This document shows positions 1-64,000 of a stretch of 64,000 nucleotides of DNA, piece after piece; position 1 is the stretch's first letter, and each line of letters opens with the position of its first letter. Location of the stretch: the NCBI RefSeq assembly GCF_005877885.1, contig NZ_VCHY01000007.1, positions 124,001-188,000 on the forward strand. Direction: 5' to 3'. The notes under the pieces were generated by a model. The model saw nothing but the letters and a program-made list of their open reading frames with translations. It was not told the origin of the DNA and made no database searches. Origin of the DNA: Labilibacter sediminis (lineage in GTDB: Bacteria > Bacteroidota > Bacteroidia > Bacteroidales > Marinilabiliaceae). The position numbers and the translations under genes were made by a program.

Positions 1-1217
1 TAATCTTAACCACCGACTATTTAGATTACGACAGAGTTAACAACTATGCCTATTACTTTAACAACGGTAAAATTGTTAACCAGGAAAACACTTTAACCAG
101 TAAAACCGGATATTACTACCCGGACACAGATCAGGCACATTATAAAGACAGCGTTGTGGCTGTAAATCCTAAATACACCATTTTTTCGGACACATTGATC
201 TATCATACAGAAACCAAGGTTTCAAACATTGAAGGACCCACTTTTATTGTTAGTGACAGCAATACCATTTATGCCGAAGAAGGATACTACGACATGCTAA
301 ACGATTTGGCATTACTTAAAAAAAATGCCTATGTAGAAGGCGAACAATTATTAAAGGGTGATACAATCTTTTATAATAGAGCCAATGGTTTTGGCGAAGT
401 ATTCAACAGCATGGAACTTCACGACACCACCAATAACATGATTATTACCGGTGATTACGGCTTTTACAATGAAATTACCAAAGATGCTCTGGCCACCCAA
501 AAGGCTGTATTGATGCAGATATATCAAAACGACACGCTCTTTTTACACGCAGATACGCTCAAAGCCGTACCTATTGAAGACGGCCAGGAGAAGCTGATCA
601 AAGCATTTAGAAAAGTTCAATATTTTAGAACAGACCTTCAGGGTAGATGCGACTCAATGGTTTTTGATTCCAGAGATACCACCAATACTTTTTATTACGA
701 TCCGATATTATGGTCTGTTGGCAACCAATTAACTGCCGATGTGATTGTAATGTACACCAAAAACGAAGTATTGGATAAAGTTGATTTAATAGACAGGTCC
801 TTTATTATTTCGGAGCAGGATACCGGAAAATTTAACCAGATAAAAGGAAAAATGATGACGGGTTATGTTCGTAATAACGAGATTTACAAAATTGATGTAG
901 ATGGCAATGCGCAATCCATATACTTTGTAAAAGAAGGCGAACATATTACCGGAGTAAACCGGTCGGAATGCAGCAACATGACCATCTACCTAAAAGAAAG
1001 ACAAGTCAGTAAAATACATATGAACGTATCGCCAACAGGCAACATGAATCCTCCCCATATTTTACCCGATGAAGATATTAAATTAAAAGGATTCTACTGG
1101 CTGGAAGAATATAGACCAAAAAATAAAACGGATATATTTTTCTGGAAAGAACTTCCAACTTTTGACAGAGGTGAAGACAGGTCGGAATACGATTTAGATG
1201 ATACTTATAGTGAATAA
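1..1217 (+). CDS. OstA-like protein (LPS transport, LptA/LptD N-domain family), 5' truncated
   Basis: The frame is open from base 3 to the TAA at 1215-1217, giving 404 visible residues; the start and any signal peptide lie left of the window. The protein is a run of short beta-strand repeats with recurring Gly-Tyr-Tyr and Gly-Asp-Tyr-Gly motifs, the look of the OstA/LptA beta-jellyroll. In this family such proteins lie in the periplasm and form part of the bridge that carries lipopolysaccharide to the outer membrane. Bacteroidota members are long and multi-repeat, which fits. Family assignment is fairly sure; a role in LPS export is inferred from the fold. It ends before a strong bidirectional terminator shared with the convergent DUF2795 gene. 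Confidence 0.8.
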   Translation, partial: ILTTDYLDYDRVNNYAYYFNNGKIVNQENTLTSKTGYYYPDTDQAHYKDSVVAVNPKYTIFSDTLIYHTETKVSNIEGPTFIVSDSNTIYAEEGYYDMLNDLALLKKNAYVEGEQLLKGDTIFYNRANGFGEVFNSMELHDTTNNMIITGDYGFYNEITKDALATQKAVLMQIYQNDTLFLHADTLKAVPIEDGQEKLIKAFRKVQYFRTDLQGRCDSMVFDSRDTTNTFYYDPILWSVGNQLTADVIVMYTKNEVLDKVDLIDRSFIISEQDTGKFNQIKGKMMTGYVRNNEIYKIDVDGNAQSIYFVKEGEHITGVNRSECSNMTIYLKERQVSKIHMNVSPTGNMNPPHILPDEDIKLKGFYWLEEYRPKNKTDIFFWKELPTFDRGEDRSEYDLDDTYSE

Positions 1218-1257
1218 TCTGTTTTAATAACCAGTTTTCTCGTTTCTCCTACATTAA

Positions 1258-1322
1258 TGGATGCAATGGCCCCAGTTCAGCGAAGCGTATCGCGCACCAG
1301 CAGGGCAATCTTGTATCTTGCA
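1258..1322. other. GC-rich intergenic island of unknown origin
   Basis: A stretch of about 65 bases just after the OstA-like gene is clearly richer in G and C than the AT-rich DNA around it and contains a small GCGA/TCGC hairpin. It encodes no plausible protein. It resembles a fragment of a dispersed repeat, but no second copy was seen in this window. Confidence 0.3.
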
Positions 1323-1333
1323 ATCATAAATAA

Positions 1334-1368
1334 AAAACCCGCTTTAAATTCAATTTAAAGCGGGTTTT
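1334..1368. terminator. Bidirectional intrinsic terminator
   Basis: Two 17-bp arms (1334-1350 and 1352-1368) are perfect reverse complements separated by one base. The arms begin with AAAA and end with TTTT, so the hairpin can terminate transcription from both sides. It sits between the convergent OstA-like (+) and DUF2795 (-) genes. Confidence 0.9.
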
Positions 1369-1389
1369 CTGATTTCCTAATGTCCCTGT

Positions 1390-1611
1390 TTAATACTCAT
1401 CTTCATTAAAGAAAAAATCATCCTTACTAGGATAATCCGGCCATATATCTTCTATACTTTCGTAAACATCCCCTTCATCCTCTATTTCCTGAAGATTTTC
1501 AATAACCTCTAATGGAGCCCCAGATCGAATTGCAAAATCAATCAATTCATCTTTAGATGCAGGCCAGGGCGCATCTTCTAATTTCGATGCTAATTCTAGT
1601 GTCCAATACAT
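1390..1611 (-). CDS. DUF2795 domain-containing protein
   Basis: A 73-residue acidic protein. It opens with MYWTLELASKLEDAPWPASK, and the pattern of a short helix, Trp-Pro, then Glu-rich tail is typical of the DUF2795 family that is widespread in Bacteroidota. No catalytic motif is visible and the family has no established function. It is the last gene of a minus-strand series and lies 76 bp downstream of the cobalamin adenosyltransferase gene, so read-through from there is possible. The length matches the family. Confidence 0.8.
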   Translation of the reverse strand: MYWTLELASKLEDAPWPASKDELIDFAIRSGAPLEVIENLQEIEDEGDVYESIEDIWPDYPSKDDFFFNEDEY

Positions 1612-1687
1612 ACCCTGAATTTTAAAACTTTATAATTTGTTAAATACTTACATTATATTTCTGCGAATATAAAAAAAAACTAAAGAC

Positions 1688-2248
1688 CTACAACTCGGGA
1701 ACCCAAGGAATTTCATTTGTATTATAATGTTTTGACAAATGGCGCGATAAAACAAATAAATAATCTGACAATCGATTGATATATTTTATAACCCAGGGGT
1801 TAATCTCATTCTCCTGCATCATAGATAAAATGCGCCTTTCAGCCCTACGACAAACAGTGCGTGCTATATGACAATAACTTACACCGGGATGCCCTCCGGG
1901 TAACACAAAATATTTCATGGGAGGCAATTGGCTTTCCATCCAATCCATTTCTTTCTCTAGAACCTCAATTAAACTTTCATCGCATTTAAGTTTATCTCTT
2001 AAATCGGTCACATTTTCATCGGTAGCCAGGTAGGCCCCAATCACAAAAAGTTTATTTTGAATATCGATAATTTGCTTCTGACTACGCTCATCCAGTTCAT
2101 ACGAACGAATCATACCTATATATGTATTTAATTCATCTACGGTACCGTATGCCTCTAATCGATAATGATTCTTAGGCACACGTGTCCCTCCAATTAAACT
2201 GGTTGTCCCTCTGTCTCCGCTTTTTGTATATACCTGACTTTTCTTCAT
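1688..2248 (-). CDS. Cob(I)alamin/cob(I)yrinic acid a,c-diamide adenosyltransferase, PduO type
   Basis: This cytoplasmic enzyme transfers the adenosyl group of ATP to reduced cobalamin, making coenzyme B12. The 186 residues include the N-terminal ATP-binding stretch (Tyr-Thr-Lys-Ser-Gly-Asp-Arg-Gly-Thr-Thr near residues 7-16), the Gly-Thr-Val-Asp-Glu-Leu-Asn helix near 35-41 and the Cys-Arg-Arg-Ala-Glu-Arg-Arg motif near 133-139, all characteristic of the trimeric PduO/MMAB family at normal length. In this family the product commonly serves methylmalonyl-CoA mutase; the mutase chaperone gene meaB lies 55 kb away in this same window. It follows the ABC ATPase gene by 64 bp and may be cotranscribed with it. 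Confidence 0.93.
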   Translation of the reverse strand: MKKSQVYTKSGDRGTTSLIGGTRVPKNHYRLEAYGTVDELNTYIGMIRSYELDERSQKQIIDIQNKLFVIGAYLATDENVTDLRDKLKCDESLIEVLEKEMDWMESQLPPMKYFVLPGGHPGVSYCHIARTVCRRAERRILSMMQENEINPWVIKYINRLSDYLFVLSRHLSKHYNTNEIPWVPEL

Positions 2249-2312
2249 ATAAGCCTAATCTCCTTTATAATTTAAAGAAGAAACAGGTTTAATGAATATT
2301 TGTTTGAAATTT

Positions 2313-3026
2313 TTAGACCTCTTGTGTCATCAAAACATCCTCATTTACCTTGTCTGATTCTATTTTTCCATCGCGCAAACGAATAATCCTATGTGCATGC
2401 TGAGCAATATCTTCTTCATGGGTTACCAAAATAATGGTATTCCCCATGGCATGAATATCTCCAAACAAACGCATAATATCAACGGATGTTTTCGAATCAA
2501 GATTACCTGTTGGCTCATCAGCCAAAATAATAGAAGGTTTATTGATTAAAGCACGGGCAACAGCTACTCGCTGACGCTGACCTCCCGATAACTCATTAGG
2601 CTTATGTGCTGCTCTATCTTCTAAGCCCACCTTCTTAACCACCTCATTGGCTTTTTCTAAACGTTCATTTTTAGCTATACCGGCATAAATTAATGGAAGC
2701 ATTACATTTTCAAGTGCAGTATATCTGGGCAGCAAATTAAAGGTTTGAAAAACAAAACCAATCTCCTTGTTTCTAATCTCTGCCAATTTATCGTCGGTAA
2801 GCTGACTAACATTGGTTCCATTAAGAATATAATCTCCCCCGGTTGGCGTATCCAATGCCCCAATTACATTCATGAGGGTAGATTTACCTGAACCCGAAGG
2901 TCCCATAATAGCCACATACTCTCCTTTTTGTATTTTCAGATCAACACCTCGCAGTGCTTTTACAACCTGGGTTCCTACCTGGTAGTACTTGGTAATATCT
3001 TTAATTTCAATTATATCTTGCTGCAT
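2313..3026 (-). CDS. ABC transporter ATP-binding protein, LolD/MacB class
   Basis: A 237-residue nucleotide-binding subunit. Walker A is GPSGSGKST at 42-50, the signature LSGGQ is at 146-150, Walker B with the catalytic Glu is ILADE at 167-171, and the switch His follows in ILVTHEED. The sequence is of the LolD/MacB/FtsE-like class, whose members power lipoprotein release or efflux through a MacB/FtsX-type permease. No permease gene is next to it, so the partner must be encoded elsewhere and the substrate cannot be told. A TATCTTTGT promoter element lies 25 bases upstream of the start. Confidence 0.9.
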
Positions 3027-3050
3027 AGCTTAAAATATTGGTGGTTTTAA

Positions 3051-3084
3051 CAAAGATAATTTTTTTAATAATCTACTGTACAAA
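3051..3084 (-). promoter_or_regulatory. Candidate Bacteroidota promoter for the ABC ATPase gene
   Basis: Read on the minus strand, TTTG at 3084-3081 is followed 22 bp later by TATCTTTG at 3058-3051 and then T, matching the phylum -33/-7 pattern. The gene starts at 3026. Confidence 0.55.
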
Positions 3085-3104
3085 TAGGTAAACAAAATAC
3101 TTAT

Positions 3105-3896
3105 CTATGGCCACCTGACCATATAATGCTGCTTCTTCACCTCTTTATTTAAAATGACGATACCAAACCTAAACAAATCAAACGAAACCGAAACCTGTGG
3201 ATGATTTACTATCTGCTCCCAAGCCTTAGCCATTCCCTTCGACCAATAAATATCATCAAAAATAAACACTGCAGATGTTGATGCTTTAGACAAGCAAATA
3301 TTGAAATAATCAAGGGTAGCCTGACAGTCGTGATGCCCATCGAAATAAACCACATCAACGCTTTTCAAACCCTCAACCACACCCGGTAATACCTCACTAA
3401 AATTTCCAACATGTTGATTTACATTATCAACTTGTGCAATACTAAAGTTTTTAGCAGCCTCATTAGCCAAACGCTCACATCCTTCAATGGTATGAACCGC
3501 CGCATTGGAATTAGCCATAGCCAAATAAAGCGTCCCTATACCCAGCGAAGTTCCCAACTCAATAATATTATCAGGCTTAAAATTAACAACCAACCGGCTA
3601 ATTAATTCGCCTTGCTTTTGTGGCGTGGCATTATATTTAATTAAATGTCTTACTGAACGCTTTCTGCCTTTAAACTTTTTTGAGCCTGCACCTAAATCAG
3701 TAACCAAAAGTTTACTTTTCGATTGACTTAAATCGTTTCTTATATCATTAATAATATCAAAATGATAGTATTGATGCTTTTCATAAAACAGATACCTGAC
3801 CAAATCAAACGCAAAAGGAGGATGTATTCTATGCCCGCGCCTGTATTTTGCTTTACACAAATACTTTAAATATGCCTGTACTTGAAACCAATTCAC
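3105..3896 (-). CDS. Class I SAM-dependent (O-)methyltransferase
   Basis: A 263-residue protein with a Rossmann-type methyltransferase core. The SAM-binding loop ELGTSLGIG spans 113-121, an acidic residue follows strand two (HTIEGCE), and VVYFDGHHD at 182-190 supplies the late acidic motif seen in caffeoyl-CoA/catechol-type O-methyltransferases. The first 90 residues are a lineage-specific N-terminal extension rich in Lys, Arg and Tyr. The substrate is unknown. The start codon is GTG at 3896 (no in-frame ATG nearby), with a TATATTTGC promoter element just upstream, which separates it from the patatin gene. Confidence 0.8.
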   Translation of the reverse strand: MNWFQVQAYLKYLCKAKYRRGHRIHPPFAFDLVRYLFYEKHQYYHFDIINDIRNDLSQSKSKLLVTDLGAGSKKFKGRKRSVRHLIKYNATPQKQGELISRLVVNFKPDNIIELGTSLGIGTLYLAMANSNAAVHTIEGCERLANEAAKNFSIAQVDNVNQHVGNFSEVLPGVVEGLKSVDVVYFDGHHDCQATLDYFNICLSKASTSAVFIFDDIYWSKGMAKAWEQIVNHPQVSVSFDLFRFGIVILNKEVKKQHYMVRWP

Positions 3897-3913
3897 AATA
3901 ATAATTTTAATGG

Positions 3914-3921
3914 CAAATATA
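3914..3921 (-). promoter_or_regulatory. Candidate -7 promoter element for the methyltransferase gene
   Basis: On the minus strand the bases read TATATTTG followed by C, a full match to TAnnTTTGY, 18 bases before the GTG start. No clear -33 element was found. Confidence 0.5.
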
Positions 3922-3934
3922 AGCTAAAACCCCT

Positions 3935-4729
3935 CTAAACCTCCTGAAGTTCGGGTAGAATAAATTTTGTAATGACCTTTTTAGCCGACTTATAACCTAA
4001 TTCAATCAACTCATCAACCTTGGTATAGTCCCACGGTGAGTATTTTACCATGGCTCGTGGTTCAATAAAGAAATCGCAGTAAGTACGACTTTGCCATACA
4101 TTCTGAGCAATGGCTAAATTAAACACACGTTCACCAACATGCTTAGCCGACTCCACCTTTCCCACTCTGCCCACCGGATTTACATTAGAGCCAATGATGT
4201 AGTCACATTCACCAATAAGTGATTCAGTTGGAAGGTTATGAAACAAACCACCATCAACATAACTATGACCATTAATAGTTACAGGTGTAAAAACTACAGG
4301 AACACTTGCACTGGCAATCACCCAATCTGTCAGATGATCTCCTTTATTAATGATCTCTCCCTTACCTGTATTTAAATTTGAAACGCCCAGCGAAAATGGT
4401 TTTTCTAACCTGTTAAAATCATCATGTTTAAGATATTTAAGCAATAACTCCTTTACTCCGGCAAGACTTAAAAAACCTGCGCTTAACCACTCTACTTTAA
4501 ACCACTTATAAATCTTTTCCTGTTTCAGTATTTCAGCAATTTTATCAGGAGAAAAACCTCCAGCATAAAGAACTCCAACAATGGCACCCATGCTTGTTCC
4601 AGATAACCTGCAGGGAGTTAATAAATGTTCATCCAGGGCCTTTAACACACCAATATGCGCTATTCCCCTGGCTCCTCCTCCGCTTAAGGCTATACCTATT
4701 TTTGTATTTGCATGCATTCTTTTAGTCAT
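3935..4729 (-). CDS. Patatin-like phospholipase (RssA/NTE family)
   Basis: A 264-residue lipid acyl hydrolase. The oxyanion-hole loop is GGGARG at 17-22, the nucleophile elbow is GTSMG at 44-48 with Ser46, and the catalytic dyad Asp is Asp159 in the DGG motif at 159-161. All three elements are intact, so it should be active on phospholipids or acyl esters. It has no signal peptide and is probably cytoplasmic or membrane-associated. It starts 20 bp after the end of oxyR on the same strand and is likely cotranscribed with it, which links it loosely to the oxidative-stress regulator. Confidence 0.9.
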   Translation of the reverse strand: MTKRMHANTKIGIALSGGGARGIAHIGVLKALDEHLLTPCRLSGTSMGAIVGVLYAGGFSPDKIAEILKQEKIYKWFKVEWLSAGFLSLAGVKELLLKYLKHDDFNRLEKPFSLGVSNLNTGKGEIINKGDHLTDWVIASASVPVVFTPVTINGHSYVDGGLFHNLPTESLIGECDYIIGSNVNPVGRVGKVESAKHVGERVFNLAIAQNVWQSRTYCDFFIEPRAMVKYSPWDYTKVDELIELGYKSAKKVITKFILPELQEV

Positions 4730-4749
4730 TTGTTTTTAATAATAGCGGC

Positions 4750-5697
4750 TTAACTTCTCCATTCAACAATATGCCCTTCTCCTTTAGTAAGTAGATGCGG
4801 AGGCACTGATTTTTGTATTTCTGAAAAAAGAACATCCAGCAACTGTGTTTTGGCAAAATTTCGGGAATACACCATACTAACTTCTCTAAGCGGGTCACTT
4901 TCTCCAATTTCCCTTATTTGTGCATTCCGGCTGTTTAACTCCTGCTCTCCCACAGAAAGTTCAGGCAATAATGTATACCCTCCCTCCTTTTCAACCAACT
5001 TTTTTATTGTTTCGAGCGAACCGCTTTCATAATTAATAGACATTTGCTCCTTTACTAAATCGTGATACGAACATAAATTAACCACCTGATCCCTAAAGCA
5101 ATGCCCCTGGCTCAACAACCAAAGCCCTTCATTGGCAATATCTCGGGGCTGAATATTTTTTTGAGTCGCCAGGTCATGTTTATTATTGACAAATAAAAAC
5201 ATCCTTTCGTAGAAAAGAGGCTTTTCATAGATGCCATGCTCTTCTAAAGGTGTCACCAACAAACCTACATCTATCTGGTCTTTATGCAATTGCTGAATAA
5301 GATCTTCACTCTTTAACTCCTCAATCTTAAGTTTAATTTGAGGATAATCACGCGAAAAAGAACCAACAAACAGAGGCAATAAATATGGAGCCAATGACGG
5401 GATAATACCTACCACCAACTCACCTGACAGGTTATTCTGAAATTCATTCACCAGGTTATAAATACGGTTATTTTCGGCCAACACTTTACGTGCCTGACTG
5501 ATAATCTCTGCACCAACCTGGGTTGGAACTACCGGCTGTTTTGATCGATCAAATATGATCACTCCCAATTCATCCTCCAGCTTTTTAATCTGCATGCTCA
5601 ATGTTGGCTGGGTAACAAAACATTTTTCACTAGCCGTAACAAAATGCCTGTGCGTATCTACAGCAACAATATATTCCAGTTGAGTAATTGTAATCAT
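4750..5697 (-). CDS. oxyR: Hydrogen-peroxide-sensing LysR-type regulator OxyR
   Basis: A 315-residue LysR-family regulator. Residues 1-60 hold the winged helix-turn-helix (FVTASEKCFVTQPTLSMQI region). The effector domain carries the redox pair Cys200 and Cys209 in GHCFRDQ...LC, with the same eight-residue spacing as Cys199 and Cys208 of E. coli OxyR, where they form the peroxide-induced disulfide. This is strong support for OxyR rather than a generic LysR protein. It should activate catalase, peroxidase and related genes. The patatin gene follows 20 bp downstream. A weak TATATTTG element lies about 28 bases upstream of the start. Confidence 0.93.
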   Translation of the reverse strand: MITITQLEYIVAVDTHRHFVTASEKCFVTQPTLSMQIKKLEDELGVIIFDRSKQPVVPTQVGAEIISQARKVLAENNRIYNLVNEFQNNLSGELVVGIIPSLAPYLLPLFVGSFSRDYPQIKLKIEELKSEDLIQQLHKDQIDVGLLVTPLEEHGIYEKPLFYERMFLFVNNKHDLATQKNIQPRDIANEGLWLLSQGHCFRDQVVNLCSYHDLVKEQMSINYESGSLETIKKLVEKEGGYTLLPELSVGEQELNSRNAQIREIGESDPLREVSMVYSRNFAKTQLLDVLFSEIQKSVPPHLLTKGEGHIVEWRS

Positions 5698-5724
5698 ATT
5701 ATACCATTATAAACTAACATAAGT

Positions 5725-5732
5725 CAAATATA
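5725..5732 (-). promoter_or_regulatory. Possible -7 promoter element for oxyR
   Basis: The minus strand reads TATATTTG followed by A, which fits TAnnTTTG but lacks the usual pyrimidine; no -33 partner is evident. Confidence 0.3.
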
Positions 5733-5768
5733 ATCAATATTCATAGCCTACATCTATATCGGAAAACT

Positions 5769-5942
5769 TTAAACCCGCTTTATGCATTAGAAAATCTATT
5801 ACACATTGGTATCACTTCAAATCAAGACACTTTGTTGCTTCACTTCAACTCACCAGAACGATGCTATGCCTCGTCTCAGTAAAGCCTTGTTTTATCGTGC
5901 TTTCAATGTTCATGACGAAGTTCTAATACATAATGCGGGTTA
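5769..5942. repeat. 174-bp dispersed repeat with terminal inverted repeats, copy 1
   Basis: The ends are imperfect inverted repeats of about 24 bp (the left end begins TTAAACCCGC, the right end finishes with GCGGGTTA; about three mismatches). An equally long copy at 26901-27074 differs at only about ten positions. The element encodes no protein, so it looks like a non-autonomous MITE-like element. Target duplications could not be defined. It fills most of the gap between the divergent oxyR and purT genes. Confidence 0.85.
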
Positions 5943-6067
5943 AATCGATTTTATTTATATCTGAATTCTTCCCCAGCACCCTGCATTAAGTAAAACAACA
6001 CAAAAACTCCAAGCCCGACTGTTCACTACTTTAGGGCCTTTTGCACTTGCCATACAATAAGGATATA

Positions 6068-6137
6068 CCAAAGTTTACATTTGGCATGTTTGTGTATCAA
6101 ACATGGTTTCAGGTTCCGGAATAAAACTCTATTTTTG
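6068..6137 (+). promoter_or_regulatory. purT promoter region with two adjacent dyads
   Basis: Two hairpin or operator-like dyads abut: CCAAA/TTTGG at 6068-6084 (7-base loop) and CATGTTT/AAACATG at 6085-6105 (7-base centre). A -7 type element TATTTTTG followed by T sits at 6130-6137, with only a weak TTTC at the -33 position. The second dyad ends just upstream of the -33 position, a usual place for a regulator to bind. The binding protein is unknown. Confidence 0.4.
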
Positions 6138-6162
6138 TGCTTTTTAAAAACCCAATATTAAA

Positions 6163-7359
6163 ATGAATAACACATCCAATGCAGTAATAGGAACCCCCCT
6201 ATCCCCATCTGCCACAAAAGTAATTATGCTTGGTTCGGGAGAACTGGGAAAAGAGGTTGTTATCGAATTTCAAAGATATGGTGTTGAAGTAATTGCCATT
6301 GATAAGTACAAAGATGCTCCTGCTATGCAAGTTGCTCATCGTAGCTACCAGGTTTCTATGTTAGATGGCGCTACATTGGCAGAAATAATTCGCAAGGAAA
6401 AACCTGATTATATCATTCCGGAAGTAGAGGCCATTGCTACCGATACTTTAATTGAATTGGAGAAAGAAGGTTTTAATGTTATCCCAACAGCTAACGCTAC
6501 CAAGCTAACAATGAATCGCGAAGGTATTAGAACTTTAGCTGCTGAAGAATTGGGATTAAAAACATCTCCATACAAATTTGCAGGAACTAAAGAAGAGTTT
6601 GATGCCGGCATTGCCGAAATCGGTTTCCCTTGTGTGGTAAAGCCAATCATGAGCTCATCAGGTAAAGGACAAAGTGTTGTTAAAAGTGCCGATGATATTG
6701 ATTATGCATGGAACTATGCTTTGGAAGGAGCACGTGGGAATAGCGACCGCGTAATCATTGAAGGTTTTGTGGATTTTGATTATGAAATTACATTATTAAC
6801 CATCAGTCATATCAATGGTGTTTCTTTCTGTGCACCAATAGGTCACCGACAAGAAGGCGGTGACTACCAGGAATCATGGCAACCACAGGCTATGAGCGAA
6901 AAAGCGTTGAAAGATGCCCAATATATTTCCGAAAAAGTGGTAAAAGCATTAGGTGGCAGAGGTTTGTTTGGTGTTGAATTCTTTATCAAAGGCGATGAAG
7001 TTTATTTTAGCGAATTATCTCCACGCCCTCATGATACCGGAATGGTGACCATGATTTCACAGGATTTAAGCGAGTTTGCATTGCATGTAAGAGCTATTCT
7101 TGGACTGCCAATCCCTAACATTGTACTTCATTCACCATCTGCCAGCAGCGTAATAATGGTAAAAGGAGAATCTAAACAGGTTTCGTTCTCCGGATTAGAA
7201 CAGGCACTGGCTGAACCCAATACTCAATTAAGATTATTCGGAAAGCCGGAAGTAGAAGGAGAAAGACGAATGGGTGTTTGTCTGGCACGTGGAGCATCTG
7301 TTGAAGAAGCGCGCGAAAAAGCCAACAAAGCGAGTAGCTCGATAAATATTAAACTATAA
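6163..7359 (+). CDS. purT: Formate-dependent phosphoribosylglycinamide formyltransferase (GAR transformylase 2)
   Basis: This ATP-grasp enzyme makes formyl-GAR from GAR, formate and ATP, the third step of purine synthesis without tetrahydrofolate. The 398 residues have the N-terminal pre-ATP-grasp domain ([11 protein letters not shown] near 23-33), the [10 protein letters not shown] glycine-rich loop near 163-172, and the C-terminal metal/ATP-site run [10 protein letters not shown], all classical PurT features. Length is normal (about 390). Upstream lie two adjacent dyads and a TATTTTTGT promoter element. A hairpin terminator follows 11 bases after the stop, so it is transcribed alone. Confidence 0.96.
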
Positions 7360-7370
7360 TCATACAAAGC

Positions 7371-7400
7371 AAAACCCGGAATAACCAATTTCCGGGTTTT
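7371..7400 (+). terminator. Intrinsic terminator of purT
   Basis: Perfect 10-bp arms AAAACCCGGA and TCCGGGTTTT around a 10-base loop, followed by a T-rich tract. Confidence 0.92.
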
Positions 7401-7410
7401 ATTTTTTTAT

Positions 7411-7683
7411 TCAATATACCATTGACCTTGCTATTAAATACCATTTTTTAACTCACAGACTAAAACTCCTGCCTAAAAGCCATAAACGCCTAACTTAAAG
7501 CCAAACAATTGTGCGTTTCAACCAGACCTGTGTAAGTTATAGGTAGAACTGCCTGAGCTGAAGTTAACATACACTGACTTTTTGCTACATCGTTATGGGT
7601 AAAAGCCAGAAATTCCTGGGGTAAAACCAGAAAATCCTAACCAAATGCCAGAAAACTTTGATTCAATACCAAAAAGTTTTAGT
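7411..7683. repeat. Degenerate 21-bp-period array A (13 units)
   Basis: From 7411 the DNA divides into 13 blocks of exactly 21 bases with no indels. Units differ but share a pattern: the clearest ones (starting 7474, 7495, 7600, 7621, 7642) read roughly TAAAAGCCAGAAA plus a variable tail ending in CTAAC or CTGGG. Unit position 9 is A in eleven of the 13 blocks and positions 7-8 are CC in seven. Stops occur in all frames considered. It starts 10 bp after the purT terminator and ends about 65 bp before the recG promoter. Two similar-period arrays lie at 26576-26806 and 59782-60013. Confidence 0.75.
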
Positions 7684-7747
7684 TGGCACGTACATTAATG
7701 ATGTTTCGAGCCTTAAATTATTGATTAACTAACACTCGTATTTTCAT

Positions 7748-7780
7748 TTTGCAACATACGCTTTAAACAGCTATTTTTGC
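7748..7780 (+). promoter_or_regulatory. recG promoter, Bacteroidota -33/-7 type
   Basis: TTTG at 7748-7751, a 20-bp spacer, then TATTTTTG plus C at 7772-7780: a complete match to the phylum consensus, 27 bases before the recG ATG. Confidence 0.75.
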
Positions 7781-7807
7781 TTCCTGACAATAACTACCAA
7801 GAATTGT

Positions 7808-9907
7808 ATGTCGGAGCTATCTACAAAAGAAATCACCTACCTGCCAGGTGTTGGCCCTAAAAAAGCCGATGTCTTAAAAAGTGAATTAAAGATTCAGTCG
7901 TACGAAGATCTTCTCTATCATTTCCCGTACAAATATGTAGATCGTAGCAGAACATTTAAAATCAGAGAAATCAGCAGCACCTCTTCTCACATTCAACTCA
8001 AAGGGAAAGTAGTTGGTTTAAATACTGTAGGACAAGGTAAGTCGCAACGCCTTGTTGCTAAATATGCTGATAATACAGGAGTTATTGAGCTGGTATGGTT
8101 TAAATTCATCAAGCAAATAAAAACCAATCTGGATCCCAATGCGGAATACATTATTTTTGGAAAGCCTTCGAGCTTCAATGGCACATACAACATTGTTCAT
8201 CCGGAAATGGAAAAGGTAGATTTAAACAAGCCTAAAATAGCTTCAGGCCTACAGGCTTTTTATCATACTACCGAAAAAATGAAGAATGCCTATCTGAATT
8301 CAAAAGGAATTCAAAAGATGCAACAAAACATTTTTTTATCCTTTCAGGGCTCCATATCAGAAACACTACCCGCCTATATTGTTCAGCAATATAAGCTTAT
8401 GATACTCGACCAGGCGCTAAGAACAGTTCATTTCCCTGCTGATTCACAAATATTACAAAAAGCCCAGTTTCGCCTAAAGTTTGAAGAGTTATTTTACATT
8501 CAGCTAAGCATCTTAAAACTAAAAAAACAAAGAAGTAAAAGCCTAAAGGGACAGATATTTGCAACGGTAGGCGATTACTTTAATCACTTCTTTTTTAACA
8601 AACTGCCATTTGAACTAACCGGCGCACAAAAAAGGGTGATTAGGGAAATCAGAAATAATGTGGGCTCAGGCCGACAAATGAACAGACTATTACAGGGAGA
8701 TGTAGGCAGCGGCAAAACCATGGTGGCTTTAATGGTCATGCTTATTGCCTTAGACAATAGTTTTCAGGCTTGTTTAATGGCGCCTACCGAAATACTCGCT
8801 TCGCAACATTTTGAATCGATCATGGAGTTGCTTGGTGACATGAATTTAAATGTCAAACTGTTAACGGGCTCCACCAAAAAGAAAGACCGGGAAATTATTC
8901 ATACCGAACTTCAATCAGGTGAATTACAGATTTTAATCGGCACCCATGCCTTGCTCGAAGATGTTGTTCAATTCAAAAACCTGGGCATGGTCATTATCGA
9001 TGAACAGCATCGTTTTGGCGTTGCGCAAAGGGCCAGACTTTGGAAAAAGAACCATATTCCTCCACATGTACTGGTAATGACGGCCACCCCTATCCCACGT
9101 ACGCTTGCCATGACTGTTTATGGCGATTTGGATGTTTCGGTGATTGATGAGCTGCCCCCCGGTAGAAAACCCATAGAAACCAAACATTATTTCCACAACA
9201 GACGCAACAACCTTAATCATTTTATAAAGGCCGAAATTGAAAAGGGCAGACAGGTATATGTAGTATATCCACTGATTGAAGAATCAGAGAAAATGGATTT
9301 CAAAAACCTTGCCGAAGGATTGGAGTATATGCAATCGGCCTTTCCAGAATACAAAACAGCCATGGTTCATGGTAAAATGAAACCGGCCGAAAAAGATGCT
9401 GCCATGCAGACTTTTGCCAGCGGAGAGGCTAAAATTCTGGTGGCCACAACAGTAATTGAAGTTGGCGTTAATGTACCCAATGCTTCTGTGATGGTAATTG
9501 AAAGTGCAGAACGTTTTGGACTATCTCAACTACACCAGTTAAGAGGCAGGGTTGGCAGAGGTGCCGAACAAAGTTTTTGCATATTAATGACCGGCTACAA
9601 AATGTCGGAGGACACCAAAAAGAGAATGAAAATTATGGTGGATTCCAATGATGGTTTTGAAATAGCTGAAGCTGATATGAAACTTCGAGGACCCGGCGAC
9701 ATTGAAGGAACCCAGCAAAGCGGCCTGCCTTTTGAATTAAAAATAGCCAACCTAACACGCGATTCTCAATTGCTTCAACATGCCCGCAACGTAGCCAATG
9801 CCATATTGGATAATGACCCTACTCTCGAAAAACCTGAAAACCAAGTGCTCAATAAGCAACTTACCAAACTGGCAAGACAAAAAATGAATTGGAGCTTAAT
9901 AAGTTAA
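7808..9907 (+). CDS. recG: ATP-dependent DNA helicase RecG
   Basis: RecG reverses stalled replication forks and unwinds branched DNA in the cytoplasm. The 699 residues show the N-terminal wedge/OB domain (opening ITYLPGVGPKKADVL, a helix-hairpin-helix-like start), Walker A GDVGSGKT near 297-304, the DEQH box (IIDEQHRFG near 396-404) and the C-terminal helicase motifs ATTVIEVGVN and QLRGRVGRG. Length is normal. It has its own well-formed promoter and no obvious terminator; the next 470 bp hold repeats rather than a gene. Confidence 0.97.
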   Translation: MSELSTKEITYLPGVGPKKADVLKSELKIQSYEDLLYHFPYKYVDRSRTFKIREISSTSSHIQLKGKVVGLNTVGQGKSQRLVAKYADNTGVIELVWFKFIKQIKTNLDPNAEYIIFGKPSSFNGTYNIVHPEMEKVDLNKPKIASGLQAFYHTTEKMKNAYLNSKGIQKMQQNIFLSFQGSISETLPAYIVQQYKLMILDQALRTVHFPADSQILQKAQFRLKFEELFYIQLSILKLKKQRSKSLKGQIFATVGDYFNHFFFNKLPFELTGAQKRVIREIRNNVGSGRQMNRLLQGDVGSGKTMVALMVMLIALDNSFQACLMAPTEILASQHFESIMELLGDMNLNVKLLTGSTKKKDREIIHTELQSGELQILIGTHALLEDVVQFKNLGMVIIDEQHRFGVAQRARLWKKNHIPPHVLVMTATPIPRTLAMTVYGDLDVSVIDELPPGRKPIETKHYFHNRRNNLNHFIKAEIEKGRQVYVVYPLIEESEKMDFKNLAEGLEYMQSAFPEYKTAMVHGKMKPAEKDAAMQTFASGEAKILVATTVIEVGVNVPNASVMVIESAERFGLSQLHQLRGRVGRGAEQSFCILMTGYKMSEDTKKRMKIMVDSNDGFEIAEADMKLRGPGDIEGTQQSGLPFELKIANLTRDSQLLQHARNVANAILDNDPTLEKPENQVLNKQLTKLARQKMNWSLIS

Positions 9908-9926
9908 TATAGTATAACCACTAATT

Positions 9927-10021
9927 ACACCAATCTACACAAATAATAGAACACATCTACGACAAACTATAAATTGCATAGCAATTTGCATCCGTGTATA
10001 TCCGTGCAATTCGTGATTAAT
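9927..10021. repeat. Left direct repeat flanking the GxxExxY gene
   Basis: About 95 bp that aligns with 10797-10897: both contain CCAATCT, AACACATCT, GACAAAC, an AATTGCA...GCAATT dyad, and the closing words ATCCGTGT and ATTCGTG. The two copies lie in the same orientation on either side of the GxxExxY gene. Alignment was by eye with several small gaps. Confidence 0.6.
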
Positions 10022-10156
10022 CATTTTTTGTATTATATTTTGATATAATATTGCACATCTGTCCTAAATGTTTATGTCGTTTTTATTTAAATGTTTAGAT
10101 AATAGTATTTTGTGATCGTTTGTTTAGGCTGGGGGTTATTTTGCAGTATGCAAGTA

Positions 10157-10321
10157 AACGGCCTCTTTAAAAAATTACTTTTGTTTTGTATAAAGATTTA
10201 GTAAGATCGGGAAGCTGAGAGCTTTGCTCGAAGATCGCCCGGCCGCACTTGATCTTTATGCAAATAAGAAGGTTATTTTTAAAGCAGCCTTGATGTTTTT
10301 TCCTTAGTTTTTGTCATCAAG
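10157..10321. repeat. Long stem-loop element, copy 1
   Basis: Two 41-base arms (10157-10197 and 10252-10292) are imperfect reverse complements (roughly 70% by eye) around a GC-richer 54-base centre. A small dyad CTTGATG/CATCAAG with a T-rich interior follows at 10288-10321. A diverged, inverted relative is at about 62240-62430. No gene is present. The element may be a MITE or a structured RNA. Confidence 0.5.
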
Positions 10322-10413
10322 AACAAAAAGTAAGTCTGGTTTGGGCGACGCACCAATTATTTTGGACAGCTCTGATAATATTGATTAATCAAATACCTAA
10401 ACCTTATCTTATT

Positions 10414-10788
10414 ATGTCTCAATTAATCTTTAGACAAGAATCTTACGCAATTATCGGTGCTGCCATGAAAGTTCATAACGAATTAGGATGTGGATTTATA
10501 GAATCAGTATATCAGGAAGCTTTTGAAATTGAATTAAATCTTCGTCAAATTCCCTTTATTAGAGAAGCTCCACTTCTTATAAATTACCGAGGACAAAGGT
10601 TAAACAAAGAGTTTAGAGTTGATTTTATATGTTACAACAAAATTATTTTAGAACTAAAGGCTGTACAGGAATTTAGTAACATACATCAAGCACAAGTATT
10701 AAACTACCTTAAAGCATCCGACCTATCGCTAGGATTGTTAATCAATTTTGGCAACACAGAATTAGAAACGCAACGATTTGTATATTAA
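10414..10788 (+). CDS. GxxExxY protein (PD-(D/E)XK nuclease-like superfamily)
   Basis: A 124-residue protein with the family-naming motif GFIESVY near 28-34 and a PD-(D/E)XK-like core: Asp in EFRVDFICY and Glu-x-Lys in ILELKAV. The family is common in Bacteroidota and of unproven function; nuclease activity is suggested only by the fold. ATG at 10414 is preferred over an in-frame TTG at 10381, since family members begin a few residues before LIFRQESYAIIGAAM. It sits alone between about 95-bp direct repeats and next to a long stem-loop element, suggesting arrival as a cassette. Confidence 0.85.
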   Translation: MSQLIFRQESYAIIGAAMKVHNELGCGFIESVYQEAFEIELNLRQIPFIREAPLLINYRGQRLNKEFRVDFICYNKIILELKAVQEFSNIHQAQVLNYLKASDLSLGLLINFGNTELETQRFVY

Positions 10789-10796
10789 AACAAACC

Positions 10797-10897
10797 ACCA
10801 ATCTCACTAATCTGCACGAAGAATAAAACACATCTTGACAAACCCAAAATTGCAACGCAATTCTTATTCGTGCGCATCCGTGTTATTCGTGGATGAT
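10797..10897. repeat. Right direct repeat flanking the GxxExxY gene
   Basis: Partner of the left repeat at 9927-10021, starting 9 bases after the GxxExxY stop codon and ending at the TCCGTGTTATTCGTGG region. Confidence 0.6.
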
Positions 10898-11179
10898 ATT
10901 TTAGATTACTCCCTCAAATCTCCTCCTCTCAGTTTACAAGCTTCGTGGAACTCACTTCAATTAAAGAAATATTTCTTTATAACACCCAAACAATCAATAC
11001 ATAACACACACTTTTTACACACCATCTATAAATGTTAAAAAATATTTAGGGCACTTTCTTAAAACTGCCATCTCTACTTTACACTATCTATCAGTGTTTT
11101 GCAATGTGTAAATTACAGTTCTCTTTATTTATACCAAATCCAAATAACTCAAGTCACTTTTCCGTTATGCCATATTAAT
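10898..11179. other. Intergenic stretch without recognised features
   Basis: An AT-rich gap between the GxxExxY cassette and the rnf operon promoter. It holds only a short palindrome (AAAGAAATATTTCTTT at 10964-10979). I see no gene or further repeat. Confidence 0.5.
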
Positions 11180-11188
11180 TACATTTGT
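11180..11188 (+). promoter_or_regulatory. Candidate -7 promoter element of the rseC-rnf operon
   Basis: TACATTTG followed by T matches TAnnTTTGY and lies 22 bases before the rseC start. A TTTT at 11158-11161 is a weak -33 candidate at 18 bp. Confidence 0.55.
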
Positions 11189-11210
11189 TCTGAAAATTCC
11201 AAAAAAAATC

Positions 11211-11639
11211 ATGTCGGAATTCAAATTAATAGAGCATACAGGATATATACAAGAAGTTAATTCAGGTTATGTAAAGGTTTGTATTATACACGAATCTGCA
11301 TGTGCTTCGTGCCATGCCAAAGAAGCCTGTACTGCATCTGATATGAAAGAAAAAATCATAGATGTGAGCTCTATTGGATTTTTCGATTTAGCGGTAGGAC
11401 AAAAAGTAATTATTCAGGGACAAAAATCGTTAGGATTAAAAGCCTCATTTCTGGCATATATCTTACCGTTTATATTGGTATTCATTACCCTCTTTGCCAC
11501 TTATGGTCTAACCCAAAGCGAAGGTATTGCAGGCCTTGTATCACTAGCCATACTTATTCCTTATTTCCTGGTTATTAAACTCTTTACCTCCAAACTGCAA
11601 AAAACCTTTGTGTTTACTATTAAAAAAGTAATAGAATAG
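11211..11639 (+). CDS. rseC: RseC/MucC-family protein (SoxR-reducing system type)
   Basis: A 142-residue inner-membrane protein. The N-terminal soluble part carries clustered cysteines (SACASCHAKEAC near residues 29-40) that may hold an Fe-S cluster, followed by two hydrophobic segments (about 82-100 and 107-122). This is the RseC/MucC layout; in other bacteria the protein takes part in sigma-E control or in SoxR reduction together with Rnf-like (Rsx) proteins. Here it is the first gene of the rnf operon, 16 bp before rnfB, the usual Bacteroidota arrangement, so a role in Rnf assembly or regulation is the likeliest inference. Confidence 0.88.
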   Translation: MSEFKLIEHTGYIQEVNSGYVKVCIIHESACASCHAKEACTASDMKEKIIDVSSIGFFDLAVGQKVIIQGQKSLGLKASFLAYILPFILVFITLFATYGLTQSEGIAGLVSLAILIPYFLVIKLFTSKLQKTFVFTIKKVIE

Positions 11640-11655
11640 ATAAAATCAAAATAAA

Positions 11656-12570
11656 ATGAATGTAGTAGTTATAACTATTTTAACACTTGGAATACTGGGT
11701 ACAGTTGCAGCGCTTGTGCTGTATTTTGTGGCCCAAAAGTTTAAAGTGTTCGAAGACCCAAGAATTGATCAGGTTGAAGAAGCACTCCCTGCCGCGAATT
11801 GCGGAGGTTGTGGTTTTCCTGGTTGTAGAGCCTTTGCAGAGGCGATGGTAAAAAGTGATGATATCTCATCTCTTAATTGTCCGGTAGGTGGCGCTGAAAC
11901 AATGAGTGCTGCTGCCGCCATTTTAGGCAAAGAAGTTTCTGCTGCAGCTCCTCTTATTGCTGTGGTAAAATGCCATGGCACCTGCGAAAACCGTCCAAAA
12001 ACAAACAGCTATGACGGTGCAGGCTCTTGTGCAGTATCAACCTCTTTATATGGAGGAGAAACCGGTTGTTCGCATGGATGCTTAGGCGAAGGAGACTGTG
12101 TTGATGTTTGTACTTTCGATGCCATTTATATGGATGAAAAAACCAGCTTACCTGTTGTAAAAGACAATTGCGTAGCTTGTGGAGCCTGCGTAGATGCCTG
12201 TCCGAAAAACATTATTGAACTTCGTAAAGCAGGACCTAAAGGGCGCAGAATTTTTGTATCATGTATTAATAAAGATAAAGGTGGCGTAGCTAAAAAGGCT
12301 TGTTCTGTAGCCTGTATCGGATGTAAAAAATGCATGAAAGAATGTCCTTTTGATGCCATAACTGTTGAAAACAACCTGGCCTATATCCACGACGACAAAT
12401 GTAAGCTATGTCGTAAATGTGTTGCTGTTTGTCCTACAAACGCCATTCATGAAATAAACTTTCCGCCCAAAAAGGTAAAGCCTGTAGCACCTGCTGCCGC
12501 AGCGAAAAAACCGGAAGCGGTAAAGACTGATAACAATTCATCTTCGGATAATAAAAATAAGGAGGAATAA
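11656..12570 (+). CDS. rnfB: Rnf electron-transport complex subunit B (Fe-S protein)
   Basis: RnfB is the ferredoxin-facing subunit of the membrane Rnf complex, which couples reduced ferredoxin:NAD electron transfer to ion pumping. One N-terminal membrane helix (about 5-27) is followed by the four-Cys domain (Cys49, Cys52, Cys57 and a fourth near 74), then several ferredoxin-like CxxCxxC clusters (CVACGACVDACP, CIGCKKCMKECP, CKLCRKCVAVCP). The C-terminal 35 residues are Ala/Lys/Asn-rich and disordered. The last codons, AAG-GAG-GAA, double as a ribosome-binding site for rnfC, whose GTG begins two bases after this stop. Confidence 0.96.
   Translation: MNVVVITILTLGILGTVAALVLYFVAQKFKVFEDPRIDQVEEALPAANCGGCGFPGCRAFAEAMVKSDDISSLNCPVGGAETMSAAAAILGKEVSAAAPLIAVVKCHGTCENRPKTNSYDGAGSCAVSTSLYGGETGCSHGCLGEGDCVDVCTFDAIYMDEKTSLPVVKDNCVACGACVDACPKNIIELRKAGPKGRRIFVSCINKDKGGVAKKACSVACIGCKKCMKECPFDAITVENNLAYIHDDKCKLCRKCVAVCPTNAIHEINFPPKKVKPVAPAAAAKKPEAVKTDNNSSSDNKNKEE
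12561..12565 (+). promoter_or_regulatory. Shine-Dalgarno sequence of rnfC inside the end of rnfB
   Basis: GGAGG sits 7 bases before the rnfC GTG start and is encoded by the final codons of rnfB. Strong Shine-Dalgarno sites are uncommon in Bacteroidota, and this one supports the GTG start. Confidence 0.7.
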
Positions 12571-12572
12571 AC

Positions 12573-13904
12573 GTGTTAAAGACATTTTCACTTGGAGGAA
12601 TCCATCCTCCGGAAAACAAATTTTCGGCCGGCAAAAACATCGAAACCCTGCCGATTCCTTCACAGGTAGCCATTCCTGTAGCTCAGCATATCGGTGCACC
12701 TGCTGCACCTGTAGTAAAAAAAGGCGATCAGGTAAAAGTAGGAACACTCATTGCTAAATCAGCTGGTTTTGTTTCTGCCAATATTCATTCCCCTGTTTCA
12801 GGTACTGTTTTTAAAATAGATGATATTATTGATGCCAGTGGATATAGAAAACCAGCTATCATCATAAACGTTGAAGGTGATGAATGGGAAGAAAGCATTG
12901 ACAGATCTGCCGATTTAAAGAAAGATATTACTGCAACACCTGAAGAAATCATAAAAAAAGTTGCAGAAGCCGGTATAGTAGGATTGGGTGGAGCTACTTT
13001 TCCATCACATGTTAAGTTATCTGTACCTCCGGGCAAAAATTGCGATATACTTATCCTAAATGCAGTTGAGTGTGAACCATACCTTACTGCCGACCATCAG
13101 TTGATGCTCGAAAAAGGTGATGAGATAATGGTGGGTACGCAAATCTTAATGAAAGCTTTAAAAGTAGACAAAGCTGTTATTGGCATTGAAAACAACAAAC
13201 CGGATGCCATTAAACACCTAAAAGCTTTGGCTGCATCATACCCTGAAATTACAATTGAAGCATTAAAAGTGCAATACCCGCAAGGAGGAGAAAAGCAGCT
13301 GATTGATGCATGTATAAAAAGACAAATACCATCAGGCAAACTCCCTATTGAAGTTGGAGCCGTGGTTCAGAATGTGGGAACAACCTTAGCTGTTTACGAA
13401 GCCGTTCAAAAAAACAAACCTCTTTTTGAGCGTGTAGTAACCATTACAGGTAAATCAGTAGCTAAACCATCTAACTTCTTAACCAGAATTGGAACTCCGC
13501 TTAAGGACCTAATTGAAGCTGCCGGAGGTCTTCCTGAAGATACCGGTAAAATAGTAGGTGGCGGTCCTATGATGGGTAAAGCATTGGTGAGTACCGAAAT
13601 TCCTGTTACAAAGGGAAGCTCTGGTGTTCTTATCATTAAAGATGAAGAAGCCAAACGTAAGAAAATGCAAAACTGTATCAAATGCAGCAAATGTATTTCT
13701 GTCTGCCCAATGGGATTAGAACCATATTTACTAATGACTGTAAGCGACAAGGCAATATGGGACAGAGCCGAAGAAGAAAAAATAATGGATTGTATTGAGT
13801 GTGGTTCATGTAGCTATACCTGTCCTTCAAGCAGACCTCTTTTGGATTATATCCGCTTAGGAAAAGGAAAAGTAGGGCAAATCATGCGTAGTCGCACTAA
13901 ATAA
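12573..13904 (+). CDS. rnfC: Rnf electron-transport complex subunit C
   Basis: A 443-residue peripheral subunit that handles NAD(H) and FMN. It shows the N-terminal barrel-sandwich region, the nucleotide/FMN loop VGLGGATFPSH near 133-143, a SLBB-type region, and two C-terminal 4Fe-4S motifs (CIKCSKCISVCP and CIECGSCSYTCP) followed by the family tail LLDYIRLGK. Length matches RnfC of anaerobes (about 440) and lacks the long Ala-rich extension of enterobacterial RsxC. The start is GTG, supported by a GGAGG seven bases upstream. Confidence 0.97.
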   Translation: MLKTFSLGGIHPPENKFSAGKNIETLPIPSQVAIPVAQHIGAPAAPVVKKGDQVKVGTLIAKSAGFVSANIHSPVSGTVFKIDDIIDASGYRKPAIIINVEGDEWEESIDRSADLKKDITATPEEIIKKVAEAGIVGLGGATFPSHVKLSVPPGKNCDILILNAVECEPYLTADHQLMLEKGDEIMVGTQILMKALKVDKAVIGIENNKPDAIKHLKALAASYPEITIEALKVQYPQGGEKQLIDACIKRQIPSGKLPIEVGAVVQNVGTTLAVYEAVQKNKPLFERVVTITGKSVAKPSNFLTRIGTPLKDLIEAAGGLPEDTGKIVGGGPMMGKALVSTEIPVTKGSSGVLIIKDEEAKRKKMQNCIKCSKCISVCPMGLEPYLLMTVSDKAIWDRAEEEKIMDCIECGSCSYTCPSSRPLLDYIRLGKGKVGQIMRSRTK

Positions 13905-13936
13905 TTAAACTTCAGACTTAGATAAATAAATTAAAT

Positions 13937-14938
13937 ATGAGCACATTAACTATTTCACCGTCACCCCATGTACATAGTGGCGACAGCGTGAAAAAAAATA
14001 TGTACGGCGTGGTCATTGCCATGATACCCGTACTCATAAGTTCAGTTTATAATTTTGGAATTGGTGCATTATCTGTAGTTGCTACTTCTGTATTAGCCTG
14101 TGTATTTTTTGAGTATATCATTCAAAAATACATCCTTAAAGGAGAGTCAACTATTGGCGATGGATCTGCCATTATCACAGGACTTTTACTGGCTTTCAAC
14201 TTACCGGCCGTAATTCCTGTTTGGATAATTGTAATAGGTGCATTGGTAGCCATTGGAATGGGAAAAATGTCGTTTGGTGGTTTGGGTAACAACCCATTTA
14301 ACCCGGCATTACTAGGCAGGGTATTTCTTTTGATTTCTTTCCCTGTACAAATGACTTCCTGGTCGGAACCGGGAAAATTCCCAATGAAATTTACGGATAT
14401 CAATTCCGGAGCTACTCCGCTAGGTGTAATGAAAGAAGCACTTGGAAATGGTCAGACACCTGATCAAATTTTACCTGATTTACCAAGCTACACAGATATG
14501 CTTTGGGGATTTACCTCGGGTAGTGCTGGTGAAATGGCCGGAGCAGCCATTCTTTTAGGTTTGGTATTTATGTTGGTACGTAAAACCATTACCTGGCATA
14601 TTCCTATTGCAGTAATTGCCAGTGTATATGTGTTTGCCGGCATTCTTCACTGGGCAGATGCAGCCGCTTATGCTCCTCCAACTTTCCACATTTTATCGGG
14701 AGGTTTACTTTTAGGTGCAGTATTTATGGCCACAGACTATTCCAGCTCTCCTATGAGTAAAAAGGGAGGAATCATCTTTGGAATAGGCATTGGGGTTATT
14801 ACCATTGCCATTAGAGTATTTGGAGCATATCCCGAAGGAATTTCATTCGCTATTTTAATTATGAATGCCTTTGTTCCTTTAATTGATAAATATATTAAAC
14901 CAAAACGCTTTGGTGAAAAACCAGCAACTGCTAAATAA
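13937..14938 (+). CDS. rnfD: Rnf electron-transport complex subunit D
   Basis: A 333-residue integral membrane subunit with roughly nine or ten hydrophobic segments. The covalent flavin site is visible as SGATPLG near 156-162; in the RnfD/NqrB family FMN is attached to the Thr of this motif through a phosphoester. It probably forms part of the ion path together with RnfE and RnfA. The gene follows rnfC by 32 bp and precedes rnfG by 8 bp in the standard order. Confidence 0.96.
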   Translation: MSTLTISPSPHVHSGDSVKKNMYGVVIAMIPVLISSVYNFGIGALSVVATSVLACVFFEYIIQKYILKGESTIGDGSAIITGLLLAFNLPAVIPVWIIVIGALVAIGMGKMSFGGLGNNPFNPALLGRVFLLISFPVQMTSWSEPGKFPMKFTDINSGATPLGVMKEALGNGQTPDQILPDLPSYTDMLWGFTSGSAGEMAGAAILLGLVFMLVRKTITWHIPIAVIASVYVFAGILHWADAAAYAPPTFHILSGGLLLGAVFMATDYSSSPMSKKGGIIFGIGIGVITIAIRVFGAYPEGISFAILIMNAFVPLIDKYIKPKRFGEKPATAK

Positions 14939-14946
14939 TTTAAAAC

Positions 14947-15537
14947 ATGGCAAAAACGGAATCAACATTAGTAAATATGGTGCTTGCCCTGCTGATTATT
15001 ACAGCTGTTGCAGGCGGCTCGTTGGGTATGGTTTACAAGGTAACTAAAGAACCTATTGCTGCAGCAAAATTGGCCAAGCAACAAAAAGCCATTCAGCAGG
15101 TAGTACCGGGTTTTGACAACAACCCTACTGACGAGATGTATGAACTCACCTCAAAAGAAGGCTTTGCTCTTAAAGTATTCCCTTGTAAAAAAGGAGAAGA
15201 TTTATTGGGTGTAGCTATCTCATCTAAAACAGATAAAGGTTTTAGTGGTGAAATTAAAGTTATGGTGGGTTTAAAACCTGACGGAACCATTATCAACTAT
15301 TCTGTATTAGAGCACAAAGAAACACCAGGTCTGGGATCAAAAATGAACGACTGGTTCAGGGTAGAAAATTCATCTCAAACAGTTTTAGATAAAAACCCAG
15401 CCAGCAACAACTTAACCGTTTCTAAAGATGGTGGTGAAATAGATGCCATTACTGCAGCAACAATTAGCTCCAGAGCTTTTTTAGATGCAATTATGGTAGC
15501 TTACAATACATATAAAACAGAAGGAGGTCAACAATGA
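14947..15537 (+). CDS. rnfG: Rnf electron-transport complex subunit G (FMN-binding)
   Basis: A 196-residue protein with one N-terminal membrane anchor (about 10-29) and an extracytoplasmic FMN-binding domain. The covalent FMN site is TAATISS near 172-178, matching the (S/T)xATxSS motif of RnfG/NqrC. The conserved ETPGLGSKM stretch near 121-129 is also present. Its stop codon overlaps the rnfE start (ATGA), and its last codons contain a complete AAGGAGGT sequence that should drive rnfE translation. Confidence 0.96.
   Translation: MAKTESTLVNMVLALLIITAVAGGSLGMVYKVTKEPIAAAKLAKQQKAIQQVVPGFDNNPTDEMYELTSKEGFALKVFPCKKGEDLLGVAISSKTDKGFSGEIKVMVGLKPDGTIINYSVLEHKETPGLGSKMNDWFRVENSSQTVLDKNPASNNLTVSKDGGEIDAITAATISSRAFLDAIMVAYNTYKTEGGQQ
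15521..15528 (+). promoter_or_regulatory. Full Shine-Dalgarno sequence of rnfE inside the end of rnfG
   Basis: AAGGAGGT, an eight-base match to the anti-Shine-Dalgarno consensus, ends 5 bases before the rnfE ATG. Combined with the ATGA overlap it suggests translational coupling. Confidence 0.75.
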
Positions 15538-16118
15538 ATCAACTAAAGAATTTTTCAAAAGGTTTCTTTAAGGAGAACGCTGTATTTACCTTATTGTTAG
15601 GAATGTGTCCTACGCTGGGAGTGACCTCTTCGGCCATTAACGGTCTGGGAATGGGATTAGCAACCACTTTTGTACTAATCATGAGTAACATTGTGGTTTC
15701 TTTAGTGAAAGATTTAATTCCTGATAAAGTCCGCATCCCTGCTTTTATCGTCATTATCGCATCATTCGTAACTGTGGTCGAACTGGCTATGCAAGCTTAT
15801 CTTCCAGCGTTATTTGAATCTTTGGGGTTATTTATACCACTTATCGTTGTAAACTGTCTTGTACTTGGACGTGCAGAAGCATTTGCTTCAAAAAATGGTT
15901 TTGTATCCTCATTAATCGATGGAGCCGGAATGGGTCTTGGATTTGCGATGGCCTTAACAATGCTTGGTGCAGTCAGAGAGTTTTTAGGAAGTGGTAAAAT
16001 GTTCGACATGGTCATTTTCCCTGAACAATACGGAATGTTGGTATTTGTATTGGCTCCGGGAGCATTTATTGCCCTGGGATATTTAATCGCAGTTATTGAC
16101 AAACTTAAAAAAGCCTAA
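15534..16118 (+). CDS. rnfE: Rnf electron-transport complex subunit E
   Basis: A 194-residue membrane protein with about six transmembrane helices, homologous to RnfA and NqrD. The conserved [18 protein letters not shown] stretch (23-40) and the buried Cys of [13 protein letters not shown] are visible; cysteines at these positions ligate the membrane iron cluster in related complexes. It overlaps rnfG by 4 bp and ends 2 bp before rnfA. Confidence 0.95.
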
Positions 16119-16120
16119 AC

Positions 16121-16693
16121 ATGGAATACGTTTTAATATTTATATCGGCCATATTTGTTAATAACATTGTATTGGCTCAGTTCCTTGGAATTTGTCCGTT
16201 CCTTGGTGTATCTAAAAAAATATCTACCGGTATTGGTATGACAGGTGCAGTGACCTTTGTAATGGTCATTGCAACCATAGTAACCTATTTAATTCAAAAA
16301 TTTGTATTAGACGTTTTTAACGTTGGTTATCTGCAAACCATTACATTTATTTTGGTTATTGCCTCATTGGTTCAGTTGGTAGAAATCATCTTAAAAAAGG
16401 TAAGTCCTCCGCTATATCAGGCATTGGGAGTTTTCTTACCACTGATTACCACAAACTGTGCTATTTTAGGTGTGGCTATTATGACCATACAAAAAAAGTT
16501 CGACCTGCTTCAGGCTGTAGCTTTTTCAACTGCCACAGCCATAGGTTTTGGTTTAGCATTAATTTTATTTGCCGGTATCAGAGAGCAACTTGATTTAGTT
16601 GATCTGCCAAAAGGAATGAAAGGAACACCTATTGCCTTATTGGTTGCAGGTATACTTGCACTTGCCTTTATGGGATTTGCCGGATTAGTATAA
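16121..16693 (+). CDS. rnfA: Rnf electron-transport complex subunit A
   Basis: A 190-residue membrane protein with about six helices and inverted symmetry to RnfE. The motifs [18 protein letters not shown] near 12-29 and [11 protein letters not shown] near 107-117 are typical, including the two cysteines expected to bind the intramembrane Fe-S cluster. It is the last gene of the operon; a strong terminator begins 53 bp after the stop. Confidence 0.96.
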
Positions 16694-16746
16694 CAAAAGG
16701 AGTTCGATCTGAAATATAATTTCAGGATTGAAACATATCATAAAAT

Positions 16747-16778
16747 AAAAGCCGTTTTTCGTTTGAGAAACGGCTTTT
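16747..16778 (+). terminator. Intrinsic terminator of the rnf operon
   Basis: Perfect 11-bp arms AAAAGCCGTTT and AAACGGCTTTT around a 10-base loop, followed by GTTTTC. Confidence 0.92.
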
Positions 16779-16788
16779 GTTTTCTACA

Positions 16789-16812
16789 AACCTGAGTTCG
16801 ATATAAATTCAT
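16789..16812. repeat. Solo end of the CCTGAGTTCGA terminal-repeat element
   Basis: AACCTGAGTTCGATATAAA matches one end of the 269-bp element at 52234-52502 and of its short derivative at 57306-57358. No opposite end is seen nearby, so this looks like a remnant. Confidence 0.5.
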
Positions 16813-16856
16813 ACAACGAAGTCCTAAAATATTATTCACATCCCACTCATTTTTAT

Positions 16857-16865
16857 TAGTTTTGC
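16857..16865 (+). promoter_or_regulatory. Candidate -7 promoter element of thiL
   Basis: TAGTTTTG followed by C fits TAnnTTTGY, 35 bases upstream of the thiL ATG. No clear -33 element. Confidence 0.5.
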
Positions 16866-16900
16866 ACGTTTAATAAGACAGTAATCGATTCATTTAGATA

Positions 16901-17947
16901 ATGACCAAAAATAAAGAGCAAAACCTTGAAAGTCTGGGCGAATTTGGGCTCATTGAGCACCTAACCAGTCAAATTGAAATTAAAAACGAAAGCACCTTAA
17001 AGGGCGTTGGTGATGATGCAGCCGTAATTGACTATCAAAACAAACAAGCTGTTGTTACAACAGATCTTCTATTACAGGGAATACATTTCGATTTGGTATA
17101 CACACCAATTAAGCATCTGGGTTATAAAGCAGTAATGGTTAATCTTAGCGATGTTTACGCCATGAATGCAACTCCAAAGCAAATAACGGTTTCAATTGGT
17201 GTTAGCTCAAGAATTTCTTTGTCTTTTATCGAAGAATTATACGAGGGAATTAAAGTTGCCTGTGACAAACACAATGTGGATTTAATTGGAGGCGACACTT
17301 CAACTTCTCTGACCGGATTAACCATTAGCATTACAGCCATTGGTGAAGCCAATAAGGAAGACATTGTTTATCGCAAAGGGGCAAAACCGAACGATTTAAT
17401 TTGTGTTTCGGGTGACTTAGGAGCGGCCTACATGGGACTTCAGGTTCTTGAAAGAGAAAAAAGAGTACACGCAGACAACAATTCAGTTCAACCTGATTTA
17501 TCAGGGTACGATTATATACTGGAACGTCAGTTAAAACCTGAGGCGCGCAAAGATGTGATTGAATATCTTAAAGCAGCAGGTGTAAAACCAACTTCTATGA
17601 TCGATATCTCTGATGGTTTATCTTCGGAAATATTACACATCTGTAAGCAATCAAATACAGGATGTCGTATCTACGAAAATAAAATTCCTATTGATCACGC
17701 TACTTCTTTAATGGCTGAAGAGATTAATATGAATCCAACAGTAGCTGCTCTTAATGGTGGTGAGGATTACGAATTGCTTTTTACCATTTCAATGGAAGAT
17801 TATGAGAAATTCTCTAAAGAAACAGATCTTAAAATATACACCATTGGCCATATCACCGAAGAAAGCAAAGGAAAATACCTTGTAACCAATGGCGATCAGG
17901 AAGTAGAATTACAGGCACAAGGTTGGAATGCGATAGGAAAACATTGA
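16901..17947 (+). CDS. thiL: Thiamine-monophosphate kinase
   Basis: ThiL phosphorylates thiamine monophosphate to the cofactor thiamine diphosphate. The 348 residues show the AIRS/PurM fold signatures: GVGDDAAVI near 36-44, TTDLLLQGIHFD near 53-64 (metal-binding Asp), NLSDVYAMNATP near 81-92, GGDTSTS near 129-135 and the C-terminal LNGGEDYELLF. All are intact and the length is typical. Its stop codon lies within the first unit of a 14-bp tandem repeat, so the extreme C-terminus may have been reset when that repeat arrived. Confidence 0.96.
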   Translation: MTKNKEQNLESLGEFGLIEHLTSQIEIKNESTLKGVGDDAAVIDYQNKQAVVTTDLLLQGIHFDLVYTPIKHLGYKAVMVNLSDVYAMNATPKQITVSIGVSSRISLSFIEELYEGIKVACDKHNVDLIGGDTSTSLTGLTISITAIGEANKEDIVYRKGAKPNDLICVSGDLGAAYMGLQVLEREKRVHADNNSVQPDLSGYDYILERQLKPEARKDVIEYLKAAGVKPTSMIDISDGLSSEILHICKQSNTGCRIYENKIPIDHATSLMAEEINMNPTVAALNGGEDYELLFTISMEDYEKFSKETDLKIYTIGHITEESKGKYLVTNGDQEVELQAQGWNAIGKH

Positions 17948-18000
17948 GCAGTGAACATTGAGCAGTGAACAGTGAGCAGTAAACAGTGAGCAGTGAGCAG
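17942..18000. repeat. 14-bp tandem repeat after thiL
   Basis: About four 14-bp units of the form CA(T/G)TGAGCAGTGAA run head to tail and overlap the thiL stop codon. Together with the 7-bp repeat at 18403-18444 they bracket the four-helix-bundle gene. Confidence 0.85.
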
Positions 18001-18030
18001 AACACTGAAATTAAATAAAACCTAAACCCT

Positions 18031-18390
18031 ATGAGAAAAAGCATTGCTTATGAAAAAGCATTTAACTTTGCTTTTGAGATTATAAAAATCTGCAAAGAGC
18101 TGAAAGATGTATACAAAGAATACGATCTGGCCAGACAGCTTCAAAAAAGTGGGACCTCTATTGGAGCCAATATAGCTGAAGCCAACGGTGCAATTTCTGA
18201 AGCAGATTTTTCAAATAAAATAAGTATTGCTTATAAAGAAACATTGGAAACTAAATATTGGCTAGACCTCCTGTTAAAGGTTGGTTTAGTTGAAGACAAC
18301 AAACATTCAACACTGTACAATTTAGCAGATGAACTAGGTAAAATTTTATTTTCAATTTTAAAAACAACCCGATTAAACAAAAACAATTAA
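18031..18390 (+). CDS. Four helix bundle protein (23S rRNA intervening-sequence protein family)
   Basis: A 119-residue, mostly helical protein of the S23/bacterial four-helix-bundle family: an aromatic, Lys-rich first helix (YEKAFNFAFEIIKICKEL), then QLQKSGTSIGANIAEANGA near 43-61, the signature central run, and a Glu/Lys-rich rest. Members occur in rRNA intervening sequences and as lone genes scattered in Bacteroidota; the function is unknown. It splits thiL from ruvA and is flanked by two different simple tandem repeats, which supports an insertion. There is no sign of frame damage. Confidence 0.88.
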   Translation: MRKSIAYEKAFNFAFEIIKICKELKDVYKEYDLARQLQKSGTSIGANIAEANGAISEADFSNKISIAYKETLETKYWLDLLLKVGLVEDNKHSTLYNLADELGKILFSILKTTRLNKNN

Positions 18391-18402
18391 GCAACCAATA
18401 AC

Positions 18403-18444
18403 AACTGATAACTGATAACTGATAACTGGTTACTGATAACTGAA
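18403..18444. repeat. 7-bp tandem repeat upstream of ruvA
   Basis: Six units of AACTGAT (with slight variation) run right up to three bases before the ruvA ATG, leaving no independent room for a normal ruvA leader. Confidence 0.85.
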
Positions 18445-18447
18445 AAC

Positions 18448-19029
18448 ATGTTAGAATATATAAAAGGTCATATTATAGAATCCAGCCCGGCGCACTGCAT
18501 TGTTGAAAATAACGGATTGGGCTACTTCATAAACATCTCATTAAACACCTATACAAAGCTTCAAAATCAAAAAGAAGTTCAGCTTTTCTTATTTGAACAG
18601 ATAAGAGAAGATGCACACAACCTGTATGGTTTTTACGAAACTACCGAAAGAGATATTTTTGTTCACTTAATTTCGGTAAGTGGTATAGGAGCCAACACAG
18701 CCCGTATGATGTTGTCATCTATGTCGCCAGGAGAAATACGTGAGGCCATTACCAGCGGAAATGTCAATGTACTTAAGGGTATCAAAGGTATTGGAGCTAA
18801 AACTGCGCAACGGGTTATTGTTGATCTAACCGACAAATTAGGAAAAGAACCTGTTGATCAAAAAATATTTGCCGATCCAAACAATACTATAAAAGATGAG
18901 GCGTTATCTGCTTTAGTAATGTTAGGGTTTATGAAAGGAAGTGCCCAAAAAGTTGTGGATAAAATTCTGGCCAAAGAACCTGAATGTAAAGTTGAGGATG
19001 TCATAAAAAAATCACTTAAAATGCTATAA
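18448..19029 (+). CDS. ruvA: Holliday junction branch migration protein RuvA
   Basis: RuvA binds four-way DNA junctions as a tetramer and loads the RuvB motor. The 193 residues have the N-terminal OB domain (IKGHIIESSPAHCIVENNG), two helix-hairpin-helix motifs (VSGIGANTARMML near 76-88 and IKGIGAKTAQRVI near 111-123) and a C-terminal RuvB-binding domain (DEALSALVMLGF). All parts are complete. The ATG directly abuts a 7-bp tandem repeat, so expression may depend on read-through from thiL and the inserted gene. Confidence 0.96.
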   Translation: MLEYIKGHIIESSPAHCIVENNGLGYFINISLNTYTKLQNQKEVQLFLFEQIREDAHNLYGFYETTERDIFVHLISVSGIGANTARMMLSSMSPGEIREAITSGNVNVLKGIKGIGAKTAQRVIVDLTDKLGKEPVDQKIFADPNNTIKDEALSALVMLGFMKGSAQKVVDKILAKEPECKVEDVIKKSLKML

Positions 19030-19110
19030 GATAACTTTCTGTATTTTATGAAATAGATTACCTTGCACCTTTCAACCTACACCAATAATAACCATTAATC
19101 TATATAAAAC

Positions 19111-22100
19111 TTGATCAAAGTTTTTCCATACATATTTATAAGTGCTATTTGGGCATTGTTACTTTGCCATCCTTTAGCATTGGAAGCCAATATAAATCAT
19201 TTCTCAGGATTGGAAACTTTGCCTGAGATTCAACAGCCTGATACTATTGTTCAGCAACAGGATACCAGGTTTCCTAATATTGATCAAAAAACAAACAATC
19301 CCTTTCTTACACCTTCTCAGTCTGAGACCATGCAACTTCCCGAAACGGAAAACATGCAATACACCACTGAGTATGATCCCAAAACAGGAGAAGTACATTT
19401 GTATCGAAGAATTGGAACAATGAATGTTAAACTTCCTTATACCATGACTTTAGATGAGTACATGGATGAGGATGTTAGAAAATCTATGCTCTCGTATTGG
19501 GAAGAAAGATCACAAATTGTTGATGAAGATGGTAAATTCAGCATTTTTAATCCCTCATTTAAGTTAGGCGGTGACGCTTTAGAGAGCGTCTTGGGAAGTA
19601 ACCTTATCAATATTAAACCACAAGGTATTGCTGAATTAAGAATCGGTGTTAACCGAACTAAAATAGATAACCCAACCCTTCAGGAAAACCTCAGAAACAC
19701 CACCACATTTGATTTTCAGGAAAAAATTCAAATGAATATTCAGGGTAATATTGGCGACAAGCTTAAACTTGGTATCAACTACAATACTGAAGCTACCTTT
19801 GAATTTGAAAACCAAATGAATTTGGAATACCAAGGTAAGGAAGACGACATCATCAAATCCATTGAAGCGGGTGATGTTTCATTACCTTTACCCGGTACGC
19901 TTATTACGGGAAGTCAAAGTCTTTTTGGGGTTAAAACAGAAATGCAGTTTGGTAAACTAAATGTTACCACGGTTTTCTCCCAACAAAAAGGAGAAACATC
20001 GGTTCTGGACATTCAGGGAGGTGCGCAAACTCAGGAGTTTGAATTACCTATTAACGAATACGACAAAAACCGCCACTTCTTCCTATCTAACTATTTTAGA
20101 GATTTATATAATGATGCACAAAAAAACTATCCGATAAACTCTAAAATTAGTGTAAAAAGAGTTGAGGTATGGATAACCAACCGTGCCGGTAACTTTGATA
20201 ACTCAAGAAACATCTTGGGTTTTATGGATATTGGAGAAACCGGTGAAAATGTTTTTAATCCCGGATTATGGAAAGGGACTACACCTAAACCACCTGACAA
20301 TGAAAATGAAGAAAACACCTTATATGCAGAAATGAATAGCACTCATGTTGCTGTTCGAGACATCAACCAGGTGACAAGTACTTTCGAAAGCTTGAAGTCT
20401 GATAATTTCCTAAACGGGCAAGACTACGAAAAAATAGAAAATGCTCGCCTGCTTTCTCCTTCAGAATATACCTTAAACAGCCGATTGGGATTTATTTCTC
20501 TTAACATGTCGTTAAATGCGGATGAAGTATTGGCTGTGGCATTTGAATACGATTATAACGGAGAAACTTATAAAGTTGGAGAATTCTCGGCCGATGGTAT
20601 TGAGGCACCTCAAACACTATACTTAAAACTATTAAAAAGCACCAATCTTACGCCCAACGTGAAACCAACGTGGGACTTAATGATGAAAAACATTTATGCC
20701 ATTGGTGCTTACCAGGTTAATCGCGAAGATTTTATTTTTGATGTGGTGTATGTTGACGACTCAACAGGTGCTTTCATAAACTATTTCCCGGATAGTGAAC
20801 CTTTTGGAGAAGACAGTATTCCATTGCTAATCCGTATCATGGATCTGGATAAGTTAAACGAAATGTACGACCCTATTCCGGATGGAGTATTTGATTACAT
20901 CGAAGATCAAACCATTTATCCGCAAAACGGTCGTGTTATATTTCCTGTGCTTGAACCTTTTGGTTCGCACTTATACGAGGTGCTTGATGGCTACGAGGAT
21001 TTACAGGATAAATACGTTTACCAGGCACTATATGATTCAACACAGGCACTGGCAACTCAGGATTCTGAGAAAAATAAATTCTGGCTTAAAGGATCTTACA
21101 AATCCAGCAATAGCAGCGAAATATCCTTAAATGCTCAAAACATACCACAAGGTTCTGTTATTGTAACTACCGGTGGTATAAAACTGGTAGAAAACGTTGA
21201 CTATACCGTAGATTATTCTTTTGGTACGGTAAAAATCATCAATCAGGGCTTACTATCCAGTGGCGCTCCTATCCAGGTTTCTCTGGAAAGTCAGAGTCTC
21301 TTTAACCTGCAAACAAAAACCCTGATGGGAACCCATCTGAATTATCAGTTTAACGATGATTTTAACATTGGGGCAACTGTGATGCACCTCAGAGAACGCC
21401 CTTTAACCCAAAAGGTGAATATTGGTGACGAGCCTATTGCCAATACCATATACGGCTTTAACACTTCATATTTTACCGAAACACAATGGCTAACCAACGT
21501 ACTGGATAAAATTCCACTACTAAAAGTAAAAGAACCATCCAGCATTTCCTTTGAAGGAGAATTTGCGCAACTGGTTCCTGGCCATCCCAATGTAATTGAT
21601 AAGGAAGGACAGGCTTATATCGATGACTTTGAAGGCACAAAAATATCCATTGACATGCGCAACTGGACCGCATGGAGCCTGGCCAGCACACCACAAGAAG
21701 AAGGTTTTATTCCCGGATCTGACCAAATTAATGACCTAACCTATGGATATAAACGTGCAAAAGTAGCCTGGTATATTATTGATCCGCTTTTTGCCAGAAA
21801 TAACCAATACACACCCGATCATATTAAAAATGATCCGGATGCAGTTGAACAATCCAATCACTTTTCGAGAGAAGTTTACGAAAAGGAAATTTTCCCAAAC
21901 AGGGAGGCAGCTTACGGGCAACCAACCAATATACCGGTACTAAACTTTGCATATTATCCTAAAGAACGAGGCCCTTATAATTTCGACACCGACAGTATCA
22001 ATGAAGATGGTGAACTTATGTATCCGGAATCGAGATGGGGAGGTATTCAGCGCAGAGTAGAAACTAATGACTTTGAGGCAGCCAACATCGAATTTATTGA

Positions 22101-25100
22101 ATTTTGGATGATGGATCCTTTTGTATATGACGATAGTGAAAACCGAAAAGGAGACTTATACTTTAACCTGGGTAACATATCGGAAGATGTATTGCGCGAT
22201 TCCAGAAAATTCTTTGAGCAGGGTATGCCAGGCCCTGATGAACCTTTTGATGTAGACAGTACCGTATGGGGTTATATACCTACCAAGCAAAGTTTGGTAA
22301 ATGCATTTAGTAATGAACCTGACGTAAGAATCAGACAGGATATTGGACTAAATGGATTAAACAGTAATCAGGAAAGAGTTTTTTATACAGACTTTATTAA
22401 TGAAATAAATGGCATGCTCAGCACTGGTAATATCACTACCGAAGCATATGAAGCCATTATGAACGACCCTGCCTCTGATGATTACCATTATTTTAGAGGA
22501 TCGGATTACGATCAACAGGAACTAAGCATACTCGACAGATATAAAAACTTTAACGGACCGGAAGGTAATTCTGTTTCATCGGAATATTCACCTGAACCCT
22601 ATCCTACTGCTTCTAACTCATTCCCCGATCAGGAAGATATTAACAGGGACAATACGCTAAGTGAAAATGAAAGCTACTTTCAATACAAAGTAACTTTAGA
22701 TCCTAAACAAATGAATGTTGGAAGCAATTATATCACGGATATTGTTGAAGCTAAGGTTACGCTAAAAAACAAGAAAGAAGCTGATATAAAATGGTACCAA
22801 TTCCGTATCCCGGTATCTATTCCTGATAAAACAGTTGGTAATATCTCTGATTTAAGATCTATCCGTTTTATGCGGATGTTTATGCATGGTTTTCAGGATA
22901 CCACGATTCTTCGTTTTGCAACGCTTGATTTAGTTAGAAGTGAATGGAGAAAATATACAGATGATCTTGAAGAAGATGGCGAATCTGTTAGTGAAAGTGA
23001 AGAAACTAAATTTGAAATAGGAGCGGTAAATATTGAAGAAAATGCAAAACGATTACCGATCAACTATATCCTCCCTCCGGGTATTGACAGGGTGATTGAT
23101 CCCGCAAATCCTCAATTACGCCAGCTAAACGAACAATCTATTTCACTGAAACTTACCGACTTAGATAATAATGACAGACGTGCTGTATTTAAAACCATGA
23201 ATATGGATTTTCGCCAGTACGGACGCCTGCAAATGGAAGTGCATGCCGAAGAAATCACAGAAGGTTCCATTGGCGATAACAGAATAAATGCATTTATACG
23301 TATAGGTACCGACAACAAAAACAACTACTACGAATACGAGGTTCCCCTGGAAATGACCCAGCATGCAGAAGATTTACCTGCAGAGGTAACCTGGCCTGCA
23401 GATAACCGTTTTGACTTTGAATTAAAGAAATTCCAAACAGTTAAACTACAACGTAATCAGAGTGGTAAACCTGTAGGAACCGTATTTAAAATGCGAGATG
23501 GAGATAACCTTGTTAAAATAAAAGGTAATCCTAACTTAAGCAATGTACGAACCATAATGCTTGGAGTTAGAAGTACTACTGATGATGCATCGTTTGAAGT
23601 TTGGTTTAACGAACTTAGGTTAACCCATTTTAACGAGCAGGGAGGGTGGGCTGCCAATGCCAGGATGAATATTAAACTATCAGATTTTGGTAATGTATCC
23701 TTAGCCGGTAATACCTCTACCGTTGGTTTTGGGAGTATCGAAAAAAATGTAATGGAGCGAAGTCAGGAAGATTTTTACCAGTACGACATCGCCACCAACC
23801 TTGAACTGGGGAAATTAACCGGTGCAAAATCTCGTGTATCCGTTCCGTTTTATTATGGACTTTCTGAGCAGGTTGCAAGTCCTAACTACTACCCGCTTGA
23901 TCCGGATATACCTTTGGATGTTGCTCTGGATAATGCTGAAAGCAATGCTGAAAGAGACAGTATAAAACACCTGTCTCAGGATGTGATTAAACGTAAAAGT
24001 GTAAACTTTACCAACGTAAGGGTGAAACCCAAAAACAATAAAAGTAAAATATACGATGTATCTAACATTTCGGCTACATATTCATATAACGAAACAACAG
24101 CACGTAATGTGAATACAGAAAGCTCAATTGATAAAGACTTTAGGGGAATATTAGGATATAACTTTAATAACAGGCCTAAACCCATTGAGCCTTTTAAAAA
24201 GAGCAAGGCACTTAAAGGTCAAGCCTTTAAACTGATTAAAGACTTTAACTTCTACCTGATGCCTACGCAACTCTCCTACCGTACTGAAATGTTCAGAAGG
24301 TATAGCGAGCAGCAATTACGTAATGTCAATAATCCGGAATACAAGATTCCTCTTACCGTACGAAAAGATTTTAACTGGAACAGGTATTTCGATTTAAGAT
24401 ATAGCATCAGTAAATCTCTGAAATTTGATTTTAAATCGGTTACAAACGCCCGGATTGATGAACCTTTGGGAAGGGTCAACAGAGAAGACGAAGATGAGTA
24501 CAAAATCTGGAAAGACTCTGTAATGACCAACATAATGAGTGGTGGTAGGGTAACCAATTATCAGCACAATTTTAATTTAAGCTATAATATACCTATCAAT
24601 AAATTACCATATTTAAACTGGGTAAATTCAACACTTAGGTATAGTGCCATGTACAAATGGCAAACAGCTCCTCAATCTACTGATAATACCATTGAGTGGG
24701 GGAACACCATTAGCAACTCCAACAATATTCAGGGTAGTGCACAGCTTAATTTTAACACACTGTATAATCGCTCTAAATACCTTAAGGGTTTATCGCGTAA
24801 ATACAATGGTTCGCGTAATCAGAAAAAGAGTACCAAACGAACGGTTCGATATAATAAGGATGGTATTGACTTAGAAAAAGGGAAATCATACATTATTAAT
24901 CACAAACTCAAATCCAAAGACGTTAAAGTTAGGATGTTTGATGCCAACGGAAGAACTGCACGTGGTAAAACAGAACCTATAAACGAAAGCAAAGCTGAAT
25001 TTATACCCGACGCTGACTATAAAAATGCACGTGTAATGGTTACCGGAACAGTTGAAGATAAAACTTCCGTGATGGGTACTATTATAGATTACTCAGCAAT

Positions 25101-26490
25101 GATTGCTACAGGTATTAAAAACATTTCCGTTAATTATACGGAAACCAACGGAACCATCTTACCAGGTTATTTACCTTCATCTAAATTTATGGGTACTTCC
25201 AGCTATAATGGTTTTAGCGCTCCCGGTTATGGATTTATTGCCGGATGGCAAGACAGAGACTTTGCCCAGAAAGCAGCAGATAATGGTTGGATTACCACCA
25301 GCGAAATCAACCAGGCCTATGTAATGACGCACCAGGAAGATTTTACCTTTAAATCAACCATAGAACCTATTAAAGGATTAAGAATTGACTTAACGGCCAA
25401 TAGAAGGTACGCCAATAACATGAATGAGTATTACTTTATGGAAGGAAATGATTTTACCGCAATGAACACCCGTGAGAGTGGTAATTTTTCCATGACCTTT
25501 AATATATTTAAAACATCCTTTGATAAAGTAAGTAAAACCGGCACCTACGAATCAGAAGCCTATAATCAATTTCTAGAGAACAGACAGATAATTGCTGATA
25601 GATTAGCCGAAGACAGAACCAAATATATTGATCCAAGCACCGGAGAATACTATGACAACACTGTACCTGAAGGTGAAACTACCGCTGATGGTTATTCATT
25701 AAACTCCCAGGAAGTACTAATACCAGCCTTTTTATCAGCTTATAGTGGAAAGGATGCCAATGATCAGTTTTTAGATCTCTTTCCTAACTTGTTGAAAATG
25801 CACCCTAACTGGCGTGTAACTTACGATGGTTTATCTAAAATAAAGCCTTTAAAAAAGTTTATACGTTCGTTTGATATATCACATGGTTACCGCTCAACAT
25901 ACAATGTAGGATCATATCTCACAAACATAGAATATGAAGATAATGGAGGAATTAACTGGATGAGAGATTTACAAGATAATTTCTGGCCTCAATATCAGGT
26001 TAATTCTGTAACACTCAATGAAACGTATAGTCCGCTTATTGCTTTTAATATCACATGGAAAAATAACCTGACCACAAGGATTGAAACAAAAAAAACAAGA
26101 ACGCTTAATTTAAGCATGTCGAACAATCAGTTAATAGAAAACTATAACGACGAGTTTATAGTTGGGCTGGGTTACCGTTTCGACAAAATGGATATGATAT
26201 TGGGAAGTAAGTCGGGACAGAAAAAAATGTCGAGTGATTTAAATCTTAGAGCAGATATATCTATTAGAGATAATATTGCCATTATTCGTCGTATTGAAGA
26301 AGGTGTAAACCAGTTAACATCGGGACAGAAAATTACAACGCTTAAATTTACAGCCGACTATGTACTAAGCGATCGATTTAATATGCAGTTGTTTTACGAT
26401 AAAGCTATTAACACTCCATATATATCGTTATCGTATCCTACATCAAACAGTAACTTTGGTGTAAGTTTCAGATTCTCGTTAACGCAATAG
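19111..26490 (+). CDS. sprA: Type IX secretion system outer-membrane translocon protein SprA (Sov)
   Basis: SprA forms the very large outer-membrane beta-barrel through which type IX secretion cargo (gliding adhesins, secreted enzymes) leaves the cell. The product is 2459 residues, within the usual 2300-2500 range, with a signal peptide (MIKVFPYIFISAIWALLLC, cleavage after about residue 25) and end-to-end beta-rich sequence. Family landmarks include FSIFNPSFKLGG near the start, the repeated LGINYNTEATF-like strands, DDFEGTKISIDMR near 836-848 and a C-terminal FGVSFRFSLTQ strand. The start is TTG at 19111; a TAA lies two codons upstream in frame and the next ATG would lose the signal peptide. 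No break is visible in 7.4 kb. Confidence 0.95.
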   Translation: MIKVFPYIFISAIWALLLCHPLALEANINHFSGLETLPEIQQPDTIVQQQDTRFPNIDQKTNNPFLTPSQSETMQLPETENMQYTTEYDPKTGEVHLYRRIGTMNVKLPYTMTLDEYMDEDVRKSMLSYWEERSQIVDEDGKFSIFNPSFKLGGDALESVLGSNLINIKPQGIAELRIGVNRTKIDNPTLQENLRNTTTFDFQEKIQMNIQGNIGDKLKLGINYNTEATFEFENQMNLEYQGKEDDIIKSIEAGDVSLPLPGTLITGSQSLFGVKTEMQFGKLNVTTVFSQQKGETSVLDIQGGAQTQEFELPINEYDKNRHFFLSNYFRDLYNDAQKNYPINSKISVKRVEVWITNRAGNFDNSRNILGFMDIGETGENVFNPGLWKGTTPKPPDNENEENTLYAEMNSTHVAVRDINQVTSTFESLKSDNFLNGQDYEKIENARLLSPSEYTLNSRLGFISLNMSLNADEVLAVAFEYDYNGETYKVGEFSADGIEAPQTLYLKLLKSTNLTPNVKPTWDLMMKNIYAIGAYQVNREDFIFDVVYVDDSTGAFINYFPDSEPFGEDSIPLLIRIMDLDKLNEMYDPIPDGVFDYIEDQTIYPQNGRVIFPVLEPFGSHLYEVLDGYEDLQDKYVYQALYDSTQALATQDSEKNKFWLKGSYKSSNSSEISLNAQNIPQGSVIVTTGGIKLVENVDYTVDYSFGTVKIINQGLLSSGAPIQVSLESQSLFNLQTKTLMGTHLNYQFNDDFNIGATVMHLRERPLTQKVNIGDEPIANTIYGFNTSYFTETQWLTNVLDKIPLLKVKEPSSISFEGEFAQLVPGHPNVIDKEGQAYIDDFEGTKISIDMRNWTAWSLASTPQEEGFIPGSDQINDLTYGYKRAKVAWYIIDPLFARNNQYTPDHIKNDPDAVEQSNHFSREVYEKEIFPNREAAYGQPTNIPVLNFAYYPKERGPYNFDTDSINEDGELMYPESRWGGIQRRVETNDFEAANIEFIEFWMMDPFVYDDSENRKGDLYFNLGNISEDVLRDSRKFFEQGMPGPDEPFDVDSTVWGYIPTKQSLVNAFSNEPDVRIRQDIGLNGLNSNQERVFYTDFINEINGMLSTGNITTEAYEAIMNDPASDDYHYFRGSDYDQQELSILDRYKNFNGPEGNSVSSEYSPEPYPTASNSFPDQEDINRDNTLSENESYFQYKVTLDPKQMNVGSNYITDIVEAKVTLKNKKEADIKWYQFRIPVSIPDKTVGNISDLRSIRFMRMFMHGFQDTTILRFATLDLVRSEWRKYTDDLEEDGESVSESEETKFEIGAVNIEENAKRLPINYILPPGIDRVIDPANPQLRQLNEQSISLKLTDLDNNDRRAVFKTMNMDFRQYGRLQMEVHAEEITEGSIGDNRINAFIRIGTDNKNNYYEYEVPLEMTQHAEDLPAEVTWPADNRFDFELKKFQTVKLQRNQSGKPVGTVFKMRDGDNLVKIKGNPNLSNVRTIMLGVRSTTDDASFEVWFNELRLTHFNEQGGWAANARMNIKLSDFGNVSLAGNTSTVGFGSIEKNVMERSQEDFYQYDIATNLELGKLTGAKSRVSVPFYYGLSEQVASPNYYPLDPDIPLDVALDNAESNAERDSIKHLSQDVIKRKSVNFTNVRVKPKNNKSKIYDVSNISATYSYNETTARNVNTESSIDKDFRGILGYNFNNRPKPIEPFKKSKALKGQAFKLIKDFNFYLMPTQLSYRTEMFRRYSEQQLRNVNNPEYKIPLTVRKDFNWNRYFDLRYSISKSLKFDFKSVTNARIDEPLGRVNREDEDEYKIWKDSVMTNIMSGGRVTNYQHNFNLSYNIPINKLPYLNWVNSTLRYSAMYKWQTAPQSTDNTIEWGNTISNSNNIQGSAQLNFNTLYNRSKYLKGLSRKYNGSRNQKKSTKRTVRYNKDGIDLEKGKSYIINHKLKSKDVKVRMFDANGRTARGKTEPINESKAEFIPDADYKNARVMVTGTVEDKTSVMGTIIDYSAMIATGIKNISVNYTETNGTILPGYLPSSKFMGTSSYNGFSAPGYGFIAGWQDRDFAQKAADNGWITTSEINQAYVMTHQEDFTFKSTIEPIKGLRIDLTANRRYANNMNEYYFMEGNDFTAMNTRESGNFSMTFNIFKTSFDKVSKTGTYESEAYNQFLENRQIIADRLAEDRTKYIDPSTGEYYDNTVPEGETTADGYSLNSQEVLIPAFLSAYSGKDANDQFLDLFPNLLKMHPNWRVTYDGLSKIKPLKKFIRSFDISHGYRSTYNVGSYLTNIEYEDNGGINWMRDLQDNFWPQYQVNSVTLNETYSPLIAFNITWKNNLTTRIETKKTRTLNLSMSNNQLIENYNDEFIVGLGYRFDKMDMILGSKSGQKKMSSDLNLRADISIRDNIAIIRRIEEGVNQLTSGQKITTLKFTADYVLSDRFNMQLFYDKAINTPYISLSYPTSNSNFGVSFRFSLTQ

Positions 26491-26575
26491 TCGTAGATTG
26501 TAAATCTTTATCTTTTGGGTCATTATCTCAGAAATTACAAACCATATGATTACAAAGAGAGGGCAAGTGATTAAA

Positions 26576-26806
26576 GCTTTGTTAGTTTGATTCAGAGTCA
26601 AAATATTTTGGTTCCCTGTCTTAAAATTTTAATTCCCAGTCATAAATTTTTGACGCCCGGCCATTGGTTTAAGAAAAGTATAGGGAGTAGAATAAAAAGT
26701 AAATCACGGTGAATAAAAAACAAGAGATGGTGGATGAAAAGTTAAGGCGGTAAATAAAAAATAATTGATCGTTCATGAAAAATGAATGGAAGAGAATTAA
26801 AATAAA
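26576..26806. repeat. Degenerate 21-bp-period array B (11 units)
   Basis: Eleven consecutive 21-base blocks without indels follow sprA. The first four begin G(T/C)C or GCT, carry an AATTTTGATTCCC-like body and start at 26576, 26597, 26618 and 26639. From 26660 onward the pattern changes to blocks centred on GAATAAAAAGTA-like A-tracts (starts 26681, 26702, 26723, 26744, 26765, 26786), plausibly the reverse orientation of a related unit. A-runs recur every 21 bp, two helical turns. It ends about 95 bp before the 174-bp repeat copy. Confidence 0.7.
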
Positions 26807-26900
26807 CAAGACTTGTCACAATCTGGCGAAAAACATAAACGTCAGCATAATTTGAGAGATTTGTATGACGATTAAGATTCTCCCTAATTTCCATTTATGT

Positions 26901-27074
26901 TTAAACCCGCAATATGCATTAGAAAATCTATTACACATTGAAATCACTTCAAAACAAGACACTTTGTTGCTTCACTTCAACTCACCAGAGCGATGCTATG
27001 CCTCGTTTCAGTAAAGCCTTGTTTTATTGTGCATTCAATGTTCATGACGAAGTTCTAATACATAATCCGGGTTA
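26901..27074. repeat. 174-bp dispersed repeat with terminal inverted repeats, copy 2
   Basis: Same orientation and length as 5769-5942, with about ten substitutions and no indel (about 94% identical). Terminal inverted repeats are kept. It lies in the sprA to DUF3857 gap. Confidence 0.85.
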
Positions 27075-27126
27075 AAAGGTAAAACCTCTTACGTTTCATC
27101 TTAGACTAGAAAAAAAATAATTATCT

Positions 27127-27148
27127 TCATCTGAAAATTAACAGATGA
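27127..27148 (+). promoter_or_regulatory. Hairpin overlapping the start codon of the DUF3857/transglutaminase gene
   Basis: TCATCTG at 27127-27133 pairs with CAGATGA at 27142-27148 over an 8-base loop. The ATG start (27145) is inside the right arm, so folding would hide it. The same CATCTG/CAGATG pairing covers the starts of the DUF3108 and DUF1573 genes. Confidence 0.5.
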
Positions 27149-28986
27149 GAATAACCTCCCTATATTTTATGATTATTTTGTGCATCAGCACTTTGCATTC
27201 ACAAAACAATTGCGAAATTCTGGAATACAATACCTCCATTGTTTTTAATGGCAGCAAACTTGAAAAGAATATTGAATATACAATTCAAATTAACAATGGT
27301 GCCGGCACCGAACATGCCGAAATAACCATCCCGTTTACAGAAAAAAACAAAATCCGAAACCTGGAGGCTTCTATCAGTGATATTTTTGGCAATGAAATAA
27401 GAAGCCTAAAGAAAAAAGAAATTGAGATTACTACACCCTGGCATAGTTTTGAGTTTCATACCGATGACCGCCTGCTCACATTCAAATTAATACACAACAG
27501 GTTTCCATACATTGTAAAATACAGCTACTCGCAAAACCATGACAATTATATTTCATTGGCACATTGGAGTCCGGCTATTGACGATGAGTTAAGTATAAAA
27601 AAAGCCCAACTTAATCTCCGGATACCGGAAGGCACACCCATTAATATTTACCAACAGAACGTAGATTCTGCACAAGTAAATACTATTGATGGCGTAACTT
27701 CATACCAGTGGAAAAAGGAGAACTACACCTGTCCGGAAGAAAAAGGGACATTTGCTCCCAAGCTACCAGAAGTAATGCCATATGTAGTTGTAATGCCACA
27801 TGAATTTAACTATGGCGTTAAAGGAGGATCAACCACATGGAAAGAATATGGCAATTGGACCTTTAAACTAAACGAAGGTCTGGATCAACTAACAGATTCT
27901 GAAAAAATTAAAGTACATAAGCTTACCGACTCATTGCATAGTGATACTGAAAAAATAAAGGCCTTATATCATTATCTTCAGGACAACACCAGATACATTT
28001 ATGTCGGTTTAGGCATAGGCGGTTTTCAATCTCATCCGGCAAACTATGTTTGTGATAACAGATATGGCGATTGTAAAGCACTCACAAACTATATGATGGC
28101 TTTATTAAAAGAGGTAGGAATCAAATCTCACTGGACAACTATTTACAGAGGATTCAAACCAATAAAAATAATACCTGATTTTCCAACTACACAGTTTAAC
28201 CATGTTATTTTATGTGTTCCTCAAAGTAATGATACCATTTGGCTTGAGTGCACGGACAAAACTTCTCCTTTTAATTATATAGGTTCTTCTAATCAAAACA
28301 GGTTGGCTCTAATCAATAAAACCAACGACAGCCACCTGGTGAAAACACCCGCACTTTCGATGCAAAACTCACTGGAAGAATATGTTATTGACATACAGAT
28401 TAATGAAATGGGTAATGCATCCTTTAAGGCTGATGGAATTTTAAATGGCAATGAATTTGACAACATAAGACAATTTAACGATGAACTAAAAGTTTCGGAC
28501 AAGCAAAAATATATCGACCGCCTGAGGTTACTACATGGAGCAGATATAAGTAAGTTTGATATAAAAAGAACGCACCGCGACTCCTTATTTTTAAGAATTG
28601 ATCTGGAAGGTACATTAAACCACATCACAGAAAGAATTGGGAAAAAGACCATACTCTTTCCTGTAAAACCTATCAGCTATAACATAAATAAAGTTGAAGA
28701 TAGAAAGTTACCTGTTTTTGTATCTCAACCCATCAATAAAAAAGATTCAATCATCTATAACTTAAACAATAGCATTCTGGATATTTCAGGAAAGAAACAA
28801 TATGAACTCTCTTCGAAATTTGGATATTACAAACGACAAACATATATCCATGAAGATAAATTAATTGTAAGCAGAACCTTTCAACTAAAACAAGGAAGAT
28901 ACCCTTTGGATACTTACCCCGACTTTTATGAATTCCTAAATAAAATACTTATCATTGATAATCAAAAAACCATTATCTCTTATTAA
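27145..28986 (+). CDS. DUF3857 and transglutaminase-like domain protein, catalytic triad intact
   Basis: A 613-residue exported protein with a signal peptide (about 1-19), an N-terminal DUF3857 beta domain (about 30-230) and a transglutaminase-like core. The papain-fold triad is complete: Cys310 in YGDCKALTN, His353 in FNHVIL and Asp371 in CTDKT. In Bacteroidota these periplasmic or outer-membrane-associated proteins are of unknown substrate; protease, amidase or crosslinking activity is possible. It is followed 10 bp later by a paralog that has lost the triad, so the two probably act together. The start codon is buried in a perfect 7-bp hairpin. Confidence 0.88.
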   Translation: MRITSLYFMIILCISTLHSQNNCEILEYNTSIVFNGSKLEKNIEYTIQINNGAGTEHAEITIPFTEKNKIRNLEASISDIFGNEIRSLKKKEIEITTPWHSFEFHTDDRLLTFKLIHNRFPYIVKYSYSQNHDNYISLAHWSPAIDDELSIKKAQLNLRIPEGTPINIYQQNVDSAQVNTIDGVTSYQWKKENYTCPEEKGTFAPKLPEVMPYVVVMPHEFNYGVKGGSTTWKEYGNWTFKLNEGLDQLTDSEKIKVHKLTDSLHSDTEKIKALYHYLQDNTRYIYVGLGIGGFQSHPANYVCDNRYGDCKALTNYMMALLKEVGIKSHWTTIYRGFKPIKIIPDFPTTQFNHVILCVPQSNDTIWLECTDKTSPFNYIGSSNQNRLALINKTNDSHLVKTPALSMQNSLEEYVIDIQINEMGNASFKADGILNGNEFDNIRQFNDELKVSDKQKYIDRLRLLHGADISKFDIKRTHRDSLFLRIDLEGTLNHITERIGKKTILFPVKPISYNINKVEDRKLPVFVSQPINKKDSIIYNLNNSILDISGKKQYELSSKFGYYKRQTYIHEDKLIVSRTFQLKQGRYPLDTYPDFYEFLNKILIIDNQKTIISY

Positions 28987-28996
28987 TCTCTTAGCT

Positions 28997-30982
28997 ATGA
29001 ACCTAACCTATAAAGCAAAAAACACTCTTAAAATTACTCTCTCTCTTATCATCGTATGGATTTCTGCGCATCAAATACATGCAAAAGAAAGCAATGAGGA
29101 TAAATCGGGTATGAATATTAGCAAATGCAGCTTTGAGCCTGATGCTCCTGCTGTGGTGATTTTTGATAAAGGAGAAACCCGATTTGTTAGAACCGATAAC
29201 GGTTTTATCATAAAGCACACTCGACATAAAAGAGTTAAGATCTTCGATAAATCCGCCTTTGATCAGGGTGAAGTGGTTATTCCGCTTTATATTGGAAGCG
29301 ATGAAAGAGAAAATGTACGCGATATTAAAGGAGTGACTTTCTATTCCGAAGGAGGAACAATTAAACAAACTCATCTCGACAAAAAACAAATATTTGAAGA
29401 ACCCATTAATAAATATTGGTACCAAAAGAAATTTGCGCTTCCACAGTTAAAAGAAGGTTGTGTAATTGAATACAGCTACTCCATTGAATCTCCTTTCTTT
29501 TTTCAGTTACCCGATTGGGATTTTCAATCAACCATACCTACCATATATAGCGAATATAAAGTATGTATGATTCCTTTTTATTCGTATAAATACAAAGCAC
29601 AAGGCTTTAGCAAATTTGATGTATTTAATTCTTCCGAGAGCAGAGGATTAGGCAGAAACTTTATGGGTATGGAATTTAATGATATGGAATACACATTTGG
29701 CCTTAAAAATATTCCTTCCTTTAATGATGAGGTGTATATTTCATCAAAAGAAGATTACATTAAAAAAATTGACTTTCAGTTAGCCGAAATTAATTACCCT
29801 TCAGGATATACAAAAAAAATAATGGAAACCTGGCCTAAGTTGGCCAAAGACTTTTTAGACTATAATGAATTTGGAAAATACATTAAAAAAACCGAAAAAA
29901 TTGGACAAAAGGAATTTTCTCATTTAATCAACAAAACAGAAAAAGAACGTGTAGATGCTGTATTAGACTATATGAAAAGCAACTACAAATTCAATGGATA
30001 CAACAGTAAATATGCTTCTAAAAGCCTTAAGGAATTTAAAACTGAAAAAACAGGAAACAGTGCCAACATTAACTTAATGGCCATAGGTATTTTAAAAAGC
30101 CTGAACATAGAAGCAGAACCAGTTCTGATTAGTACGCGAAGCCATGGAAAAGTAAATGAATCATTCCCCTTTGCTGATTTGTTTAACTACGTGATCATCC
30201 ATGCTAAAATTGATGGAAAGTCGAAAGTTTTGGACGCTACTGATGCTTATTGTCCCAACAATATGATACCGGCCAAGTGCTCTAACGGCAAAGGATTTAT
30301 TGTTGTTGAAGGCGGTGAATTTTGGATAAACATTCGAAACAATGCCATTTCATATCACTCCACAACCATAAACTATAGCTTAAATGATGCTGAAAATACC
30401 ATTACCGGAAACGGCCATATTAAATCTACAGGTAACTTATCGGTAAGAGAAAGGAAGAAATTTGGTGATGACATATCTAAAATAAGCAAAGAACTTGAAT
30501 CAAAAGGGCTTAATCTAAGCGATGATGTTAAAATTATAACCGATGATAAAGATGATAAGAACTTTAACTACACTTTTAGCTTTGAACAGTCTATTGAGAA
30601 GATAGATGATCAGATCATCTTTTCTCCGTTCTTTACTTTACCTGAGCAGGAAAATCGTTTTAAACAAGAAAAAAGAGAATTACCCATCGATATTATTTAT
30701 CCACAAGCAGAAAGCTTTCAGGCCATTATTGAAATACCGGATGGATATAAAATAGAAGAGCTTCCATTGCCGATTAACAGAACCACAGATAAAACGTCGT
30801 TTACCTATAAAGCATCTGTAAATGATAATAAAATATCCATTACAGCAAACTATATACTTAAATCGGCTACTTACCCGGCTAAAGACTACGGTAAATTAAA
30901 AACCTTATTTAATAAGGTCATTCAAACAATGAATCAGAAAATTCTTCTTACAAAGGAAGAGGAAGTTGTGATGAATAATTAA
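28997..30982 (+). CDS. DUF3857 domain protein with degenerate transglutaminase core
   Basis: A 661-residue paralog of the preceding gene. ATG at 28997 is chosen because it gives a clean signal peptide (MNLTYKAKNTLKITLSLII...), whereas the upstream in-frame ATG at 28955 lies inside the previous gene. DUF3857 covers about 40-260. At the catalytic positions Cys is replaced by Ser355 (GNSANI in place of GDCK) and His by Tyr398 (LFNYVII); Asp413 (LDATD) remains. It is therefore unlikely to be a classical transglutaminase or protease and may be a binding partner of its intact neighbour. A terminator follows 16 bp after the stop. Confidence 0.85.
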   Translation: MNLTYKAKNTLKITLSLIIVWISAHQIHAKESNEDKSGMNISKCSFEPDAPAVVIFDKGETRFVRTDNGFIIKHTRHKRVKIFDKSAFDQGEVVIPLYIGSDERENVRDIKGVTFYSEGGTIKQTHLDKKQIFEEPINKYWYQKKFALPQLKEGCVIEYSYSIESPFFFQLPDWDFQSTIPTIYSEYKVCMIPFYSYKYKAQGFSKFDVFNSSESRGLGRNFMGMEFNDMEYTFGLKNIPSFNDEVYISSKEDYIKKIDFQLAEINYPSGYTKKIMETWPKLAKDFLDYNEFGKYIKKTEKIGQKEFSHLINKTEKERVDAVLDYMKSNYKFNGYNSKYASKSLKEFKTEKTGNSANINLMAIGILKSLNIEAEPVLISTRSHGKVNESFPFADLFNYVIIHAKIDGKSKVLDATDAYCPNNMIPAKCSNGKGFIVVEGGEFWINIRNNAISYHSTTINYSLNDAENTITGNGHIKSTGNLSVRERKKFGDDISKISKELESKGLNLSDDVKIITDDKDDKNFNYTFSFEQSIEKIDDQIIFSPFFTLPEQENRFKQEKRELPIDIIYPQAESFQAIIEIPDGYKIEELPLPINRTTDKTSFTYKASVNDNKISITANYILKSATYPAKDYGKLKTLFNKVIQTMNQKILLTKEEEVVMNN

Positions 30983-30998
30983 GAAAATACAATATAAC

Positions 30999-31029
30999 GA
31001 AAGGGTGTTCACGAAAGGGAACATCCTTT
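30999..31029. terminator. Intrinsic terminator between convergent genes
   Basis: AAAGGGTGTTC (30999-31009) pairs with GAACATCCTTT (31018-31028) with one G-U pair; T-rich after the right arm. It separates the DUF3857 pair from the CHAD gene. Confidence 0.8.
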
Positions 31030-31071
31030 TACTGTATAATCAATTTACTTTACCAACTCCCAACAATATAA

Positions 31072-31827
31072 CTACAACATACCTGCTTCAGACAATAGCA
31101 AAGCTTCCTTTTTTTGCAGATTGGTAGAAACTTCAACACGCAAATCTATATCTGCTTTGGCCAACAACTTTTTAAACATCTGTAAATCGTGCCACTGCCC
31201 TAATAATTTTCCCTGCCTGTTTTTCTTCTCCAAGATCTTGGGGTTTATACTTAATCCTATAATTTGCCGCAACTGTACCTGAACATAGTATTGTTCTTTA
31301 ATTAAGCTACGCACCTTGTGATAGTTAGAATCTTCAGACAGAAGTATTTTATTTATTCGTTGTGCATTTCCTTCAATATAGCTGAGAAGATAATCTCTAA
31401 GTTCGAAAAGATACTTATCTGAAATCTGTTTATATGAATCTTTAAAACTTTGTTCAACATTATTCACATCAACAGAATTATAATGCTGTACGAGTTGATT
31501 AAGGGCATCAATAATCTTTTCCTCGGAATATTGATAAAATATAGTCTGCTCAGTATTGTTCAGCCATTGAGTTGCCAATGAATCTGCTATCTGATAATCG
31601 CGTATACCCCCTGTCTTTTTAAAAAAAGTACGGACTAATTTATATGATGAAGAATACTGTTTTACCGAATGAGGAAAGTGCTGCTTTACTACTTTATGAA
31701 GAACAAATAGCTTTTTTAAAGACACTCTTAAATCATGTATGGCATCAACATCAGCTTTATCAACAGCAATTTTAAGGTTCTTATTAAACTGACTAATCTG
31801 GTTACCTACATAATCTTCAAGTTTCAT
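31072..31827 (-). CDS. CHAD domain-containing protein
   Basis: A 251-residue, all-helical, basic protein. The early HDLRVSLKKLFVLHK stretch (near 30-44) and the later Arg/Lys/His-rich helices are typical of CHAD domains, which bind inorganic polyphosphate in characterised members. There is no accompanying CYTH domain, so it is a stand-alone CHAD protein. ATG at 31827 (MKLEDYVGNQ) is preferred to one 16 codons upstream because CHAD proteins start close to this point. It lies 69 bp downstream of the DUF3108 gene on the same strand. Confidence 0.82.
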   Translation of the reverse strand: MKLEDYVGNQISQFNKNLKIAVDKADVDAIHDLRVSLKKLFVLHKVVKQHFPHSVKQYSSSYKLVRTFFKKTGGIRDYQIADSLATQWLNNTEQTIFYQYSEEKIIDALNQLVQHYNSVDVNNVEQSFKDSYKQISDKYLFELRDYLLSYIEGNAQRINKILLSEDSNYHKVRSLIKEQYYVQVQLRQIIGLSINPKILEKKNRQGKLLGQWHDLQMFKKLLAKADIDLRVEVSTNLQKKEALLLSEAGML

Positions 31828-31896
31828 TTGAGCGTATTTATACACTAAGTTAATAAGCTCAAAAAGCGCAAACAAATACCTAATGTTAAAATCCTG

Positions 31897-32724
31897 CTAA
31901 TTTTCAACTATTTCAGCATCCATAGAATAGCGTGTTCCTGCTGCTTCTACAAAAACAGCTTTTACCGAACCTATTAAAACTTTGGCTTCAACCACAATAG
32001 GAATTCGATTTTTATCATCTGTTACCCAAACAGTCATATCTTCTCCTGATTCAAATATAGTACCTGCCACTAAAAGTGGAGAAAACTTTAAACACCTGAA
32101 AGAACGGCCTTCTCTGTTTTTTGCTACTTCTTTACCCAGATAGCGAATGTATAAATCATGAATTTCTCCATCCACAATCATTCTTATGGGTATTTTATCA
32201 TTTACCTGATATTTGGAGTAATTGATATTGCGTGCCTTATAAACCATGGTGAGCACATCAGATGTACAATCCTTTAAGGCAATCACACTATCCTTATAAC
32301 ACCCATTTTCTCCTTTTCTGATTTGGGTATTAATTTGAGCATTATCGTAATTAAACAAATACTTATGATGAGACTTTGTACTTCCCTCGTTGGTTACCCG
32401 GTTGTAATAAAGAGGTTGAAATCCCAGGGTATCAACATAAACCTCAAAGGTATCTCTTACCTTCATAAATTTATCGTACCCTTTATATGTTCTGCCATAG
32501 GCCGATAAAAACCAGGCCTCTTTATTTCTGAATTTTTCTTCCTCAACAGAAAAATGTACAATACCTGCATTTATCCAGATAAAATGCCAGTTATAATAAG
32601 CATGATAAGTAACCACCTCTCCAGCCCGAAATGCTTTATTTTCTACCTCGCATTGCGCTTGTAGCTTTATGCTACCCATAACCAAACTAATAAACAGAAT
32701 GATATACCCTAATTTTAATTTCAT
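31897..32724 (-). CDS. DUF3108 domain-containing exported protein
   Basis: A 275-residue protein with a signal peptide ending after LQAQ, and a beta-rich DUF3108 body: FRAGEVVTYHAYYNWHFIW near the start and the closing strand pair before the SMDAEIVEN tail. The family is periplasmic and common in Bacteroidota and Proteobacteria; its function is not established. ATG at 32724 is chosen; an upstream in-frame ATG at 32745 would add seven residues encoded by a repeat that also precedes the DUF1573 gene. The leader carries a hairpin element shared with that gene and a CATCTG/CAGATG pairing over the start codon. Confidence 0.85.
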   Translation of the reverse strand: MKLKLGYIILFISLVMGSIKLQAQCEVENKAFRAGEVVTYHAYYNWHFIWINAGIVHFSVEEEKFRNKEAWFLSAYGRTYKGYDKFMKVRDTFEVYVDTLGFQPLYYNRVTNEGSTKSHHKYLFNYDNAQINTQIRKGENGCYKDSVIALKDCTSDVLTMVYKARNINYSKYQVNDKIPIRMIVDGEIHDLYIRYLGKEVAKNREGRSFRCLKFSPLLVAGTIFESGEDMTVWVTDDKNRIPIVVEAKVLIGSVKAVFVEAAGTRYSMDAEIVEN

Positions 32725-32845
32725 CTGTTTAAATTTATTTTTCAATGTCAGATGGAACTCTCAAATAAATTCAATCATTGACTTCGTCGATCTCTCGATT
32801 CTCTTGTATGTAACTTGAATAATTGAATTTACATGTTCATTTCAT
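32722..32845 (-). promoter_or_regulatory. Shared structured leader element, copy upstream of the DUF3108 gene
   Basis: Read on the minus strand, about 120 bp from ATGAAATGAACATG to the DUF3108 start matches 54824-54928 upstream of the DUF1573 gene. The 43 bases next to the start codon differ by one indel. A distal hairpin pairs GTAAATTCAAT with a downstream ATTGAATTTAT; the other copy has GTAAATTTTAAT with ATTAAAATTTAC, so both sides changed together. This suggests a conserved structure in RNA or DNA. Confidence 0.6.
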
Positions 32846-32898
32846 CTATTTACCCGATAATTGATGTATAAAACCCTGCTTTATTACTTTGTTAACCA

Positions 32899-33210
32899 CT
32901 AAGAATTAACTTTACCTATTTTTTGCTCAATGGATTCAATCTTAGATTTCATTCGACCTTTATCGCCTTTACGGGCATCAATGGTGATCGTAGAATATAC
33001 TCTGTCATGATCCTTCTCAAGCAATAAATATGATTGATTAACCAAATCAAGTGCTTCCTGCATTGTGTCGGTTTCAATGGTTGTGCCCATTGGGTTTAAC
33101 CGATATTCAAAACCACTATTTTTAATAAACTCTATTACTTTACTAACTTGTTGACTCTTGCTAATTCCTGCATCGGTAGGAAACATGGCAAAATTGATAA
33201 GTACAGACAT
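32899..33210 (-). CDS. MTH1187 family thiamine-binding protein
   Basis: A 103-residue cytoplasmic protein of the MTH1187/YkoF-like family (formerly DUF77), a ferredoxin-like fold that binds thiamine or its pyrimidine part. Hallmarks are the start MSVLINFAMFPTD, the GFEYRLNPMGTTIE run near 33-46 and the C-terminal TITIDARKGD. Length is normal. It lies 27 bp downstream of the Ig-like lipoprotein gene and is likely cotranscribed, although no functional link is evident. Whether it scavenges thiamine or senses it is not known. Confidence 0.9.
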   Translation of the reverse strand: MSVLINFAMFPTDAGISKSQQVSKVIEFIKNSGFEYRLNPMGTTIETDTMQEALDLVNQSYLLLEKDHDRVYSTITIDARKGDKGRMKSKIESIEQKIGKVNS

Positions 33211-33237
33211 GGCTTATTTTTTTAGTTATGAATTGAA

Positions 33238-35031
33238 TTACTCGTCTCGTTTCTTAGGTTTTCTGTTGTTAGTAACAAAATCATAGATATCAAACTCACC
33301 AGGACTCCAGAAAATTTCCACATCCCAATTGGCCCTTACATCTACTTTAGCAGGATAATAAAAAACTTCCTCGGGTTGAATTTTATCCGAATATTTACCG
33401 GTATCCCATTGCTCATTTATATTTAGGTCTACTACCATTTTTAAATCGTAGTTACCCGGCTTAACGTATTGAAAGGACAGCTTACCAGATTTTGGTACAT
33501 ATTTTTGTTGAATGATATTACCCGATTTATCTAAAAGTTGTGCCAGCCAGTTCTCCTGAGGATCGGTTACATCAATAAGCAACAACCCATATGAATCAAT
33601 GGATTTAACTGTAAATTCCTTACCTATAGAATCACATTTCAGTCCGTATATATCTTCAATGGATGCTGAGTCTGCTACAAATAAATACTTGGCTCCCGGA
33701 TTCCATTTGGTGGTTGTTTGTACCGTATATCTTCTTTTATAAAAGGTATCCTGTTCAAAGACAATATCTCTTTTTTCCAAAAGCGTATCCACTCTCTCAA
33801 ATAAGGAAATGGCATCTGTATTAATATTTTTCACAGGTGTTGGCATCGTAAAACTAAAAGAACTGTACACATCTACGCTTGAAGATGCCTTTTTCATCTT
33901 TAAAGTTTTCACCACCTTTTTCTCTCCTTTCTTTCTTCTTTTAGGCTCTTTTTTAGGCAAGGAAAAATAATACATTTTAATGGTATCATTCTTTTGCTCC
34001 GGATTGCTTAGCGTATCCAATCCCAGGTAAGAGAACGCCATATTTAATGTATCTCTTTTATACAAAGTGCTATCCGCAATCCATAAACTTATGGTATCGT
34101 TATTTAACGAAGGTTCAAAAACAGCCCAGTCCTCATCGTACTCCACTCCAACAGGCTTAACACTAAAATTTTCAACCGGTAAATTAAAAGTAAAAGACAT
34201 CTTGTTAGAATCAGATCTTTCTTCACCGGTAAAATATTGCTGTACGGACTTTTCCTTAAACATGAACAACTTTAAATCATTGGGAGAATAAACCAATTCT
34301 TCATTAAAAACAACTGAATCCGGAGCTATGGTATCCGGCATTTCAACATACTCCATCGATGGAACAATGATACTATCCGACCATGCTATATGCTCTCCCG
34401 GCTGATCAAACATATAATTTCTGTTGCCATCTTCAAGGGCATACAACCTATACTTACCGGGACTCAGGTTACGGATAGCAAAAAAACCATTCACATCCGA
34501 CTTTGCCAGTCGTAAAGGAATATCATGTGTAAAAGCAGTATCATTTAAGTTACTATGAATCATAACCAAAGCTCCTTCAACCGGCGATAAATCATCAGCA
34601 TCCCACAAGTTACCCATTATTGCAAATGAATCAACCACTTCTCCTGTTGAAAACGAAAACACAAAAGAAGGTATTTCATTTCCTTCATTATTATCCTGAA
34701 TGGCATTAGCAAAATCCAGGGTATATGTCGCATTCTCCTGCAGTTCCTCATCAAACTTCACCCTTAATTTTGCACCTCGTGCATCAATCACGGGTCTTTT
34801 TTTAAGAGGTGGCGAAGCAATAAACTTTGTATTAACGTTATCTAACTTAATTAATTCATTAAACTCAATAATCACCTCATCTTCATTATAGTTGAGTGCA
34901 TTGGGTTCAGGTGTTGATTTTTTAATCACCGGAGGATCCTCATCCTTAGCTCCTCCTGTAGGATAACCAGGGTTGGCGCAAGAGTAAACAATTAAAAACA
35001 AAGTAATGAGTCCAAAAATATAATACTTCAT
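33238..35031 (-). CDS. Ig-like domain lipoprotein (Big_5 plus regulatory-like beta domain)
   Basis: A 597-residue putative outer-membrane lipoprotein. The signal peptide ends in the lipobox IVYSC (Cys about residue 18), followed by a Gly/Pro linker. Residues about 35-125 form an Ig-like Big_5 domain (PPVIKKSTPEPNALNYNEDE...), about 130-220 a carboxypeptidase-regulatory-like fold (VNGFFAIRNLSPGKYRLYAL), and the rest is beta-rich with a basic patch (KKEPKRRKKGEKKVVK). Such proteins are widespread in Bacteroidota and uncharacterised. ATG at 35031 is preferred to a TTG at 35046. A TAAATTTGC promoter element lies 31 bases upstream. Confidence 0.85.
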   Translation of the reverse strand: MKYYIFGLITLFLIVYSCANPGYPTGGAKDEDPPVIKKSTPEPNALNYNEDEVIIEFNELIKLDNVNTKFIASPPLKKRPVIDARGAKLRVKFDEELQENATYTLDFANAIQDNNEGNEIPSFVFSFSTGEVVDSFAIMGNLWDADDLSPVEGALVMIHSNLNDTAFTHDIPLRLAKSDVNGFFAIRNLSPGKYRLYALEDGNRNYMFDQPGEHIAWSDSIIVPSMEYVEMPDTIAPDSVVFNEELVYSPNDLKLFMFKEKSVQQYFTGEERSDSNKMSFTFNLPVENFSVKPVGVEYDEDWAVFEPSLNNDTISLWIADSTLYKRDTLNMAFSYLGLDTLSNPEQKNDTIKMYYFSLPKKEPKRRKKGEKKVVKTLKMKKASSSVDVYSSFSFTMPTPVKNINTDAISLFERVDTLLEKRDIVFEQDTFYKRRYTVQTTTKWNPGAKYLFVADSASIEDIYGLKCDSIGKEFTVKSIDSYGLLLIDVTDPQENWLAQLLDKSGNIIQQKYVPKSGKLSFQYVKPGNYDLKMVVDLNINEQWDTGKYSDKIQPEEVFYYPAKVDVRANWDVEIFWSPGEFDIYDFVTNNRKPKKRDE

Positions 35032-35061
35032 CGATTTACATTTCAAAGTTCAATATCATCG

Positions 35062-35069
35062 CAAATTTA
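35062..35069 (-). promoter_or_regulatory. Candidate -7 element of the Ig-like lipoprotein gene
   Basis: The minus strand reads TAAATTTG followed by C, a full TAnnTTTGY match, 31 bases upstream of the ATG. It is divergent from the promoter at 35159-35166. Confidence 0.5.
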
Positions 35070-35158
35070 ATTCAATTATACATTATACCGCTTAATTGAT
35101 TAAAATAATGTCATATAAATGCTATCCGTCTGCATAGCTACAATAACTAAAAAAAAAC

Positions 35159-35166
35159 TAAATTTG
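35159..35166 (+). promoter_or_regulatory. Candidate -7 element of the coiled-coil membrane protein gene
   Basis: TAAATTTG followed by T fits the phylum consensus. It overlaps a possible GTG start at 35166, which argues for the downstream ATG at 35199 as the true start. Confidence 0.5.
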
Positions 35167-35198
35167 TGGTCAATAAAAAATTAGCATCTAATATAAAA

Positions 35199-36095
35199 AT
35201 GAGCAATACAGATACCAACACACCACACAAATCGCATAAAACAACCATTATTGTTGCCTCAATATCTCTTGTTGTTATTATAGTACTCGGATTTCTGTAC
35301 TTTCAGAACAGGTCGGAAATGCAACTATTGGTAGACGAAATGGTTGAGGAGAAGGCCATGCTGGCTTATGAATTTGAGAGTTTAGCCATGGATTATGACT
35401 CGTTACAAACCAACAGCGATACTTTAAATTTAATTATTGAAAAAGAGCGCGAAAAAATTTCTCAACTTATCGAGGAAATTCAGACTATAAAAGCCACCAA
35501 TGCTTCTAAAATAAGAGAGTATAAAAAAGAATTAGGTTCATTGCGTAAGGTACTAAAGAACTATGTTGTTCAAATTGATTCCCTGAATCAAACCAATAAG
35601 GCACTCACCAAGGAAAACATCAAGTATAAAAATACAGTTTCGAATATGCGAACTACATATAATAAACTGGAAGCTGAAAAAGAAAACCTGGAGGAAAAAG
35701 TTGAGATTGCTTCTAAACTGGAAACCTTTAACATGGAGGCTACCGGTTTAAATTCCAGAGACAGATCTACATCCAGATACTCAAGAGTTTCAAAAATAAG
35801 GATCTGTTTTTCCATACAAAAGAACATTACTGCAGAAATAGGAGAAAAGGACATCTACTTAAGAGTTCTTCGCCCTGATGGAGCTTTACTTTATCATTCA
35901 AAGGACGATGTCTTTATGAGCGAAAATAAAGAAATCAACTTTTCATCGAGACGAACCATTGAATATGGCGGTGATGAATTAGATGTTTGCATTTACTATA
36001 CCGTTGATCCTGGTGAACTTACCGATGGAGAATATACTGCAGACATTTTTGCTGATGGTCAAAATATTGGCACCATGACTTTTAACCTAAAATAA
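35199..36095 (+). CDS. Membrane-anchored coiled-coil protein of unknown function
   Basis: A 298-residue protein: a polar N-terminus, one membrane helix (about 17-36), a long coiled coil (about 45-180, Glu/Lys/Leu-rich with heptads) and a C-terminal beta domain (about 200-298) with RICFSIQKNITAEIGEKDIY and a conserved-looking YYTVDPGELTDGEY. This layout suggests an inner-membrane protein that reaches into the periplasm. I do not recognise a named family. The stop is one base before the next ATG (MltD-like transglycosylase), so the pair is probably cotranslated and may work on the cell wall. Confidence 0.8.
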   Translation: MSNTDTNTPHKSHKTTIIVASISLVVIIVLGFLYFQNRSEMQLLVDEMVEEKAMLAYEFESLAMDYDSLQTNSDTLNLIIEKEREKISQLIEEIQTIKATNASKIREYKKELGSLRKVLKNYVVQIDSLNQTNKALTKENIKYKNTVSNMRTTYNKLEAEKENLEEKVEIASKLETFNMEATGLNSRDRSTSRYSRVSKIRICFSIQKNITAEIGEKDIYLRVLRPDGALLYHSKDDVFMSENKEINFSSRRTIEYGGDELDVCIYYTVDPGELTDGEYTADIFADGQNIGTMTFNLK

Positions 36096-36096
36096 T

Positions 36097-37278
36097 ATGC
36101 GTATTACTCCGGAAGGAAAATTAATTTACCGTTGCATCTTAATCGTATTGTTGTTGGGTCAATGGAGCAACGTAACATCCCAGGAAACCAGTATTCCTCA
36201 GTTTCCGGAATGGATGATACAGAAACGAATGGAAGCCCTCAATTACCAAACGCCCATTCAGCTCGATTACAATAAATCGGTACAAGCTTATATTGATGTA
36301 TACACTGTTAAAAAGAGAGAACACTTAGCCAATATTATAAGTCGTTCGAAATTATACTTTCCTTTATTTGAAGAATACCTGGATAAGTATGACCTACCTT
36401 TGGAGCTAAAATATCTGGCTGTTATTGAGTCGGCACTGGACCCCAGAGCCAAGTCACCCTCAGGAGCCATGGGCTTATGGCAGTTTTTGTATCACTCTGG
36501 AACTATGTTCGACCTTAAAGTTTCTACTTATGTAGATGAACGCAGCGACCCTGTTTTATCTACTGAAGCAGCATGTAAATATCTCGAGTATCTTTACCGC
36601 ATTTTTGATGATTGGCAACTGGCATTAGCTGCCTACAACGGAGGAGCCGGGGTTATAAAAAAGGCTATTGAACGCTCTGGAGGCATCACTGATTATTGGC
36701 AATTACGCCCTTACCTGCCTGAACAGGTTAAAGGATATGTTCCTGCTTTTATTGCTGCTAACTATTCCTTGAGCTACTTTTCGAATTACGATATTCAGGA
36801 AACTCCTGCTAAATTTAGGTTTAACGATGTTGATACCGTTTTTATTCAGCAATCCGTTTCATTAAAAAAAATATCATCCATTGTAGGTATAAGTATGGAT
36901 GACCTCACTTTTTTAAATCCTGTTTTTACCAAGGAAACCATACCAGTAAACGATGATCCTGTTCGCTTATTTATTCCTGAAAAATTCTCAACTAACTTTG
37001 TTCAAAACGAACACAAACTATACAACAAAACAGTAACAACAGTTGATAAAACAAAAAATCTAAATCGTTCGAAAATATACCATACGGTGAGCAAAGGTGA
37101 GTATTTCCATAAAATTGCCATAAAATATAATTGTACACTCGAAGAAATTATCGAATGGAATAATTTAACATCAACAGATATTCATCCGGGGCAACAGCTG
37201 ATCATCTGGAAAACCGATAAAAAGCAACGATTCTTCTTCATAAAAAATGAAGTCAATAATTTAGCCGAATTAAAATAA
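36097..37278 (+). CDS. MltD-like lytic transglycosylase with C-terminal LysM domain
   Basis: This exported enzyme cleaves peptidoglycan strands. The 393 residues hold a signal peptide (about 1-28), an SLT domain with catalytic Glu111 in LAVIESALDP and the downstream AAYNGGAGVI motif, and a C-terminal LysM (about 325-370, YHTVSKGEYFHKIAIKYN) that binds glycan. A degenerate LysM-like stretch precedes it. A second MltD-like gene lies at 44211. It starts one base after the coiled-coil gene's stop. Confidence 0.92.
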   Translation: MRITPEGKLIYRCILIVLLLGQWSNVTSQETSIPQFPEWMIQKRMEALNYQTPIQLDYNKSVQAYIDVYTVKKREHLANIISRSKLYFPLFEEYLDKYDLPLELKYLAVIESALDPRAKSPSGAMGLWQFLYHSGTMFDLKVSTYVDERSDPVLSTEAACKYLEYLYRIFDDWQLALAAYNGGAGVIKKAIERSGGITDYWQLRPYLPEQVKGYVPAFIAANYSLSYFSNYDIQETPAKFRFNDVDTVFIQQSVSLKKISSIVGISMDDLTFLNPVFTKETIPVNDDPVRLFIPEKFSTNFVQNEHKLYNKTVTTVDKTKNLNRSKIYHTVSKGEYFHKIAIKYNCTLEEIIEWNNLTSTDIHPGQQLIIWKTDKKQRFFFIKNEVNNLAELK

Positions 37279-37331
37279 AACGATAAGCTTCTGAATTACC
37301 ATAATTGGTTTAATTCTTCACATTGCTTTTG

Positions 37332-37340
37332 TACATTTGT
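37332..37340 (+). promoter_or_regulatory. Candidate -7 element upstream of the DUF4837 gene
   Basis: TACATTTG followed by T, with a TTTA 19 bp upstream (37309-37312) as a weak -33 element. The gene starts 80 bases downstream, so a moderate leader is implied. Confidence 0.45.
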
Positions 37341-37420
37341 ACATCATCAAATTATGAACTTTTGCCTCTGCAATAAGTTTTGTTATCATAGAAAAATATT
37401 TTTTTTTAGAATTCATCATT

Positions 37421-38419
37421 ATGAAACACGTATTTTATTCTCTTTTACTTTTCTCCCTTATACTAAACAGTTGCAAAACAAAACCCAATGCTCATAAGCC
37501 AACTCCTTCTGGCAGTGCCGGCGTAATGGTTATTGTAATGAATGATAAAGTAAAGCAAACTGACGGCGGAAAAGCATTATGGGATATGATGGTTCAGCCT
37601 ATGATTGGATTACCACAGGAAGAACCGATGTTTGATGCTACTGTCATTCCGCACAGATCGCTTTCTGACTTTATGAAAACCTACCGTAATTTAATTATTG
37701 TGGAAGTGGGCAGCGATGTGAAGAAAGATGCCATTAAGTTTTTTAAAGGAACCTGGGCCAAACAACAGGCACTGGTTCGAATTTATGCTAAATCAGCAGA
37801 AAGCCTGCATTCTCTGGTTACTAAAAATGAATTAAAACTGGTTGGCTTCTTTACTAAAGCAGAAAAAGAACGCTTAATAACATACTACAATAAAGCTTTT
37901 AATCAGGAACTAACTAAAAAAGTAAAGAAAGACTGGAACTTCCATTTGACCGTACCTCGTGATTTTGTTCTCCGAAAAGAAGCTAAAGATTTCTTATGGA
38001 TGTCTCATGAAACAGCAACTTCGAGTCTGGGCTTGTTAGTATATCAATTTGATTATGTGGGAGAAGGTTCTTTTGCTAAAGAATATCTCTTAAGTAAAAG
38101 AGATGAGGTTTTAATGAAACAGGTTCCGGGTGAATACAAAGGCTCTTATATGACAACAGAACATCAGTTTCCTGTGAATTACCAGGTAGTAAACACAAAA
38201 AAAGACTCAAATATTGTTGTATTAAGAGGCTTATGGAAAGTACATGGAGATATGATGGGCGGTCCTTTTATCAGTATGTCACATTACAACAAGGCTACCA
38301 ACAAAGTTATTGTTACCGAAGGGTACTCGTTTAATCCTGAAAAACCTAAAAAGCGTAACATGGTGCGCCAATTAGAAGCTATTTTGCTTTCATACGATCC
38401 TTTAAAAGAAGAAGAATAG
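37421..38419 (+). CDS. DUF4837 family lipoprotein
   Basis: A 332-residue lipoprotein: signal peptide with lipobox LNSC (Cys18), then the DUF4837 body with PHRSLSDFMKTYRNLIIVEV near 85-104 and a C-terminal QLEAILLSYDPL. The family is restricted to Bacteroidota and has no known function. The stop codon touches the start of a 134-residue gene, so the two are surely cotranscribed. Confidence 0.87.
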   Translation: MKHVFYSLLLFSLILNSCKTKPNAHKPTPSGSAGVMVIVMNDKVKQTDGGKALWDMMVQPMIGLPQEEPMFDATVIPHRSLSDFMKTYRNLIIVEVGSDVKKDAIKFFKGTWAKQQALVRIYAKSAESLHSLVTKNELKLVGFFTKAEKERLITYYNKAFNQELTKKVKKDWNFHLTVPRDFVLRKEAKDFLWMSHETATSSLGLLVYQFDYVGEGSFAKEYLLSKRDEVLMKQVPGEYKGSYMTTEHQFPVNYQVVNTKKDSNIVVLRGLWKVHGDMMGGPFISMSHYNKATNKVIVTEGYSFNPEKPKKRNMVRQLEAILLSYDPLKEEE

Positions 38420-38824
38420 ATGAAGCTACCGGCCACTTCGCGAAACGAGCTGATACAAGCTTCCAGAAAAAACGAACTGATTGTTGAAACCGGAAGACAA
38501 ATTCAGAAAGATTTTGGTGAATTCGGACTGGATATTAAATTTTCGGGTAAAGCTGAAATATTCTACGAAGAATTGTTCGACCAAATGAAATCTCATGTAG
38601 ATACACTTCTTTCTGATAGCATGGATCGATTTATGCACTTTTTGTATCGAATTGATATCAGCGAAAATCAAATCATGCTTTATCAAAACGAAATGAAAGA
38701 TAGCAGCTACAACGAAGTGCTTACAGAACTTATTATTCACAGAGAACTTAAAAAAGTAATTACACGTGATTTTTTCAGACAGCAAAGTAAAAACAACACA
38801 GGTTCTGAAATTGAAAATTTGTAG
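38420..38824 (+). CDS. Conserved-looking hypothetical protein, cotranslated with DUF4837
   Basis: A 134-residue, charged, mainly helical cytoplasmic protein with no signal peptide, membrane helix or motif I can name. The ATG follows the DUF4837 stop with no gap. Its spacing, its codon use and its placement between DUF4837 and the aminopeptidase suggest a real gene. The early FGEFGLDIKFSGKAEIFYE stretch and the later ENQIMLYQNEM are the most distinctive parts. Confidence 0.75.
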   Translation: MKLPATSRNELIQASRKNELIVETGRQIQKDFGEFGLDIKFSGKAEIFYEELFDQMKSHVDTLLSDSMDRFMHFLYRIDISENQIMLYQNEMKDSSYNEVLTELIIHRELKKVITRDFFRQQSKNNTGSEIENL

Positions 38825-38878
38825 TTACAATTACCTTCTAATATTATCGTATTAAAATACAATAAAACGCCAACTATT

Positions 38879-40315
38879 ATGCAACCAACAATAAGAAAGT
38901 CCATCGATATAAATCCTAAAGCTCATTTAATTTTCATGATTAATAACCTTGATCTTTTAAACGATTTTAAGTTTAATGATGATGAAATAAAATACATAAA
39001 TGACAAGGTACAAAAGAAGAAAAGCTGCATTCATCTAAACAGACTTTCGCAACAGGTTTTTATCAGATATACGGTAAAAGAAGGTGATGATGAAAATGAA
39101 AAAATTCGCTTAGATGCCAACTCCGTCTACAAAAAACTAAAATCGGAAGATATTGATCAGGTTTCCATTATTGACTTAACAGGAAACAAAGCACAAACCA
39201 TTGCAATTACTGAAGGGCTTGCTTTAAGTGCCTACCAGTTTATTCAGTACAAAACAGAGAAAAAAGATAGCGAATACGCATTAAAGAATATTGCTGTTGC
39301 CAGTCCTGCAGTTACCGGATGCGAGTTAAACGAATTAAACAATGTGATTGAAGCTGTTTATGCTACACGTGATTTAGTAAACCAACCGGTAGATAAGTTA
39401 AATGCTGTACAACTTGCTGATTACGTGATTGAGAAGGCTGATAATTATGGATATAAAGCCAGGGTATTTAATAAATCTAAAATTGAAGCACTTAAGTTTG
39501 GCGGATTACTTGGTGTAAACAGAGGAAGTATTGACCCGCCAACCTTTACAACCATTGAATGGAAACCGGAAAATGCCATTAATGAAAAACCATATGTTTT
39601 AGTTGGTAAAGGTGTAGTTTTTGATACCGGAGGTATTAACCTTAAAACGCCTCCCGGAAGTTTAGATACCATGAAATGTGATATGGGTGGAGCTGCTTCT
39701 GTCATTGGTACTATGATGGCTATCTCAAAAAATCAACTTCCGATACATATCATTGGTTTGGTTCCTGCCACAGATAACCGCCCCGGACAAAATGCCTTTG
39801 TTCCTGGTGATATATTAACCATGCACAACGGTTTAACCGTAGAAATACTAAACACTGATGCTGAAGGAAGGCTTATTTTAGCCGATGCCCTAAGTTATGC
39901 CAACAAGTACGAACCTGAGTTAGTGATTGATCTGGCTACGCTTACCGGCTCTGCAGTAATGGCTATTGGAGAGTACGGAACGGTGAGTATGGGTACCGCC
40001 GACGATAAAGAATTTGAAAGCCTGGAAAAGCATGGCTATGCAACCCACGAAAGAATTGTGAAATTCCCGTTCTGGAGTGATTATGATGAGTTGATTAAAT
40101 CAGATATTGCCGATATTAAAAACCTCGGTGGTCGTGAAGGAGGAAGTATTACTGCCGGTAAATTCTTATCCAAATTTACGGATTATCCCTGGATTCACCT
40201 TGACATTGCAGGACCTTCATTTCACTTAAAAGAAAGCAGTTACCGCGGCAAAGGAGGCTCTGGTGTTGGCGTACGATTATTGTATCATTTTTTTAAGTCA
40301 AAAACGCTTAAATAA
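38879..40315 (+). CDS. Leucyl aminopeptidase family protein (M17)
   Basis: A cytosolic zinc/manganese aminopeptidase of 478 residues. The C-terminal catalytic domain has the metal and active-site motifs VGKGVVFDTGGINLK near 242-256 and the family signature NTDAEGRL near 323-330. The N-terminal macro-like domain (1-150) is diverged. It should remove N-terminal residues during peptide turnover. It lies 54 bp after the 134-residue gene; no own promoter element is clear. Confidence 0.92.
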   Translation: MQPTIRKSIDINPKAHLIFMINNLDLLNDFKFNDDEIKYINDKVQKKKSCIHLNRLSQQVFIRYTVKEGDDENEKIRLDANSVYKKLKSEDIDQVSIIDLTGNKAQTIAITEGLALSAYQFIQYKTEKKDSEYALKNIAVASPAVTGCELNELNNVIEAVYATRDLVNQPVDKLNAVQLADYVIEKADNYGYKARVFNKSKIEALKFGGLLGVNRGSIDPPTFTTIEWKPENAINEKPYVLVGKGVVFDTGGINLKTPPGSLDTMKCDMGGAASVIGTMMAISKNQLPIHIIGLVPATDNRPGQNAFVPGDILTMHNGLTVEILNTDAEGRLILADALSYANKYEPELVIDLATLTGSAVMAIGEYGTVSMGTADDKEFESLEKHGYATHERIVKFPFWSDYDELIKSDIADIKNLGGREGGSITAGKFLSKFTDYPWIHLDIAGPSFHLKESSYRGKGGSGVGVRLLYHFFKSKTLK

Positions 40316-40424
40316 AACCAAGGGCCAATAAATGAGAAATCTAAACCTTTTGTAAAAAAAATAAGAAATGAGATAGGATTCCCGTAAAAATGGCGATATT
40401 TATCTCCAATTCAATACTAAATTC

Positions 40425-41528
40425 ATGAAGACTGACAAGATAAAAGTGGGGATAACCCACGGTGACATAAATGGAATAGGGTACGAAATCATTTTTAAAG
40501 CACTTAGCGACAACAGAATGTTTGATATGTGCACACCTATTGTATATGGCTCTTCAAAGGTTGCTGCCTACCATCGTAAAACTTTAAATATTTCCAACTT
40601 TAGTTTAAATAACATCAGAAGTGCAGATGATGCTCACCCTAAAAGGGCAAATATCATTAATTGCATTGACGATAATGTTAGGGTTGAATTAGGCAAAGCA
40701 ACAACAATGGGTGGTGAAGCGGCCTACGCAGCACTTAATCAGGCAGTTTCTGATTTAAAAGAAAAAAAGATTGATGTATTAGTTACTGCTCCAATTCATA
40801 AAAAAAATATACAGTCCAAAGATTTTGAATTCCCGGGTCATACTGAGTTTTTAGAATCTGAATTTGGTGGCGGAGGATCACTAATGCTACTTATCAGCGA
40901 TGTATTAAAGGTTGGTGTAGTTACCGGCCATGTACCTCTTAATCAAATCACTGAATATATCACCAAGGAAAAAATTGTTTCTAAACTAAGAATCTTAAAC
41001 AGATCGTTAAAGCAGGATTTTACCATCAGAAAACCTAAAATTGCAGTATTGGGATTAAACCCTCATGCTGGGGACAACGGATTACTGGGTAAAGAAGAGC
41101 AGGATATTATAATTCCGGCTATTGAAGAAGCTAAAAGTAAAGGCATTGTTGCCTTAGGGCCATACCCGGCAGATGGATTTTTTGGATCAAACAACCTTTC
41201 TAAATTTGATGCTGTTTTAGCGATGTATCATGATCAGGGTTTAATTCCGTTTAAAACCATTTCCTTTGCCTCGGGTGTTAATTTTACTGCCGGTTTACCT
41301 ATTGTCAGAACATCACCAGACCATGGAACTGCATTTGAAATTGCAGGACAGGGAGTTGCTGATGAAGAATCATTTAGACAGGCAATTTATTCATCCATTG
41401 ATATTTTTAAAAATAGAGATTCTTACAATGAACTCTCTAAAAATCCATTAAAATCATACGATATTAGTAAGATGGATGATAAATTAGACGATAAGGTACC
41501 TAAAGAAGAAGACGAAAAAGAAAAATAA
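40425..41528 (+). CDS. pdxA: 4-hydroxythreonine-4-phosphate dehydrogenase
   Basis: PdxA oxidises 4-phosphohydroxy-L-threonine in pyridoxal phosphate synthesis (the DXP-dependent route). The 367 residues show the N-terminal GITHGDINGIGYEI (near 8-21), the metal His in FPGHTEFLE, the second metal region MYHDQGLIPFK and GTAFEIAGQG near the C-terminus. Length is slightly above average because of an acidic C-terminal tail (DDKLDDKVPKEEDEKEK). A terminator follows at once. Confidence 0.95.
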   Translation: MKTDKIKVGITHGDINGIGYEIIFKALSDNRMFDMCTPIVYGSSKVAAYHRKTLNISNFSLNNIRSADDAHPKRANIINCIDDNVRVELGKATTMGGEAAYAALNQAVSDLKEKKIDVLVTAPIHKKNIQSKDFEFPGHTEFLESEFGGGGSLMLLISDVLKVGVVTGHVPLNQITEYITKEKIVSKLRILNRSLKQDFTIRKPKIAVLGLNPHAGDNGLLGKEEQDIIIPAIEEAKSKGIVALGPYPADGFFGSNNLSKFDAVLAMYHDQGLIPFKTISFASGVNFTAGLPIVRTSPDHGTAFEIAGQGVADEESFRQAIYSSIDIFKNRDSYNELSKNPLKSYDISKMDDKLDDKVPKEEDEKEK

Positions 41529-41534
41529 ACAAAT

Positions 41535-41567
41535 AACCCTCTTTCATTTTTTGACTGAGGGTTTTTT
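41535..41567. terminator. Intrinsic terminator between pdxA and the convergent kinase gene
   Basis: AACCCTC (41535-41541) pairs with GAGGGTT (41557-41563), followed by TTTT. It serves pdxA and ends at the kinase stop codon. Confidence 0.8.
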
Positions 41568-43854
41568 ATTCTCTAAAAAAAGGGATAGTAAAATCAAATC
41601 GAGAACCTACATCTATTTTCGATTTTAATTCAATGGTTCCGCCCATTAATTCAACGTATGCTTTGGTAATTGTTAATCCCAAGCCTGTCCCCCCTTTATT
41701 ACTGCTATATTTTCCAACTTGCCAGAACCGGTTAAAAATCTGTTTCTGATCTTTTATGCCTATCCCTATACCTGTATCTTCTACATAAAAGTTTAATGCC
41801 TCACCATCTGTTTTTACTCCAAACTTAACGAACCCTGCATTGGTAAATTTTATGGCATTGCCTATTAAATTAGAAAACACCTGTTTCAACTTCACCCTGT
41901 CCATCCTAACAGCCAGCTCCTCACGACTAAACTCAACCAGTAACTCAATTCCTTTTTCATCAGACAATGCTCCGTAAAACAGTTCTAATTCCTTAAATAA
42001 ATCGTTTAATATAAACTCCTGATTATTGATATCTATTTGTCCGGCTTCTATTTTAGAAATATCAATGATATCGTTTATAATATTTAAAAGTTGATTGGAA
42101 CTCTCCTGAATAATAGAGATATAATTTATGCGCTCATCAGGCTCTATTTCCGGATTCTGAATTAACTCGGTAAAGCCAACTATACCATTCATGGGAGTCC
42201 TTATTTCGTGGGACATATTGGCTAAAAAGGCACTTTTTAAACGGTCGCTTTCTTCAGCTTTTTGCTTAGCCTTCTCTAATTTCCTTTCCATGCGCTTTTG
42301 TGTTTGAAGCGCTTTACCAAGTTTAATATTATTATATGCCAATGTAGAGAGCTTAACGGTTAAAACCTTTAACAGATGCAAGGCATTTTCAAAAACATCA
42401 TAGTCAATGCCATTCATCTCTTCAAAAGTTTTACTCACCTGCTCTACATCAATACCTATTCCTTTTGAAAATGAAAGTAACCTTTTCTTATTGGCATCAA
42501 CGGGCTTCACCTTACCGATCCACCAGGTTCCTAAATGTGCTCCTTCAACAACAATAGGGGCGGCAGCATCCAAAAAACCGCAACCTATGCACTTATGCCA
42601 CTCCGTACTATGACTCTCTAAAATCTTGGTTTTAAGTATTTCATTAGACATTCTGCAAATTTCCTGTCCTTTCTGAGATTGTTGTATTAACTCACAAACC
42701 GATTTTTCTATATTCTTACTGGATATGATATTCCCTTCAACATCCGTAATTACTGAAGGAATACCTGTTGCCAGTGAAAAAGCTTCCTGCAATACAACCA
42801 GTTGTTCCCTATCTAATATATCAAGCAACCTTAGCTTTGAAATTTTAGCAGATGGTGATAAAATTTTATCCAATCGTTTTTGCAACTGTTCATGCCTAAG
42901 AAGTAACTGCTCCTCCTTTTCAACCCGGTTTGAAATATCAATTGCCGTAATGACCACATAAATCTTGTTCTGAAAATGAAATCCCTGAAAAGCCAGCTGG
43001 GCGTGTATCATTGTACCATTAGGTCTTCTTACTTTCCAGTCTCTTATGAATTTTTCTCCTTTAACACTTTGCTCTGCAATCTCTAATATATCTATTTCCT
43101 GTTCTTTTCGGGTTACATCCTCCCAATACGTTAAATCATAAAATGACTTACCTATCAGTTCATGCTTAGTACATTCAAGCAATTCAAGCGTTTGAGCATT
43201 ACAGTCAACCATTACATTATCCACAAATATGCCTATAGCCAATAACGACTCTTCGTAAAACATATCTGCAATAGCTTCCTGAAAATTTTTAGTGTTACGT
43301 GCTTGTTTTTTTATTTCAAGATTTCCGATTACAGAGCCAAATAACTTAAGTGAATCAACTTCATTGTCTTCCCACTTCCTTTCTGAGGAAACCATATCAA
43401 TACCAATAAATCCCAATGTTTGTTTTTCACTTTTAAAAGGAACCAGTAAAACAGATTTAACGCCCTCTGCTATCATTCCATTCCTTTCTGTAACAGCTTC
43501 CTCCGGAATGTCAGTAATTTTATTGACTTTAAAAATCTCACCTTTTAACAACCTGCCGGCAACATACTGAAAATGTACCAAAGGAATATCTTTCCATTCT
43601 GAAAAAGGTATTATACCTTCCTTTGTCCATTGAGCACGAATAGAAGTATATTTTTTATCTCCGGAATAAAAGAAAACATAGCATCTTTCGCTATTAAAGT
43701 ATTGACCTGTTAACTTTAGGAAATCTGTCAATAAGCTTTCTAACTGTTGATGAGAAGATTGATTGATGCTTTGAATCATTTGAAAAACCAACCCTTCCAG
43801 TCCAACACCATTCGCACTGCCATAATTCTTCACATCTTCAGTTTTATGTATCAT
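41566..43854 (-). CDS. Sensor histidine kinase with GAF, PAS and PocR domains
   Basis: A 762-residue cytoplasmic kinase with no membrane segment. In order: GAF (about 30-185, FNSERCYVFFYSG), PAS (about 195-315, GKSFYDLTYWEDV), PocR ligand-binding domain (about 340-500) with a cysteine set (Cys around RMSNEILKTKI... and HKCIGCGF) typical of PocR, then HisKA with His549 in NMSHEIRTP and a HATPase with NLIGNAIKF, DTGIGIG and GGTGLGLTI. It has no receiver domain and no adjacent response regulator. PocR domains bind small hydrocarbon-type or related ligands; the signal here is unknown. It is transcribed alone, convergent with pdxA. Confidence 0.88.
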   Translation of the reverse strand: MIHKTEDVKNYGSANGVGLEGLVFQMIQSINQSSHQQLESLLTDFLKLTGQYFNSERCYVFFYSGDKKYTSIRAQWTKEGIIPFSEWKDIPLVHFQYVAGRLLKGEIFKVNKITDIPEEAVTERNGMIAEGVKSVLLVPFKSEKQTLGFIGIDMVSSERKWEDNEVDSLKLFGSVIGNLEIKKQARNTKNFQEAIADMFYEESLLAIGIFVDNVMVDCNAQTLELLECTKHELIGKSFYDLTYWEDVTRKEQEIDILEIAEQSVKGEKFIRDWKVRRPNGTMIHAQLAFQGFHFQNKIYVVITAIDISNRVEKEEQLLLRHEQLQKRLDKILSPSAKISKLRLLDILDREQLVVLQEAFSLATGIPSVITDVEGNIISSKNIEKSVCELIQQSQKGQEICRMSNEILKTKILESHSTEWHKCIGCGFLDAAAPIVVEGAHLGTWWIGKVKPVDANKKRLLSFSKGIGIDVEQVSKTFEEMNGIDYDVFENALHLLKVLTVKLSTLAYNNIKLGKALQTQKRMERKLEKAKQKAEESDRLKSAFLANMSHEIRTPMNGIVGFTELIQNPEIEPDERINYISIIQESSNQLLNIINDIIDISKIEAGQIDINNQEFILNDLFKELELFYGALSDEKGIELLVEFSREELAVRMDRVKLKQVFSNLIGNAIKFTNAGFVKFGVKTDGEALNFYVEDTGIGIGIKDQKQIFNRFWQVGKYSSNKGGTGLGLTITKAYVELMGGTIELKSKIDVGSRFDFTIPFFRE

Positions 43855-44197
43855 AAACTCAACAATATTCGGCTATTCATACTAAAAACACTGAGACCTT
43901 TTCTGTTTTCAATCCAAAGTCCATGCGTTTCAAAACAACACTTCTTCATATAAAATACACTGCGTAATAGCACAAAAGACAGGTTATATAGCAACAATTT
44001 TAGATATGTCGCAACTGCCAATAACTATTTTAAAAATTGACAAAAAGTAATATAGAAAAAAAAAGTGTAAAAATCTAGCGAGCATTTACAACAAAATTTA
44101 AAGTTAAACGTACTCTTTATATCAACATAACAGCGGTTTATTGAGTATTTTTTAAATAATTTCAATATTTTCGTGCGAATTAAAGACAGCATTATTT
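43855..44197. other. Divergent intergenic region without recognised gene
   Basis: The gap between the divergent histidine kinase and second MltD-like gene is AT-rich. I see no repeat or RNA gene. A TATTTTCG at about 44166-44173 is one base off the -7 consensus for the MltD-like gene. Confidence 0.45.
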
Positions 44198-44205
44198 AGG
44201 AGGGG
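44198..44205 (+). promoter_or_regulatory. Strong Shine-Dalgarno sequence of the second MltD-like gene
   Basis: AGGAGGGG with GGAGG ending 7 bases before the ATG. This is unusual for the phylum and differs from neighbouring genes, which have none. Confidence 0.65.
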
Positions 44206-44210
44206 ACAAA

Positions 44211-45251
44211 ATGGAGCGAAACAGAACAAGCGGATATATTAAACTTCTTTCAGTTACATCAAGTATTATTTCAATATATATAATTATTCAACTCTTTGCT
44301 TTTTCGGCAGAACCTGCAAAGAATACAAATACAACTTTACCCAATAAAAAATACTATTCTATACATAGTTTAGACATTCCGGATAATTTAACTTTTGCAG
44401 GAGAATCGGTTCCTGTAGACAAACATTGGGTAAAAGAAAGTATTGATCGTGAATTGCTTGTAAACACTTATTGGCAGTCACAAACTGTTTTATTTATTAA
44501 ACGATGCAACAGGTATTTCCCAATCATTGAGCCTATACTTAAAGAACAGGGAATTCCTGATGACTTTAAATATTTAGCCGTTATTGAAAGTGGTTTAATG
44601 CCTCGTTCCGTTTCGCCGGCAGGAGCTGCAGGTATTTGGCAGTTTATGAAATCTACAGCCATTGAGTATGGCTTAGAAGTAAACACTCAGGTTGATGAAA
44701 GATATCATTTAGAAAAGGCTACAATTGCTGCTTGTAAGTATTTTAAAAAATCATATGCAACCTACAACAACTGGACCTTGGTAGCAGCCTCATATAATGC
44801 AGGTAAAAACGGCATCAATAAACAATTAAAAAAACAAAAAGCAACAGACTACTACAACCTTTTATTAGGAGAAGAAACCGGCCGATATGTTTATAGGATA
44901 ATTGCTTTAAAAGAGATTTTATCTTCTCCTGACAAGTATGGATTCTACGTTAAAGATAAAGACCTGTATCCTACGATTGATATTCAGAAGATAAATGTAA
45001 ATAGTTCTATTGATAACATCGCCGACTTTGCATCGAACTATGGTTTATCCTACAAAGAATTCAAAGATTTAAATCCTTGGTTAAGAGACAACACCTTAAC
45101 AAACTCCCGTCAAAAGGAATACCAGATCTCTCTGCCTTCACAAAGTAAGTTAAACAACAACACTATTGCAGGAACTAATATTGAAGAAATAAATAACTCA
45201 GGTTCCTTAAACAAAGAGCTAAAGCTTAAAAACCAAAACTTGTCACATTAA
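44211..45251 (+). CDS. MltD-like lytic transglycosylase (second copy)
   Basis: A 346-residue exported transglycosylase. An N-terminal hydrophobic segment (about 11-30) acts as signal or anchor; the SLT domain has catalytic Glu126 in LAVIESGLMP, the GIWQFM motif and ASYNAGKNGI. The C-terminus has a weak LysM-like stretch (about 260-315) and no clear LysM, unlike the copy at 36097. It is preceded by an unusually good Shine-Dalgarno sequence. It likely remodels peptidoglycan in parallel with its paralog. Confidence 0.9.
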   Translation: MERNRTSGYIKLLSVTSSIISIYIIIQLFAFSAEPAKNTNTTLPNKKYYSIHSLDIPDNLTFAGESVPVDKHWVKESIDRELLVNTYWQSQTVLFIKRCNRYFPIIEPILKEQGIPDDFKYLAVIESGLMPRSVSPAGAAGIWQFMKSTAIEYGLEVNTQVDERYHLEKATIAACKYFKKSYATYNNWTLVAASYNAGKNGINKQLKKQKATDYYNLLLGEETGRYVYRIIALKEILSSPDKYGFYVKDKDLYPTIDIQKINVNSSIDNIADFASNYGLSYKEFKDLNPWLRDNTLTNSRQKEYQISLPSQSKLNNNTIAGTNIEEINNSGSLNKELKLKNQNLSH

Positions 45252-45372
45252 CAGGCAATTATTGGCACACTCAAACTGGTTTAATTTATTCAACTATTTA
45301 GCACCTTTCAGAAGTATACTTTTAGAAATTAACTAACAAATCTTTCCTATATTTACCAGCCTAATTAAGATT

Positions 45373-45381
45373 TAAATTTGC
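45373..45381 (+). promoter_or_regulatory. Candidate -7 promoter element of uvrA
   Basis: TAAATTTG followed by C, only eight bases before ATG 45389, which would make the message almost leaderless. It also argues against a TTG start at 45383. Confidence 0.45.
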
Positions 45382-45388
45382 ATTGCAG

Positions 45389-48256
45389 ATGGGGAGTGGT
45401 AAAGAAAATACAGATCGATCAGCGGATGACTTTTTAGAAGAGGGAAAGATAAATGTAATGGGCGCTCGCGTTCATAACTTACAGAATATAGACCTGGAAT
45501 TTCCCCGAAATCAACTGGTTGTGATTACCGGATTAAGTGGAAGTGGAAAATCGTCACTGGCCTTTGACACTATTTATGCTGAAGGCCAGAGAAGATATAT
45601 TGAAACTTTTTCGGCTTATGCCCGTCAGTTTTTGGGCAATATGGAGCGTCCGGATGTAGATAAAATTACCGGCTTAAGTCCGGTGATATCCATTGAGCAA
45701 AAAACCACCAATAAAAACCCACGCTCTACAGTAGGTACCATCACTGAGATTTACGATTTCCTGAGACTTCTGTTTGCCCGTGCAGCTGATGCATACTCGT
45801 ATAACAGTGGCGAAAAGATGGTGAAGTATACCACTGAAAAAATACTTTCTTTAATTCAGAATAATTTTAACAACAAAAAAGTAATGGTGCTGGCTCCCCT
45901 TGTACAAAACAGGAAAGGGCACTATAAGGAATTATTTGAACAAATCAGAAAGAAAGGGTATTTACACGCCAGGGTGGATGGAGAGATTGTTGAACTTTCG
46001 CATGGTTTTAAGGTCGACAGATATAAAAATCATACCATTGAGATGGTTGTGGACAGGATAAAAGTATCTGAAAAAGACACCAAACGCCTGTCTGATTCGG
46101 TGAGCCTTGCCATGAAAAATGGTAAAGGTATAATGATGATGCTTGATGTAGAAACGAATGAGGCCAAGTTCTATTCGCAGAAACTCATGTGTCCAACTAC
46201 CGGCATATCATACAACGAACCTGCACCTCACTCCTTCTCATTCAATTCTCCGCAAGGTTCCTGTAATAAATGTAAAGGTTTGGGTACGATTGATATTGTT
46301 GATCTGGAGAAGGTTATACCTGACAATAAGCTAAGTGTTCATAAAGGAGGTATAGCTCCTCTTGGGAAATTTAGAAACACACTCATATTCTGGCAACTGG
46401 AGGCCATTGCCGAAAAACATAACTTCACGCTAAAAACCCCTATTAAGGATATTCCTGAAGATGCTTTAGATACAATTCTGCATGGGTCAAGTGAACCGAT
46501 TACCTTAAAAAACACACCAATTGGAACGGCCTCAAACTATTTTATCAGTTTCGAAGGTGTTATTAAATACATCATACAACAACAAAGTAACGATACATCC
46601 CAAAAAGCCAAAAAATGGGCGATGCAGTTTGTAACCTCATCCAGCTGCCCAACATGTAATGGACAAAGGCTAAATAAAGAAGCGCTTCACTTTAAACTCA
46701 ACGATAAAAACATTGCCGACTTATCCAACATGGATTTAAGTCAGCTGGCCGAATGGTTTCAGGATATTGAAAAATCATTGAGTGAAAAACAAAAAGTCAT
46801 TGCCTCTGAAGTACTGAAAGAAATCAGAAGCCGATTGGGCTTTTTACTAGATGTTGGCTTGGGCTATCTCTCTCTGAACAGAAGCGCTATGACACTATCC
46901 GGAGGAGAGAGTCAGCGTATACGTTTGGCTACACAGATTGGATCGCAACTTGTAAATGTTCTCTACATTTTAGATGAACCCAGCATTGGACTTCACCAAA
47001 GAGACAACCATAAACTCATTCAGTCCTTACAACAGCTAAGAGATACCGGGAACACCGTTTTGGTTGTTGAACATGATAAGGACATGATGATGCAGGCCGA
47101 TTACCTGATTGATATGGGACCATATGCAGGTAGACATGGCGGTGAGATTGTTGCACACGGAACTCCGCTTCAGGTGATACAAAACAGTACGCTAACAGCC
47201 GATTACCTGAACAACAAAAGAAGCATCGAGATTCCTAAAAAAAGAAGAAAAGGAAACGGCAACAAACTGGTACTTCATAAAGCCACAGGCAACAATTTAA
47301 AATCTGTAACAGCTACTTTTCCTTTGGGTAAATTTATTTGCATTACAGGCGTATCCGGAAGTGGAAAATCAACCTTAATAAACGAAACACTATATCCTAT
47401 CCTTAACCAACATGTGTATAAATCGGTAAAAGATCCGTTGCCGTATGCAAAAATTAACGGACTCGAATTTGTAGATAAGGTTGTTGATGTTGATCAGTCA
47501 CCCTTAGGCCGAACCCCACGTTCAAATCCTGCTACATACACCAAGGTTTTTGATGAGATTAGAAAATTATTTACCGGTCTTCCGGAATCTAAAATTCGTA
47601 ATTACAAGCCGGGCCGATTCTCTTTTAATATGGCAGGCGGAAGATGCGAAAACTGTAAAGGCGGCGGTGTTCAGGTAATTGAAATGAATTTTTTACCTGA
47701 TGTAATGGTCGAATGCCCCGAATGTGGAGGCAAACGCTATAATCGCGAAACCCTTGAAGTGAGATATAAAGGTAAGTCAATTAGCGATGTATTGGCCATG
47801 ACCATTAATCAGGCTGTTGATTTCTTTGAAAGCATACCTCAAATTGTACACAAACTACAAGTTTTAAAAGAAGTAGGACTTGGTTATATAACACTTGGAC
47901 AGCCGTCTACTACTCTGTCGGGAGGAGAATCGCAACGTGTAAAACTGGCCTCGGAACTTGCTAAAAAAGATACCGGGAAAACCATTTATATTTTGGATGA
48001 ACCCACTACCGGTTTGCACTTTGAAGATATCAGGGTACTGCTTGATGTGCTCAACAAACTGGTTGACAAAGGCAATACCGTTATTGTCATAGAACACAAC
48101 ATGGATGTCATTAAAGTTTCTGATTATATTATAGATATAGGTAAAGAAGGCGGTAGATTCGGAGGTGAAATCCTTTGCGAAGGAACACCTGAAAAGGTAG
48201 CCAAAAACAATGAAAGTTTTACCGCACATTATCTGAACCTTGAACTTAACGCATAA
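45389..48256 (+). CDS. uvrA: Excinuclease ABC subunit UvrA
   Basis: UvrA scans DNA for bulky damage and loads UvrB. The 955-residue protein has two ABC modules: Walker A GLSGSGKSS and GVSGSGKST, signatures LSGGESQRIRLA and LSGGESQRVKLA, and Walker B ILDEPSIGLH and ILDEPTTGLH. The C-terminal zinc hook (CENCKGGG ... CPECGGKR) is complete. In the first hook the second cysteine is Thr (CPTTG), a variant that I believe is usual in this phylum. ATG at 45389 is chosen; the residues before GARVHNLQNI form a short lineage-specific tail. The nucleoside kinase gene follows 26 bp later. Confidence 0.96.
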   Translation: MGSGKENTDRSADDFLEEGKINVMGARVHNLQNIDLEFPRNQLVVITGLSGSGKSSLAFDTIYAEGQRRYIETFSAYARQFLGNMERPDVDKITGLSPVISIEQKTTNKNPRSTVGTITEIYDFLRLLFARAADAYSYNSGEKMVKYTTEKILSLIQNNFNNKKVMVLAPLVQNRKGHYKELFEQIRKKGYLHARVDGEIVELSHGFKVDRYKNHTIEMVVDRIKVSEKDTKRLSDSVSLAMKNGKGIMMMLDVETNEAKFYSQKLMCPTTGISYNEPAPHSFSFNSPQGSCNKCKGLGTIDIVDLEKVIPDNKLSVHKGGIAPLGKFRNTLIFWQLEAIAEKHNFTLKTPIKDIPEDALDTILHGSSEPITLKNTPIGTASNYFISFEGVIKYIIQQQSNDTSQKAKKWAMQFVTSSSCPTCNGQRLNKEALHFKLNDKNIADLSNMDLSQLAEWFQDIEKSLSEKQKVIASEVLKEIRSRLGFLLDVGLGYLSLNRSAMTLSGGESQRIRLATQIGSQLVNVLYILDEPSIGLHQRDNHKLIQSLQQLRDTGNTVLVVEHDKDMMMQADYLIDMGPYAGRHGGEIVAHGTPLQVIQNSTLTADYLNNKRSIEIPKKRRKGNGNKLVLHKATGNNLKSVTATFPLGKFICITGVSGSGKSTLINETLYPILNQHVYKSVKDPLPYAKINGLEFVDKVVDVDQSPLGRTPRSNPATYTKVFDEIRKLFTGLPESKIRNYKPGRFSFNMAGGRCENCKGGGVQVIEMNFLPDVMVECPECGGKRYNRETLEVRYKGKSISDVLAMTINQAVDFFESIPQIVHKLQVLKEVGLGYITLGQPSTTLSGGESQRVKLASELAKKDTGKTIYILDEPTTGLHFEDIRVLLDVLNKLVDKGNTVIVIEHNMDVIKVSDYIIDIGKEGGRFGGEILCEGTPEKVAKNNESFTAHYLNLELNA

Positions 48257-48282
48257 AGCAAACACAACCTAAACCACACCTT

Positions 48283-49947
48283 ATGAGCAAGCAAATACAA
48301 ATAAAATGCATTAATAATTCAACATACAAAAACTATGATCGCGGAATCACTTTAAACGAGATAGCCAAAGATCAAAACATTGAATTGCGAAGCGAAATAT
48401 TAGGCGCTTTGGTTAATAACAGGCTGGAGAAATTGCCTTACGAGATATTTCACCCTAAAACAATTGAATTTATCGATATCACCCATCCCGATGGCATGCG
48501 CATGTACATACGTAGTCTTTCGTTTCTGCTCTACTATGCTATTGAAAATCTATTTCCTAAAACAAAATTAAGGGTAGAACACTCGGTTTCAAAAGGCGTT
48601 TATTGTGAGTTAGAAGGTGAAGAAGAAATAACCATTGAAGAAATAGCGCAGGTAGCAGAGTTTATGCGCAACCTTGTAAAGCAAGATATTCCGTTTGTTT
48701 TTCACGAAAAGGAAACTGAAGAAGTTATAAAGCTGTTTAAGGAATTTGAATTTGAAGACAAAGCCGATTTACTTAAAAGCAGAGGTCAGAATTACTCTTC
48801 CTATTACCAGTTAAATGACACCATTGCTTCATTTTATGGCTATTTAGTTCCTTCTACAGGTTACCTAAAAGTGTTTGATGTAAACAAATACTACAATGGT
48901 ATTTTATTACAAATCCCCAAAAGATTTGAGCCTGAAAATGTTGAAGAACTAATTATTCAGAATAAGATGTTTGAGATTTTTCAGGAATACAGCAACTGGA
49001 ACAAAGTCTTACAAGTTACCAACATCAATAATTTAAATGCGCTTCACCAAAATAACAAAGCCGAAAACCTCATCAAGGTATCAGAAGCGTTTCACGAAAA
49101 AAAGATTGGGCATATTGCCGATATGATAGATGAGCGAAAAGACAAAGTAAAAATCATTCTCATCAGTGGTCCTTCCTCAAGTGGAAAAACAACCTTTAGC
49201 AAAAGACTGGCCATTCAGCTTATGGTAGCCGGATTAAAACCACAAACCCTTTCTTTAGATAATTATTTTGTTGACCGTGAAGATACACCTCTTGATGAAA
49301 ACGGAGAATACGATTTTGAAGCTTTGGAAGCTTTGGATATAGAACAGTTTAACCAGGACCTTAACCTTTTACTTAAGGGAGAAGAAGTTGAGCTGCCCAA
49401 GTTCTCTTTTGAAACAGGGCGAAGGTATTACGATGGAACCAAAACCACATTAGAAAAAGATCATATTTTAGTTATTGAAGGAATACATGGTCTAAACCCT
49501 GCTTTAACGCATTCTATACCCAACTCCTTTAAATTTAAAATATATGCATCGGCACTTACATCCATCAACATTGACGATCACAACCGTATTCCTACTACCG
49601 ACAACAGACTAATACGACGTATCGTTAGAGATTACAGATACCGCAACTACTCAGCTGCCGATACTATTTCGCGCTGGCAGAGTGTTCGCAGAGGTGAAGA
49701 TAAACACATCTTTCCATACCAGGAAGAAGCTGATGTGATGTTTAACACTGCATTGTTATATGAATTTGCAGTACTAAAACATTATGCCGAGCCTATTTTA
49801 CTTGAAGTAGCCCATAATAAACCAGAATTTGCAGAAGCCACCAGGCTATTATACTTCTTCAGCTATTTTAAGCCTATTCTGGATAAAAACATACCTCCAA
49901 CTTCAATTATAAGAGAGTTTTTAGGCGGTAGCAGTTTTAGCTATTAA
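48283..49947 (+). CDS. Nucleoside (uridine-type) kinase with TGS/ThrRS-like N-terminus
   Basis: A 554-residue two-part protein. The N-terminal 200 residues resemble the TGS and second-additional domains of threonyl-tRNA synthetase (HPDGMRMYIRSLSFLL, HSVSKGVYCEL). The C-terminal part is a phosphoribulokinase/uridine-kinase P-loop domain with GPSSSGKTT near 295-303, LDNYFVDRE and the lid Arg-rich RLIRRIVRDYRYR. Such fusions are annotated as nucleoside kinases in Bacteroidota; the true substrate is not proven. It sits 26 bp downstream of uvrA and is likely in the same transcript. Confidence 0.88.
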   Translation: MSKQIQIKCINNSTYKNYDRGITLNEIAKDQNIELRSEILGALVNNRLEKLPYEIFHPKTIEFIDITHPDGMRMYIRSLSFLLYYAIENLFPKTKLRVEHSVSKGVYCELEGEEEITIEEIAQVAEFMRNLVKQDIPFVFHEKETEEVIKLFKEFEFEDKADLLKSRGQNYSSYYQLNDTIASFYGYLVPSTGYLKVFDVNKYYNGILLQIPKRFEPENVEELIIQNKMFEIFQEYSNWNKVLQVTNINNLNALHQNNKAENLIKVSEAFHEKKIGHIADMIDERKDKVKIILISGPSSSGKTTFSKRLAIQLMVAGLKPQTLSLDNYFVDREDTPLDENGEYDFEALEALDIEQFNQDLNLLLKGEEVELPKFSFETGRRYYDGTKTTLEKDHILVIEGIHGLNPALTHSIPNSFKFKIYASALTSINIDDHNRIPTTDNRLIRRIVRDYRYRNYSAADTISRWQSVRRGEDKHIFPYQEEADVMFNTALLYEFAVLKHYAEPILLEVAHNKPEFAEATRLLYFFSYFKPILDKNIPPTSIIREFLGGSSFSY

Positions 49948-50040
49948 ACAAGGTAGAAACACCATTAACCAGACAATTTCAACCACCACAAAAACAGGTT
50001 ATATAACAAATTTTCATTACCTTTTAACAAATTTTAGGAT

Positions 50041-51966
50041 GTGATAAAACAGTGGACCAGAGCTTTAGTTATTCTTAGCACATTACTGCTATTTACCATT
50101 AATGTGCCTGCTCTTCACATGCCCGGCAATAATAAAAACATACTCTATATTAATTCCAATAACCTCGGGTATCCGTATACCGATCAAATTGTATCAGGCT
50201 TAAGTTCTGTATTAGACACCACGCAAGGCGTTAATTACTATATGGAATTTATGGATACACAAAGACTCATGGACAGCCTTACCTTTGTTCACTTTTATGA
50301 AAATATCACCAGAAAATATTCCTCAATTAACTTCGATGCCATTATTGCTACAGAAAAAAGTGCAGTAGATTTTTTCGTAAACTATAAGGATTCTCTTCTA
50401 TTTAAAGACAAAGCCTTTATTTTTTCAGGCATTCCTGATATTGATGAATATGATTTTACAGGTATTGATGCATGTGGAATTATTGAAGGAAGAGAGTTAG
50501 AACAGCTTTTTTATAGTATGCACCGCCTTTTTCCTAAAAGAAAAAACGTGCACATTTTTATGACTAGCAGCAAAACCGATTCAATCTATCGAAATAATAT
50601 TTCAGATTTTAATGAAGAATTTGATTTGGCCAATTACAATATTATTACTGACCTGAGTAACGATGCCATAATTCAGTTTTTAAAAACTCTGGGTGAGGAA
50701 GACATGGCCTTTGTTATTAATTCGAACTATGACCACACAGGGACATTTAAACCATACAATAATGTTTTTAATCATATAAAAGAACCATTAAACATACCTG
50801 TTTTTACAGATATAAAAACTAGAGTAAAAGGTTTTACCGGGGGCAAAAAAAAACCGGGGAAAACATATGGTAAAATGATGGCCCAAATGGCTATTAAAAG
50901 GATAAACAATGAACAGGTGAAGCCCCAATTCATCCATCCACATGTTAAACTCCAGTACAATTACCAGGAACTCAAACGGTTTAATGTAAACTTTTCATTA
51001 CTGCCCAGAGATGCTGTTATTGTGAATAAACCCAAATCGTTTTTTAGTAAGTTTAAGGAACTCTTTTTGGTAAATATTCTGTTTATACTTTCCACTGCTG
51101 CCATTATCATCATTTTAATATTTAACAACATTAATCTCCGAAAATACAGGGTTAATCTAGAGAGTGCACGTGATAAAGCAATGCAGTCAGAATCTGTAAA
51201 AACTTCATTTATAGCTAATGTATCTCACGAAATCAGAACACCTCTTAACGCTATAATAGGATTTTCTGACATTCTGATGATTGAAAATGAAGATGAAAAT
51301 CTGGATGAGTACATTAAACACATCAATAAAAGTTCGCATATTTTGGTTCGTCTGGTGAATGATGTTCTGGATTTATCGCTTATTGATGCCAATGAAATAA
51401 AACTTAACTACAACCTGGTTCATCTACCCACATTTATGGATGAAATTATTCAAAGAAATCTGATACAGCTAGATCAAAAGGATAAACACAAAATACGACT
51501 GAAGCTCAAACCTCCTAAAGAAGAACCGGAGGAATTATATACCGATCAGCTCAGACTAAACCAGGTAATTCAAAACCTGATTAGTAATGCCATTAAATAT
51601 TCGGTAAAAGGAACCATTACATTGAGTTACAATTTTGTTGAAAAAGAAGAGGTACAAAAATTAACCAAAGCTTCAAATTTTAACCTGGCACACAATACCT
51701 ATTGCTTAATCTCTGTGAGAGATTACGGCATTGGCATACCCCAGGAATTAAAAAACTTTGTTTTTGAGCGCTTTAGAAGATTGGATCAGGTATACCTGGG
51801 ACACCATGGTGGTGTAGGATTAGGCCTTAATATTTCTAAATCTATTATTAATATAATGGGTGGTGAAATATGGTTCACCAGCACCCAGGGGAAAGGCTCA
51901 ACATTTTCGTTCATTGTGCCTCAATTACATACCGAACAATTTACAGAGTCAGACAACGATGCATAA
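50041..51966 (+). CDS. Sensor histidine kinase with periplasmic substrate-binding-like sensor
   Basis: A 641-residue kinase. Signal or anchor helix (about 8-24), an ABC-substrate-binding-protein-like periplasmic domain (about 30-325, NKNILYINSNNLGYPYTDQI), a transmembrane helix (about 342-362), a short coiled coil, HisKA with His396 in NVSHEIRTP, and HATPase (NLISNAIKYSV, DYGIGIP, GGVGLGLNI). No response regulator is adjacent. The ligand is unknown. The start is GTG at 50041; an ATG two bases earlier is followed at once by a stop. It overlaps the DUF2752 gene by 8 bp. Confidence 0.88.
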   Translation: MIKQWTRALVILSTLLLFTINVPALHMPGNNKNILYINSNNLGYPYTDQIVSGLSSVLDTTQGVNYYMEFMDTQRLMDSLTFVHFYENITRKYSSINFDAIIATEKSAVDFFVNYKDSLLFKDKAFIFSGIPDIDEYDFTGIDACGIIEGRELEQLFYSMHRLFPKRKNVHIFMTSSKTDSIYRNNISDFNEEFDLANYNIITDLSNDAIIQFLKTLGEEDMAFVINSNYDHTGTFKPYNNVFNHIKEPLNIPVFTDIKTRVKGFTGGKKKPGKTYGKMMAQMAIKRINNEQVKPQFIHPHVKLQYNYQELKRFNVNFSLLPRDAVIVNKPKSFFSKFKELFLVNILFILSTAAIIIILIFNNINLRKYRVNLESARDKAMQSESVKTSFIANVSHEIRTPLNAIIGFSDILMIENEDENLDEYIKHINKSSHILVRLVNDVLDLSLIDANEIKLNYNLVHLPTFMDEIIQRNLIQLDQKDKHKIRLKLKPPKEEPEELYTDQLRLNQVIQNLISNAIKYSVKGTITLSYNFVEKEEVQKLTKASNFNLAHNTYCLISVRDYGIGIPQELKNFVFERFRRLDQVYLGHHGGVGLGLNISKSIINIMGGEIWFTSTQGKGSTFSFIVPQLHTEQFTESDNDA

Positions 51967-52252
51967 AAGAATAAAACTACACAGGTCGCACCTTGAAGGT
52001 TTTATATGGATAGCGGCATTACTGTGCTTAATGATCTCCGATCCTTATGAAAGCAATCATTATTCGTTATGCATTTTAAAAAACAATGGTTTTAGCTTTT
52101 GTCCCGGATGTGGACTGGGACATTCAATAAGCTTTCTTTTCAGAGGTAATGTTACAGCATCTTTTAACAGTCATCCTTTGGGTATTTTTGCCATTGTAAT
52201 TTTAGGACATCGTATTTTTAAAATATTTACTAATAACCTGAGTTCGACATAA
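51959..52252 (+). CDS. DUF2752 domain membrane protein with repeat-encoded C-terminus
   Basis: A 97-residue membrane protein with the DUF2752 signature FCPGCGLGHS near 45-54 and two hydrophobic segments. ATG at 51959 overlaps the end of the kinase gene by 8 bp; an in-frame ATG at 51860 lies well inside that gene and is not used. The last residues (Leu-Ser-Ser-Thr) and the stop codon come from the left end of the 269-bp inverted-repeat element, so the natural C-terminus has been replaced or shortened. DUF2752 and TM2 genes are often neighbours in Bacteroidota, as here. Function unknown. Confidence 0.85.
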   Translation: MHKRIKLHRSHLEGFIWIAALLCLMISDPYESNHYSLCILKNNGFSFCPGCGLGHSISFLFRGNVTASFNSHPLGIFAIVILGHRIFKIFTNNLSST

Positions 52253-52502
52253 AATCATTGGCTCAGACCGCTTATTAATATTGAGTTTCAAGAAATATTT
52301 GTGAAGGTATAGCGGGCTATATCAAACAAATATGACGCAGAAAATCGATGTTAATAAGTGGTTTTACTTGAACTTTTTATTAAAACACTAATCTACTGCG
52401 TAAAATAATATTAACATAGCTTGCTATGCCAATATTATTTCACTTGTATATCAGTATTTTAAATAAAATCTGAGCTAAATAATTTTAATCGAACTCAGGT
52501 TA
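52234..52502. repeat. 269-bp MITE-like element with terminal inverted repeats
   Basis: The ends are exact 14-base inverted repeats, TAACCTGAGTTCGA and TCGAACTCAGGTTA. Inside are a long stem-loop (about 52268-52363, containing TATAGC/GCTATA at its tip) and a second hairpin (about 52411-52440, arms of 14 bp with two mismatches). It overlaps the end of the DUF2752 gene. A short internally deleted relative is at 57306-57358 and a solo end at 16789-16812. Confidence 0.8.
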
Positions 52503-52526
52503 ATAACCCAATTTTTAAACTTAAAC

Positions 52527-52877
52527 ATGATGAACAGAATTATTAAACTATTTCCAGAAATCGACCTTGAAGAAGCTACCTTTATTGATGCCATGCTCAA
52601 AGAACAATCTGATGAACAAGTACAAACCTTTGCCAATGTATATCGTTCGCGAAGAAGAGATCCTCAAATGATTTTAATCCTTACAGCAATTGGATTTTTA
52701 GGAATTTCCGGTATTCATCGTTTTTTCCTGAACCATATAGGAATGGGTGTGCTGTATTTTTTTACTGCCGGACTATGCTTTATAGGAACTATTGTAGACT
52801 TGGTTAATTACAAAGCGTTGGCGCTTGAATACAATCAAAAAGTGGCACTTGAAGTAAAAACCTACTTATTTAGATAA
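52527..52877 (+). CDS. TM2 domain-containing protein
   Basis: A 116-residue protein with an N-terminal helical region (about 1-48) and two closely spaced membrane helices (about 50-66 and 72-92) holding the TM2 motif: GFLGISGIHRFFLNHIGMGVLYF. The family is small and membrane-bound with no firm function. Its frequent partner DUF2752 lies upstream, now separated by the 269-bp inserted element. A bidirectional terminator follows. Confidence 0.9.
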   Translation: MMNRIIKLFPEIDLEEATFIDAMLKEQSDEQVQTFANVYRSRRRDPQMILILTAIGFLGISGIHRFFLNHIGMGVLYFFTAGLCFIGTIVDLVNYKALALEYNQKVALEVKTYLFR

Positions 52878-52907
52878 AGTTTTCATGATGATAAACAGCA
52901 TGAAATA

Positions 52908-52940
52908 AAAAATGCGACATCTGATTCATGTCGCATTTTT
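52908..52940. terminator. Bidirectional intrinsic terminator between TM2 and lpdA
   Basis: Perfect 13-bp arms AAAAATGCGACAT and ATGTCGCATTTTT around a 7-base loop, with T-runs on both sides. The flanking genes converge. Confidence 0.92.
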
Positions 52941-52951
52941 TTTATTCTTTA

Positions 52952-54343
52952 TTAAATATGAATAACCTCATCATAAGCAGCAGCTGCTGCTTCCATAATT
53001 GCCTCCGACATGGTAGGGTGAGGATGAATGGCCTTAATCAACTCATGACCTGTTGTTTCCAGCTTTTTAGCCACAACCAGCTCTGCAATCATTTCAGTTA
53101 CATTGGCCCCTATTAAATGAGCGCCTAAAAGCTCACCATACTTGGCATCAAAAACAAGTTTTACAAAACCATCTTTATGCCCTGCTGCACTGGCCTTACC
53201 CGATGCAGAAAACGGAAACTTACCTACCTTAAGTTCGTAACCTGCCTCCTTAGCTGCTTTTTCTGATAAACCAACCGAAGCTACTTCCGGTGATGTATAT
53301 GTACAGCCTGGAATATTTCCGTAATCGATAGGTTCAGGACTATGACCTGCTATTTTTTCAACACATGTAATTGCCTCAGCAGATGCTACGTGGGCTAAAG
53401 CCTGCCCCGGAACAATATCTCCAATGGCATAAATTCCATCTACCGAAGTTCGATAGAATTCATCTACTTTAACCTTACCATTCTCTACCTGAACACCAAC
53501 TTCTTCTAATCCGATTCCTTCAATATTAGGCGTAATTCCAACTGCAGAAAGTACAATATCAGCCTCATGCGTTTCTTCACCTTTTTTAGTTTTGATAACA
53601 GCCTTAACCTGATCTCCTGAAGTATCTACACTTAAAACTTCTGCTGAAACCATCACGCTTATACCTGCTTTCTTAAAAGAACGTCCAAGCTGTTTAGAAA
53701 CTTCCTCATCCTCCAATGGAACTATATTTGGCAAATACTCTACCAGTGTTACCTTGGTACCAATTGAGTTATAGAAGTAAGCAAACTCGCTTCCAATAGC
53801 CCCCGATCCCACTACTATCATTGACTTAGGCTGTTTATCCAGGGTTAATGCTTTTCGATATCCAATAACTTTAACGCCGTCTTGCGGAAGGCTTGGCAAC
53901 TCCCTGCTTCTAGCTCCTGTGGCCAATAATATATTTTTAGCACTTACCTTTTGTGCAGATCCATCCTCTTTAGAAACTTCAACGGTTTTATTATCCAATA
54001 ACTTACCAAAACCATTGATTACCTCAATTTTGTTCTTTTTCAACAAAAACTGAATTCCTTTACTCATTCCGTCGGCAACATCCCTGCTTCTTTTAACCAT
54101 GGCTCCAAAATCAGCCTTAGCTTCACCTTCTATATTAATTCCAAAAGACTCGGCATGTTGCAAATACTCAAATACTGAAGCACTCTTTAATAATGATTTG
54201 GTTGGAATACACCCCCAATTTAAACAGATTCCTCCAAGCTCGGCTTTTTCAACCACAGCTACTTTTAATCCTAATTGAGAAGCTCTGATAGCTCCTACAT
54301 AACCACCGGGACCACTACCCAAAACAACTAAATCGTATTGCAT
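52952..54343 (-). CDS. lpdA: Dihydrolipoyl dehydrogenase
   Basis: The E3 flavoenzyme reoxidises dihydrolipoyl groups of 2-oxoacid dehydrogenases and the glycine cleavage system. The 463 residues show the FAD site GSGPGGYVGA (9-18), the redox disulfide Cys40/Cys45 in GGICLNWGCIP, the NAD site VVGSGAIGSEFA near 176-187 and the C-terminal base His442 with Glu447 in HPHPTMSE. It is complete. It stands alone here, with no E1 or E2 gene nearby, so its partners are elsewhere. Confidence 0.96.
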   Translation of the reverse strand: MQYDLVVLGSGPGGYVGAIRASQLGLKVAVVEKAELGGICLNWGCIPTKSLLKSASVFEYLQHAESFGINIEGEAKADFGAMVKRSRDVADGMSKGIQFLLKKNKIEVINGFGKLLDNKTVEVSKEDGSAQKVSAKNILLATGARSRELPSLPQDGVKVIGYRKALTLDKQPKSMIVVGSGAIGSEFAYFYNSIGTKVTLVEYLPNIVPLEDEEVSKQLGRSFKKAGISVMVSAEVLSVDTSGDQVKAVIKTKKGEETHEADIVLSAVGITPNIEGIGLEEVGVQVENGKVKVDEFYRTSVDGIYAIGDIVPGQALAHVASAEAITCVEKIAGHSPEPIDYGNIPGCTYTSPEVASVGLSEKAAKEAGYELKVGKFPFSASGKASAAGHKDGFVKLVFDAKYGELLGAHLIGANVTEMIAELVVAKKLETTGHELIKAIHPHPTMSEAIMEAAAAAYDEVIHI

Positions 54344-54661
54344 ATTTTTAATTTATTGTATTTTAAAGAAAATCAGTTTTTACTACTTCTTATTTTTTTA
54401 AGACACTTAGTTAACAATGATTGCCGCAAAAGGTTGCTCAGCAGTCATTATTTTTCTAAAGTAAATCATTATATAACGGCTTACAAAGCATCAGACCTAT
54501 AAAGTTTAATGATTTTTATCCATATTAGTCATAAGCCACATACTCTCTTCACACATCAAAATTTCACACCTAACAAACTACATATCAACACGCCCAATGC
54601 AACCACACGTTAATATCATGTTAATTCCCTCTTATTATGATACACAAAACCATTGTTTTAC
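54344..54661. other. Divergent intergenic region without recognised gene
   Basis: AT-rich sequence between lpdA and the promoter of the DUF1573 gene. I see no gene, array or RNA in it. Confidence 0.4.
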
Positions 54662-54670
54662 TATTTTTGT
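54662..54670 (+). promoter_or_regulatory. Candidate -7 promoter element upstream of the tandem leader
   Basis: TATTTTTG followed by T fits the consensus, about 255 bases before the DUF1573 start. If used, the message would carry the whole repeated leader. Confidence 0.4.
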
Positions 54671-54704
54671 ATGATTTCATACTTAAAAATAAATGATTAA
54701 TTAC

Positions 54705-54928
54705 GTGAAACTACCATGTAAATTTGATTATCCAAATTAACACACGAGAGGATGGATGATTAAATATGGTGAGTTCCCAGCCTGTCGGCTGACAGGCATG
54801 CAACAAATGAAAAATTTAAACGCATGAAACGAGCATGTAAATTTTAATTAAAAAGTTGCACACAAGTGCATGATTAAAATTTACTTGAGAGTTCCATCTG
54901 ACCATTGAAAAATAAATTTAAACAGATG
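54705..54928 (+). promoter_or_regulatory. Tandem structured leader element of the DUF1573 gene
   Basis: Two related units run in tandem: A (54705-54823) and B (54824-54928). Each begins TGAAAC...CATGTAAATTT and ends near AAATTTAAAC. Unit B is closely matched by the leader of the DUF3108 gene. In B, GTAAATTTTAAT pairs with ATTAAAATTTAC, and CATCTG at 54894-54899 pairs with CAGATG at 54923-54928 over the start codon. Unit A also has a GC hairpin (CCTGTC/GACAGG at 54781-54796). Confidence 0.55.
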
Positions 54929-56002
54929 AAAAAACTTAGTTTAATTCTAATAGCTCTTGTTATTGTTTCTTCAACTTGGGCTCAACATGCCAAACCTGCA
55001 TTCTCATTTAATAAAACATTACACGATTTTGGGGGTATTGAAGAAAGTGCCGGTAAAGTATCATATCAGTTTAATTTTACCAACACAGGCAGCCAACCAT
55101 TGGTTATACACAATGTAAGGGCGTCTTGTGGTTGTACATCCCCAGAGTGGAGTAAGCAACCTATTGCTCCGGGTGGAAAGGGTTATGTAAAAGCTATTTT
55201 CGATCCTAAAAACCGTCCTGGAAACTTTAACAAAACCATTACGGTAACAGCCAATACAGAAACACCTAATACTGTTTTAAGAATCACTGGTACTGTGGCT
55301 CCAAGACCAAAAACCACAGAAGATATTTATCCGCATGCCATTGAGGGTATAAGGTTAAAAAGCAAGCACATCAGTTTTACCAGAATAACACCTAAAGGTA
55401 AAAAGAGTGAAGAAATTGATTTTATCAACACTTCAGATGAAGAGCTTAATATTGGTTTTAACAGGGTACCTGCTCACGTGAATATTAAAGCTGTTCCTGC
55501 AACCGTTAAACCAGGTGAAAAAGGAAAAATTCTTGCAAGCTATGATGCTGAAGTTAAAAACGACTGGGGTTTTGTATACGACCAAATTTTCTTAACCATC
55601 AACGATGTTAAAAATTACAAGAACCGAATCAGCATTAACGCTAATATCCAGGAAGATTTTAGTCAGTGGTCGCAGGAAAAAAAGAAAAATGCTGCTAAGA
55701 TCTCTATTGATAACAAGATTTTTGATTTTGGCACCATCAAACAAGGTACAAAAGCAGAACATTCATTTTCTATCACCAACACCGGTAAATCAGATTTAAT
55801 TATCCGTAAAGTAAAAGCCTCATGTGGCTGTACGGCAACTAAACCTGAAAAAACAGTTATTAAACCGGGTGATCATACCACCATTTCAACCATATTTAAT
55901 TCTGCGGGTAAATCCGGTCGCCAGAATAAATCGGTAACAGTTATTACCAACGACCCGTTAGCAAGCAATGTTTTACTAAGAGTTCAGGGTATTGTTGAAT
56001 AA
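54926..56002 (+). CDS. DUF1573 repeat exported protein
   Basis: A 358-residue protein with signal peptide (about 1-20) and three ASPM/SPD-2/hydin-like beta domains of the DUF1573 kind. Domains 1 and 3 share the motifs HDFGGIEES/FDFGTIKQG and VRASCGCTSPEW/VKASCGCTATKP; domain 2 is diverged. The family is common on or near the Bacteroidota surface; its function is unknown. ATG at 54926 is preferred to a TTG seven codons upstream, which lies inside the repeated leader. A strong terminator follows. Confidence 0.87.
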   Translation: MKKLSLILIALVIVSSTWAQHAKPAFSFNKTLHDFGGIEESAGKVSYQFNFTNTGSQPLVIHNVRASCGCTSPEWSKQPIAPGGKGYVKAIFDPKNRPGNFNKTITVTANTETPNTVLRITGTVAPRPKTTEDIYPHAIEGIRLKSKHISFTRITPKGKKSEEIDFINTSDEELNIGFNRVPAHVNIKAVPATVKPGEKGKILASYDAEVKNDWGFVYDQIFLTINDVKNYKNRISINANIQEDFSQWSQEKKKNAAKISIDNKIFDFGTIKQGTKAEHSFSITNTGKSDLIIRKVKASCGCTATKPEKTVIKPGDHTTISTIFNSAGKSGRQNKSVTVITNDPLASNVLLRVQGIVE

Positions 56003-56039
56003 CAATTAAACACATAACTCCTTAAGGAGAAAAATATAC

Positions 56040-56078
56040 AAGCGGATTATTTTTTATAAATGATCCGCTTTTTTTTGC
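56040..56078 (+). terminator. Intrinsic terminator of the DUF1573 gene
   Basis: AAGCGGAT (56040-56047) pairs with ATCCGCTT (56063-56070), followed by a run of T. Confidence 0.9.
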
Positions 56079-56273
56079 CTCAAACACTCAACCTTTAACT
56101 TTATGGATCTCTCTTTAAATTATCCTCATTCAGGGTTAACTGTTAGGTATAATATCGGTTCTGGTCAATATTTGGATCTGAAGAAAATATGGTTTATTTG
56201 CTGATAAATAGAAATTTCAAATAAAGCCAAATAAATTTTACTTAGGTGATAATATTTACTGTAGAAAAATATT

Positions 56274-56361
56274 AGGCTGTAAGCCTAACTCAACCTAGCC
56301 CCGGGTAAAACGCAGTGACACCCGGGGATGTCAGTTAGCAAATCAGGCGTCCTGTAAGGAC
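56274..56361. repeat. Left REP-like unit flanking the RAYT-type transposase
   Basis: Three hairpins in order: AGGCT/AGCCT (56274-56286), CCCCGGGT/ACCCGGGG (56299-56327) and GTCCT/AGGAC (56349-56361), with CCTAGCCCC and GCGTCCTGTAAGGACA as marker words. The inverted counterpart is at 56891-56968. Confidence 0.75.
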
Positions 56362-56370
56362 AACTCAAAA

Positions 56371-56826
56371 TTACATCCACAAATACTCTTCATTATATTC
56401 TACACCATATTCTTTTAAAAACAATAAATATTCATCTTTAAATGACATTGTTGTATGATGTTTTTGCTGATGCTTGATGTAGCTAAATGTTTTGTCATAT
56501 AAAGAAGGACTAACAGAAAAACCACCATAACCACCTTGCCATTTAAATGCCTTATAATAATTATCAAGGTTTTTAAGCCATCTACTACTGTGTCTTTTGA
56601 TTTCTTTTATAAACGCAGCTAACGCTATATTTTTCGACATGATACAGAAAACATGTATATGATCCTCAACACCATTAATAATTAAAGGTATTGAGTCGTT
56701 GTCTTTTATTATGGAGCCAATATAACTGTATAAAATATCTTTGTCAGAATTTCTAATATATGTATTAGACTGATCTTTTACATGAAAGATAATGTGAATG
56801 TAAAGTTTTGATAAAGATTGTGACAT
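56371..56826 (-). CDS. IS200-like / REP-associated tyrosine transposase (RAYT), Y1 family
   Basis: A 151-residue single-strand DNA transposase of the HUH superfamily. The metal-binding His-x-His is His56-Ile-His58 (GVEDHIHVF) and the catalytic Tyr is Tyr116 in FSYIKHQQKHH; both are intact. The start at 56826 (MSQSLSKLYIHIIFHVK) matches family N-termini; an upstream in-frame ATG at 56922 would run through the right REP hairpins and is rejected. The gene is bracketed by inverted REP-like units, the arrangement typical of domesticated RAYTs rather than a mobile IS200. Confidence 0.88.
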   Translation of the reverse strand: MSQSLSKLYIHIIFHVKDQSNTYIRNSDKDILYSYIGSIIKDNDSIPLIINGVEDHIHVFCIMSKNIALAAFIKEIKRHSSRWLKNLDNYYKAFKWQGGYGGFSVSPSLYDKTFSYIKHQQKHHTTMSFKDEYLLFLKEYGVEYNEEYLWM

Positions 56827-56890
56827 ATATATATATTGTGTTTTAATATAAATATACCAATATGTTTCATCATATAGGTAAAAATGATCT

Positions 56891-56968
56891 GTCCTTACAG
56901 GACGCTGATTCTTATTTTGCATAACCCCAGGCGATGCCTGGGGCTAGGTTAAACTGTGCTTTCAGCAC
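56891..56968. repeat. Right REP-like unit (inverted) flanking the RAYT-type transposase
   Basis: In mirror order to the left unit: GTCCT/AGGAC (56891-56903), CCCCAGGC/GCCTGGGG (56925-56943) and GTGCT/AGCAC (56956-56968). The middle stems of the two units differ in sequence yet both pair perfectly. Confidence 0.75.
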
Positions 56969-57305
56969 GTAGTTTTCAATACCTACGAATACATGATATT
57001 TTAAATAAGTTGCAGAGCTTATACTCAAGATGTTTTGTTATTTTCTAAACTAAAACTTCAATGCAAACAACTTAAATATACTTACCCCACCTACAACAAA
57101 TCATTGCCAAAATTAAGGTATTCAGGAGGCAGTTTAGAGATATTGTAAATATAAAACACCTCCTCTTTAGGATAACAAAAATCTATGCTTGATATAGAAA
57201 TTATATCTATATACCCAAATTTTGCAATTAATCCATAATAACCTTCTATCTAATAAACCCCTCTCAATTATTAGATTATTAAATATTGCGCTAAAGCGCA
57301 TGGGG

Positions 57306-57358
57306 TACTCAGTTCGATTAAAATTTACAGACTCAGGTTTTATATCGAACAGAGGTTA
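57306..57358. repeat. Short deletion derivative of the 269-bp inverted-repeat element
   Basis: About 53 bp that join both ends of the 52234-52502 element in reverse orientation: AATTTTAATCGAACTGAG-like and TAACCTCTGTTCGATATAAA-like ends, with the middle missing. It lies 80 bp upstream of meaB. Confidence 0.6.
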
Positions 57359-57437
57359 ATATGTAATGCTCCATATCTATTTTATCAATATTAAAGCGTA
57401 AATTCGCATCTGTTAAAACAAGAAATTACATTCCATA

Positions 57438-58553
57438 ATGATTCAGGATGATCATCACGTAGAAAATAGTGAAGAGTTTAAACATTTAAATGTAAATAAG
57501 GGAGTTGAAAACGTGGAAACCGTTAATGCCGCAGCTGCTAAACGTTTCCTGAAAAAGAAACGAAAACTTCCATCGGTAGACGATTTTTTTGAGGGCATCA
57601 GAAAAGGTGATGTGACTATATTAAGTCAGGCAGTTACTTTAGTTGAAAGCGCCCGACCTGATCACCAAAAAATTGCACAGGAAATCATTGAAAGATGTTT
57701 ACCTTATACAGGCAATTCCATTCGACTTGGTATTACCGGTGTTCCGGGAGCTGGTAAAAGCACCCTGATTGAAGCACTGGGAATGCACATTATAAATCAA
57801 GGCGGAAAACTTGCCGTATTGGCCATTGACCCAAGTAGCGAAAGATCTAAAGGAAGTATCCTGGGGGATAAAACCAGGATGGAAGATCTGGCTGCTGAGA
57901 AAAATGCTTACATTCGCCCTTCTCCATCGGCAGGGTCGTTAGGTGGTGTGGCCCGAAAAACCAGGGAAACCATTATTTTATGTGAAGCTGCCGGTTACGA
58001 CACCATTTTTATTGAAACTGTTGGTGTTGGACAATCAGAAACAGCCGTGCATTCCATGGTTGATTTCTTTTTATTGATTATGCTGGCCGGAGCCGGTGAT
58101 GAACTCCAGGGCATAAAAAGAGGAATTATGGAGATGGCTGATGCCATTGCCATTAATAAGGCAGACGGAAACAACATTCAAAAAGCAGGGTTAGCAAAAA
58201 CAGAATATACCAATGCCTTACACTTATTCCCTCCTACTCAATCAGGATGGATTCCTACTGTACAAACATGCTCGGCACTCGAAAAGCAAGGCATGGCTGA
58301 TATTTGGAACATGGTGAAGGAATATGCTGAAAAAACAAAAAATAATGGCTATTTTTCGCAGCGCAGAAATGAGCAGTCGCAATATTGGATGTTTGAATCA
58401 ATCAATGAAAATTTAAAAACAAACTTTTATCACAATTCCAACATTGCCAGTTTAATTGATACGTATAAGCAGAAAGTTTTAAACGACGAAATCAGTTCTT
58501 TTTCTGCAGCGCAAGAGTTATTAAACATCTATTTTAAAGAAACAATAAAGTAA
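57438..58553 (+). CDS. meaB: Methylmalonyl-CoA mutase-associated GTPase MeaB
   Basis: MeaB is a G3E-class GTPase that gates B12 loading and protects methylmalonyl-CoA mutase. The 371 residues have Walker A GVPGAGKST at 101-109, the conserved LAVLAIDPSSERSKGSILGDKTRM run, ETVGVGQSE (Switch/Walker B region) and NKADGNN for guanine recognition. The N-terminal 50 residues form the usual helical extension. No mutase subunits are adjacent. Together with the cobalamin adenosyltransferase at 1688-2248 it implies a B12-dependent propionate/succinate pathway. The TlpA-like gene follows 53 bp later. Confidence 0.95.
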   Translation: MIQDDHHVENSEEFKHLNVNKGVENVETVNAAAAKRFLKKKRKLPSVDDFFEGIRKGDVTILSQAVTLVESARPDHQKIAQEIIERCLPYTGNSIRLGITGVPGAGKSTLIEALGMHIINQGGKLAVLAIDPSSERSKGSILGDKTRMEDLAAEKNAYIRPSPSAGSLGGVARKTRETIILCEAAGYDTIFIETVGVGQSETAVHSMVDFFLLIMLAGAGDELQGIKRGIMEMADAIAINKADGNNIQKAGLAKTEYTNALHLFPPTQSGWIPTVQTCSALEKQGMADIWNMVKEYAEKTKNNGYFSQRRNEQSQYWMFESINENLKTNFYHNSNIASLIDTYKQKVLNDEISSFSAAQELLNIYFKETIK

Positions 58554-58606
58554 TAAAACAACGAATAATGGGATTCATCTCTCATTAAACTAAAAACAAA
58601 CACATA

Positions 58607-59704
58607 ATGAAAAATTTATTTTTGGTGGCAGTACTTGCTATTGCCTTATTTTCATGTCAACAGAAAAACTTTAAAATTAGCGGTACTGTTGAAAACCTGA
58701 CAGAAGGAGAAGTAATTTTAAAGAAGATTGTTGCCAATGCGCCTGTATCATTAGATACTGCACAAATTGTTGAGGGTAAATTTACTTTCACAGGATCTGA
58801 AGATGAAGCTCAATTATATCTTATTTTTATTGATGACAACCGCATGCCTGTTGTATTCTTTGGTGAGAATAAAAACATCGATATTACTGTAAATACAGAA
58901 AATATGGGTGATGCTGTTATTTCCGGATCTCCTGTTACAGATATCTATACTGCTTTTGTAAAAGAGGTTCCAGGAAAAGATAAAATGGAATCTATTCAGG
59001 CTGAATACCAACAAGCTATGAGTGCTGGTGATCAGGATAAAATGACTGCCATCAGAGAAGAGGTTTCGGAATTGATGGAAGAGCAAAAAGCTTATTTTAT
59101 CCAGTTTGTTAAAGACAACACTACCAATGTAGTAGGTGCTAACATGGCCATGCAAGCTGCAAACGAGTTTGAATTTGAAGAGTTTAAAGCGTTAGTAGGA
59201 AAATTTGAAGCCAGCCTAGGTGAACACATGTACGTTAAAGAGCTTAAAAAAGTACTTGAGCCTCTTGAGAAAGCTGCTGCTGCTGAAAAAGCCACTGAAA
59301 TTGGCCAGGTTGCTCCTGACTTTACCTTAGAGTCGGTTTCAGGTGAGTCTTTAGCTTTATCTTCATTAAAAGGAAAATATGTATTGGTGGATTTTTGGGC
59401 ATCATGGTGTAAGCCTTGTAGAGAAGAAAACCCTAATGTGGTAAAAGCCTACAATGATTTCAGCGCTAAAGGTTTTGATGTTTTAGGTGTTTCATTAGAC
59501 AGAGATTCAGCTGCATGGAAACAAGCCATTAAAGATGACGGTTTAGTTTGGAATCAGGTAATTGACGGAAATGGTGATATTGCTTCTACTTATGGCGTAT
59601 CCGGTATTCCTTTTACTTTATTACTTGATAAAGAAGGTAAGATTGTAGCTAAAAACCTTCGCGGTGAAGCACTAACAAACAAACTTGCAGAGCTGTTGAA
59701 CTAA
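58607..59704 (+). CDS. TlpA-like thiol-disulfide oxidoreductase lipoprotein with DUF4369 domain
   Basis: A 365-residue lipoprotein: lipobox LFSC (Cys17), an N-terminal DUF4369 beta domain (about 20-115), a helical linker and a C-terminal thioredoxin/AhpC-TSA domain. The redox motif is Trp267-Cys268-Lys-Pro-Cys271, with the cis-Pro loop GVSGIPFTLLL further on. It should reduce disulfides in the periplasm, perhaps in cytochrome or protein maturation. This architecture is common in Bacteroidota. A terminator follows the stop. Confidence 0.93.
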   Translation: MKNLFLVAVLAIALFSCQQKNFKISGTVENLTEGEVILKKIVANAPVSLDTAQIVEGKFTFTGSEDEAQLYLIFIDDNRMPVVFFGENKNIDITVNTENMGDAVISGSPVTDIYTAFVKEVPGKDKMESIQAEYQQAMSAGDQDKMTAIREEVSELMEEQKAYFIQFVKDNTTNVVGANMAMQAANEFEFEEFKALVGKFEASLGEHMYVKELKKVLEPLEKAAAAEKATEIGQVAPDFTLESVSGESLALSSLKGKYVLVDFWASWCKPCREENPNVVKAYNDFSAKGFDVLGVSLDRDSAAWKQAIKDDGLVWNQVIDGNGDIASTYGVSGIPFTLLLDKEGKIVAKNLRGEALTNKLAELLN

Positions 59705-59728
59705 ACATCACTCAACATGATATTTAAG

Positions 59729-59759
59729 AAGCCGGTGATTACTCATCGGCTTTTTTTAT
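59729..59759 (+). terminator. Intrinsic terminator of the TlpA-like gene
   Basis: AAGCCGGTGA (59729-59738) pairs with TCATCGGCTT (59743-59752) with one non-Watson-Crick pair, then seven T. Confidence 0.85.
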
Positions 59760-59781
59760 ACTCTTATTGATTAAAATTATC

Positions 59782-60013
59782 TTCCTATCTAATCACCACA
59801 TCATTCAAATACCTTAGCACATCTCTTAATTATAGAAGTACATTAATATATTAGTGGTGCACATCGTTTAATTAATAAAGCACATCTGATGTACTAATCT
59901 GTTTTACTGATGTACTTCACTATTTAATCGATGTACTTGGTCAATTAATCGATGTGCTTACTTATATTAAAGATGTTTTTAATAATTTTATCAATGAGGT
60001 AATATAATTAGGT
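59782..60013. repeat. Degenerate 21-bp-period array C with central inversion (5 reverse + 6 forward units)
   Basis: Five units end in CACATC or ACATT at 59802, 59823, 59844, 59865 and 59886 (reverse orientation); after one base (59887), six units start with GATGT or a variant at 59888, 59909, 59930, 59951, 59972 and 59993. Every step is exactly 21 bp. The forward unit is GATGTACTT, then an AT-rich body ending TTAATC. The centre reads GCACATC-T-GATGTAC. It lies between convergent genes, after a terminator. Confidence 0.85.
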
Positions 60014-60061
60014 GATAAAGTTATACAACCACGCAGCTGCTTAACACTTTCTTCATGCAGC

Positions 60062-60811
60062 TTACAACAAACCCGGTTTCCGCATAAAATCTTTTGTTAC
60101 TGAAGTTCGATATTTTGCATTTAAGGCTTTGACAGATCGACTCACATAACCTTTCTTTCGCATAGGATCATTTTTAAAAACGAATTGACCACATTGGCGA
60201 ATCTCTTTCATTGTTTGTTGCAGGAGATAGGAATATCTGTTTCGCATTTCAAGGAGTTCACTACCTCCTCTGTTCACTGAATTAACCTCAGCCATAAGGT
60301 CACTCCCTTCGTCACTCTTATCATATAAGGTTTCTATTAAAGAAGAATCGATACCTACCTTAGAAAGCTCTTCCTGGTTACTTTCTCCCATAACAGCCAG
60401 ATCACTCAGCCCTTGAAATATTTCAGCATATTTCATCCGCTTATTCATACCCGACAGTCTTTTTACCAAACCGGTATCATGCCTAAAAGCATACTTATAC
60501 TTTCTAATGGTATCGGCGTAAAGCAACCTGTACCCCATTTTATTCTTGTTCCAAAGCAATTTGTGCTCGTTGTTACTTTTTGTTACCCAGCTAACCTGTG
60601 CTTCGCGAGTTAATTGTATTAACCACTTCAATTCATCCAAAATACCAGACTGTAAACCATGTTTTTGTAACGCTTCTTTATCTTGTGTACTCCAGGCGAG
60701 CAACTCCTCGGCTTCAAGCGTTAACACATCTACCGAAATTCTATTCTTTACTTTAGTTTTAAGCTCCAGGTTTTTGGCCTTATTTTCAACATCTTGTTTG
60801 CTTATACTCAT
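60062..60811 (-). CDS. Uncharacterised helical protein
   Basis: A 249-residue, basic, helix-rich cytoplasmic protein with no signal peptide or membrane helix. I do not recognise a family. Visible features: an early KVKNRISVDVLTLEAEELLAW segment, Trp/Lys-rich middle (LLWNKNKMGYRLLYADTIRKY near 88-108), a Gly-Glu-Ser-Asn-rich part and a very basic C-terminus (MRKKGYVSRSVKALNAKYR). The charge could fit nucleic-acid binding, but that is only a guess. It is transcribed alone, its 3' end faces the 21-bp array C, and its upstream side has an inverted repeat. Confidence 0.75.
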   Translation of the reverse strand: MSISKQDVENKAKNLELKTKVKNRISVDVLTLEAEELLAWSTQDKEALQKHGLQSGILDELKWLIQLTREAQVSWVTKSNNEHKLLWNKNKMGYRLLYADTIRKYKYAFRHDTGLVKRLSGMNKRMKYAEIFQGLSDLAVMGESNQEELSKVGIDSSLIETLYDKSDEGSDLMAEVNSVNRGGSELLEMRNRYSYLLQQTMKEIRQCGQFVFKNDPMRKKGYVSRSVKALNAKYRTSVTKDFMRKPGLL

Positions 60812-60937
60812 GGGTTAAAATTATAGGTTTTAAGATTACTTATGTAAAGTCTATAAAATTATAGCAAATAGTGGAAATTACAAGATTTGAAATAAATATT
60901 CTCAGGGATTTCGTTTTTAACCATAAAAATTATTAAA

Positions 60938-61016
60938 ACCACAAATCTCACAGATTAACACGAATTATTTTCCTTCGGAAAATAAAAATCTGTGCAAATT
61001 CGTGTCAATCTGTGGT
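60938..61016. repeat. Inverted repeat related to the GxxExxY-flanking sequences
   Basis: Arms starting ACCACA and ending TGTGGT contain AATCT, CAGATT and ACACGAATT words on both sides; the centre is a perfect 9-bp hairpin TTATTTTCC/GGAAAATAA. The ATTCGTG and AATCTG words resemble the repeats around the GxxExxY gene. No gene is inside. Confidence 0.6.
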
Positions 61017-61071
61017 TGAATATTTTCAAATAACACATCACTGGCTTAAAGGCGATTTCCCTATAAATAAT

Positions 61072-61998
61072 CTACTCCCGCTTATTGAGCACCGACCTAT
61101 CCTCACATACATTAAACTCAGCCTGCAAAGTGGTATGGTGAATATGAAACCGGTGATGAAGCAATTCTCTTACCTCGTCCAATACACCATCAACTTCGGA
61201 AAGCTTAAAATCTTCTTCCATATCAATATGCGCCTCAAAATGACTATCATGATCGCTCAACTGCCACACATGAACATGGTGTACCCCCTTTATTTTATCA
61301 ATTTTACAAATAGCCCCTACAAGCTCATCAAAATCAATATGATCTGGCTTAAACTGCATCAATACTTTTACAGCTCCCATAACTAATTTCCAACTCGAAA
61401 CAATTAAGTAAACAGCTATAATTATACTCAACACACTATCCACCCAATACAGTTCGTAGTACTTCATCATAAACCCGCCAAGCAAAACAGCAATTGAGGT
61501 TAGCATATCCGAAAATAAATGAAGGTAGGCTGCTTTCATATTCATACTATGCCTGGCATCCTTCTGAATCAGCAGTACGCTTAAGCAATTGGCCATAATA
61601 CTCAATGCGGCCAGCCAAATCACCACATCTCCTTTTACCAAAACTTCTTTAGATGTAACAATGCGTTCAAAGGCTTCAACCATTAAATAAATAGAAACAC
61701 CCAGTAAAGTAGCGGCATTAATAAAGGCGGCTATAATTTCGGCACGCTTAAAGCCAAAAGAATGGCTTTTGGTTGGTTTACGCTTCGACAACTTGTTGGC
61801 TACATAACTAATCAATAATGCCATTACATCAGACAAATTATGCAAAGCATCGGACATTAGGGACAAACTATGACTAAATAAGGCTCCTATAATTTGCCCT
61901 ACTGTAATCAATACATTTAAGAAAATGGCCACCACTAAGTTTTTACCTTTTATTTCGGGGTGGTGATGACTATGATGATGTCCGGAGTGAGTATGCAT
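61072..61998 (-). CDS. Cation diffusion facilitator (CzcD/ZitB-type zinc exporter)
   Basis: A 308-residue inner-membrane metal/proton antiporter. The N-terminus is His-rich (HTHSGHHHSHHH). Six membrane helices follow, with the zinc-site pairs His53/Asp57 in DALHNLSD and His160/Asp164 in HLFSD; this HxxxD/HxxxD arrangement indicates Zn (or Co) over Mn. The C-terminal cytoplasmic ferredoxin-like domain (about 210-300) with HVHVWQLSDHD is present. No regulator gene is adjacent. Confidence 0.93.
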   Translation of the reverse strand: MHTHSGHHHSHHHPEIKGKNLVVAIFLNVLITVGQIIGALFSHSLSLMSDALHNLSDVMALLISYVANKLSKRKPTKSHSFGFKRAEIIAAFINAATLLGVSIYLMVEAFERIVTSKEVLVKGDVVIWLAALSIMANCLSVLLIQKDARHSMNMKAAYLHLFSDMLTSIAVLLGGFMMKYYELYWVDSVLSIIIAVYLIVSSWKLVMGAVKVLMQFKPDHIDFDELVGAICKIDKIKGVHHVHVWQLSDHDSHFEAHIDMEEDFKLSEVDGVLDEVRELLHHRFHIHHTTLQAEFNVCEDRSVLNKRE

Positions 61999-62239
61999 TG
62001 GATATAAGAATTAAATTAATTAAGAAACAATGTTACCTACTGACTTGTGATACATTGAGGTAAACAAGTCAAATCCATTTTTGCTTAAGCATTGATGAAG
62101 TTTATATAACAAATCAATCCTGTCCTAAATAAAATCATACTATTGGCGTTTCACCCAAACCCGACTTCATTTTTTTTATTTTAAGATTATTGCTTTGCTC
62201 GGCATAGTTCAAGTGAACTTGACTCTGCTCTCACTAAAT

Positions 62240-62430
62240 GCAATAATTGGCTTGATCCAAAAAACAGAAGCAAAAAAGATCAAGGCTACACCTGATTCAT
62301 TCAAAAAACTAACGGTCATTTGACTGAAATCGTTTAAACTCATCCCTTTCGTTCCTCAAGGAATTCAAACAAAAAACGATTTTTAACCGTCAAAACAACC
62401 TTGTTTTTTGATTCATCAGCTGAGGCCATT
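62240..62430. repeat. Long stem-loop element, diverged copy 2 (inverted)
   Basis: Read in reverse, this stretch resembles 10157-10321: GCCTTGATC with a T-rich core and GGATCAAG dyad, and outer arms with AAGGTTG/AAGGCTAC and AAATCGTTT/AAACGATTT words around a GAATTCC/GGAACG centre. Similarity is low and by eye. It fills most of the gap before the M20 gene, which holds no gene I can see. Confidence 0.4.
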
Positions 62431-62575
62431 GAGAAATAACCAATTTCAGATAGCAATACAAAACGTTTAGTACGCTATTGATAAAAAACAAAGCTTTCTC
62501 AGGAGTTAATATGATTATACATGTATTTTTTAACCACACCTGCCCTTAAGCAAGAGCGAATTAGATTGTTAATTG

Positions 62576-62584
62576 TATATTTGC
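62576..62584 (+). promoter_or_regulatory. Candidate -7 promoter element of the M20 gene
   Basis: TATATTTG followed by C, a full match, 25 bases upstream of ATG 62609. It overlaps a possible TTG start at 62573, which is therefore not used. Confidence 0.55.
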
Positions 62585-62608
62585 AGCTGCAATCAGATAA
62601 ATACGAAA

Positions 62609-63799
62609 ATGGATTTAAAGCAAATAGTAAAAGACCTTACCCAAAAATACTTTCCCGAAATACTTGATATCAGAAGACACATTCATGAAAATCCTGAATT
62701 GTCGTTTGAAGAGTTTAACACTTCAAAATACATCTGCGCTAAGCTGGATGAGTATGGGATACCGTATAAAAATGGCTACGTAAAAACCGGTATTATTGGT
62801 AGTATTAAGGGTAAAAATCCTGATAAAAAAGTGATTGCCCTAAGGGCAGACATGGATGCACTTCCTATTGTTGAGAGCGAAAACAATGAAATTAGATCGT
62901 GTAACAAAGGTGTAATGCATGCCTGCGGACACGATGCTCATTCTGCTTCGCTGCTGGGTACGGCCAAAATACTGAATGAGCTCAAAGACCAGTGGGAAGG
63001 TACCATTTTACTTATCTTTCAACCTGGTGAGGAAAAATTTCCGGGCGGTGCAAAACTGATGATGGAAGAAGGTGCTTTAGATCATCCTAAACCGGAATTG
63101 ATTATTGGTCAGCATGTATTACCTGACATGGAAGCCGGAGATGTGGGCTTTAAAGAAGGAATGTATATGGCTTCAGGAGATGAAATTTATTTAACCATTA
63201 AAGGAAAAGGCGGACATGCGGCCATGCCACACACCTTAACCGACAATGTGCTGATTGCTTCTAACATCATTGTTTCGTTGCAGCAAGTGGTAAGTCGAAT
63301 TGTTCCGGCCAATATACCTACTGTTCTTTCTTTTGGTAAAGTCATTGCCAATGGTGCCACTAACATTATTCCTGAGGTAGTTGAAATAGCCGGTACGCTC
63401 AGAACAATGAACGAAGAGTGGCGGGCAAAGATTAAAACCCAGATCAGAAAAATAGCTACTGAAATGGCTTCCAGTATGGGTGCTACCTGCGAGGTAAAAA
63501 TAAACGACGGTTACCCGGTAGTTACCAATTCATTTGAAGTAACGCAGAATGCATATCGTGCGGCTCAGGAGTATTTAGGAAAAGAGCATGTGCACACCAT
63601 GGACACAAGAATGACGGCTGAAGATTTTGGATACTATACGCAGAAATACCCCTGTACTTTTTACCGCTTTGGTGTTAAGCAGGTGAACAATTTACCTACT
63701 GGTGGGTTGCACACCCCCGGATTTAATCTAAACGAATCATCTTTAGAAACTTCGGTTGGTACAATGGCATATATTGCCCTTGATATTATGTCGAAATAA
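62609..63799 (+). CDS. M20 family amidohydrolase (amidohydrolase/N-acyl amino acid deacylase type)
   Basis: A 396-residue dinuclear metallohydrolase that cleaves N-acyl amino acids or similar amides. The metal and catalytic motifs are present: ALRADMDALP, HACGHDAHSASLLG and QPGEEKFPGGA, plus GKGGHAAMPH in the dimerisation lid and the C-terminal metal His in GGLHTPGFNLNE. Length fits hippurate-hydrolase/IAA-amino-acid-hydrolase relatives. The exact substrate is unknown. ATG at 62609 (MDLKQIV) is chosen because a promoter element lies between it and the upstream TTG. Confidence 0.93.
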   Translation: MDLKQIVKDLTQKYFPEILDIRRHIHENPELSFEEFNTSKYICAKLDEYGIPYKNGYVKTGIIGSIKGKNPDKKVIALRADMDALPIVESENNEIRSCNKGVMHACGHDAHSASLLGTAKILNELKDQWEGTILLIFQPGEEKFPGGAKLMMEEGALDHPKPELIIGQHVLPDMEAGDVGFKEGMYMASGDEIYLTIKGKGGHAAMPHTLTDNVLIASNIIVSLQQVVSRIVPANIPTVLSFGKVIANGATNIIPEVVEIAGTLRTMNEEWRAKIKTQIRKIATEMASSMGATCEVKINDGYPVVTNSFEVTQNAYRAAQEYLGKEHVHTMDTRMTAEDFGYYTQKYPCTFYRFGVKQVNNLPTGGLHTPGFNLNESSLETSVGTMAYIALDIMSK

Positions 63800-63921
63800 T
63801 TAGCCTGTTGATTAAACATTACGGAAGGAGTGCAAAAACAGGAAGTGGTAATAACTTATTTAAAAACATTTCAAATAAAGTGAAAAGGATTAATAATGTT
63901 TTTAAATAAAAAAAAAGAAAA

Positions 63922-63930
63922 TAATTTTGC
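63922..63930 (+). promoter_or_regulatory. Candidate -7 promoter element of the ferredoxin gene
   Basis: TAATTTTG followed by C, 30 bases before the ferredoxin ATG, with a TTTT run about 20 bp upstream. Confidence 0.5.
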
Positions 63931-63959
63931 TAATCTAATACTAATAAAAAAATACGAAA

Positions 63960-64000
63960 ATGGCTTACGTTATAAACGAAGATTGTATCGCATGTGGAAC
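63960..64000 (+). CDS. 4Fe-4S ferredoxin, 3' truncated by the window end
   Basis: Only 13 codons are visible: MAYVINEDCIACG, the typical opening of a small 2[4Fe-4S] clostridial-type ferredoxin, with the first two cluster cysteines in CIAC. A good -7 promoter element precedes it. A ferredoxin would be the natural electron donor for the Rnf complex encoded in this window, although that link is inferred. Confidence 0.8.
   Translation, partial: MAYVINEDCIACG

Follow-up and report, generated by a model that had tools for sequence, protein, structure and literature searches.

A mirrored 21-bp array in Labilibacter sediminis pairs with a gene for a PQLLE-related helical protein and may serve as its DNA platform

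Helically phased repeats beside the gene of their binding protein are familiar from iteron-Rep and centromere-ParB pairs, in which the words of the repeats differ between copies. In REPIN-RAYT systems a gene, which encodes a Y1 transposase, has its own hairpin repeats in cis and more copies elsewhere, while in type III toxin-antitoxin systems the antitoxin repeats sit just 5' of the toxin gene. In bacteria, Subirana and Messeguer reported tandem repeats that vary in sequence but keep a constant size (20-21, also 52 nt), described there as being of no known function, and noted that 21 bp corresponds to two helical turns, proposing either a protein that polymerises on the DNA or small RNAs (PMC8161180). 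The BrickBuilt minisatellite MITE of Porphyromonas gingivalis comprises 19 elements with 23-nt repeats of one word and with terminal inverted repeats (PMC4596501).

Here we analyse a mirrored array of 21-bp units at positions 59782-60013 of a 64,000-nt stretch of Labilibacter sediminis DNA (assembly GCF_005877885.1, contig NZ_VCHY01000007.1), referred to as the window. As in iteron-Rep and centromere-ParB pairs, a helically phased array adjoins the gene of a presumed binding protein and the words differ between copies; unlike those pairs, the locus has one gene, lies on contigs of hundreds of kb, and yielded no initiator, ParA or known DNA-binding domain. It shares with REPIN-RAYT a gene with repeats in cis and further copies elsewhere, but the unit is without a Y1 transposase and its repeats are 21-bp arrays, not hairpins. 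The array lies 3' of the window gene and no toxin family was matched, which sets the locus apart from type III toxin-antitoxin systems. BrickBuilt is likewise an intergenic tandem repeat on a mobile-looking element of a Bacteroidota species, but its repeats are of 23 nt with one word and no linked gene is described in the text available (PMC4596501). The array is of the same kind as the constant-size repeats, which are also noncoding, near two helical turns in length and present as several families per species (PMC8161180): lag 21 is dominant here, the arrays are noncoding, and different words occur within one genome, some of them in families. An earlier note on this DNA knew of no description of such arrays, a claim that does not hold, since fixed-size repeats of 20-21 nt have been described, the remark on two helical turns included. 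Those repeats are tandem copies, however, described without a partner gene or mirror symmetry in the sections on them that were consulted, and the term 'bacteroid' does not occur in the main text (PMC8161180). The NCBIfam model NF052641, 'PQLLE family protein', names neither a function nor an array, and a literature search, made mostly among papers available without subscription, found neither the word PQLLE nor a report of such a gene-array pair. What is new here is the partner gene family, the correspondence between word and protein, and the occurrence of gene and array as one block.

The array and others of its kind

Read in register, the array consists of eleven degenerate units exactly 21 bp apart, five in reverse and six in forward orientation around base 59887, with zero indels, just as the earlier note had described it; the outermost units are the weakest. 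The reverse units end at 59802, 59823, 59844, 59865 and 59886 (..CACATC, ..CACATC, ..TACATT, ..CACATC and ..CACATC, respectively), and the forward units start at 59887, 59908, 59929, 59950, 59971 and 59992 (TGATGTACT, TGATGTACTT, CGATGTACTT, CGATGTGCTT, AGATGTTTTT and CAATGAGGTA). Autocorrelation, which the note had proposed as a check, gave 115 matches out of 211 at lag 21, whereas 2000 dinucleotide shuffles average 63.5 (z 8.2; 0/2000 as high); lags 42 and 63 come next, and either half is significant by itself. Mirror symmetry at 59887 (64/105 complementary) is the top score among all centres in the window. Centres shifted by half a unit reach 62 and 60 of 105, nearly the same score, which argues that the arms are mirrored sites and not a specially matched hairpin. 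The units are more degenerate than tandem copies of the type found by TRF, which reports just 2.4 copies. Being head-to-tail without spacers, degenerate and mirrored, the array is not a CRISPR, in agreement with the note. No frame is open across it, and the longest stop-free frame inside, in the right half, spans 42 aa. A coding heptad-repeat protein was considered because the right half reads DVLxxLI in one frame, and was rejected because the array has no through-open frame and its sister array has stops too.

The flanking genes are convergent, a TlpA-like thioredoxin gene (58607-59704, +) on one side and an unannotated 249-aa gene on the other (Table 1), and the scored array starts 66 bp past the stop codon of the latter. 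An IS200-like Y1 transposase gene (Pfam PF01797) is found at 56371-56922, 2.9 kb from the array.

Table 1. Positions of the arrays and adjoining features in the window
Feature	Position	Strand	Basis and remarks
Hairpin with T-run between TlpA gene and array	59729-59758	+	By eye; absent from terminator-scan calls
Left half of array, five 21-bp units reversed (cores ..GCACATC)	59782-59886	-	Register reading, lag statistics; word also in G000:C321 array
Central base 59887 and right half, six forward 21-bp units (GATGTRCTT)	59887-60013	+	Register reading, lag statistics
249-aa gene, predicted all-helical protein, pI 9.5	60062-60811	-	NCBIfam PQLLE family NF052641, E 1.1e-6, 28.5 bits, cut-off 80
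Second array, word TTTGATTCCCAGTCATAAAAT	26580-26800		Word similarity 0.54 to array beside PQLLE gene G000:C219:283834-284460
Third array, word TAAAAGCCAGAAATTCCTGGG	7453-7683		Word similarity 0.71 to G000:C321:238851

Similar arrays, whose absence the earlier note would have held against its reading, occur not only in the window but also elsewhere in the genome and in other Bacteroidota. Lags 8 to 63 were scanned in the noncoding DNA of the window and of contigs C321 and C219 of the same genome (834 kb). Ten places pass at lag 21, the most of any lag, followed by lag 42 with five, and the mean for lags that are not multiples of 7 is 0.65. Seven of the ten are pure 21-bp arrays, two are 7-mer repeats (window 17861 and C321:61931) and one is doubtful (C219:143399). 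The pure arrays are the one at 59782-60013, a sister array with the same word (G000:C321:~106760-107040; similarity 0.86), two pairs with similarities of 0.54 (26580-26800 and C219:284527) and 0.71 (7453-7683 and C321:238851), and C219:156668. The sister array is also inverted, at a nearly identical centre (AGCACATCTGATGTACT in the window array, AGTACATCTGATGTACT in the sister), and a pattern search of the word found four places with at most one mismatch, all inside these two arrays. A reversed second half was suspected in the 26580-26800 array from three in-phase reverse hits, its mirror symmetry being below z 3.

Five of the seven pure arrays in these 834 kb have no family gene nearby, and all five lie between co-directional genes; no PQLLE gene was found near 26580-26800 and no relative of the 249-aa protein near 7453-7683. 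The C321 sister (0.86) and the 26580 array (0.54) resemble gene-linked arrays and the other three do not. Solo arrays might have been relics of a gene-array unit, but tblastn with 52 family proteins left no trace of a gene in nine solo-array regions (five of this genome, four of the genomes of L103, L125 and L141), and this explanation was discarded.

Arrays with still other words occur in a G001 sample, in Labilibacter marinus and in Chitinophagaceae and Cytophagales MAGs. A DNA search with the window array in 60 relatives yielded no more than weak matches of 40, 33 and 38 bp, in three genomes that do not belong to the family, because the words differ, and the arrays at 26580-26800 and 7453-7683 had no DNA match in 12 relatives each. 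Lag-21 identity ranges from 90% (L141:13048) down to about 45%. Among unit spacings of up to 70 bp, 362/426 are exactly 21, 7 are 20 and 4 are 22, a distribution biased by the choice of arrays at lag 21, while mirror or palindromic symmetry at z>=3 (40 shuffles each) is seen in 13/63 entries (12 distinct arrays). The central inversion, real in the window array, is a minority trait. Some arrays have a 42-bp super-period (L220, L228, L222 and L103:11223-11540, the last with two alternating 21-bp words).

Linkage to a family of helical proteins

Several comparisons identify the 249-aa protein as a remote relative of the uncharacterised PQLLE family of NCBI. It is not itself a member, scoring far below the curated cut-off of NF052641, and it has no Pfam match at E<=0.001; however, a profile-profile comparison of the 249-aa type with PQLLE gave a probability of 96.5 (E 7.8e-10), and 13/14 full-length members of the type match NF052641 weakly. 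The PQLLE cut-off is exceeded by genes of the same genome at C219:283834 and C1:330250/332580 and by G001:C21. By protein similarity only, relatives of the 249-aa protein occur at 17 places in 8/9 genomes of the genus; this genome accounts for five of the 17. Among 148 Bacteroidota genomes the 249-aa profile matched it alone. The PQLLE family matches 9 of 198 Bacteroidota genomes at E<=0.001, 3 of them above the curated cut-off, and none of 14 control genomes of other phyla.

The structure model of PQLLE has high confidence (pLDDT 95, pTM 0.81) and consists of two tandem repeats, each with a helix, a short helix, a 56-residue helix and a short helix. The 249-aa model (pLDDT 84, pTM 0.54) has a similar helix order, with the second long helix broken and an extra C-terminal helix. 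The net charge of the 249-aa protein is +11, with +8 in the last 35 residues, but the pI is below 7 in 35/52 full-length family proteins, and long forms have net charges of -3 to -21, which speaks against a simple charge-driven binding of DNA. No known DNA-binding domain was found with Pfam, PHROG or PADLOC, and NCBIfam gives PQLLE alone (1 to 14 members per search); Foldseek against PDB and viral models gave nothing at E<=0.001, and one PQLLE protein had no match in plasmid and phage collections. A subfamily of PQLLE proteins marked by 'MHYTK' (L192, L193, L198, L203, L206) is basic, with a pI of 9.3-9.8. Two long members, L270 and L279 (in G291, the Chitinophagaceae MAG of L125), have a C-terminal part that appears beta-rich by eye and also matches frames of 141-3929 aa in other Bacteroidota.

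Linkage was assessed in loci fetched by protein search alone, with a 21-bp score of >=13 taken as an array and random 3.5-kb segments as the control. An array was present in 62/87 protein-found loci and in 39/788 random segments (17/397 and 22/391 in two sets). The locus sets contributed 12/17 (249-aa type), 11/22 (PQLLE, genus), 19/22 (PQLLE, phylum), 15/18 (further loci) and 5/8 (more loci); sister species contribute loci that are not independent, and the phylum set by itself gives 19/22 against 22/391. The control lags 20 and 22 pass in 7 and 1, respectively, of the first 61 loci. Arrays were 7-mer-like in 1/62 positive loci (L163) and in 10/39 random positives.

The 15/18 were loci new to the count from a search of 49 genomes reached through named loci. 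Ten of these genomes had matches, and seven of the ten are Marinilabiliaceae with 2 to 13 places each. We examined 30 of the 42 places and dropped 12 of these 30 loci as repeats (G258, G259, G260 and G264 show the contigs and positions of G001, G002, G005 and G008). A second profile (A3), made from long members, supplied the 5/8, which are new loci that match in the helical part, whereas arrays were found in 1/20 places that match in the C-terminal part only; 30 of its 35 places were examined. One overlapping place (L200), five own places already counted, and L303 and L323, also already counted, were left out. Pure arrays had been seen in 13-21-kb samples of the genomes of L103, L125 and L141, which lie outside the Marinilabiliaceae, and 3/3 of these have family genes with arrays; helical-part matches occur in 4/51 other genomes searched with one or both profiles (Fisher p 0.0014), although the second profile includes two proteins of G291, so that success there is not independent and the comparison as a whole not fully so. 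A linked gene-array pair that is real, exceeds chance and extends beyond one locus is well supported by these results. Array and adjacent gene, the latter encoding a PQLLE-related helical protein, are the two halves of a compact locus. Such loci are present in several copies per Marinilabiliaceae genome and are sparse in other Bacteroidota, mostly each with its own 21-bp word.

The position of the array depends on the type of gene. In 13/17 loci of the 249-aa type a 21-bp array lies right after the gene, that of L162 and L164 being best seen at lag 63; there is none in this place in L150 (329 bp of DNA left 3'), L151, L155 and L163. The 12/17 at the score threshold are made up of ten of the 13, in which the array is 9-191 bp 3' of the gene, together with L151 (array 661 bp away) and L163 (7-mer array 492 bp 5'). 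Arrays of the PQLLE type are 5' of the gene in 11/11 genus loci (18-207 bp) and in 18/19 phylum loci. No array reaches the threshold in 25/87 loci, among them all five 'MHYTK' loci (scores 6.7-10.9), yet in three of these five the best 21-bp stretch is at the expected place. The placing of the array at convergent gene ends, which the earlier note had mentioned, is true of the window array but not general, as linked arrays lie on either side of their genes and solo arrays between co-directional ones; a convergent-end boundary element was rejected on these grounds.

The word of an array tends to follow its protein. Phase-folded profiles of 43 arrays were compared in all rotations and on both strands, with column-permuted words as the null, giving 703 pairs with proteins. 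Word similarity exceeded the 99% level of the null in 7/8 pairs at a protein identity of >=0.6, in 5/20 at 0.4-0.6, in 2/54 at 0.3-0.4 and in 10/621 below 0.3; thus, close protein relatives have a common word and distant paralogues have different ones. Of eight relative pairs aligned without gaps, one compared a locus with itself, and L265/L267 failed to align. The best offsets of the remaining six differ by multiples of 21 or lie within 2 bp of such. In five pairs the informative columns are better kept (46/54 vs 29/52; 48/84 vs 32/84; 41/61 vs 28/62; 45/75 vs 28/72; 61/67 vs 51/64), and in L153/L156 they are not (33/64 vs 33/64). Eleven same-word pairs were checked for flanking DNA: two have similar flanks, which indicates descent in place, and nine have none within about 1 kb. 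Shared words of orthologous arrays would arise by descent without any recognition, and it is only the moved blocks that would oppose mere descent.

Apparent mobility of gene and array

Two cases make it reasonably supported, from comparison of genomes, that gene and array may move between genomes as one piece. G006:C56 and G002:C113 have a common block of 143 + 576 bp with 94-97% identity, which comprises upstream DNA, gene and array and stops within the last clear array unit, the surroundings being unrelated; the G002 copy of the gene is without 315 bp, start included. A comparison of the 7-kb and 20-kb stretches around the two copies gave no second blastn match at E<=1e-8. When the whole G006 contig was compared with G002, the gene-array block was the only long match among the matches listed, the rest lying in a short dispersed repeat. 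A PQLLE pair from G006 and G002 (one a fragment) is only 63% identical, and the block, at 94-97%, therefore looks recently transferred. In the second case, a 936-bp block (82%) common to G007:C5 and G008:C209 starts within the array, contains the gene and extends ~150 bp past it. The moved block holds one gene, and inspection by eye of the ends of both blocks revealed neither common terminal repeats nor target duplications. The TlpA and cation-efflux genes adjoin each other directly in Saccharicrinis sp. LH_M88, so the array and gene look like an insertion between them in the lineage studied here.

The same observations could be explained if a recombinase supplied elsewhere acted on the array as the end of a mobile unit, as with integron cassettes, the protein being cargo or an accessory. 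The joint movement of gene and array, the end of the G006/G002 block in the last clear array unit, and the position of the window unit between two genes that adjoin in Saccharicrinis would all fit. However, words that differ between loci are ill-suited to one shared recombinase, inspection by eye showed no common features of the kinds sought at the compared ends, and arrays also occur alone; we consider this explanation unlikely.

Working form of the array and its proposed role

The window array folds better than most shuffles (z -3.7; 1/200 as good), and the earlier note had listed a structured RNA among its readings. This was not borne out: out-of-register pairing is nearly as good, no Rfam family was matched at gathering score, and a hairpin RNA was rejected despite the z value. 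Terminator-like hairpins with a T-run follow the stop codon in 7/17 loci of the 249-aa type, and in the 6 of these that have an array the hairpin is at or before the array start. These hairpins, the mirrored arrays and the spacing kept under drift favour double-stranded DNA as the probable working form. An RNA-level system, in which repeat RNA transcribed from the array binds to the protein in the manner of type III toxin-antitoxin, would agree with the place of the PQLLE-type array just 5' of its gene and with the transcription of some bacterial satellites (PMC8161180, PMC8625621). It is nevertheless quite improbable, because the 249-aa-type array is 3' of its gene, with such a hairpin at or before its start in six loci, mirrored arrays would yield an RNA with repeats in both orientations, RNA offers no evident reason for an exact two-turn spacing, and no toxin family was matched.

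A passive minisatellite, produced by a mutational process that makes 21-bp tandem copies which then drift with nothing bound to them, would account for the wide range of lag-21 identities and for arrays without a gene. The low number of indels under drift (a count subject to the bias towards lag 21 noted above), the linkage to one protein family and the mirrored halves make it a still poorer candidate. Curved DNA, or DNA for gyrase or nucleoid proteins, of general use and with no dedicated partner, is the least probable of all: the two-turn phase and the place of the window array between convergent genes, where torsion gathers, would suit it, but other arrays are not tied to convergent ends and their presence follows one protein family and its helical part.

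We therefore return to the proposal of the earlier note that the array is a platform for a dimeric or oligomeric DNA-binding protein, with all units on one face. This is the best-supported reading, only indirectly, through the linkage to one protein family across the phylum, the word that follows the protein and the array at the edge of a moved block; binding itself is the predicted part. The preference of arrays for loci that match in the helical part, the better-kept informative columns, the confident tandem-repeat model of PQLLE and the basic 249-aa protein also speak for it. We put at roughly 60% the probability that the array is a helically phased DNA platform of the neighbouring protein, which would recognise the double-stranded DNA of its own array. 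An ordered nucleoprotein complex would be built on the array, with a protomer or dimer at every second helical turn and all of them on the same face of the helix. Selection would hold the spacing and the core word while the remainder of each unit drifts. As such a complex would read DNA, units might point either way and an array might be mirrored, as in the window. Different words would keep co-resident copies apart, a putative lock-and-key mechanism that we regard as likely, and same-word arrays without a gene nearby may be second binding places in trans. Against the platform reading, five of seven pure arrays in the 834 kb of this genome have no gene nearby, and the words of no more than two of the five match that of a gene-linked array. 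The 25 loci below the array threshold, the mostly acidic proteins, the L153/L156 pair and the failure to find a known DNA-binding domain or a significant fold match count against it as well.

The complex could serve chromosome bridging or retention of the unit, gene silencing, or mobilisation. By analogy, our first guess is a self-maintaining selfish or nucleoid-anchoring element that would work like an iteron or centromere with its binding protein. More tentatively, and at somewhat less than even odds, these loci may represent a new class of selfish or chromosome-organising element of Bacteroidota, single-gene and horizontally moving, in which lock-and-key co-evolution joins an uncharacterised tandem-helical-repeat protein to a 21-bp phased array; many distinct words would be present per genome, and same-word arrays would act in trans. 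No partner or function of constant-size bacterial satellites was found in the literature searched, and a protein family that travels with arrays offers a concrete handle; recognition could be tested with no more than a single purified protein and a 230-bp DNA fragment. Should recognition go with the word, the many protein-word pairs would form a natural series for learning how helical-repeat proteins read DNA, and the units would count as a small mobile element of a new kind. If the lock-and-key reading is true, the constant-size 20-21-nt satellites of other bacteria may have the same explanation.

Other repeats were observed in the course of this work. Tandem 7-bp repeats (GAGCAGTGAACAGT and TAACTGA type) lie at 17940-18000 and 18403-18453 of the window, either side of a ~120-aa gene from 18031, the product of which resembles a four-helix-bundle (S23-like) protein. 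This is another presumed helical-protein gene with short DNA repeats adjoining, and TAACTGA repeats have been described (PMC4679880). An inverted-repeat-like element at 60926-61060, between the 249-aa gene and the cation-efflux gene, has 94.8% identity over 134 bp to a copy in contig C66. A repeat of ~100 bp at L242:430-530 is present in at least dozens of copies across several genomes of the genus, and a ~177-bp interspersed repeat at 26900-27077 and 5768-5944 of the window has at least 17 further near-full-length copies (75-99%) in the 834 kb.
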